Source: Dehalococcoidia bacterium
Lineage (GTDB): Bacteria; Chloroflexota; Dehalococcoidia; Tepidiformales; Tepidiformaceae
Reading direction: 5' to 3'
DNA: 32,516 bases
Assembly (NCBI GenBank): GCA_022827945.1
Contig: JAJEIT010000045.1
Span: forward strand, 1-32,516
Of this stretch, positions 1 through 32,516 are shown piece after piece. Position numbers and translations under genes: made by a program. The notes beneath the pieces are model-generated. The model was not told where the DNA came from. It did not search any database and saw only the letters and a list, made by a program, of their open reading frames with translations. Position 1 is the stretch's first letter. Every line of letters starts with the position of its first letter.

Positions 1-1
1 C

Positions 2-448
2 CTCACGCGCGAGCTCCGTATCGATCGAGGGACCAACCACGGCGTCGCCGAGGGCAATCCCGTCCTTTCCGTGCAGGGAACGCTCATCGGGACCGTGACC
101 GAGGCCCTCCCTTCGAGCTCGTTTGTCCGCCTCCTTACCGACAGCCGCAGCAGTGTCGCCGCGCAGGTCCGCGGAAGCCCTGCAGACGGCATCGCCAAGG
201 GAAACGGCGGCGCCCTCAACTTCGAGCTCGTGGAAGGCGATGTGACCATCGGTGACACCATCGTCACCTCCGGCCTCGGAGGCGCGTATCCCCCCGACGT
301 CCCCATCGGCGAGGTCACCGATATCCTCGGCGATTCGCAGGATCCATTCCCCACCGTCCGCCTCCAGACCACGGTCCGCATCTCGACCACTCGCACCGTC
401 CTCGTGATGACAAGCTTCACGCCCGCGCGTTTCCAGGTGAGTGAGTGA
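2..448 (+). CDS. mreC: Rod shape-determining protein MreC, C-terminal part (5' truncated)
   Basis: The reading frame is open from the window edge, so only the last ~148 residues are present. They read as the periplasmic beta-rich domain of MreC: a GTNHGVAEGNPVL segment (first beta barrel), an SSSFVRLLTDSRSSVAAQV segment, and a closing GDTIVTSGLGGAYPPDVPIGEV block, the usual MreC signature. MreC is a bitopic membrane protein that scaffolds the elongasome and activates PBP2/RodA. Its stop codon overlaps the mreD start, so the two are translationally coupled. The order mreC-mreD-mrdA-rodA supports the call; mreB is probably just upstream, outside the window. Confidence 0.93.
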   Translation, partial: LTRELRIDRGTNHGVAEGNPVLSVQGTLIGTVTEALPSSSFVRLLTDSRSSVAAQVRGSPADGIAKGNGGALNFELVEGDVTIGDTIVTSGLGGAYPPDVPIGEVTDILGDSQDPFPTVRLQTTVRISTTRTVLVMTSFTPARFQVSE

Positions 449-963
449 TGCGTGTCCTCCTCACCGTCGTGCTCTTGCTGGCAACGGTGCTCGCGCAGGT
501 TGCGATCGCTCCGCTCTTCCCCCTCCTCGGCGCCGTCGCCGAGCTGCCGGTCGTCGTGCTGCTGCTGCTGGCCGTCTTCGCCGGGCCCTACGCCGTCATG
601 ATCGGCCTGCCCATCCTCGTCCTGTTCCTTGGCTTCTCCACGAATGTGGAGTTCGAGTGGCTCGTGGTCGCCTACCTGCCCCTCCTGCCCTGCGCCGCCT
701 GGATCCAGCGCCACCGGGCCATCCCCCAGACCCCGTACGCGCTCGTGCTCGTCATGGTGGTCGCCGCCGGCATCTGGGCGCGGGCGGTCTTCTCGGCCGT
801 GGCGGTGGCTTCCGGCGCCGGCCTCACCGTCGGCCCCGTCGTGACCGACATCCTCCTCACCGGCGCCGTCCTTGATGCGGCCGTCGTTTCGGTCGTCTAC
901 GCCCTCTGCCGGTGGGTGGGTTGGCCGGTGCGCTCGCTCGACCTCGAACAGGCAGGGTTCTGA
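448..963 (+). CDS. mreD: Rod shape-determining protein MreD
   Basis: This 171-residue, very hydrophobic protein has about five membrane segments, including a leucine/valine-rich N-terminal helix, the expected size and topology for MreD. The ATG at 448 overlaps the mreC stop (TGATG). A GTG at 445 would add one residue and cannot be excluded. MreD is the integral membrane component of the MreBCD elongation complex. Sequence conservation in this family is low, so the identification rests mainly on topology and on position between mreC and the PBP2 gene, with only 3 nt before the latter. Confidence 0.88.
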   Translation: MRVLLTVVLLLATVLAQVAIAPLFPLLGAVAELPVVVLLLLAVFAGPYAVMIGLPILVLFLGFSTNVEFEWLVVAYLPLLPCAAWIQRHRAIPQTPYALVLVMVVAAGIWARAVFSAVAVASGAGLTVGPVVTDILLTGAVLDAAVVSVVYALCRWVGWPVRSLDLEQAGF

Positions 964-966
964 GCC

Positions 967-2874
967 GTGAGCGCTATCGGAGACCGGCGTGTCGACCCCG
1001 GCCTGAGCCGCAACCGTCCCCACGGCAACGTCGGCGTCCTGCGCATCGCCGTCGTCGTCCTCTTCCTCGTCCTTGGCGCCCGCCTCGTGCAGATGCAAAT
1101 CGTCGACGGCGCCGAGTACGCCGAGCGCTCGGAGCTGAACCGCATCATCGTCGAGAGCGTTTCCCCCACCCGCGGCCTCATCTTCGACCGTAACGGGCAG
1201 CCCCTCGTCCAGAACAGCGGCTCGTTCACCGCGCTCATCACGCCCGGCTTCCTCCCCGAGGAGCCCGGGAGCCGCTATCGCCTCTACCTGTACCTCGAGG
1301 ACTTGCTCGGCATCCCCGCGCTCCAGATCGAGGAAGCGGTTACCGCCGCTGAGGAGCGCGGCCAGCGCGACCTTCCCCTTCCCATCGCCCGCGCCCTCGA
1401 TCGGGAGACCGCCCTCATGCTCGAGCAGGTCGCTGCCGACCTTCCCGGGGTCACGCTCTCCGTCGAGCCGCGGCGGGTCTATCCCGGTGGGCCCGAGTTC
1501 AGCCACATCCTCGGGTATGTCGGTCCCCAGTCGCCGGACGAATGGCGCGTGCTCCAGGAAGACGGCTACGCCTTCAACGAGGTCGTCGGCAAGGTCGGCG
1601 TCGAGGCCCGCTACGAGTCCGCCCTGCGCGGGAACCCGGGCACCTCCATTACCGAGGTCGACGCACAGGGCGATCTCATCACCACCATCGAACACACCGA
1701 CCCCGAAGGGGGCCGCAGCATCCTCCTCTCGATCGACTCCGACCTGCAGCGCTACGTGTACGACCTCCTCACCAACACGATGGGCGAGGCGACCACCGCC
1801 GCCGCGGTCGTCATGAGTCCCGTCACCGGCGAGATCTACGCCATCGTCTCGGTCCCCACCTACGACAACAACATCTTCTCCCTGCCCGACCCGGGCGAGG
1901 AGTACCAGGCCCTTCTGGACGATCCCCGCATACCACTCCTCCATCAGGCTCTCAGCCCCGTGGCCCCCGGCTCGACGTTCAAGATCATCACCGCCGCTGC
2001 CGCCCTCCAGGAGGGCAACATCACCCGCTACACCAGTCGCGACGTCGACAGCAGCGTGCTCGAGTTCATCGGCGAAGACGGCCAGCCGTACTACTTCTAC
2101 GACTGGCGCGTCCACGGCGAGATCGACCTCGTTGGGGCCATCTCCTGGTCGTCCAACATCTACTTCTACATGGCCTCTTGCGGGATTCCCCAGGAGGGAA
2201 TCGTGGGACTCGGGGCGAACACCGAGCAGTCCGCCATCGTCCTCGGCTACTACGCCCGCAGCTTCGGACTCGGCCAGGTCACCGGACTCGATATCGCCAG
2301 CACGGAGTCCCCGGGCGTCATCCCCAGCCCCGAGTGGAAGCGGCGCGTCCGCAGCGGGCCCCTCTTCAACCCCGAGGACCGCGACTGGTACCTCGCCGAC
2401 ACCTGCTTCATGGGCATCGGCCAGGGCGACGTCACCGCCACGCCCCTGCAGATGGCCGTCGCCACCGCCGCCATCGCCAACGGCGGCTACCTCCTCGAGC
2501 CCTATGTGACGCGCCAGATCCTCGGCCCCGATGGCACGCTCCTCTCCACAACGGAGCCGTCGCGGGAGCGCGTACCGGTCGATGAGGAGCACCTCGCCGT
2601 CATCCGCCAGGGGATGCGCCAGTCCGTCATCGACGGCGCGGCCCGCCTCGCGGCGCTTCCCGACACCCTCGTCGCGGGCAAGACCGGAACCGCCGAGTTC
2701 ATCGACCCCGAGGACGGTATCACCAAGGAGCGAGCCTGGTTCACCGGCTTCGCCCCCTACAGCGCCCCACAGGTCGTCGTGACCGTCTTCTACGACCTCG
2801 GCGTCGGCGGCACCAAGGCCGCCCCCGTCGCCGCCGACATCATGGGCTACTTCCTGGAGAACGTGGAACCATGA
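967..2874 (+). CDS. mrdA: Penicillin-binding protein 2, peptidoglycan D,D-transpeptidase
   Basis: This 635-residue class B PBP crosslinks peptidoglycan during cylindrical wall elongation. A single membrane anchor lies at about residues 24-42, followed by the PBP dimerisation domain starting with PTRGLIFDRNG near residue 70. The transpeptidase domain shows all three active-site motifs: S336-TFK (catalytic Ser336), SSN at 395-397 and KTGT at 572-575. The start is GTG at 967, 3 nt after mreD. The 3' end overlaps the rodA start by 4 nt (ATGA), the usual coupling of a SEDS polymerase with its cognate PBP. Length and motif order are normal for PBP2. Confidence 0.95.
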   Translation: MSAIGDRRVDPGLSRNRPHGNVGVLRIAVVVLFLVLGARLVQMQIVDGAEYAERSELNRIIVESVSPTRGLIFDRNGQPLVQNSGSFTALITPGFLPEEPGSRYRLYLYLEDLLGIPALQIEEAVTAAEERGQRDLPLPIARALDRETALMLEQVAADLPGVTLSVEPRRVYPGGPEFSHILGYVGPQSPDEWRVLQEDGYAFNEVVGKVGVEARYESALRGNPGTSITEVDAQGDLITTIEHTDPEGGRSILLSIDSDLQRYVYDLLTNTMGEATTAAAVVMSPVTGEIYAIVSVPTYDNNIFSLPDPGEEYQALLDDPRIPLLHQALSPVAPGSTFKIITAAAALQEGNITRYTSRDVDSSVLEFIGEDGQPYYFYDWRVHGEIDLVGAISWSSNIYFYMASCGIPQEGIVGLGANTEQSAIVLGYYARSFGLGQVTGLDIASTESPGVIPSPEWKRRVRSGPLFNPEDRDWYLADTCFMGIGQGDVTATPLQMAVATAAIANGGYLLEPYVTRQILGPDGTLLSTTEPSRERVPVDEEHLAVIRQGMRQSVIDGAARLAALPDTLVAGKTGTAEFIDPEDGITKERAWFTGFAPYSAPQVVVTVFYDLGVGGTKAAPVAADIMGYFLENVEP

Positions 2875-4007
2875 GCCGGTTCGGGGTCGAAGGGTCACTC
2901 CGCGCCTGGGACCGCTTCGATGCGATCCTTGCCCTCACCGCGCTCGCGCTCGTCGGGTACGGCCTCGTGCTCATCTACAGCGGCAGCCTCGGGTCCTACG
3001 ACGGCCCCACCGCCAGCCTCGAGAACCCCGTCGTCCGGCAGGGCATTTTCGCCCTTATCGCCATCGGCGCGATGTTCGTCATCTCGCGCTTCGACTACCA
3101 CGTGCTCCTGCACTACGCCTGGTGGCTCTACGGCGCTTCCATCCTCCTCCTGCTCGTCCTCATCCCCATCGGCCAGACCGACTTCGGCTCGACGCGCTGG
3201 TTCGCGCTCGGCCCGATCCAGTTCCAACCCTCCGAGTTCGCCAAGATCGCCACCATCCTCCTGCTCGCCCGCTTCCTCAGCGAGCAAGGGGGCGATGCCC
3301 GCGATCTACGCGTGCTCGGCGGCTCGCTCGCCATCACCGCGCCTGTCCTGCTGCTCGTCTTCATCCAGCCCGACCTCGGCACGACCATCATCTTCGCGGC
3401 CATCTGGCTCGGGATGGTCGTAGTCGCAGGCATCCAGCGCCGTCACATGCTCTTCTTCGGCGCCGTCTTCCTCGCCGTCCTCCCCTTCCTCTGGACCTTC
3501 ACCGTGGCCGACTACCAGATCGAACGCATCTCCGTGCTCCTCGACGCGGAAGAGGATCCGCTCGATGCCGGCTACAACCCTATCCAGTCGCAGATCGCCG
3601 TCGGTTCGGGACAGCTCCTGGGCAAGGGCCTCACGAACGGGGAGCAGACCCAGCTCGACTTCCTCAAGGTGAAGACCAAGGACTTCATCTTCAGCGTCCT
3701 CGGAGAGGAGCTCGGCTTCGTCGGCGCGATGGCTCTCTTCGCCCTGTTCATCCTGTTATTGATGCGAGGGATACGCGCTGCCCAGATCGCAGGCGACATC
3801 CCCGGCCAGCTGATAGCCGCGGGCATCGTGATCACGATCCTCATGCAGGCCTATATCAACATCGCCGTCAACCTCAGCATCTTCCCCGTCACCGGCCTCC
3901 CTCTGCCCTTCGTGAGCCAGGGCGGAAGCTCCCTCCTCACGCTCTTCCTCGGCCTCGGCATCATCCAGAGCATCGTCATGCGCCACCGCGCCTACCGCCA
4001 GTTCTGA
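2871..4007 (+). CDS. rodA: SEDS peptidoglycan glycosyltransferase RodA
   Basis: This polytopic membrane protein of 378 residues has about ten hydrophobic segments. It is the SEDS-family polymerase that extends glycan strands from lipid II in the elongasome, working with the PBP2 encoded just upstream. Diagnostic segments include FGSTRWFALGPIQFQPSEF after the first helices, the loop with KTKDFIFSVLGEELG (Asp271 matches the essential Asp of the family, usually in an HTDFIF context), and a C-terminal GLPLPFVSQGGSS block, the classic RodA/FtsW signature. ATG at 2871 overlaps the mrdA stop. RodA rather than FtsW is inferred from the mre/PBP2 context. Confidence 0.94.
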   Translation: MSRFGVEGSLRAWDRFDAILALTALALVGYGLVLIYSGSLGSYDGPTASLENPVVRQGIFALIAIGAMFVISRFDYHVLLHYAWWLYGASILLLLVLIPIGQTDFGSTRWFALGPIQFQPSEFAKIATILLLARFLSEQGGDARDLRVLGGSLAITAPVLLLVFIQPDLGTTIIFAAIWLGMVVVAGIQRRHMLFFGAVFLAVLPFLWTFTVADYQIERISVLLDAEEDPLDAGYNPIQSQIAVGSGQLLGKGLTNGEQTQLDFLKVKTKDFIFSVLGEELGFVGAMALFALFILLLMRGIRAAQIAGDIPGQLIAAGIVITILMQAYINIAVNLSIFPVTGLPLPFVSQGGSSLLTLFLGLGIIQSIVMRHRAYRQF

Positions 4008-4093
4008 TCTTTCGGACCGGAGCCAGCTGTTCCCAATCGAGCGGTTCTCGCCGCGAGGGGGCATGCGTCGCGACCCGGCGACCGGGGAACGGG

Positions 4094-4099
4094 TACCCT
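4094..4099 (+). promoter_or_regulatory. Candidate -10 element TACCCT
   Basis: TACCCT lies 28 nt upstream of the cyclase-family start, inside the 120-bp gap after rodA. It matches the TAnnnT pattern seen before many transcription units in this window. I see no recognisable -35 element. A purine-rich GACGGAGGA ribosome binding site follows before the ATG. Confidence 0.35.
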
Positions 4100-4127
4100 G
4101 CCGCCACTTGCCCTGACGGAGGACCGC

Positions 4128-5063
4128 ATGTCGAGCCAGGAGAACCCCCCAACCCAGTCCGAGGTGCTCGGCTACTTCGACTCGCTCTCCAACTGGGGCC
4201 GCTGGGGACCCGACGACCAGCTCGGCGCCCTCAACTACATCACACCCGAGAAGCGCCGGGCGGCAGGCGCCCTCATCCGGGAGGGCGTCGCGGTCTCCTG
4301 CGCCTGGGATATCGAGACCACGCCCCGCCCGGACCACATGTTCGGCGTGCCCCAGCGCTACATGGTCGCCAGCGGCAAGGATCCCCTCGAATTCGGCCGC
4401 GGCGGCTCTGCCCTCGAGGTGATGAGCTTCGCCTTCCATGGCGCCACCATCACCCACCTCGACGGGCTCAGCCACATCTTCTGGGACGGCAAGATGTACA
4501 ACGGCAGGCCCGCCGATCTGGTCACCGCCCAGAAGGGCGCCGAGGAGTACGCCGTCACCGCCCTGGGCGACGGCATCGTCACGCGTGGTGTCCTCATGGA
4601 CATCCCCGCCCTCGACGGGCGCCCCTGGCTGGACCCCGGCGAGGGCGTCTTCCCCGAGCACCTCGAGGCTGCCGAACAGCGGCAGGGCGTGCGTGTCGGA
4701 ACGGGGGACATCGTCCTCCTCCGCACCGGCAAAGGGCGCCGCCAGCGGGAACAGCCGGAGGGCCCGTCCGCCGCGGGCGGCTGGCACGTCGCTGCCCTGC
4801 CCTGGCTGCACGAACGCGAGGTCGCCGTCATCGGCGCCGACAGCGCCCAGGAAGCCGGATCGCCCGGCTACGAGGCCCTGCCCGTGCCCGTTCACTTCAT
4901 CGGCATCGTCGCCATGGGCCTCCACCTCATCGACAACTGCGACCTCGAGGGCCTCGCCCAGACCTGCGAACGCCTCAACCGCTGGGAGTTCTTCCTCAGC
5001 ATCCAGCCGCTGCGCCTCGAAGGCGGCACCGGCAGCGCCGTCAACCCGGTGGCGGTGTTCTGA
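4128..5063 (+). CDS. Cyclase family protein (kynurenine formamidase-like metal hydrolase)
   Basis: This 311-residue protein of the cyclase / KynB-like family contains the metal-binding core H104-GATIT-H110-L-D112-GLS-H116, a variant of the family motif HxGTHxDxPxH. The N-terminal SNWGRWGPDDQLGALNYITPEKR segment is typical of the larger cyclase-family subgroup. A second block, GVLMDIPALDGRPWLDPGEG, follows the metal site. Family members hydrolyse N-formylkynurenine or other amides and lactones with a divalent metal; the substrate cannot be read here. No tryptophan-catabolism genes lie nearby. Instead it is followed tail-to-tail by a P450, which suggests a role in degradation of some cyclic or acylated compound (inference). 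Confidence 0.85.
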   Translation: MSSQENPPTQSEVLGYFDSLSNWGRWGPDDQLGALNYITPEKRRAAGALIREGVAVSCAWDIETTPRPDHMFGVPQRYMVASGKDPLEFGRGGSALEVMSFAFHGATITHLDGLSHIFWDGKMYNGRPADLVTAQKGAEEYAVTALGDGIVTRGVLMDIPALDGRPWLDPGEGVFPEHLEAAEQRQGVRVGTGDIVLLRTGKGRRQREQPEGPSAAGGWHVAALPWLHEREVAVIGADSAQEAGSPGYEALPVPVHFIGIVAMGLHLIDNCDLEGLAQTCERLNRWEFFLSIQPLRLEGGTGSAVNPVAVF

Positions 5064-5084
5064 GGTCCTGTCCCGGCGGAGGCG

Positions 5085-6416
5085 TCAGCGACTCGCGTTC
5101 GCTGGCTTGAACGTGACGTGCAGGTCGACCAGGCCGAACATCCGGCCGGGGATGTGGCGGTAGGTGTTCTTCTCCTCGTCGAGGCCAATCGACTCGAAAC
5201 GATCGAGCCAGCCGTGCACGGCGAGGTTCTGCTCCAGCCGGGAGAGGCCCGCGCCGGGACAGTTGCGGGGACCCTGCGAGAAGGTGAGGTGCCGACCCGG
5301 GTTCGGGCGAGCCAGGTCGATGCTGTCGGCCTGCGGGAACGCCTCTTCGTCCCGGTTCCCGGCTCCGTAGCGCACGTGCAGGAGTGAGCCCGCCGGGATC
5401 TTCACCCCCTGGAACTCGACGTCCCGTGCGACCAGACGGCTTGAGCTGCCCTGGGTCGGGGCGTACACGCGCAGCGCTTCTTCGACGAAGAAGCGCACCT
5501 TGCTGCGGTCGCGCTTGAGCTCCGCCCAGACCGCGGGGTTCTGGGCCAGGAGCAGCCACTCGGACGTCAGCGCGAACTGCGTCGTCTCGTTGCCCCCGAT
5601 GTGCATCCCAAAGGCCACCGACACGATCTCGGCGTCTGTCAGCTTGCGCCCCTCGTAGTCGACCTGGGTGAGGAAGGTGAGCATGTCGTTCCCGGGATTG
5701 CGCCGCTTCTCGTCCGCCTGCTCCTTCAGGTACTGCTGGAACTCGACCAGGGCTTGCGCGTTCTCGACCTCCTCCGCGGGCGGGAGTTCGTCCTTGTGGT
5801 TGATGAAGTAGACGAAGCGGCGGACCTGCGCCTCCTCGAACGCCTTGAGCTTCGGCATGTCCTCCAGCGGCAGTCCGAGAGTCGTGGTGATCACCCGCTG
5901 TGGGAGCGGCTGGGCGAACTCGGTCACCAGCTCTGCCCCGGTCCGGTGCTCCCAGCCCTCAAGCAGCGTGTCGACCTGCGCCCGGATCATGTCCGCGTGC
6001 TGGTCGGCGCCGACGGGTCCGACCCACGGATCGGTGAGCTGCAGGCGGTGCTGCTTGTGCGATTCAAGGTCGGGGCGCAGTGACTCCCGCGCGTCGGCTG
6101 GCGTGCCGTACCCGGTGTCGCGGAAGATCTCCGTGGCCTCGTCGCTCGCCTGTCGCAGCTGGGACGGCGGGAACGCCTCCGGGTCCCGGATGATGCGGGA
6201 GATGTCCGCGTACTTGGTGATCACGTAGGCGTCGGTGCCGGGGGTCTTGCCCCCTCCCGGAATCCGGAGCACGGGGGACTGCTGGTGCAGCAGGGAGTAG
6301 GAGTCGTACCAGTGCTCCTGCGATCCGGGGGCGAAGAGGTCGACCTCTTCGACCCTCATCGGGCACGCCATCTCGGCGTTCAGCATCTTCTGGTCGTGTG
6401 CTGAAGCGGTGGTCAT
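5085..6416 (-). CDS. Cytochrome P450 (first of a divergent pair)
   Basis: This 443-residue soluble bacterial P450 has no membrane anchor. The I-helix oxygen-activation motif is GGNETT, the K-helix ExxR is in EEALRVYAP, and the heme-ligand loop reads FSQGPRNCPGAG with Cys386 as the axial thiolate. It would hydroxylate or epoxidise a small hydrophobic substrate using electrons from a ferredoxin system, but no ferredoxin or reductase gene is in the window, so its redox partner is encoded elsewhere. ATG at 6416 faces a second P450 across a 214-bp gap. The two P450s differ clearly in sequence and are not a recent duplication. Confidence 0.95.
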   Translation of the reverse strand: MTTASAHDQKMLNAEMACPMRVEEVDLFAPGSQEHWYDSYSLLHQQSPVLRIPGGGKTPGTDAYVITKYADISRIIRDPEAFPPSQLRQASDEATEIFRDTGYGTPADARESLRPDLESHKQHRLQLTDPWVGPVGADQHADMIRAQVDTLLEGWEHRTGAELVTEFAQPLPQRVITTTLGLPLEDMPKLKAFEEAQVRRFVYFINHKDELPPAEEVENAQALVEFQQYLKEQADEKRRNPGNDMLTFLTQVDYEGRKLTDAEIVSVAFGMHIGGNETTQFALTSEWLLLAQNPAVWAELKRDRSKVRFFVEEALRVYAPTQGSSSRLVARDVEFQGVKIPAGSLLHVRYGAGNRDEEAFPQADSIDLARPNPGRHLTFSQGPRNCPGAGLSRLEQNLAVHGWLDRFESIGLDEEKNTYRHIPGRMFGLVDLHVTFKPANASR

Positions 6417-6486
6417 GGCTCAGAACTCCCCCCGCCGGGTTCGCCGACCGTTCCAGCTAATCCCGATCGCAACCGGCGTACGGTCC

Positions 6487-6492
6487 ATTCTA
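6487..6492 (-). promoter_or_regulatory. Candidate -10 element TAGAAT for the minus-strand P450
   Basis: On the minus strand TAGAAT lies 70 nt upstream of the P450 ATG at 6416, which would give a leader of about 60 nt. There is no clear -35. It sits between that gene and the palindrome at 6548-6560. Confidence 0.35.
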
Positions 6493-6547
6493 TGCCTCCC
6501 GGGAGCGACCCAAGCGGACGGGGCAGCGCCGGAGCGCCCCGAAATGG

Positions 6548-6560
6548 CGCACACTGTGCG
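6548..6560. promoter_or_regulatory. Perfect palindrome CGCACACTGTGCG between divergent P450 genes, putative operator
   Basis: The two 6-bp arms CGCACA and TGTGCG are perfect inverted repeats around one central base. The site lies in the control region shared by the two divergent P450s, 70 bp upstream of the plus-strand start and 55 bp upstream of the minus-strand -10 candidate. Its form fits a homodimeric regulator such as TetR or GntR, but no regulator gene is adjacent, so the factor is unknown. Confidence 0.5.
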
Positions 6561-6630
6561 GAGTTCAGGAGCCCTGAGGGGACGAACACCACGGTCCTCT
6601 GCCGCAGGGCGCGAACGGACGGAGGAAGCC

Positions 6631-7890
6631 ATGTCGCTGACCACGTCTTCAGCTCAGGGGTCCACCCCGGACGACGCCATCATCGACGCGAGCGACTTCG
6701 ACTCGCCCGGCTTCCTCGCAGACCCCCATCCCCTCTACCGCCGGCTGCGCGCGCATCACCCCGTCTACCACGACCGCCTCCACAACCAGTGGCACGTCAC
6801 ACGCTACTGGGATCTCGTCGAGGTCTTCCGGGACGAGGAGGCTTTCGGCACCCGCCCCCACAGCTACGAAACCGACGGGGTGCTCGGGCCGACGATGCTG
6901 AGCCTCGGCGGCGCCGAGCATGCCGCCCAGCGCAACCTCGTCGGCGATGCCCTCGTCGGGAAGAAGCTCGACGCGTTCACGCCCATCGTCCGCGACGTGG
7001 CCCGCTCGCTGGTCGAGACCTTCGCTGGCCGCGGCCACGTCAACCTCACGCAGGAGTTCACGAGCCAGCTCCCGATCCGCGTGATCATGACGATGCTCGG
7101 CCTGCCCATGGACGACTTCGCCCTGTTCCAGCGCTGGTACCGGCAGTTCATGATGGGCATGGGCTGGGCCGACGACACCCGGGCCGTCGCGCTTGAGGCC
7201 CGCGCCGAGTACGAGGAGTACATGACGCCATTCCTCGAGGTGCGGCGCGGCAACCTCGGCGACGACCTGACCTCACGCCTCATCCGCGAGGGTGTCCCCG
7301 ACCCGGCGATCAAGACCTTCGTCTCGCTCCTCCTCTCCGGCGGCGGCGAAACAACCGACAAGGCCATGGGGAACATGTGGTGGAACGTACTCCGGGAGCC
7401 CGAACTCGTGGCCCGGCTCGAGGCCGACCACTCCCTCCTGGACGCCTACTTCAGCGAGACGATGCGCCACTCCCCGCCCGTTCACCGGGAGGACCGGGGC
7501 GCCACGCGCGACGTCGAGTTGGCGGGCGTCGAGATTCCGTACGGGGCTGTCGTGCGGTGCTGGCTCGCCTCGGGCAACCGCGATGAGACCGTGTTCGGGG
7601 ACCCCGACCGGTTCGACCCGTTCCGGGGCGACCTCTACTCCGAACGGGACCTGCGTGCCGGCTACTTCCGGGACGGCCTCTTCGGCCACCTCGGCTTCGG
7701 CCTGGGCCGGCACTTCTGCATCGGCTACCAGCTCGCCCGGCGGGAGGCGGTCGTCGGAGCCCAGGAGCTGCTCAGGGTCATGAAGTCGCCGCGCCTCTCG
7801 AGCGAGCAGATGGATGTCATCAAGGCGCGCAAGCGCGACGGCAGCATCCGTTCGGTGGCCGACCTGCACGTCGATTTCGACCCACGCTGA
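6631..7890 (+). CDS. Cytochrome P450 (second of a divergent pair)
   Basis: This 419-residue P450 shows the I-helix motif GGGETT, the K-helix ExxR in SETMRHSPP, and the heme loop FGLGRHFCIG with Cys363 as the heme ligand. The N-terminus reads FLADPHPLYRRLRAHHPVY, typical of class I bacterial P450s. I chose ATG 6631 because GGAGGA lies just upstream; the frame stays open further 5' but that part looks non-coding. It is transcribed away from the other P450 and ends before a 200-bp non-coding gap. Its substrate is unknown. The pair may act on related substrates under shared control (inference). Confidence 0.95.
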   Translation: MSLTTSSAQGSTPDDAIIDASDFDSPGFLADPHPLYRRLRAHHPVYHDRLHNQWHVTRYWDLVEVFRDEEAFGTRPHSYETDGVLGPTMLSLGGAEHAAQRNLVGDALVGKKLDAFTPIVRDVARSLVETFAGRGHVNLTQEFTSQLPIRVIMTMLGLPMDDFALFQRWYRQFMMGMGWADDTRAVALEARAEYEEYMTPFLEVRRGNLGDDLTSRLIREGVPDPAIKTFVSLLLSGGGETTDKAMGNMWWNVLREPELVARLEADHSLLDAYFSETMRHSPPVHREDRGATRDVELAGVEIPYGAVVRCWLASGNRDETVFGDPDRFDPFRGDLYSERDLRAGYFRDGLFGHLGFGLGRHFCIGYQLARREAVVGAQELLRVMKSPRLSSEQMDVIKARKRDGSIRSVADLHVDFDPR

Positions 7891-7962
7891 CGCTGCCCGC
7901 GAACAGGGCATCGCGGAGGTTGCCGAGAATGGCCCGCGAGGCGCCGTAGCGGGCTGATGGCG

Positions 7963-7983
7963 AGCGGGTGGGGCAGCCCCGCT
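7963..7983 (+). terminator. Possible hairpin downstream of the plus-strand P450
   Basis: AGCGGG and CCCGCT form a 6-bp inverted repeat with a 9-nt loop about 70 nt after the P450 stop. No U-tract follows, so it would be an atypical terminator at best. The rest of the 7891-8091 gap up to the iron box shows no coding signal. Confidence 0.25.
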
Positions 7984-8047
7984 GACTCGCGGCCGAGTGC
8001 TCCAACAGGCTCTTGCACCCCGTGCGAACATAGTCCAGTATTGCGTC

Positions 8048-8078
8048 TCACCTATTGAAGAAACTTAGGTGATACTAA
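8048..8078 (+). promoter_or_regulatory. IdeR/DtxR-like iron box with overlapping inverted repeat
   Basis: TTAGGTGATACTAA at 8065-8078 matches the left and central part of the IdeR/DtxR operator (TTAGGTTAGGCTAACCTAA): the first six bases and the CTAA are identical. The right-hand ACCTAA half is absent. Separately, TCACCTA (8048-8054) and TAGGTGA (8066-8072) are perfect 7-bp inverted repeats 11 nt apart. The site overlaps a possible -10 (GATACT, 8071-8076), 15 nt before the GTG of an Fe(III)-binding protein gene, where a repressor would block transcription when iron is plentiful. The gene context makes the assignment attractive, but it is unproven. Confidence 0.5.
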
Positions 8079-8091
8079 TTCCCGCCGGGAT

Positions 8092-9132
8092 GTGACTGTG
8101 TCAACCACTCAAGCCACGCGCCCTACTGCACTCATCAGGCGGGCCTGGATTCCCCTCACCCTGCTGCTCGTCCTCGTGGTGGGCGCTGTCGTCGCCATGG
8201 GCTGCTCCGATGGCGATGAGACGATCACCGTCTATTCCGGACGTAGCCAGAACCTCATTGGCCCGCTGCTCGAGCGGTTCGCCGAAGAAACCGGCATCGA
8301 TGTCCAGGTGCGCTACGGCGGCTCCACCGACCTCGCCCTGCTCCTCCAGGAAGAAGGCGCCCGGACTCCCGCCGACGTGTTCATCTCCAGGAGCCCGGGT
8401 CCGATCGGTTTCCTCGCCGAGCGAGACTTGCTGGCCGAATTGGACGACGAAGTCCTCGGGCTCGCCCCCTCCAGCCCTTCCGGCTACTGGGTCGCACTGA
8501 CGGGACGGCAGCGCGTGCTCGTCTACAACAAGAACCTCTTCGACCCGGCCGATCTCCCCACGTCCATCTACGAGCTCACCGAGGAAGAGTGGCTCGGGCG
8601 CGTAGCCCTGGCGCCAACCAACGGCTCCTTCCAGGACTTTTTCACTCTCTTCCGGCTGTCGGACGGTGATGACGTCGCTCTCGCCTGGCTGACGGCGCTT
8701 CACGACGGCGGAGCGCCCGTCTACCCCAACAACGTCTCAATCGTGCAGGCCGTCGCCCGTGGCGAGATCGAGATGGGGCTCGTCAACCACTACTACAACC
8801 TGCGTATCCAGGTGGAGGATCGCTCAACTCCCAGCGAGAACCACCGCTTCCGGGATGGCGACCCCGGCGGTGTGACCATCGCCACCGCCATCGGCGCCAC
8901 CGCTTCCGGCGACAAGGACGTCGCCCAGCGGCTTATCCGCTTCCTTACGAGCAAGGTCGCGCAGGAGTACTTCGGTCAGGCGAATTTCGAGTACCCGCTC
9001 GCCACGGGAGTCGAGCTTGAAGGCGTGAACGCCCGGCCGCCCGGGCCGGTGGATCTCGGTGAGTTCGACCGACTCGGCACCAGCCTCGAGCGGACCATCG
9101 ACCTCATCCGCGAGGCCGGCTTCGAGCCATAG
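8092..9132 (+). CDS. Iron(III) ABC transporter substrate-binding lipoprotein (FbpA/FutA-like)
   Basis: This 346-residue extracytoplasmic solute receptor begins with a basic N-terminus, a hydrophobic helix at about 19-36 and a lipobox-like VAMGC with Cys38 as the lipidation site, so it should be tethered to the outer face of the membrane. The mature part begins ETITVYSGRSQNLIGPLLE, typical of the FbpA class, and contains the paired tyrosines Y234-Y235 in VNHYYNLR that coordinate ferric iron. The start is GTG at 8092. No permease or ATPase gene follows; the next features are tRNAs on the other strand, so it is an orphan receptor. Control by iron is suggested by the box just upstream. Confidence 0.9.
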   Translation: MTVSTTQATRPTALIRRAWIPLTLLLVLVVGAVVAMGCSDGDETITVYSGRSQNLIGPLLERFAEETGIDVQVRYGGSTDLALLLQEEGARTPADVFISRSPGPIGFLAERDLLAELDDEVLGLAPSSPSGYWVALTGRQRVLVYNKNLFDPADLPTSIYELTEEEWLGRVALAPTNGSFQDFFTLFRLSDGDDVALAWLTALHDGGAPVYPNNVSIVQAVARGEIEMGLVNHYYNLRIQVEDRSTPSENHRFRDGDPGGVTIATAIGATASGDKDVAQRLIRFLTSKVAQEYFGQANFEYPLATGVELEGVNARPPGPVDLGEFDRLGTSLERTIDLIREAGFEP

Positions 9133-9392
9133 GCAGACGCGGAGGGGAGAGAATCGGTGCGCCTCTGCATCTGTCACGCCGTGAAGCGCATCCCCACTTG
9201 AGGGCCTTCCCAACCTCCAGCGCATCGAAGTCCTCAAGATCGGCCAGAGCGTGCTCGAGCACCTCTGCACACCCACCCGGTAGCGCGCTGGAGGCCGGTA
9301 CCGTGGCGGCACTGCGCGTACACGAGTGCCTCTCGGAGGCAGCAACCCATCGAGGCCTCCGGGGGTTCGCGCCCGCACCTTTTCAGGGGGGC

Positions 9393-9466
9393 TGGCTGCC
9401 GAGCAGGGATTCGAACCCCGACCAAAGGCTCCAAAGGCCCGTGTGCTACCGTTACACCACTCGGCA
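9393..9466 (-). tRNA. tRNA-Gln (anticodon UUG)
   Basis: Read on the minus strand: acceptor TGCCGAG pairs with CTCGGCA, discriminator G, and CCA is encoded. The anticodon loop CTTTGGA gives UUG. The T arm is a CGGGG/CCCTG stem around TTCGAAT. The U1-A72 pair and G73 agree with glutamine identity. The outermost anticodon-stem pair looks mismatched. It is third in a Gly-Leu-Gln set on the same strand. Confidence 0.93.
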
Positions 9467-9485
9467 GAGCGCGGGTGCCAGAGGC

Positions 9486-9573
9486 TGGTGCCGAAGGCCG
9501 GACTCGAACCGGCACGGGCTTAACGCCCAACGGTGTTTGAGACCGTCGCGTCTGCCAATTCCGCCACTTCGGC
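9486..9573 (-). tRNA. tRNA-Leu (anticodon CAA)
   Basis: This class II tRNA of 88 nt includes an encoded CCA. Acceptor GCCGAAG pairs with CTTCGGC, with discriminator A73 as expected for leucine. The anticodon stem ACGGT/ACCGT encloses the loop CTCAAAC, anticodon CAA. A long variable arm (GGGCGTTAAGCCC region) follows, then a GCCGG/CCGGC T stem. It lies 19 nt from tRNA-Gln. Confidence 0.95.
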
Positions 9574-9633
9574 TGCTGCTGACCGTAGACCCGCGTCGCG
9601 CGCGCGGTCAAGGCGCGACCGCGTTGGACAGCG

Positions 9634-9708
9634 TGGAGCGGAAGACGAGGGTCGAACTCGCGACCTCCTCCTTGGCAAGGAGGCGCTCTACCACTGAGCT
9701 ACTTCCGC
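9634..9708 (-). tRNA. tRNA-Gly (anticodon GCC)
   Basis: The acceptor is GCGGAAG/CTTCCGC with U73 and an encoded CCA. The anticodon stem CCTCC/GGAGG carries loop TTGCCAA, anticodon GCC. D and T arms are canonical. It is the first of three tRNAs in the direction of transcription, 60 nt before tRNA-Leu. Confidence 0.96.
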
Positions 9709-9718
9709 GCGCCGACCG

Positions 9719-9724
9719 AGTATA
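9719..9724 (-). promoter_or_regulatory. Candidate -10 TATACT for the tRNA cluster
   Basis: On the minus strand TATACT lies 10 nt upstream of the mature 5' end of tRNA-Gly, which would place the transcription start a few nt before the tRNA. No clear -35 is visible. Confidence 0.4.
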
Positions 9725-9815
9725 GCAAAGGCCCCACGTACGGCCTGTGGCCTGCAACTTCACCCCTCGCGGCGCCAACTGCTCCGCAGGAGACGGTCCG
9801 AGCCGGCCCGGAAGA

Positions 9816-10361
9816 TCAATCGCCGAGGCGGGAGGTGTAGCCCAGCGCCACCACGTCCTCGACGTACTGGCTGCGCCAGCCCGCGTCGGGAACGCGCACG
9901 TTGTGGTCGCGGAACCAGCGATGGATGCGGAGGTACTCTTCCTCCATCCGCGCCCGCCAGCCGTCCTCCTCCCGGAACGTGTCCGGGTCCACCTCTTCGA
10001 GCTTGCGCGACATGTCCGCGAACTCGACCTCCGCCTCTTCCTTCCAGTACGTCGACAGATAGTCGAGCGACTCCTCGAGGTTGCGGCGGCACTCGTCCAG
10101 CTGGACGCCCATCCAGCCCGCTTCGGTCATGAGCTGGCCGTTGACGCGATAGCGGCTCGCGCACGGCTCGCAGACCACCACCAGCTTGCGTGCGTCGCAA
10201 TCCGACTTGTCCGTGCAGTCCTGGCACCGCGCCGCAAACTCCGCCGCCTCCGTGCTGCGCGTGTAGCCCACAATCATCTCGTCGCCGAGCGCCTCGCAGG
10301 CCTGACAGGCGAGCGTGCCCGCCAGGATCTCGTTAATCGTCTTGTCCCAATCCACCGACAT
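9816..10361 (-). CDS. Cys-rich hypothetical protein, probable zinc binder
   Basis: I do not recognise this 181-residue protein. Its N-terminal third holds seven cysteines in paired spacing: C19xxC22, C46xxC49, C55 and C64xxC67, the layout of one or two zinc knuckles (or, less likely, a redox or Fe-S site). The remainder is charged and helical, rich in Glu, Arg and Trp, with no membrane segment or signal peptide. It is the last gene of a minus-strand run, 34 nt after a QueD-type gene, but that gene family does not predict a function for it. ATG 10361 is the only sensible start. It may bind nucleic acid or a protein partner (inference). Confidence 0.7.
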   Translation of the reverse strand: MSVDWDKTINEILAGTLACQACEALGDEMIVGYTRSTEAAEFAARCQDCTDKSDCDARKLVVVCEPCASRYRVNGQLMTEAGWMGVQLDECRRNLEESLDYLSTYWKEEAEVEFADMSRKLEEVDPDTFREEDGWRARMEEEYLRIHRWFRDHNVRVPDAGWRSQYVEDVVALGYTSRLGD

Positions 10362-10395
10362 CAGCGCCCTCTACCCCCGGGAGTCCTTCGCGAGC

Positions 10396-10878
10396 CTATT
10401 CGGCAGTATACCAACCGGCCTGTCCCGGCATTTCCTCGATGCCCACCGTCAGCCGCTTGATGTTGGACGCTCCGTGCTCGGCCAGCGCCGCCCGCAGGCG
10501 CACCGCGAACCACTCCGCCAGCCGCTCAGCCGTCGAGTTGTCGATGGGCAGCGCCGCTACGTCGGACCTTGGGAAGACGTACCGCCGATCCTTGTACGAA
10601 ACCTCCCAGTCGTGCTCGCTCTCGGTGATCGTGAGGACGCGGCTCTCGAGCTGGAGCACGAACTTGTGGTCGAGCTCGTCCGCGATCGCCTTCGTCAGCC
10701 GCTTCAGATCGCCGAAGTCCCACACCCACGAGTCCTCCGTGAGGTCGCCCTCCACGTCGACCATTACGTCGTAGTTGTGGCCGTGCAGGGGTTCGCACTC
10801 CCCCAGGAAGGTGGCGAAGTGGGCGGCGGCGAAACGCAGCCGGTTGCGTTCGACGGAAACGCGGCGGGTGACGGTCAT
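10396..10878 (-). CDS. queD: 6-pyruvoyl-tetrahydropterin synthase family / 6-carboxytetrahydropterin synthase QueD
   Basis: This 160-residue T-fold enzyme acts on 7,8-dihydroneopterin triphosphate. The zinc ligands are H20 (FAAAHF) and H32/H34 (HGHNY). Cys28 precedes the HGH motif, and D70-H71 in LDHKF match the catalytic Asp-His pair known in bacterial QueD. A distal Glu in TVGIEEMPG would anchor the pterin. QueD makes 6-carboxytetrahydropterin for queuosine and other 7-deazaguanines; a pterin or folate role (PTPS-III) is less likely because the catalytic Cys is retained. No queC, queE or queF gene is in the window. Confidence 0.88.
   Translation of the reverse strand: MTVTRRVSVERNRLRFAAAHFATFLGECEPLHGHNYDVMVDVEGDLTEDSWVWDFGDLKRLTKAIADELDHKFVLQLESRVLTITESEHDWEVSYKDRRYVFPRSDVAALPIDNSTAERLAEWFAVRLRAALAEHGASNIKRLTVGIEEMPGQAGWYTAE
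10405..10410 (-). promoter_or_regulatory. Candidate -10 TATACT within the 3' end of queD
   Basis: A minus-strand TATACT lies 43 nt upstream of the Cys-rich gene start and inside the last codons of queD. It could give the downstream gene its own transcript. There is no evident -35. Confidence 0.25.
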
Positions 10879-10947
10879 GGTGCGGCCTCCGGGTGGCGAT
10901 CGCCCCCGATCGTCGCACCCTTGGGCCGCACATGCTCGCCGGACGGC

Positions 10948-11460
10948 CTACCCGCGGCCCAGGAGCCCTCCCGCGTCCATTGCGAAGATGCCCTGCATGT
11001 CCCGGTTGATGCGGAGCTGCAGGTAGGCGCGAAGTTTCCGGATGTGGTCCGGCGCCTCCTCCCAGCCCTCGCCGTCGAGCTTGTGCAGGTGGCCGATCGC
11101 CTCGGTCAGCAGTTCGCTCAGCTCGCCGTAGCTCTCGTTGATAGCCGCGAACGGCGGAATCTCCGGGAACTCCGGCGCCGCCGCCACGCGCTCGCCGATG
11201 GCGCGCAGCCCGTCGGCCGACTCCCCGCCGCGCGCGGCGGCTGCCTCGGCCGTCTCGGAGAGCACGCGCGCCATGCGCCCGCACTCGTCGGCCATCCACT
11301 GCTGCTCCACCGGCAGCCGCCGCTCAACCGAGAGCAGCATCTGCTGGATCATCTGCACCGTGACCCTGGCCGCGTTCGTCTGCAGCTCCGGCATGACGTC
11401 GCGGTCGAGGCTCTCGCGGATCAGCTCCAGCACCCGGGGCGAACTTGGATTCGTGAACAT
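10948..11460 (-). CDS. Small helical protein, DUF6285-like partner of the phosphotransferase
   Basis: This 170-residue, largely helical soluble protein begins SSPRVLELIRESLDRDVMPEL, followed by amphipathic helices (MIQQMLLSVERRL). Its ATG at 11460 lies 5 nt after the stop of the APH-fold phosphotransferase gene. From memory, small helical proteins of the DUF6285 type sit next to such phosphotransferases and acyl-CoA dehydrogenases, and the opening segment resembles them; I cannot check this by search. It has no catalytic motif, so an accessory or subunit role is more likely than an enzyme. The longer open frame upstream overlaps the phosphotransferase and is not coding. Confidence 0.72.
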   Translation of the reverse strand: MFTNPSSPRVLELIRESLDRDVMPELQTNAARVTVQMIQQMLLSVERRLPVEQQWMADECGRMARVLSETAEAAAARGGESADGLRAIGERVAAAPEFPEIPPFAAINESYGELSELLTEAIGHLHKLDGEGWEEAPDHIRKLRAYLQLRINRDMQGIFAMDAGGLLGRG

Positions 11461-11465
11461 TGCTC

Positions 11466-12512
11466 CTACTCCTCCGCCTCGGGGTAGCCGAGGATCATGC
11501 AGTAGCCGGGCTGCGCCGAGACCAGCGGCTGCAGCATGTACGTGCTCAGGAAGTTCTGCGCCTCGCCGTCGAGGCCGCGCCGCACCGCGTCCAGGATCGG
11601 GGCCGCCAGGGCCGCGGACGAGAACACCTGGAAGAACCCGACGTCCTCTTCCGTGATGGGGATGCCGCTCAGCTTCGAGTAGTGCTGCAGGAACCCGCCG
11701 TCCGCCTTCACGCTGCCCGCCAGGTCGAAGCCGGTGATGCGCGAGAGCTGGTAGAGCCAGCCGATGTCCTCCCGCGGGTCGCCCACGTGCGCCGCCTCCC
11801 AGTCGATGACGCCCGTGATGCGCCCGTCCTCGTAGAGGAAGTTGGAGGGCTGGTAGTCGCCGTGGCACATCGCCAGCGGCACGGGTTTCGGCAGCTGGTT
11901 CGGAAGGCTCGCGTACATGTCGAAGAAGACCGGCAGCGGGTCGAATGCGATCTGCTTGTAGCTCTCCATGAAGAAGTCGATCGAGCTGGTCATGTACGAC
12001 TCCCAGCTCGACGCATCGATTCCCACGCCCCGCGCATCCCGGAAGTCGCCCTCCGGGTCGAGCACGTCGAGCGAGGTCGCGTGCAGCTCGGCGATGCGCT
12101 CGCAGAAGTCCGTCGCCACGGCCTCCAGCTCGTCCTCGTTGCCGGGACCGAACAGGGGGGTCAGGTCCGCGGTTCCTCCAACCCGCTCGATCACCATCGC
12201 GGGGCGGTCGAGCGCCGCGCCTTCCGCGTCGAGGAAGTAGGGCGTCGCGACCGGGATGCCGGTCCGCTCCCCCACGCGCTGGGTGATCTGGAACTCCAGG
12301 CGCCGGTCCGTCGGCAGGATGTCCTGGTCGGGGGGCGGGTCGCGACGGATGATCAGGGGAAGCGTCTCCGTGCTCCCGCCGCTCTCGACGATGGCGTCGG
12401 CGCTGTACGTCTCCTGCGAGTAACCGCCCGCCAGCAGCTGGAAGTTCTCGACCCGCACCGAGTCGGCTTCCGGCCGCTCTTGCTGAATGAATCGCTCGAG
12501 CTGAGCCTCCAT
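11466..12512 (-). CDS. APH-fold phosphotransferase (ACAD10/11 N-domain-like)
   Basis: This 348-residue kinase-like protein has the aminoglycoside-phosphotransferase fold. The catalytic loop is H217-GD219-YQPSN224 and the metal-binding segment is VID237-WE239-AAHVGDP. The N-lobe shows LAGGYSQETYSADA (nucleotide loop) and LIIRRDPP (the lysine position carries Arg-Arg). The family includes the N-terminal domains of ACAD10/11, which phosphorylate hydroxyacyl-CoAs in fatty-acid breakdown, besides antibiotic kinases. With many lipid-type enzymes around, the acyl-CoA role is preferred, but no acyl-CoA dehydrogenase gene is present here. ATG 12512 has GGAGGG 7 nt upstream and forms an operon with the small helical protein that follows. 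Confidence 0.85.
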   Translation of the reverse strand: MEAQLERFIQQERPEADSVRVENFQLLAGGYSQETYSADAIVESGGSTETLPLIIRRDPPPDQDILPTDRRLEFQITQRVGERTGIPVATPYFLDAEGAALDRPAMVIERVGGTADLTPLFGPGNEDELEAVATDFCERIAELHATSLDVLDPEGDFRDARGVGIDASSWESYMTSSIDFFMESYKQIAFDPLPVFFDMYASLPNQLPKPVPLAMCHGDYQPSNFLYEDGRITGVIDWEAAHVGDPREDIGWLYQLSRITGFDLAGSVKADGGFLQHYSKLSGIPITEEDVGFFQVFSSAALAAPILDAVRRGLDGEAQNFLSTYMLQPLVSAQPGYCMILGYPEAEE

Positions 12513-12531
12513 GGGTACCCTCCGCCGCGGA

Positions 12532-12537
12532 AGTTTA
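12532..12537 (-). promoter_or_regulatory. Candidate -10 TAAACT for the phosphotransferase gene
   Basis: This minus-strand TAAACT lies 19 nt upstream of the ATG at 12512, in the 44-nt gap behind the ggt-like gene. It may be an internal promoter of the long minus-strand run. Confidence 0.35.
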
Positions 12538-12556
12538 CGGCGGCGTTCCCTTTGGC

Positions 12557-14158
12557 TCAGCCGACGATGGCGAGCCCCTCCCCGCGGAGGTCGTGGGCCG
12601 CGGCAATCCCTTGCCCCGAGACCAACGCGAGGCACGCCCGCCCCGTCCACCCGTCCCACGCCGCCAGCGGCTCGAAGGCGAGCCCCTCCGCCTCCAGCGC
12701 CTCCCCGAGCAGGTCCGGCGTGCGCGACTCCGCGTACAGCGAGCCGTCCGTGTCGAGCGCCCAGCGGGCCGCGTCGAGCGCGTCCTGCGGGTCGGCGCCC
12801 TGGCGCAGGACGGCGTCCAGTACCTGCACGTTCGTCTGCGGCTGGCGGTGCGCTCCCGGCGTCCCCCCGACGGCGACCAGATCCCCATCGCGCGGCCCCG
12901 ACGCTTCTCCGGCGAGCGGCAGGTCGGGGATCGACGTGACGATGTAGTTGTGGAGCGTGTGCATGGGGCGCTTCCCGCCCGCCAGCTCGTTCGGATGCCC
13001 CTCCTCGAGGCTGAAGCCGCGCATCCGGTTGTTGAACACGACCCCCGTGCTCGCCGAGAGCACCCCGCTCCCCCAGGCCGAGAAGACCGACTGGATTAGC
13101 GAGACGGCGTTCCCTTCCCCGTCGATGGCGAGGAGCGCCGTCGTGTCGCCGTCGCCACCGCTCGCCACGCCCGCCTTTGCCGGCGCACCGCCCGCCCGCA
13201 GAAGCGCGGCCGCATCGAAGTCCGTGACACGCGGGTCCCCCGCCTCGGCGTCGACGGCGGCGAACGCTTCCCGCAGCGCCTCCACCTGCGCCCCCATTCC
13301 GTCCTGCGAGCGTGCAAGCCGCCGCAGCGCCAGCATGGTCACGAGCCCGCGCGAAGGCGGCGGCTGCGTGTGCACGAGCATTCCTCCGAACTCGACCGAG
13401 AGCGGCGTCACCCACTCGGCGGGCGCGCGCCAGTCGTCTGGCGTGAACGTGGCCCCCAACCCGTTCAGCGTCGCCAGGCAGGCATCCGCGATGGCCCCCT
13501 CATAGAACGCCGCCGCCCCGCCCTCACGCAACGTGGCGAGCGTCGCCGCGAGCTCCCTCTGCACGACGTGCTGCCCGCCGTCTCCCGCGACGTGCCCGAA
13601 CGTCGCCTTGAACGCCCCTGCCGGATAGACCCGCTCCCTCCCTACCTGCACCGCCCGCGCCAGCGCCCGCGACGCCGGGAACCCTTCCCGCGCGATGCGC
13701 TCCGCATCCTCCAGGACCCGTGACCACGGCAGCTTGCCGTAGCGCTCATGCAGTGCCCCCCAGCCCGCCACGCACCCCGGCACCGTCACGGCGAGCGCGC
13801 CCGTGTCGGGGATGCCGCCCAGCTCCCGGTACGCCGCTGGGTTCGCGACTGCCGGCGCCGGCCCCGAGCTGTTCAGCGCCTCAACCCTGCCCGTCGCCGC
13901 GTCGTACACGGTGGCGAAGGAGTCGCCGCCGAGGTGGCTCATGAACGGCTGCGTGACGGTGAGCACGGCCGCCATCGCGACCGCTGCGTCGGCGGCGCTG
14001 CCGCCGTCGTGCAGCGCCCGCTGGCCGGCCGCTGCCGCCAGCGGGTGGTCGGCGATGACACACGCGCCCGAGCCTCGCAGCGCCCCGCGTCGGGGGCCGT
14101 CGCCCCCCGCGACCCCTTCGACGCCCTCGCGTCCGCCGCCCGCGGGCTGGTCCGTCAT
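12557..14158 (-). CDS. Gamma-glutamyltransferase family protein (Ntn hydrolase)
   Basis: This 533-residue member of the gamma-glutamyltranspeptidase / glutathione hydrolase family is made as a proenzyme that cleaves itself before a threonine. GACVIADHPLAA and GGSAADAAVA open the large subunit. The likely cleavage site and nucleophile is T339 in GDGDTTALLAIDGEGN, followed by SLIQSVFSAWGSGV and GVVFNNRMRGFS. GGTPGAHRQPQTN near residue 440 is the oxyanion/Gly-rich segment of the family. It has no signal peptide, unlike the classic periplasmic enzyme, so a cytosolic role on a gamma-glutamyl conjugate or other acyl-amide is possible. It starts 19 nt after the Bcp gene. Confidence 0.9.
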   Translation of the reverse strand: MTDQPAGGGREGVEGVAGGDGPRRGALRGSGACVIADHPLAAAAGQRALHDGGSAADAAVAMAAVLTVTQPFMSHLGGDSFATVYDAATGRVEALNSSGPAPAVANPAAYRELGGIPDTGALAVTVPGCVAGWGALHERYGKLPWSRVLEDAERIAREGFPASRALARAVQVGRERVYPAGAFKATFGHVAGDGGQHVVQRELAATLATLREGGAAAFYEGAIADACLATLNGLGATFTPDDWRAPAEWVTPLSVEFGGMLVHTQPPPSRGLVTMLALRRLARSQDGMGAQVEALREAFAAVDAEAGDPRVTDFDAAALLRAGGAPAKAGVASGGDGDTTALLAIDGEGNAVSLIQSVFSAWGSGVLSASTGVVFNNRMRGFSLEEGHPNELAGGKRPMHTLHNYIVTSIPDLPLAGEASGPRDGDLVAVGGTPGAHRQPQTNVQVLDAVLRQGADPQDALDAARWALDTDGSLYAESRTPDLLGEALEAEGLAFEPLAAWDGWTGRACLALVSGQGIAAAHDLRGEGLAIVG

Positions 14159-14177
14159 GTGCGCCCCCGCGGCTACC

Positions 14178-14648
14178 CTACGCCCCGCGCAGCAGCTTCA
14201 GGACCGCGTCCGCGTTGTCCGCGGCCTTCGCCCGCTTCCACACCTTCGTGAATGTGCCGTCCGGCCCGATCACGAACGTCGAGCGGGTCATGCCGATGCT
14301 CTTCCGCCCGTAGAGCGTCTTCTCGCCCCACGATCCGTATTCCGTGGAGACCCTCGCGTCCTCGTCCACCAGCAGCGGGAAGGGCAGGTCGTACTTCTCC
14401 CGGAACTTCGTGTGCGAGGCGGCGTTGTCCGTCGAGACGCCCAGGACCACCGCGCCCTCGGCCCCGATGTCCTCGTGGTTGTCGCGGAAGCCGCAGGCCT
14501 GCTTCGTGCAGCCGGGCGTGTTGTCCCTCGGGTAGAAGTAGAGCACTACGGTCTGGCCGCGGTAGTCCTGCAGGCGGTGGGTCTTCCCGTCCTGGTCCTG
14601 CAGCTCGAAGTCCGGGGCCGTGTCGCCCGCTTCCAACGTGATCGGCAT
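14178..14648 (-). CDS. bcp: Thiol peroxidase of the Bcp/PrxQ type
   Basis: This 156-residue peroxiredoxin reduces hydroperoxides with thioredoxin as electron donor. The N-terminal GDTAPDFELQDQDG and YFYPRDNTPGCTKQAC blocks are diagnostic; peroxidatic Cys47 and resolving Cys52 are five residues apart, as in atypical 2-Cys PrxQ enzymes. The C-terminal MTRSTFVIGPDG also matches. It is a soluble cytosolic protein. The gene sits between a PPOX-type flavoenzyme (25 nt upstream) and the gamma-glutamyltransferase, a grouping that fits thiol and peroxide handling, perhaps of by-products of flavin or P450 oxidation (inference). Confidence 0.95.
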   Translation of the reverse strand: MPITLEAGDTAPDFELQDQDGKTHRLQDYRGQTVVLYFYPRDNTPGCTKQACGFRDNHEDIGAEGAVVLGVSTDNAASHTKFREKYDLPFPLLVDEDARVSTEYGSWGEKTLYGRKSIGMTRSTFVIGPDGTFTKVWKRAKAADNADAVLKLLRGA

Positions 14649-14673
14649 CGCTTCCTCCTGTGTCGCCGCTCGC

Positions 14674-15081
14674 CTAGCGAATCACGCCGGAGACGCGCTC
14701 CGGGTGGATCCGCAGGATCACCCGCTGCTGCGCCTCCAGCCAGGCGGGCAGGTCCTCCGGCTCGGTGAACCCTGAGCCCTTGATATTCTCGAACACCAGG
14801 TGCGTGGCGTGCTCCAGCCCCTCGCGCTCGATATCGCACCGCCCTTCGACGGTCACAAAGTTGAACGGCGCCGCGTCGTTGAACACCGTGATCGTCACCC
14901 GCGGGTCGTTCTCCAGCGTCTTCACCTTCAGCGTGGGCGCGGTCGTGCTCACGACCAGCGTGTCGTCCTCGCGCGCGTACGCCACTACCGAGCTGCTCGG
15001 CTGCCCGCTCTTCCGCACCGTCGTGATGACGGCCCAGCGGTTCTCGCTCACGAACCGGTCGAACGCCTCCGTTCCAATCAT
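14674..15081 (-). CDS. PPOX-class F420/FMN-dependent enzyme
   Basis: This 135-residue split-beta-barrel flavoprotein of the pyridoxamine-phosphate-oxidase superfamily has the start FDRFVSENRWAVITTVRKSGQPSSSVVAYA and LVVSTTAPTLKVKTLENDPRVTITV, the pattern of the short F420-dependent PPOX class. Members bind F420 or FMN and reduce small organic compounds, or bind heme or biliverdin; the substrate cannot be predicted. ATG 15081 follows a GGAGA-type ribosome site. It heads the minus-strand run of seven genes and is divergent from the thioredoxin-fusion gene across a 120-bp gap. Confidence 0.86.
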   Translation of the reverse strand: MIGTEAFDRFVSENRWAVITTVRKSGQPSSSVVAYAREDDTLVVSTTAPTLKVKTLENDPRVTITVFNDAAPFNFVTVEGRCDIEREGLEHATHLVFENIKGSGFTEPEDLPAWLEAQQRVILRIHPERVSGVIR

Positions 15082-15167
15082 CCGCGTCTCCTTCCGTCCG
15101 GCCTTGCCACCGGCTCGCCCTATTCTCGCGAACGCCGGGGCGGCGGTCACGCGCCCTGCCGCCGCCC

Positions 15168-15173
15168 TACAAT
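15168..15173 (+). promoter_or_regulatory. Candidate -10 TACAAT for the thioredoxin-fusion gene
   Basis: TACAAT lies 28 nt upstream of the chosen ATG (15202), with CCGGAG as ribosome site between them. It argues against the in-frame ATG at 15172, which overlaps the element. Confidence 0.4.
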
Positions 15174-15201
15174 GGCGACCGACCTCAGCACCGGAGTCCC
15201 C

Positions 15202-16770
15202 ATGTCCGAGCTTCCCGCTTTCACCCTCACCGACGGCGACGGCCGCGAGCGCGCTTTCCCCTCCGGCCGCCCCTCCCTCCTCGCCTTCGTCAAGGAGGAC
15301 TGCCCCACGTGCGGCCTCTCCATGCCGCTTATCCAGGCGGCGCACGAGGCCTTCGGCGACGCGGTCGATGTCCTCGCTATCGGCCAGGAAGCGGAAGGCA
15401 ACGCCGTCCTCGTCGATCGCCACGGCCTCACCGCCCCCATGCTCGACGACAGCGCCCTGCACACCTCGTATGCCTACGATCTCGATACCGTCCCCACCCT
15501 CATCCTCACCGGCCCCGACGGCGCCGAGCAGAAGCGCTTCATCGGCTTTGGCCGTGACGACTGGCAGGACCTCTTCGGCGACCTCGCCGGGATTGCGGGC
15601 GTCGACGCCCCCGACCCGGGCTGGGACGAGTATCCCGACTCCCGCCCCGGCTGCGGCTCCCGCTCGGTCGAGCCCGGCATCGCCGAGCGGCTCGCCGCCG
15701 AGGCCGAGGGCAGCCCCCTCCGCGCCCGCCGCATCGACATCGGCGCCGGCGACGACCTGCACGAGTTCCTCTTCGACCAGGGGCTGACCGACGGCCTCCC
15801 CGTCGTGCCCCCCACCGCCGAGCGCGTCATGCGCATGCTCGAAGGCACCACCCGCGATGCCCAGGACGTTGTCGCCGTCGTCCCCCCGAACCTGGCCCCC
15901 GCGACTGTCGAGAAGGTCGCCATCAACGCCGTCATGGCCGGTTGCAAGCCCGAGTACCTGCCCGTTGTCATCACCGCCATTGAGGCGTGCGTGACCGAGG
16001 AGTTCAACGCCCACGGTGTCTGGGCCACGACGATGGGCGCCGCTCCCGCGATTGTCGTCAACGGACCCATCCGCCACCACATCGGCATGAACATGCGCCT
16101 CGGCGCCCTCGGCCAGGGGAACCGCGCGAACGCGGCCATCGGACGCGCCGTCCGCCTGGTCATGCGCAACGTCGGCGGCGCGAAGCCGGGCGGCACCGAG
16201 CGCTCCACCCTCGGCACACCCATGAAGTACACCCTCTCCTTCGCCGAGTGGGAGGAGCGCAGCCCCTGGGAGCCGATGCACGTCGAGAAGGGCTTCGACG
16301 CCGACGACAGCGTCGTCACGGTCTTCCCCGCCACCAGCGGACCCCAGCTCATGGTCGACCAGACGGCGCGCACCGCCCGCGCCCTCACCGGCATCCTCGG
16401 CCTGACGATGGCTGCTGTCGGTAACCCTCGCACGCCTACCGGCCACGTCCTCTTCGTCGTCTGCCCGGAGCACGCCGACACTATCTGGCGCGACCGCTGG
16501 AGCAAGCAGCAGGTCCGCGACTACATCCTCGAGGTCACGAGCATGCCCCTCCGCGACCGCCTCGCCACCCCCGACGCGGGCGGCATCGAGCCCTCCCAGT
16601 TCGGCCCCGACGGACCCACCGGGGAGCAGCTCGACAAGCTCTACTCGAAGTTCCGCGGTCCCGATTTCATCCACATGGTCGTGGCGGGCAGCGAGGCCGG
16701 GAAGTTCTCCGCCGTCCTCGGCGGCTGGGCGAGCTCGCCCGTCAGCCGCAAAATCGAAAACATCCCGTAA
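15202..16770 (+). CDS. Thioredoxin-like domain fused to a large domain of unknown function
   Basis: This 522-residue protein has a recognisable thioredoxin-fold N-terminus (about 1-135): redox motif C34-PT-C37 in KEDCPTCGLSM, and the cis-proline P98 in DTVPT. A linker carries PGCGSRSVEPG (Cys151). The remaining ~330 residues form one domain with GLTDGLPVVPPT, NAVMAGCKPEYLP (Cys248), NGPIRHHIGMN and GQGNRANAAIGRA segments. I have seen such blocks in uncharacterised environmental proteins but can name no function. There is no signal peptide or membrane segment, so it is cytosolic. The Trx part may deliver electrons to, or receive them from, the C-terminal domain, where several Cys and His occur. 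It is divergent from a PPOX/Bcp operon. Confidence 0.82.
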   Translation: MSELPAFTLTDGDGRERAFPSGRPSLLAFVKEDCPTCGLSMPLIQAAHEAFGDAVDVLAIGQEAEGNAVLVDRHGLTAPMLDDSALHTSYAYDLDTVPTLILTGPDGAEQKRFIGFGRDDWQDLFGDLAGIAGVDAPDPGWDEYPDSRPGCGSRSVEPGIAERLAAEAEGSPLRARRIDIGAGDDLHEFLFDQGLTDGLPVVPPTAERVMRMLEGTTRDAQDVVAVVPPNLAPATVEKVAINAVMAGCKPEYLPVVITAIEACVTEEFNAHGVWATTMGAAPAIVVNGPIRHHIGMNMRLGALGQGNRANAAIGRAVRLVMRNVGGAKPGGTERSTLGTPMKYTLSFAEWEERSPWEPMHVEKGFDADDSVVTVFPATSGPQLMVDQTARTARALTGILGLTMAAVGNPRTPTGHVLFVVCPEHADTIWRDRWSKQQVRDYILEVTSMPLRDRLATPDAGGIEPSQFGPDGPTGEQLDKLYSKFRGPDFIHMVVAGSEAGKFSAVLGGWASSPVSRKIENIP

Positions 16771-16813
16771 CGAGCGGGACCCGTTTTCGCTGGCGCCTTC
16801 GCAAACCGCCGCC

Positions 16814-16819
16814 TACGCT
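16814..16819 (+). promoter_or_regulatory. Candidate -10 TACGCT for the 81-residue protein gene
   Basis: TACGCT lies 42 nt upstream of ATG 16862, with GGAGAGG as the ribosome binding site between them. Confidence 0.35.
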
Positions 16820-16861
16820 GGATAGGCGGGTCGGAGCGACCGGCCCCGGAGAGGTGCCGCG

Positions 16862-17107
16862 ATGAGTGGTGCGATTGGCCCCGGCAGCGAAGGCATGAAC
16901 CTGGAGCACATCAAGACGTGCGTCCGTTGCGGTCTCCGCTACGACTGGCGACGGTCCTCCAGCGCTTCGCTCAAGATGACCTATTGCAGCCACCTCTGCG
17001 AAGCCGGCGACCTCGGCTTCACCCTTGAGGCCCTGCTCCACGCTCAACCGCCCGCCTCCACCGAGGTCGAGGCGGAGGCCTCGGAGCCCGAGACCGCCGC
17101 CATCTAG
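16862..17107 (+). CDS. Small Cys-rich protein, putative zinc-binding (81 aa)
   Basis: This is an 81-residue protein with a good ribosome site (GGAGAGG) before the ATG. Residues C20xxC23 and C42xHxxC46 form a plausible four-ligand zinc site spaced like a treble-clef or zinc-ribbon finger; an aromatic/basic stretch LRYDWRRSSS lies between the pairs. The tail from about residue 57 is acidic and Pro/Ala/Glu-rich and probably disordered. I do not recognise the family. It follows the thioredoxin fusion by 91 nt but has its own promoter candidate, and ends 22 nt from a convergent rhodanese gene. A protein-protein or nucleic-acid adaptor role is possible. Confidence 0.7.
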   Translation: MSGAIGPGSEGMNLEHIKTCVRCGLRYDWRRSSSASLKMTYCSHLCEAGDLGFTLEALLHAQPPASTEVEAEASEPETAAI

Positions 17108-17129
17108 CCTGGCCGCGCATCCCGCCGCC

Positions 17130-17963
17130 CTACGTGACGAGCGGCGTGTCCTCCCGGTTCGCCCACTCGTACATCGAGCCGTCGTACACGCGCACGTCGT
17201 CGTAGCCCAGCAGCGTCAGGGCGAAGGCCGAGTGCGCCGCCCGGATGCCGCCCTGGCAGTACGTGATCGTGCTCGCTCCCGGCGCCACGCCCGCCTCCTC
17301 CAGCAGCCGCTGCATCTCCTCCGCGGGCAGGAAGCGGCGCGTGTCCGAGCGCTCGACGAGGTCCGTCCACTCGAGGTGCTTCGCCCCCGGAACGTGTCCG
17401 ACCCGCTTGTTCCCCCGCGAGTTCGACCCGTCCCACTCCCCGTCGCTGCGAACGTCAAGCACCGTGCAGGAATCCGAGCCGTGCTCGGCGATCAGGTCCT
17501 CGGCGCTCGCATGCAGCGACGGAACCGTACGCGACTCGAAGGTGCGCGCCTCCGGGCGCGTCGCGTGAAACGTCACCGGCCGCCCTTCTGTCAGCCAGCG
17601 ATGCCAGCCCCCGTTCAGGACCTTCGCCTTCGTGTGGCCGTAGTAGTTCAGCACCCACCAGAGGCGCGCCGCGACGAGCGCGTTGTTGTCGTCATACGTC
17701 ACGACCGTCGTGTCCGCGTCGACCCCCAGGCCGCCCATGAGCGCGGCGAAGTCGTCCGGCGGCATGACGAACATGCCCGCGCCGCCTTCGCGCTCGCCCT
17801 GCTCCTTGATGTAGTAGTGAACGGGCAGGTGGACCGCCCCCGGGATGTGGGCGCGCCGGTACGCCTCCAGCGTGGCGCAGTCGATGATCCGCACCTGCGG
17901 GTCGTCCGCGTGTTCCGCCAGCCAGTCCGGCTCGGCGAGCAGCTCCGGTCGGGCGTACGGCAT
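17130..17963 (-). CDS. Sulfurtransferase with tandem rhodanese domains (SseA/TST-like)
   Basis: This 277-residue protein has two rhodanese domains. The N-terminal one (about 8-130; VRIIDC, YRRAHIPGAVHLP) is catalytically silent. The C-terminal one carries C236-QGGIRAAH, the loop that holds the persulfide. The family transfers sulfane sulfur from thiosulfate or 3-mercaptopyruvate to cyanide or thiol acceptors. The CQGGIR loop is closer to the thiosulfate-type than to the mercaptopyruvate-type CGSGVT loop, so thiosulfate is the likelier donor (inference). It is cytosolic, has ATG at 17963 with GGAG upstream, and is convergent with the small Cys-rich gene. Confidence 0.92.
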   Translation of the reverse strand: MPYARPELLAEPDWLAEHADDPQVRIIDCATLEAYRRAHIPGAVHLPVHYYIKEQGEREGGAGMFVMPPDDFAALMGGLGVDADTTVVTYDDNNALVAARLWWVLNYYGHTKAKVLNGGWHRWLTEGRPVTFHATRPEARTFESRTVPSLHASAEDLIAEHGSDSCTVLDVRSDGEWDGSNSRGNKRVGHVPGAKHLEWTDLVERSDTRRFLPAEEMQRLLEEAGVAPGASTITYCQGGIRAAHSAFALTLLGYDDVRVYDGSMYEWANREDTPLVT

Positions 17964-17995
17964 CGCTCACTCCTCGCGCTTCGAAGGTCTCGCAG

Positions 17996-18001
17996 AGGAT
18001 A
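17996..18001 (-). promoter_or_regulatory. Candidate -10 TATCCT for the rhodanese gene
   Basis: This minus-strand TATCCT lies 32 nt upstream of the rhodanese ATG, in the 58-bp gap behind the S9 peptidase gene. Confidence 0.35.
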
Positions 18002-18021
18002 GGCCGGGCGCCCCCGCCCCG

Positions 18022-20148
18022 CTACGCCAGCAGGTGCTCCTCGAAGTACGACACCAGCCGCCGCTCCATGTACTCCAGCCCCGCGGCGTCGCGGGGCATG
18101 TGGCGCTCCTCCGGGAAGATCTGGATGTCGTACGGCTTCTGCGTCGCCGTCAGCGCTGTGATCAGCCGTGCCGTGTGCCGGAAATGCACGTTCTCGTCGA
18201 CCATGCCGTGGACCAGCAGCAGCTTCCCGGACAGCCCCTCCACGTGCGTCGTCACCGCCCCCTCCCGGTACCCCTCCGGGTTGTCCTCGGGCGTCGACAT
18301 GTACCGCTCCGTGTACCCTGTGTCGTACCCGTCCCAGTCGACCACCGGCGCCCCCGCGACGCCCACGCGGAACACCTCCGGCGCGCGCATCAGCGACATG
18401 CAGGTCATGTAGCCGCCGTAGCTCCACCCGTAGATGCCGACCCGCTCCGGGTCGGCGAGCCCCTCCGCGACCAGCTGCTCGACGGCCGCTACCTGGTCCT
18501 CAACCTCGATCGTGCCCATGCGCCGGTGCAGGTGCGCCTCGAACGCGAGCCCGCGGTTGGCGCTCCCGCGGTTGTCGACCGCGAGCACGGCGAACCCCGC
18601 CTGCGCGAGGTACTGCGCGCGCAGGTCGACCGTCAACGCCCAGTCGTCGAGGACGCGCTGGGCGTGCGGTCCCCCGTACACCGATACGACGAGCGGGTGC
18701 GGCCCCTCCCCCTCCGGCCGGTACAGCGCCCCGAACATGGGCGTGCCGTCCGCGGCCGCCATCACGCGCAGATCCGGGGGCCGTAGCCCCTGCCCCGAGG
18801 CGGTCAGCTCCGGCTCCTCGTGCAGCGTCGCGATCACCTCGCCCCCCTCTGTGCGACGTAGCGTCGTCACCGCCGCCTGCTCCCGCGACGAGAACGTGTC
18901 GACGAACGCCGTCCCGTCCGGCGCGACTGTGCATCCGTGTACGCCCGGCTCGGCCGTGAGGCGCTCCACGTCCCCGCCGTCCAGCCCCACCCGGTACAGG
19001 TGCCGCTCCACTGCCCCCTCCCGAGTCCCGCTGAAGAACACGGTCCGCCCCGCCTCGTCCACCTCCACGATGCGCGTCACGACCCACTCCCCCGAAGTCA
19101 GCTCGCGTGCCTCGCGCAGCTCCGCGTCGTACAGGTAGAGGTGGCGGAACCCCGTCCTCTCGCTCGACCACAGCAACTCGCCCGTTTCGAGGAAGCGAAA
19201 GTCCCCGAGGTTCAGCCAGGGCTCGCTTCGCTCCTCGAGCGTGCGCAGCACGGTTCCTGTTTCCGCGTCGAACAGGTGCAGACGTAGCTCCGTCTGCGCG
19301 CGGTTCAGGACCATTCCCGCCAGCACGCCGTCGGGCCGCCAGACGACGCGCGGCAGGTAGATGTCGTCCTCCTCGCCGAGGTCCATCCAGACCGGTTCCC
19401 CGCCCGCCGCCGCCACGACCCCCAGCCGCACCCGCGCGTTTGGCGCCCCCGCGAACGGGTAGCGATGGTGCTCCGTGTCGAGCGCGTCCTGCCCCTGGTG
19501 GACGATTGGGTAGTCGGGGATATGCCGCGCGTCGACCTCGACGAAGGCGATGCGCGAGCCGTCCGGAGACCACCAGAACCCGTCGGATTGCCCGAACTCT
19601 TCCTGCGCGATGAAGTCCGCCAGCCCGTTGGTGAAACCGTCCTCCGCGCCGCTCGTGAGATGTCGTGCCTCCCTGCCCCCGGATGGCATCGCAAACAGCT
19701 CCCCCTCCCGCACGAACGCGAGCTGTGTGCCGTCGCTGGTCAGCCGAGGCGTGATCGCCCCCTCCGCCCCCTCGATTGGCGTCGGCTGTCCATCCCCCAC
19801 GATCAGCCGCGGGCCCTCGCCCCCCGGCAGCAGGATCGTGCGTTCCGGCGCCTTCGTGGCGAAGCGGTAGTCGGTCACACCCACGTCGCGGAGCCGTGCG
19901 CGCTCGCGGCGCAGCTCCTCCTCGCGTGAGATCGGCCCGCCCCCACCGGCCGGCCCCGCCAGCGGCCGCCGCTCCCCCGTCGCGACGTCATGCAGCCAGA
20001 GGCTCCGCACAAGTCCGCCGTCTTCGCTGGCGAGATACGTAATGCCGCTGCCGTCGGGCGTGAAGGACCAGCGCATCGGCCCGCCCATGCCCGGCCGCGG
20101 GTAGCGCGCTACCTGCTCGATAGAGATGCGCTCGTACGGGGCGGTCAC
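18022..20148 (-). CDS. S9 family peptidase (dipeptidyl peptidase IV / acylaminoacyl peptidase type)
   Basis: This 708-residue serine peptidase has an N-terminal beta-propeller (about 20-420; repeats such as SFTPDGSGITYLA, WSPDGSRIAFVEVD) that gates access, followed by an alpha/beta-hydrolase domain. The triad is visible: Ser576 in GWSYGGYMT, Asp651 in HGMVDENVHF, His683 in PEERHMPRD. Family members release dipeptides or acyl-amino acids from peptides. There is no signal peptide, so it is probably cytosolic. The start is GTG at 20148, overlapping the stop of the upstream M24 aminopeptidase gene (GTGA); the two are thus coupled and likely share a role in peptide turnover. Confidence 0.94.
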   Translation of the reverse strand: MTAPYERISIEQVARYPRPGMGGPMRWSFTPDGSGITYLASEDGGLVRSLWLHDVATGERRPLAGPAGGGGPISREEELRRERARLRDVGVTDYRFATKAPERTILLPGGEGPRLIVGDGQPTPIEGAEGAITPRLTSDGTQLAFVREGELFAMPSGGREARHLTSGAEDGFTNGLADFIAQEEFGQSDGFWWSPDGSRIAFVEVDARHIPDYPIVHQGQDALDTEHHRYPFAGAPNARVRLGVVAAAGGEPVWMDLGEEDDIYLPRVVWRPDGVLAGMVLNRAQTELRLHLFDAETGTVLRTLEERSEPWLNLGDFRFLETGELLWSSERTGFRHLYLYDAELREARELTSGEWVVTRIVEVDEAGRTVFFSGTREGAVERHLYRVGLDGGDVERLTAEPGVHGCTVAPDGTAFVDTFSSREQAAVTTLRRTEGGEVIATLHEEPELTASGQGLRPPDLRVMAAADGTPMFGALYRPEGEGPHPLVVSVYGGPHAQRVLDDWALTVDLRAQYLAQAGFAVLAVDNRGSANRGLAFEAHLHRRMGTIEVEDQVAAVEQLVAEGLADPERVGIYGWSYGGYMTCMSLMRAPEVFRVGVAGAPVVDWDGYDTGYTERYMSTPEDNPEGYREGAVTTHVEGLSGKLLLVHGMVDENVHFRHTARLITALTATQKPYDIQIFPEERHMPRDAAGLEYMERRLVSYFEEHLLA

Positions 20149-21542
20149 GCCTGCAGCCCCTCCGCGCGCAGCCCCTCGATCGCTTTGAGCGCCTTCGGCG
20201 TCGCCGCCGACAGCACTTCCGCCTCCGCCTCCGTGACCAGCACGTCGTCCTCGATGCGGATGCCGCCGAAGTCCAGCATCCCGTCGACCCGCTCCCAGTC
20301 CACGTCGTCCCGGTATCGCTCGCGCAAGTCGGGGTCCTCCAGCAGCGCCCGGATGAAATAGATGCCCGGCTCGATGGTCACGACATAACCCGGCTGCAGG
20401 GGCAGGTCCGCCCGCAGGTAGCGCAGCGTCGGGCGGTCGCTCGGCAGGCGACCCTCAAGGCACCCGCCGGCGTCGTGCGTGGCCAGTCCCAGCATGTGCC
20501 CGAGCCCGTGAGGGAAGAACAGCGCCTGCGCGTCTCGCTCGACCAGCCCCTCCGCGTCACCCCGCAGCAGCCCCAGGTCGACGAGCCCCTCCGCGATCTC
20601 GACGCTCGCCGCCAGGTGCAAATCCTTGTACTCCACCCCAGGCCGCGCCCCCGCGATCGCGCGCTCCTGCACGCCCAGCACGAGCGCGTACAGGTCACGC
20701 TGCACGCCCTCGAATCGAGCTCCCACCGGATACGTCCGCGTCAAGTCGCTCGCGTAGCCGCCCACCTCCGCCCCCGCGTCGACCAGGATCAGCTCGCCCT
20801 CGCCGAGCTCGCGTGCGGTGGGAGCGAAGTGCAGGGTCGCGGCGTTCGGCCCGCCCCCCACGATCGACCCGTACGCCGTACGCTCCGCCCCAGCCCGGAA
20901 GAACTCGACCTCGATTTCGATCTGCAGCGCCCGCTCCGACATCCCCGCCCGCGCCTTGCGCAGCCCCGCCATGTGCCCCCGATGTGTCGCCGCCGCCGCC
21001 TCACGCATCAGCGCCAGCTCGCGCGGGTCCTTCGCCCGGCGCAACTCTGCGACGACCATGCGAAGCCGCTCGCTCTCCTCCTCGTCGGTCGCGAACTCCA
21101 GGCTGGCCCACGACTCCACCCCGTATTCCCCCGCCCGCAGCGTGATGTCGTCGTTGCCGATGACCGCCAGCGGCTCGCCCCGCCGCCGCTCCAGCCACCC
21201 CCCGAGCTCGGACGCGGGCTGCACACGCTCCACCCCCGACGCCTCCTCCACCGCCGCCAGCGACGGGCCGTCGCCCGTCCAGACTCGCTCCGCTGCCTCC
21301 GGCTGGGGCACGAACAGCGTCCACCCCTCGCCCGCTTCGAACGCCAGCACCCCGCCCGGCTGCCCCACCCCCGAAAGGTAACGGTGCTCCGGGTGCGCGT
21401 GGTACTCGTGGAACTGGTCCGTGCCCGCGACTGGCAGCATCAGCCCCGCCGGCACGAGCACGACGCCCCGGTCGAGGTTCCAGCGCTCCCCCGCGCGCTC
21501 CCGCCGCTGGCCGACGAGCGCAGCCGCTTCCTTCTGCTGCAT
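20145..21542 (-). CDS. pepP: M24 family aminopeptidase P (Xaa-Pro aminopeptidase)
   Basis: This 465-residue two-domain enzyme removes an N-terminal residue that precedes proline. The N-terminal AMP_N-type domain contains HPEHRYLSGV. The pita-bread catalytic domain has the dinuclear metal ligands D255 (LVDAGAE), D266 (ASDLTRTYP), H349 (HGLGHMLG), E391 (TIEPGIYF) and E431 (GIRIEDD), spaced as in E. coli PepP. The downstream S9 peptidase, translationally coupled by a GTGA overlap, would complement it in breaking proline-containing peptides. A -10-like TACACT ends 6 nt before the ATG, implying a leaderless mRNA. Confidence 0.93.
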   Translation of the reverse strand: MQQKEAAALVGQRRERAGERWNLDRGVVLVPAGLMLPVAGTDQFHEYHAHPEHRYLSGVGQPGGVLAFEAGEGWTLFVPQPEAAERVWTGDGPSLAAVEEASGVERVQPASELGGWLERRRGEPLAVIGNDDITLRAGEYGVESWASLEFATDEEESERLRMVVAELRRAKDPRELALMREAAAATHRGHMAGLRKARAGMSERALQIEIEVEFFRAGAERTAYGSIVGGGPNAATLHFAPTARELGEGELILVDAGAEVGGYASDLTRTYPVGARFEGVQRDLYALVLGVQERAIAGARPGVEYKDLHLAASVEIAEGLVDLGLLRGDAEGLVERDAQALFFPHGLGHMLGLATHDAGGCLEGRLPSDRPTLRYLRADLPLQPGYVVTIEPGIYFIRALLEDPDLRERYRDDVDWERVDGMLDFGGIRIEDDVLVTEAEAEVLSAATPKALKAIEGLRAEGLQA

Positions 21543-21548
21543 GTCCGC

Positions 21549-21554
21549 AGTGTA
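21549..21554 (-). promoter_or_regulatory. Candidate -10 TACACT implying a leaderless pepP transcript
   Basis: The minus-strand TACACT ends 6 nt before the ATG at 21542, so transcription should start at or next to the A of the start codon. No purine-rich ribosome site is present. Confidence 0.45.
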
Positions 21555-21587
21555 GCGATCTCCCCTCGATCCCCGCCCGCGCGGGTG

Positions 21588-21593
21588 TACGCT
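21588..21593 (+). promoter_or_regulatory. Candidate -10 TACGCT for the molybdopterin oxidoreductase gene
   Basis: TACGCT is 33 nt upstream of ATG 21627, within the 84-bp gap shared with the divergent pepP. GCAGGGGAC may serve as a weak ribosome site. Confidence 0.35.
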
Positions 21594-21626
21594 GGACGTG
21601 ACCTCCCCGATGCGGCAGGGGACTCC

Positions 21627-22664
21627 ATGAACGCCCGCGCCACCAACCTCGCCCTCTTCTTTCTGCTTCTGCTGGAGCTGGTGTCCGGGCTCGCAAGCTT
21701 CCTGGTCGGCAGCCCCGAGGGTCGCTGGGTCTTCTGGCTGCACAGCGCCGGTGGGCTCTCGATCGTCGTCCTGCTCGTCTGGAAGTGGCGCATCGTCGTG
21801 CGCTCCTTCGCCCGCCGGGGCGCTGGTCTCTGGTCGCTCGCGCCCGCCCTCCTCGGAGTGCTCTTCCTGGGCATCCTGCTGACCGGCCTGTGGTGGCTCG
21901 TCGTCGGACGGGGGACCCTGCTCGTGCCCTGGTACGGAGAGATGCGGCCGCTCGTGCTGCACACCATCCTCGGCCTCGCGCTCGTGCCGTTCTTCGCCTT
22001 GCACGTCGTGTTGCGCTGGCCACGCCGCCCCGCTGCTGCCTTCGCGAGCCGCCGCGCCGTCCTGAGGCTCTTCGCCGTCGGAGGGGTGGGCTTCGCGCTC
22101 TCCCGGGGACTGGCTGCCGCCGCCCCCCACTCGGGCCCCGACCGACGCTTCACCGGCTCCCGAGAGGAGGCGAGCTTCACCGGCAACGCCCATCCCGTCA
22201 CCAACTGGCTCTTCGACAACCGCCAGCGCCTTCCGGTGGACGAGTGGCGCCTCGAAGTCCGGGGCGAAGTGCGGGAGCCGCTCACCCTCGGCTACGACGA
22301 TCTGACCGCCCTCGCCGAACGCACGCGTCGCGCCACCCTCGATTGCACCGGCGGCTGGTACACGGTGCAGGACTGGAGCGGCGTCCCTCTCGCCGCCGTC
22401 CTCGAACGCGCCGGCCTGACCGACGACGCCCACAGCGTCGTCGTCACCTCCGCGACCGGATTCAGCCGTCGCTTCGGGCTGGGCACGGTCCCGCGGCTTC
22501 TGCTCGCCACGCAGGTCGGTGGCGAGCGTCTCAGCTCGGGCCACGGATTCCCCGTACGACTCGTCGCGCCGGGGCGCCGCGGCTACAACTGGGTGAAGTG
22601 GGTCGTGAGCATCGAGGTCAGCCACCGTCCCGGCTGGTGGCAATCGCCCCTCCCCACGCAGTAG
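21627..22664 (+). CDS. Membrane-anchored molybdopterin oxidoreductase (sulfite oxidase/MsrP family) with b-type-like N-domain
   Basis: This 345-residue protein has four predicted membrane helices in residues 7-131. Histidines H39, H112 and H126 lie at or near helix ends and may ligate heme b. A fifth hydrophobic stretch (144-165) is preceded by SRRAVLRLF, a twin-arginine-like motif. Residues 170-345 form an oxidoreductase molybdopterin-binding domain, with C240 in LDCTGGWYTVQDWSG as the molybdenum thiolate ligand and a WVVSIEV C-terminal end. The sulfite-oxidase dimerisation domain is absent, as in MsrP. The domain probably faces outward and passes electrons to the membrane part, resembling an MsrP-MsrQ pair in one chain. 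The substrate is unknown. Confidence 0.85.
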   Translation: MNARATNLALFFLLLLELVSGLASFLVGSPEGRWVFWLHSAGGLSIVVLLVWKWRIVVRSFARRGAGLWSLAPALLGVLFLGILLTGLWWLVVGRGTLLVPWYGEMRPLVLHTILGLALVPFFALHVVLRWPRRPAAAFASRRAVLRLFAVGGVGFALSRGLAAAAPHSGPDRRFTGSREEASFTGNAHPVTNWLFDNRQRLPVDEWRLEVRGEVREPLTLGYDDLTALAERTRRATLDCTGGWYTVQDWSGVPLAAVLERAGLTDDAHSVVVTSATGFSRRFGLGTVPRLLLATQVGGERLSSGHGFPVRLVAPGRRGYNWVKWVVSIEVSHRPGWWQSPLPTQ

Positions 22665-22680
22665 GGTCGGTCGCACCCCC

Positions 22681-23350
22681 ATGCGAATCGGCGAGTCAGC
22701 AATCGAAGTTCTCGTCTTCGACCTCTTCGGTGTCCTCATCTCCTTCGACGACGACTTGGTGATCGCGCGCCTCGCGCGCCACTGCGCCGACCCCACCGGC
22801 GCCTTCGAGCGGCTCCACAAGCTCACCGCCCGCCACGACGTCATCACCGGCGAAACGACGCTACCCCAGGTCCACCGCGAGCTCGTCGACACCCATCGGC
22901 TCACCCTTTCCTATCCAGAATTTCGAAGCTGCCTGGCTCGAGCCCTACCACCGGCCGATTCCCGGCATGGCGGAGCTCGTCGAAGGGCTGTCGAGGCACT
23001 ACCGGCTGGTGTTGCTCTCCAACGTCGATCGGGACTACTGGCGAGTCGTGCGCGGGATGCACCCGGAGCTGGACCACTTCGAGGCACTGCTAGTATCCGC
23101 CGACCTTGGCATGGCGAAGCCCGACCCCGAGATATTTCGGCATGTCTGCCAGTTGACCGGCACAGAGCCGCAGCAGTGCCTCTTCATCGATGACACGGCC
23201 CAGAACGTCGATGCCGCCCGAGCGCTCGGGTTCCATGGGCACGTCTTTCGTTCAGTCCCCGAACTGCGTGCGGCGCTGAGACAGTCCGGCGCGAGGCCCT
23301 GTAGCGAGCGCCTGCTGCCGTGGCAGGCGCGTTTCCCTGCCCCTCGGTAG
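22681..23350 (+). pseudogene. HAD-superfamily hydrolase, interrupted by a single-base frameshift
   Basis: Together the two frames encode a full HAD hydrolase of the haloacid-dehalogenase-like class. The first frame (22681 to about 22923) has motif I VFDLFGVLI with nucleophile D14 and a C1-type cap. The second frame (to 23350) has motif II VLLSNVD, the motif III lysine in MAKPDPEIF, and motif IV CLFIDDTAQNVDAA. The switch occurs at TTT 22921-22923: removing one T gives a continuous PEFEAAWLEPYHRP reading. All catalytic motifs are intact, so this is either a very recent mutation or a sequencing/assembly error. It lies 16 nt after the molybdoenzyme gene and 11 nt before the DUF3090 gene, so it may be co-transcribed. 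Confidence 0.82.
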
Positions 23351-23361
23351 GATCGGCGGCG

Positions 23362-23871
23362 ATGCCCCTGACCGAGTTCGGGCCCGTCCAGCACCTCTCC
23401 GCCGATGCCGTGGGCCAGCCGGGACAGCGCCGCTTCCGCCTGCGCGCGATCAGCCAGGGCGGCGCCTATGCCTTCGTCTGGATGGAGAAGGAGCAGCTTT
23501 CCGCCATCGGCGAGGCCATCGAGACCACGCTCGAGCACGCCGAGGTCGACTTCGATCCGTCCGGTCCGCGGGGGCTCGATCCCGTCTTTCCCCTGCAGGC
23601 GAACGTCGACCTCGACGTCCGCGGCGGGCGCCTTTCCCTCGGCTTGAACGAAGAGACGCGTCACATCGTCGTCGTTGCCGCCGAGGGCGCCTCCGAAGCC
23701 GAAGGTGAGGCCATCTCGATCGAGTTCGACTTCGAGGCCGCTCGTCACCTGCGCGTCCAGATCACCGAAGTCGTCGCCGCGGGTCGTCCACCCTGCCCCT
23801 TCTGCGGCGCGCCCATCGACCCGGAAGGGCACGTCTGCCCCCGATCGAACGGGCACCAGCGCGAGGAGTAG
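23362..23871 (+). CDS. DUF3090 (TIGR03847-type) protein
   Basis: This 169-residue protein matches the conserved DUF3090 family from memory: VGQPGQRRFRLRA near the start, MEKEQLSAIGEAIE, and a C-terminal zinc-ribbon-like tail AGRPPCPFCGAPIDPEGHVCPRSNGH. The tail cysteines (C145, C148, C159) and His are the likely metal ligands. The function is unknown; in actinobacteria this family is usually found near a histidine-phosphatase and another conserved gene, neither of which is here. It starts 11 nt after the HAD frame and has a weak ribosome site. It is convergent with the epoxide hydrolase gene. Confidence 0.85.
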   Translation: MPLTEFGPVQHLSADAVGQPGQRRFRLRAISQGGAYAFVWMEKEQLSAIGEAIETTLEHAEVDFDPSGPRGLDPVFPLQANVDLDVRGGRLSLGLNEETRHIVVVAAEGASEAEGEAISIEFDFEAARHLRVQITEVVAAGRPPCPFCGAPIDPEGHVCPRSNGHQREE

Positions 23872-23879
23872 CGCGCCTC

Positions 23880-24845
23880 CTAGAGCCCCCGCAGGAACGC
23901 GATCATCGCCTCGTTTACGGCCTCCGCCGCTTCCTGCTGCGTCCAGTGGCCCACGCCGGGAATCATGACGGCGTCGCGCAGGTTGGGAGCCGCCTGCTCC
24001 ATCTGCTCGCGCCAGTTCGGCCCCATCAGCGACACGACGAGGTCGCGGTCGCCGCTCACGAATAGCGAGGGCGGCGTCACCAGCTTCCCGTTGAAGGGCG
24101 CCATCAGCTCCCAGTTTCGGTCGATGTTGCGGTACCAGTTCAAGCCACCGCGGAAGCCCGCGCGCTCGAACTCCGCCGTGAACACGTCCAGGTCCGCCTC
24201 GCTCAGCCAACCGGGGAGGTCGTCGCCGGGATCCTGCATCGCGTCGAGGAACCCGGCCGTCTTCGGCAGGGCTGCCGCGGAAGGGTTCGGCGGGCAGTCG
24301 CCCGAGGCCGTGTAGAGCAGCATCCGCATCGTCGTGCGCACGTCCGCCTCCAGTTCCGCCTCCGCCTTCCCCGGCTCCTGGAAGTAGAGCTGGTAGAAGA
24401 AGGTGTCGCCGAAGCGCTGCTTCATCCCCTCCGTGGGCGGGATCTTCCCCGACCACGCGTTCGGCGGGACGCTCAGCCCGGCCACGCCGCGGATCCGGTC
24501 GGGGCGCAGGATCGCCGTGTTCCATGCCACGGGCGCGCCCCAATCGTGTCCCACGACCACCGCCTGCTCCTCGTCCAGCGCATCCAGCAGCCCGACGATG
24601 TCGCCGATGAGGTGGAGCTGCGTGTAGGCGTCGATCGCCTCCGGCGCGTCCGTCTGGCCGTAGCCGCGCTGGTCGGGCGCGACCGCGTGGAACCCCGCCT
24701 CCGCCAGGGCCACCAGCTGGTGCCGCCACGAGTACCACGACTCCGGGAAGCCGTGGCACATCACGACCAGCGGCCCCTCCCCCGCCTCGGCGATGTGCAT
24801 GCGAATGCCGTTCGTCTCTACGAACCGGTGCGTGATCTCGGTCAT
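23880..24845 (-). CDS. Soluble epoxide hydrolase (alpha/beta-hydrolase, sEH type)
   Basis: This 321-residue enzyme hydrolyses epoxides to vicinal diols through an ester intermediate. It shows HGFPESWYSW (oxyanion hole), nucleophile D101 in GHDWGA, D269 in SGDRDLVV and H300 in GVGHWTQQE. The two ring-opening tyrosines are present: Y154 in YQLYFQEPGKAEAE and Y238 in NWYRNIDRNW, in contexts almost identical to mammalian sEH. The ATG at 24845 has GGGAGGA upstream; a longer in-frame start 7 codons earlier is less likely. It is divergent from an F420 oxidoreductase across an 81-bp gap. Epoxides made by a P450 would be natural substrates (inference). Confidence 0.93.
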   Translation of the reverse strand: MTEITHRFVETNGIRMHIAEAGEGPLVVMCHGFPESWYSWRHQLVALAEAGFHAVAPDQRGYGQTDAPEAIDAYTQLHLIGDIVGLLDALDEEQAVVVGHDWGAPVAWNTAILRPDRIRGVAGLSVPPNAWSGKIPPTEGMKQRFGDTFFYQLYFQEPGKAEAELEADVRTTMRMLLYTASGDCPPNPSAAALPKTAGFLDAMQDPGDDLPGWLSEADLDVFTAEFERAGFRGGLNWYRNIDRNWELMAPFNGKLVTPPSLFVSGDRDLVVSLMGPNWREQMEQAAPNLRDAVMIPGVGHWTQQEAAEAVNEAMIAFLRGL

Positions 24846-24864
24846 GACGTCCTCCCGCGCGCGC

Positions 24865-24870
24865 ATCCTA
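24865..24870 (-). promoter_or_regulatory. Candidate -10 TAGGAT for the epoxide hydrolase gene
   Basis: This minus-strand TAGGAT lies 19 nt upstream of ATG 24845. It faces a plus-strand TAGACT, with a palindrome exactly between the two. Confidence 0.4.
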
Positions 24871-24871
24871 G

Positions 24872-24889
24872 CCGTTCGTCGCGTAACGG
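24872..24889. promoter_or_regulatory. Inverted repeat CCGTT-N8-AACGG between divergent promoters, putative operator
   Basis: The 5-bp arms CCGTT (24872-24876) and AACGG (24885-24889) are perfect inverted repeats. They fill most of the 26 bp between the two divergent -10 candidates, the best place for a regulator controlling both genes. No regulator gene is adjacent. Confidence 0.4.
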
Positions 24890-24896
24890 AACTCGC

Positions 24897-24902
24897 TAGA
24901 CT
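24897..24902 (+). promoter_or_regulatory. Candidate -10 TAGACT for the LLM oxidoreductase gene
   Basis: TAGACT lies 24 nt upstream of ATG 24927, with AAGGAG as a strong ribosome site between them. A weak -35-like TTCGTC lies 16 nt before it. Confidence 0.45.
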
Positions 24903-24926
24903 CCCGGGCCATCAAGGAGTGATGGC

Positions 24927-25868
24927 ATGCGGTTTGGCGTTCACTTGATCCAGCAGAACATCGAGATGGTGGAGCTCCGCCGCCTCTGGACCTGGGCCGA
25001 TACCGCCGGCTTCGACTGGATCGACGCCTCCGACCACTTTTACGAGGCGCCCCTCGTCCACGAGAACCACGGCGACTACTGGGAGGGAACGACCATCATG
25101 ACCGCCCTCGCCTGCGAGACGAAGAACCTGCGCATCGGCTCGCTCGTGCTGGGCATGAACTACCGCCACCCGGCCGTCCTCGCCAACGCCCTCGCCGCCA
25201 TGGACCACCTCAGCGGCGGCCGCATCGAGCTCGGCATTGGCGCCGGCTGGTACGAGGACGAGTACCGCGCCTACGGCATCCCCTTCCCCTCTCTCGGCAA
25301 GCGCCTCGACATCCTTGAGGAGGGCATCCAGGTCATCCGTCTGCTCCTCACGGAGGACCATGTGGACTTCGAGGGCGAGCACTTCACCCTCGAAGACGCC
25401 TGCTGCAACCCCAAGCCCCTGCAGGACCGCCTCCGCATCTGGGGCGGCGGCGTCGGGCGCAAGCGCACCCTGCCCATGATCGCCCGTCTCTGCGACGGCT
25501 GGAACGGTCCCTACCTGACCCCCTGGCAGTTCCGCCACCTCGCCCGCGTCCTGCGTGAGGCCTGCGACCGCGAGGAGCGCGACTTCGACGAGATCGAGAA
25601 GAGCGTGAACCTCAGCTTCCACCTTGCCGCCAACGAGGCAGCCCGCCCGCGCGCCGAGGAGCACGCCCGCACGGTCTTCGGCGGCGCCATCGATACCTGG
25701 CGCGAGCGCGGCCTCATCATGGGCACGCCCGAGGAGGCGAAGGAGCTCGTCGCCGAGTACCAGGAACTCGGCTGCGACCTGCTCAATATCGCCATCCGCC
25801 CGCCCCTCGACTGGGACGCGCTCGAGGCCTGGGCGCAGGAAGTCATCCCGGCCTTCCCGGCCGAGTGA
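24927..25868 (+). CDS. LLM-class F420-dependent oxidoreductase
   Basis: This 313-residue TIM-barrel protein of the luciferase-like monooxygenase superfamily has an MRFGVHLIQ first strand, [29 protein letters not shown] and the family block [23 protein letters not shown]. The overall pattern is that of F420-dependent rather than FMN-dependent members. It would transfer hydride between F420 and an organic substrate or act as a monooxygenase; the substrate is unknown. It is cytosolic. ATG 24927 is chosen over 24922, which is out of frame, and has AAGGAG upstream. It shares a divergent control region with the epoxide hydrolase, so the two may serve one pathway. Confidence 0.93.
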
Positions 25869-25979
25869 GCTGCCACCGTCGCCCACCTCGGGTGAGGACC
25901 GGAGTCGCCCGTTGCCCGGTTGTTGGGGAGAATCGTATTGGCCAGTCCGGGCTGCCATCGCCTCGTCCACCAACGGGAA

Positions 25980-26017
25980 GGCCCTGGACCACCGCGGCCC
26001 AGTGAACGATCAGGGCC
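25980..26017 (+). promoter_or_regulatory. Possible leader hairpin upstream of typA
   Basis: GGCCCTG (25980-25986) and CAGGGCC (26011-26017) form a perfect 7-bp stem with a 24-nt loop in the 196-bp gap before typA. It could be part of the typA leader or a terminator of the LLM gene; there is no U-tract. Nothing else distinct is seen in 25869-26064. Confidence 0.25.
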
Positions 26018-26064
26018 GCATCGCCGCTGTCACACGACCATCGACTCTCCGAGCCAGGAGCCCC

Positions 26065-27909
26065 ATGACCGCGATTGCCCAGTCCGATGTTGCCAACGCC
26101 TTGCGGCGCAACATCGCCATCATTGCCCACGTCGATCACGGCAAGACGACCCTCGTCGACGCCATGCTCCACCAGAGTGGCGTCTTCCGCGCGAACGAGC
26201 GGGTGGAGGAACGGGCGCTCGACAACATCGATCTTGAGCGCGAGCGCGGCATCACCATCATGGCCAAGAACACGGCCATCCGCCATCGGGACTGCATCGT
26301 CAACATCGTCGACACGCCGGGCCACGCCGACTTCGGTGGGGAGGTCGAGCGCACGCTGACGATGGTGGATGGCGTCCTGCTCCTTGTTGACGCCTCGGAT
26401 GGCCCCCTTCCCCAGACCCGCTTCGTGCTGGGAAAGGCCCTTGAGCACGGTCTCCCCGCCATCGTCGTCATCAACAAGATCGACCGGAAGGATGCACGGC
26501 CCGCCGAGGTGCTCGATGAGGTGTACGACCTCTTCATCGACCTCGAGGCGACGGAGCAACAGATCGACTTCCCCGTCGTGTACGCCAATGCCAGGGCGGG
26601 TGTCGCCAGCCTCGACCCGGACGAGCCGGGACTGAACCTGGGTCCCTTACTCGACGCGATCGTCGAGCAGTTGCCTCCGCCCCAGGGCGATCCGGAGGCC
26701 GCACTCCAGGTGCGCGTCGCGAATCTCGACTCGAGCGACTACCTCGGCCGCATCGCGATCGGACGAATCGTCAACGGGCGCGTCGCTCTGGGCGACGAGA
26801 TCGCCGTGTCGAAGCTCGATGGCACGGTTGCCCAGACGCGGGTCACCAGGCTGTTCGTCTTTGACGGCCTCGAGCAGGTGGAGGTGGAGCAGGCCGCGGC
26901 CGGCGACATCATCTGCCTTGCCGGGATCGACGACATCACCATCGGTGAGACGATCACCGCGCCCGACGACCCCCGGCCCTTCCCGCCCATGCACGTCGAC
27001 GAGCCGACCGTCTCCATGGTCTTCGGCGTCAACACGTCCCCGCTCGCCGGCCAGGACGGCCAGCACGTCACCTCCCGCAAGCTGCGCGAGCGCCTCGAGC
27101 GCGAGCTGGTGAGCAACGTCTCCATTCGCGTCCAGGACACGGACTCGGCGGACCAACTCCAGGTGATAGGTCGCGGTGAGCTGCAGCTCTCGATTCTCAT
27201 CGAGATGATGCGGCGCGAGGGCTACGAGTTGCAGGTTGGCCGCCCCCGTATCGTCACCCGCGAGCAAGCGGGCCGGACCGAGGAACCGATCGAGGAACTG
27301 GTCGTCGATGTGGCGGAGGAGTACCAGGGGGTCGTCATTGAGCAGCTCAGCGCCCGTCGGGCCAGAATGACCCGCATGGTGAACCACGGGAGCGGCCGGG
27401 TGCGGCTCGAGTTCCTGATCCCGACGCGGGGGATCATCGGGTTCCGTTCCCAGTTCCTCACGGATACCCGTGGCACCGGCATCATGAATCACCTCTTCGC
27501 CGGGTGGGAGCCGTGGAACGGGCCTATCGCCGGCCGCCTGACAGGGGCCCTGGTGGCCGACCGTCCCGGAACCGCAACCGCGTACGCCATCTTCAACCTG
27601 CAGGAACGCGGGGAGATCTTCATCGCTCCCGGCACGCCCGTGTACGAGGGCATGATCATCGGCGAGAACGCCCGGCCGACGGACATGGACGTGAACGTCA
27701 CGAAAGAGAAGAAGCTCACCAACATGCGCGCGGCCGCCGCCGACGAGGCTCTGCGTCTGGTTCCGCCCAGGCTGCTGAACCTGGAGCAGTCGATCGAGTT
27801 CATCAACGACGACGAGCTTGTCGAAGTGACGCCCGGCAGCATCCGCCTGCGGAAGCGCATCCTGGGAGCCACGCCCAGGGCCAGGAGCCAGTCCTCCTCC
27901 GGCCGTTGA
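26065..27909 (+). CDS. typA: Translational GTPase TypA/BipA
   Basis: This 614-residue ribosome-associated GTPase has elongation-factor architecture. The G domain shows AHVDHGKTT (residues 21-29), the switch region [15 protein letters not shown] and NKID. It is followed by the beta-barrel domain, EF-G-like domains III and V, and the TypA-specific C-terminal part ([40 protein letters not shown]). It assists large-subunit assembly and translation under stress or cold. ATG 26065 has AGGAG 5 nt upstream. The upstream in-frame extension overlaps the LLM gene and is not coding. Length and motifs are standard. Confidence 0.96.
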
Positions 27910-27961
27910 CACGGAGCCTCGCGGCGGGCAACGTGCGCGCACATAACGCCGGAGGTACCCC

Positions 27962-28552
27962 ATGGCTGACGATGCCTATGCGCCCGACCCCACCAAGGAT
28001 CACGAAACCGTTTCCATCTACCCCCTTGATGACGACGTCAAGGAGGAGTTGCTCAACACCGTCGGCGAAGCCGTCCTCAACTGGTCGACGAAGGACGGCT
28101 GGCCCGTCGGCGTGATGCACGCCGTCGTCTGGGCCAAGGGCTCCTTCTGGATGACCGCCGCTGCCCACCGCCACCGCATGGCCGCCCTGCGCCGCGATCC
28201 GCGCTGCTCCGTTGTCCTGACGAGCACGGGCACGCATCTCGGCCCCGGCAAGACCATCACGGCCAAGTGTCGCTGCGTCATGTACGAGGACCGCGAGACG
28301 AAGGACTGGTTCTACCACGCACTCGCCTTCCGCCCCGGGGCCGACCCCGAGCAGGCGGCCGCTTTCGAGAAAAGCCTCGATTCGCCCCTGCGCGTGGTCA
28401 TGGAGCTCGTGCCGGAGAAGTGGATCACCTTCGACGGCGCCAAGATGGGCATGGCCACCGCCGGCGTCCTCCCGGACGAGCAGAAGGGCCCCATGCTCAG
28501 CTCCGACGCCGTCCGCCTCGAGAAGGAGCTCAAGGCCCGCGGCCTCGCCTGA
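27962..28552 (+). CDS. Pyridoxamine 5'-phosphate oxidase-family protein (second PPOX)
   Basis: This 196-residue split-barrel protein has VGEAVLNWSTKDGWPVGVMHAVVW and SFWMTAAAHRHRMAALRRDPRCSVVLTS, the flavin/F420-binding strand pattern of the PPOX superfamily, with a longer C-terminal part (VMELVPEKWITFDGAKM). It is only distantly similar to the 135-residue PPOX at 14674-15081. Substrate and cofactor (FMN or F420) are not readable. ATG 27962 has GGAGG upstream. It lies 52 nt after typA and may be co-transcribed with it. The 109-bp gap that follows carries a weak 5-bp hairpin at 28574-28589. Confidence 0.8.
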   Translation: MADDAYAPDPTKDHETVSIYPLDDDVKEELLNTVGEAVLNWSTKDGWPVGVMHAVVWAKGSFWMTAAAHRHRMAALRRDPRCSVVLTSTGTHLGPGKTITAKCRCVMYEDRETKDWFYHALAFRPGADPEQAAAFEKSLDSPLRVVMELVPEKWITFDGAKMGMATAGVLPDEQKGPMLSSDAVRLEKELKARGLA

Positions 28553-28623
28553 CGCCGGCCGCATCTTCTCGCGCTCGTAACCGGACGAGTCGGCCTCCTC
28601 TCGCCTCGTTCACGGTTCCGCGC

Positions 28624-28629
28624 TACGTT
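28624..28629 (+). promoter_or_regulatory. Candidate -10 TACGTT for the phosphofructokinase gene
   Basis: TACGTT lies 32 nt upstream of the GTG at 28662. A GGGAGG ribosome site (28648-28653) is 8 nt before that GTG. Confidence 0.35.
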
Positions 28630-28661
28630 CGTTGCACACCTCTGGCAGGGAGGACACGGAC

Positions 28662-29702
28662 GTGCGAGTGGGAATCCTGACCGGTGGGGGCGACTGCCCC
28701 GGCCTGAACGCTGTCATTCGCGCCGTCGTCACCAAGGGCGAGCGCCAGTACGGCGACGAGGTCACCGGCTTCCGCAACGGCTGGGCGGGCGTCATGGAGG
28801 GCGACCTGATGCCCCTCAGCGCCGAGCGTTGCCGCGACATCCTCCCCCTCGGCGGCACCATCCTCGGCACCTCGCGCGCCAACCCCTACGCCACCGAGGG
28901 CGGCGCCCAGGCAGTCCGCGCCACCCTCCAGCGTGAAGCGATCGACGCCCTCATCGCCATCGGCGGCGACGACACCCTGAGCGTTGCGGGCCAGCTCGCG
29001 GCCGAGGGCGTCACCGTCCTCGGCGTCCCCAAGACCATCGACAACGACCTCGGCGTCACCGAGCTCACCTTCGGCTTCCACACCGCCGTCCAGACCGCGA
29101 CCGAGGCTATCGATCGCCTGCGCACGACCGCCGAGTCTCACCACCGCGTCATGGTCGTCGAGGTGATGGGCCGCGACACCGGCTGGATCGCGACCTACGC
29201 CGGGATCGCCGGCGGCGCCACCGAGATCCTCATCCCCGAGGAGCCGTTCGACATCGCCGCCGTGGCCGGGCGCCTCCGCGCCCACCACGGCCGTGACGTC
29301 TCCGCGTCCATCGTCGTCGTTGCCGAGGGCGCCCGCCCGCAGGGCGGCGAGGTCATCACGCAGACCGATCAGCGCGATGCCTTCGGCCACGTGCGCCTCG
29401 GCGGCATCAGCCGCCTCGTCGCCGACGAGATTGAAGCCCGCACCGGCTTCGAGACGCGCCTCACCGTGCTCGGCCACGTGCAGCGTGGCGGCACGCCCAC
29501 CGCCTTCGACCGCGTGCTCGCCACGCGCTTCGGCATCGCCGCCATCGACGCCGTCCACGACGGCCACTGGGGGAAGGCCACCGTCCTCCAGGCGAACGAA
29601 ATCCGCCTCGCCCCCGTCACCGACCTCACCGGCAAGGCGAAACTCGTCGACCGCGACCTCTACGAAACCGTCGCCGGCGCCCTCGTCTCCTCTCCCGGCT
29701 AG
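28662..29702 (+). CDS. pfkA: 6-phosphofructokinase, PPi-type active site (D104/K124)
   Basis: This 346-residue PfkA-family enzyme phosphorylates fructose 6-phosphate. The start is GTG 28662, giving MRVGILTGGGDCPGLNA; GGGAGG upstream supports it over the longer frame. Active-site segments are GGDDT at 101-105, PKTIDNDL at 123-130 (catalytic D127) and MGRDTGW at 169-175. The residues that set the phosphoryl donor are Asp104 and Lys124, where ATP enzymes such as E. coli PfkA have Gly at both. In characterised members, Asp104 plus Lys124 means pyrophosphate as donor, so this is probably a reversible PPi-PFK. Allosteric control is usually weak in that group. Confidence 0.92.
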   Translation: MRVGILTGGGDCPGLNAVIRAVVTKGERQYGDEVTGFRNGWAGVMEGDLMPLSAERCRDILPLGGTILGTSRANPYATEGGAQAVRATLQREAIDALIAIGGDDTLSVAGQLAAEGVTVLGVPKTIDNDLGVTELTFGFHTAVQTATEAIDRLRTTAESHHRVMVVEVMGRDTGWIATYAGIAGGATEILIPEEPFDIAAVAGRLRAHHGRDVSASIVVVAEGARPQGGEVITQTDQRDAFGHVRLGGISRLVADEIEARTGFETRLTVLGHVQRGGTPTAFDRVLATRFGIAAIDAVHDGHWGKATVLQANEIRLAPVTDLTGKAKLVDRDLYETVAGALVSSPG

Positions 29703-29733
29703 GCCGTCCCCCAACAGCCAACAGCCCGCCCGC

Positions 29734-29739
29734 TATAGT
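29734..29739 (+). promoter_or_regulatory. Candidate -10 TATAGT implying a leaderless transcript
   Basis: TATAGT ends 6 nt before ATG 29746; the bases between are all C, with no ribosome binding site. The mRNA should begin at or next to the start codon. Confidence 0.5.
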
Positions 29740-29745
29740 CCCCCC

Positions 29746-30885
29746 ATGCCGCCACGACCCTTCCGCATCGACGTCCCCGACTCCGTCCTCGACGACCTTC
29801 GCGAGCGCCTCGACCGCACCCGCTGGCCCGACGCTATCCCCGACACCGGCTGGGACTACGGCGCCGATGTTGCCTACGTGCGCGAGCTCTGCGACTACTG
29901 GCGCGACGAGTACGACTGGCGCGCCCAGGAAGCTGCCCTCAACGCCTGGCCCCAGTTCCTCTGCGAGGTCGACGGCGTCGATATCCATTACTGGCACCTG
30001 CGCGGCAGCGGGCCCGACCCCCATCCGCTCGTCCTCACGCACGGCTGGCCCGGCTCCATGTTCGAGTTCCTTCACCTCATCGGGCCGCTCACCGACCCCG
30101 CCGCCCACGGCGGCGACCCCGCCGACTCCTTCGACGTCGTCATACCCTCCATCCCCGGCTTCGGCTGGAGCGGCAAGCCTGCGGAGCGGGGCTGGGGCCC
30201 CTCGCGCATCGCCGCCGCCCTAGACCACCTTATGACCGCCGAGCTCGGCTACGAACGCTATGGCGCCCAGGGCGGCGACTGGGGCGCGATCATCAGCACA
30301 CGTCTCGGGGCTGCCCACGCGGACAACCTCAGCGGGATCCACCTCAACATGGCGCTCGCCGGTCCCCCCGACCCGCCCACCGAGGCCGACCAGGCCGGAC
30401 TCGCGTCGCGCCGCGCCTTCCAGGCGCAGGAAACCGGCTACAGCAACGTCCAGGGCACCAAGCCCCAGTCCCTCGGCATCGCCCAGGCCGACTCCCCCGC
30501 CGGCATCGCCGCCTGGATCACCGAGAAGTTCCGTTCCTGGAGCGACTGCAACGGGGACGTCGAGTCGCGCTACTCGAAGGACACGCTGCTGACCAACATC
30601 ATGTTCTACTGGGCGCCCAACAGCATCGCCTCGGCCGCCCGCATCTACTACGAGGCTCGCGCTGAAGGCGTCGGCGGCCGCATACCGCCGGTTGAACGCA
30701 TCGCCGTCCCGACCGGCTTCGCCGCCTTCCCCGGCGAGATCCTGCAGTCGCCGCGCCACTGGGTCGAAGCTGCCTACAACCTCGTGCACTACACCGGGAT
30801 GCCGGCCGGCGGTCACTTCGCCGCCCTCGAGGAGCCCGACCACCTCCTGCAGGACATCCGCGCCTTCTTCCGGCAGGTGCGCTAG
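29746..30885 (+). CDS. Epoxide hydrolase with EHN domain (mEH / juvenile-hormone type)
   Basis: This 379-residue protein has an N-terminal EHN domain (about 4-110, including LRERLDRTRWPD and the Trp-rich WDYGADVAYVRELCDYW) and an alpha/beta-hydrolase core. The core shows HGWPGS (oxyanion hole), nucleophile D178 in GGDWGA, proposed acid E331 in FPGEI, and H357 in GGHFAALEEPD. Y233 in TGYSNVQGTKP matches the ring-opening tyrosine of the microsomal family. There is no membrane anchor, unlike the mammalian enzyme. It is unrelated in subfamily to the sEH-type enzyme at 23880. It appears to be translated from a leaderless mRNA, and the mutase gene follows after 112 nt. Confidence 0.93.
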   Translation: MPPRPFRIDVPDSVLDDLRERLDRTRWPDAIPDTGWDYGADVAYVRELCDYWRDEYDWRAQEAALNAWPQFLCEVDGVDIHYWHLRGSGPDPHPLVLTHGWPGSMFEFLHLIGPLTDPAAHGGDPADSFDVVIPSIPGFGWSGKPAERGWGPSRIAAALDHLMTAELGYERYGAQGGDWGAIISTRLGAAHADNLSGIHLNMALAGPPDPPTEADQAGLASRRAFQAQETGYSNVQGTKPQSLGIAQADSPAGIAAWITEKFRSWSDCNGDVESRYSKDTLLTNIMFYWAPNSIASAARIYYEARAEGVGGRIPPVERIAVPTGFAAFPGEILQSPRHWVEAAYNLVHYTGMPAGGHFAALEEPDHLLQDIRAFFRQVR

Positions 30886-30923
30886 GCCACGGGCCGGCCG
30901 GCCACCATAGCCGCCGGTCGGGA

Positions 30924-30929
30924 TATACT
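30924..30929 (+). promoter_or_regulatory. Candidate -10 TATACT for the mutase gene
   Basis: TATACT sits 68 nt upstream of ATG 30998 and just before a tandem of inverted repeats near the expected transcription start. Confidence 0.45.
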
Positions 30930-30936
30930 GCCGTGC

Positions 30937-30960
30937 GCGGAAATTCGCAGCGGATTCCGC
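30937..30960. promoter_or_regulatory. Tandem palindromic repeat near the mutase transcription start
   Basis: GCGGAAATTCGC (imperfect palindrome) is followed at once by A-GCGGATTCCGC. GCGGATTCCGC (30950-30960) is a perfect palindrome around one base, and GCGGAA/TTCCGC pair across the whole site. It starts 7 nt after TATACT, where a repressor would block transcription. Confidence 0.4.
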
Positions 30961-30997
30961 AAGCGGCATCATGCCCTGAAGGACCACGGATACCGAA

Positions 30998-32516
30998 ATG
31001 CCCAGCCAATCGAAGCAGGAGTGGCTCGAAGGGACGTACCGCAAGGCGGTCGAGCGCAACCCCGAGCGCGCCGAGTCGTTCCGCACCACCGGCGAGACCG
31101 TCCTCGACCCCGTCTACGCGCCTGAGGACGGCTCCGCCAACGGCGACCTCGGCTTCCCTGGCGAGTACCCCTTCACCCGCGGCGTCCAGCCCACGATGTA
31201 CCGCGGGCGCCTCTGGACCATGCGCCAGTACGCCGGCTTCGGCACGGCCGAAGAGTCGAACGAGCGCTACCGCTACCTCCTCGATCAGGGCCAGACGGGC
31301 CTCTCCGTCGCCTTCGACCTCCCCACCCAGATCGGCTACGACTCCGACGACTCCATGGCCATGGGCGAGGTCGGCAAGGTCGGTGTCGCCATCGACTCGA
31401 TCGACGACATGCGCACGCTGTTCAAGGAGATCCCGCTCGACCGCGTCACCACCTCGATGACCATCAACGGCACCGCAGCCGTCCTCCTCGGCCTCTACAT
31501 CGCTGTGGGCAAGGAGCAGGGCGTACCCCTCGACAAGCTCGGCGGCACCGTCCAGAACGACATCCTCAAGGAGTACATCACCCGCGGGACGTGGATCTAT
31601 CCGCCTACGCCGAGCATGCGGCTCATCACGGACGTCTTCAGCTTCTGCTCGGAGAACGTCCCCCGCTGGAACACCATCTCCATCTCCGGCTACCACATGC
31701 GCGAAGCGGGCTGCACCGCCGCCCAGGAGATTGCCTTCACCCTCGCCAACGGCATCGCCTACGTCGATGCCGCCGTCTCCGCCGGCCTCGACGTCGACGC
31801 TTTCGCCGGGCGGCTCAGCTTTTTCTTCGCCTGCCACAACAACCTGCTGGAGGAGGTGTGCAAGTTCCGCGCCGCGCGCCGTCTCTGGGCCACGATCATG
31901 AAGGAGCGCTTCGAGGCCAAAAGCCCGCGCTCCATGATGATGCGCTTCCACACGCAGACCGGCGGCGCCACCCTCACCGCCCAGCAGCCCGAGAACAACA
32001 TCGTCCGCACCACGCTCCAGGCCCTCGCCGCCGTCCTCGGCGGGACCCAGTCGCTCCACACCAACTCGATGGACGAAGCCCTCTCCCTCCCCACCGAGAA
32101 GGCGGTCCAGATCGCGCTCCGAACGCAGCAGGTGATCGGCTTCGAGAGCGGTGTCGGCGATGTCATCGACCCGCTCGGCGGCTCCTGGTACATCGAGTCC
32201 ATGACCGACCGCCTCGAAGGCGAGGCGCGCGACTACCTGAAGACCATCGAGGACCTCGGCGGAGCGCCTGCCGCCCTCGAGCAGGGCTTCCAGCAGCGCG
32301 AGATCCAGGAAGCCTCCTACCGCTACCAGCGCGAGATCGAGGAGAAGGACCGCGTCATCGTCGGCGTGAACGACTTCACCGTGACCGGCGAGGAGCCCCC
32401 CGAGCTCCTGCGCGTCGACCCCTCCATCGGCCAGCGCCAGGTCGAGCGCCTGCAGGCCCTACGCGCCGAGCGCGACAACGCCGCCGCCGATGCCGCCATC
32501 GCCGCCCTCGAGGAGG
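30998..32516 (+). CDS. Methylmalonyl-CoA mutase-type large subunit (3' truncated)
   Basis: The first 506 residues of an acyl-CoA mutase large subunit are present; the frame runs off the window. The TIM-barrel substrate domain is complete up to the tail: [17 protein letters not shown] (Tyr78 is the residue that favours methylmalonyl-CoA; isobutyryl-CoA mutases have Phe here), [40 protein letters not shown] and [17 protein letters not shown]. It isomerises (R)-methylmalonyl-CoA to succinyl-CoA with adenosylcobalamin. No B12-binding domain is seen before the window end; in many Chloroflexota and archaea it is a separate subunit. A low-homology charged coiled coil closes the visible part. Confidence 0.9.

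Follow-up and report, generated by a model that had tools for sequence, protein, structure and literature searches.

The 345-residue protein encoded at positions 21627..22664 on the forward strand of the window, by which we mean the whole 32,516-nucleotide stretch of Dehalococcoidia DNA analysed here, is in all probability a membrane-bound oxidoreductase of the Sco3746 type with its own electron partner built in, in which helices 1-4 would bind heme b and be inserted by Sec, while a C-terminal molybdenum cofactor (Moco) domain would be exported by Tat. Neither this architecture nor the dual routing, nor its examination by RR-to-KK substitution, is new: all were published in 2017 for Sco3746 (Tooke et al., 2017, eLife 6:e26577, PMC5449189), so that the novelty originally seen in the dual routing of a Moco enzyme no longer holds. 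What goes beyond that work, as far as its available text extends, is a perfectly conserved membrane lysine, K53, at the position expected of the fourth heme ligand, which is otherwise missing. The architecture, conservation, fold and the TatC and Moco genes described below come from the present analysis, whereas the Sec/Tat routing draws on the literature on the homologue.

The reading frame opens with an ATG at 21627 and ends with a stop codon at 22662-22664. Same-genus homologues, at 75-96% identity, retain both start and length, and comparison with the relative at L005 gives 11, 8 and 89 differences at the first, second and third codon positions; 83 of the codon changes are synonymous and 14 non-synonymous. 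On this sequence comparison the frame is under purifying selection, and the retained start and length together with the mostly third-position differences mark it as a real gene. An antisense ORF of 919 aa (20145-22904, reverse strand) spans the entire gene, and was rejected as a true gene because of the codon-position differences; its M24 aminopeptidase occupies the C-terminal half only (20145-21542), and the remainder is a high-GC antisense open frame, which, given the purifying selection on the 345-aa frame, we regard as a by-product of base composition.

Consistent with the original prediction, the ORF, AF2 and Pfam together reveal four membrane helices, the motif SRRAVLRLF, a fifth hydrophobic stretch and a molybdopterin domain. 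The full-length AF2 model, built with 69 homologues (pLDDT 84.7, pTM 0.79), contains five helices followed by a beta-rich domain, and modelling of the membrane part alone (pLDDT 92.1, pTM 0.85) places the helices at residues 3-26 (TM1, 21633..21704), 34-64 (TM2, 21726..21818), 68-93 (TM3, 21828..21905), 108-130 (TM4, 21948..22016) and 142-165 (TM5, annotated at 22068..22121), all on the forward strand. With 5 and 6 lysines or arginines in the inner loops and 1 and 2 in the outer ones, the charge distribution fits a cytoplasmic N-terminus and a Moco domain that would lie outside.

The catalytic part (residues 200-335, 22224..22631) adopts the sulfite oxidase/MsrP fold and matches Pfam Oxidored_molyb (PF00174) over residues 204-335 with E=6e-32 and 111 bits against a cutoff of 24. 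It carries the predicted Mo ligand C240 (22344..22346, motif LDCTGGW), and thus both the domain and the Mo-ligating cysteine by which the PF00174 superfamily is recognised. The domain resembles sulfite dehydrogenase, SoxC and MsrP structures (2blf, Z 20.9, rmsd 2.9, 171 aligned; MsrP 1xdq, Z 17.0, rmsd 2.6, 161 aligned), yet the solved members are longer: our protein stops after the Moco domain, and there is no match to the dimerisation domain PF03404. A sulfite oxidase proper (SorA, SorT, SoxC) is not indicated either, with 63.4 bits against an equivalog cutoff of 420, and the cutoffs of the other equivalogs are likewise not reached.

How general is this arrangement? The collection scan yielded at least 80 named loci, and 577 of the candidate stretches were confirmed as relatives. 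The listed loci come from Chloroflexota, Actinomycetota/Rubrobacter MAGs and Halobacteria, and include the same-genus homologue L067 (OY282446.1), labelled Tepidiformaceae (Chloroflexota); plasmid matches yielded a Kitasatospora relative. The twin arginines R142/R143 of SRRAVLRLF (residues 141-149, 22047..22073) are present in 80/80 of the matches listed, and H39, K53, H112, H126 and C240 each in 79/79, one partial sequence having no residue at each of these positions. The internal Tat motif, the cysteine and the three histidines on which the original prediction had relied are therefore all retained, and homologues lacking the RR pair, which would have spoken against it, were looked for and not found among these matches. 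In a membrane-part alignment of 69 members, the invariant residues are G21, H39, K53, G87, H112, H126, R142 and R143, the first six being the sole invariants of residues 1-141. A phylum-wide search of the Chloroflexota left this picture unchanged.

The presence of an RR pair is by itself weak evidence, because the protein contains seven of them. R142/R143, however, is the only conserved one (69/69 homologues), whereas the six others are kept in 3 to 55 of the 69, and a chance origin of the pair was accordingly dismissed on grounds of conservation. The Pfam TAT_signal profile recognises 6/69 family members (best 4e-5). The helix that follows is the least hydrophobic of the five, its best 17-mer averaging 1.51 on the Kyte-Doolittle scale as opposed to 2.04-2.34 in TM1-4; the corresponding family means are 1.27 and 1.94-2.25, and at least two lysines or arginines follow TM5 in 69/69 homologues. 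A weak last helix with trailing positive charges matches the Sec-to-Tat handover signature of Tooke et al. (2017), who used a dGapp predictor rather than the Kyte-Doolittle scale. By homology, TM5 would thus be the Tat-dependent helix.

The relevant precedent emerged when these authors, according to the available text of the article, screened for twin-arginine motifs preceded by an even number of TMDs and recovered Sco3746 and homologues from Actinobacteria, Firmicutes, Chloroflexi and Euryarchaeota (Tooke et al., 2017). The same text describes Sco3746 of Streptomyces as having five TMDs, demonstrated by cysteine labelling, heme histidines, an RR pair before TMD5 and a C-terminal Moco domain; Sec insertion was established, Tat dependence was demonstrated through fusions to MBP and AmiA and through RR-to-KK substitution, release from Sec was ascribed to the weak last TMD and the positive charges after it, and the family was compared with MsrP/MsrQ. 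Our protein shares each of these family features as described there, namely five TMDs and a Moco domain at the C-terminus, RR directly before TMD5, three conserved TMD histidines and a weak TMD5 followed by positive charges, and differs in being a compact member of 345 aa with short loops. The presumed kinship to Sco3746 itself (Q9L0V6) is based on the published description, together with proteins from Actinobacteria that match in loop spacing and share the H-x13-K, H-x13-H, RR and Moco pattern. By analogy with Sco3746, the dual Sec/Tat routing of the 345-aa protein, as originally proposed, is very likely, and the invariance of the RR pair before the last helix, now seen in a much larger set than the examples in the 2017 text, indicates that dual Sec/Tat assembly is the rule in enzymes of this type. 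The actinobacterial Rieske protein Sco2149 also takes the dual route and has an internal twin-arginine motif ahead of its last helix, but it carries an Fe-S cluster domain and three TMDs, and its membrane part has no described heme partner.

What kind of cytochrome does the membrane part represent? Its closest fold matches outside the GPCRs are b cytochromes at Z 8-11, in keeping with a four-helix heme-binding fold: hydrogenase-1 cytochrome b (6g94, Z 11.0, rmsd 3.1, 122 aligned), superoxide oxidase (CybB, 5oc0, Z 10.3, rmsd 3.8, 130 aligned) and formate dehydrogenase cytochrome b (1kqf_C, Z 8.8, rmsd 4.5, 135 aligned). Cytochrome b of bc/b6f complexes also appears, mixed with GPCR bundles that reach Z 9.4, so that, taken by itself, the fold match of the helices is modest; we prefer the cytochromes because they are the sole matches compatible with the conserved histidines. 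Weak Pfam matches point the same way, to cytochrome b561 (Ni_hydr_CYTB) in 50/69 members and to DUF4405 in 15/69, with scores of 8-13 bits that stay below the gathering cutoffs of 26.7-30.1 (best family members, E 1.8e-5 and 2.6e-5). A ferric-reductase-like transmembrane domain, on the other hand, found no match in the protein at E up to 10 and is absent from the 25 families listed for the 69 members, and homology of the membrane part to MsrQ was discarded on this ground. The membrane part is therefore a four-helix b-type cytochrome resembling cytochrome b561, DUF4405, HyaC and CybB, and not the ferric-reductase domain of MsrQ.

This distinction bears on the notion of an MsrQ-MsrP fusion, which was part of the original prediction and survives as an analogy, though not as homology. 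In MsrPQ (YedYZ), a heme-b membrane partner likewise feeds a periplasmic Moco enzyme of the same fold, and MsrP 1xdq ranks with the nearest solved structures in both sequence and fold. MsrPQ nevertheless consists of two proteins, of which MsrQ belongs to the ferric-reductase class, whereas here four helices and an anchor show no ferric-reductase match, the Moco domain is shorter, and the score for the NCBIfam MsrP model, 60.8 bits, stays below the cutoff of 207. We thus consider it improbable that the protein represents a genuine MsrPQ fusion with methionine sulfoxide reductase activity.

The predicted heme ligands display a conspicuous symmetry. TM4 carries H112 (21960..21962) and H126 (22002..22004), TM2 carries H39 (21741..21743) and K53 (21783..21785), and either pair is spaced by 14 residues (H112-x13-H126, H39-x13-K53). 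K53 was not on the residue list of the original prediction, and we found no discussion of an invariant TM2 lysine in the available text of Tooke et al. (2017), where three histidines are described as conserved and a fourth, marked 'H?' at the N-terminal end of TMD3, as not conserved. The related cytochromes HyaC, CybB, FdnI and DUF4405 share with our protein the helical bundle, the TM4 H-x13-H and a TM2 histidine near the outer side, but have four histidine ligands; our protein lacks the fourth, and the invariant lysine lies 14 residues past the TM2 histidine. On the ligand pattern, H39 and H112 probably hold an outer heme b and H126 an inner one, for which the simplest reading is that the lysine replaces the fourth histidine.

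We tentatively extend this reading to the heme-Moco dual-targeted superfamily of Chloroflexota, Actinomycetota and Halobacteria, whose membrane part would be a di-heme b cytochrome with the inner heme on His126/Lys53 in place of the proposed, non-conserved fourth histidine; we rate this refinement of the Sco3746-type assignment as a serious possibility somewhat short of an even chance. It would account for K53 being one of only six invariants of residues 1-141 and for its place in a TM2 pattern that mirrors TM4. The H-x13-K, H-x13-H and RR patterns are invariant in eight divergent proteins with 25-32% identity to the first sequence of the alignment, and H-x13-K and H-x13-H recur in 34/34 loci of a wider set. 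This set includes four actinobacterial proteins (L222, L226, L228, L232) which fit the description of Sco3746 in the available text in their TM1-TM2 spacing and in the N-terminal histidine of TM3, and which we infer to be its orthologues. In the Sco3746-like group (LAKLWSVVPRLF), the distance from the lysine to the next charge is at least that of the TM4 histidine; LWSVVP or a similar segment separates it from the next arginine, so that the lysine is at least as buried as the inner TM4 histidine. Stand-alone DUF4405 cytochromes, moreover, show His-x13-His in both helices, with a histidine at the TM2 spacing equivalent to K53 in 7/7. A profile alignment of DUF4405 with the family (hhalign) is less accommodating, as TM4 is in register but TM2 is off by a few residues. 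The invariant glycines G21 and G87 lie on the outer side only, and we found no precedent for a His/Lys-ligated membrane heme b in the open-access literature.

The confinement of the invariant glycines to the outer side would equally suit a protein with a single heme on H39/H112, in which K53 and H126 form an inner-side quinone-binding and proton-relay site, much as the quinone site of superoxide oxidase adjoins the cytoplasmic heme and uses histidines. Against this stands the TM4 H-x13-H, which is the classic two-heme spacing, as in DUF4405, and the fact that electrons would have to cross about 20 A from the inner side (a helix-rise estimate) if the inner heme were missing; we hold the single-heme arrangement to be a real possibility, though somewhat less likely than the His/Lys heme. 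If the His/Lys heme is real, it would be unusual for a membrane b cytochrome and could tune the redox potential and the delivery of electrons to Mo, and the invariant lysine would offer a concrete, testable answer to the question of the second heme ligand left by the 2017 study, as its available text presents it.

How might such a protein be assembled and work? We envision that Sec inserts helices 1-4, which bind heme b, with the outer heme on H39/H112 and the inner heme probably on H126, and that Sec fails to retain helix 5, whose hydrophobicity is too low and whose trailing positive charges are too numerous, and lets the chain go. Still in the cytoplasm, the C-terminal domain would then fold together with its molybdenum cofactor, whereupon the Tat machinery would recognise R142/R143 and move the folded domain outside, helix 5 staying behind as an anchor. 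TatC and MoaA are found in the genome. The hemes might relay electrons between an inner-side quinone, or a cytoplasmic donor, and the outer Mo site, as MsrQ does for MsrP; we infer both the number of hemes and the direction of electron flow. A first guess at the reaction is the reduction of a sulfoxide-like or oxo substrate.

The surroundings of the gene provide no obvious partner. An Xaa-Pro aminopeptidase (PF00557) lies on the opposite strand, and the other neighbours are a DPP-IV-type peptidase, a HAD-like gene, DUF3090, an alpha/beta hydrolase and a luciferase-like monooxygenase. With a crude ORF caller, no recurring neighbour was seen in 13 homologous loci, and an operon partner was dropped from consideration for this reason; the result is consistent with a stand-alone enzyme that carries its own electron partner.

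Several minor observations accompany this analysis. W90, near the outer end of TM3, is nearly invariant elsewhere but is a histidine (AGxxHSTG) in one Chloroflexota subgroup (L034, L036, L038, L117, L124 and relatives), where it may conceivably serve as an extra or alternative ligand for the outer heme. A 203-aa open frame at a DUF4405 locus (L180) encodes a DUF4405 segment followed by AMSRRAFLAL, which suggests that fusion to a Tat-exported domain may occur among true DUF4405 cytochromes (His-x13-His) as well. The genome contains four PF00174 genes, one of which (L003:1081-3102, reverse strand, contig C95) encodes a 674-aa protein with several predicted membrane helices, a PF00174 domain and the RR motif PARRRFLYLA before the last helix, with a weak match to the Pfam Tat-signal family UCR_Fe-S_N (E 4e-4). 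No conserved heme histidines were seen in this type of protein, also encoded at L013, L016, L019, L025 and L150, and it is possibly a second, heme-free dual Sec/Tat Moco protein. Just downstream of our gene, the HAD-like hydrolase gene (22681-23350, forward strand), labelled by its sequence motifs as it has no Pfam match, appears split between two reading frames, with the N-terminal half in one ORF and the C-terminal motif FIDDT in another; in its relatives at L062 and L063 the N-terminal open frame is longer, at 231 codons, and the split could reflect a frameshift or an assembly error.
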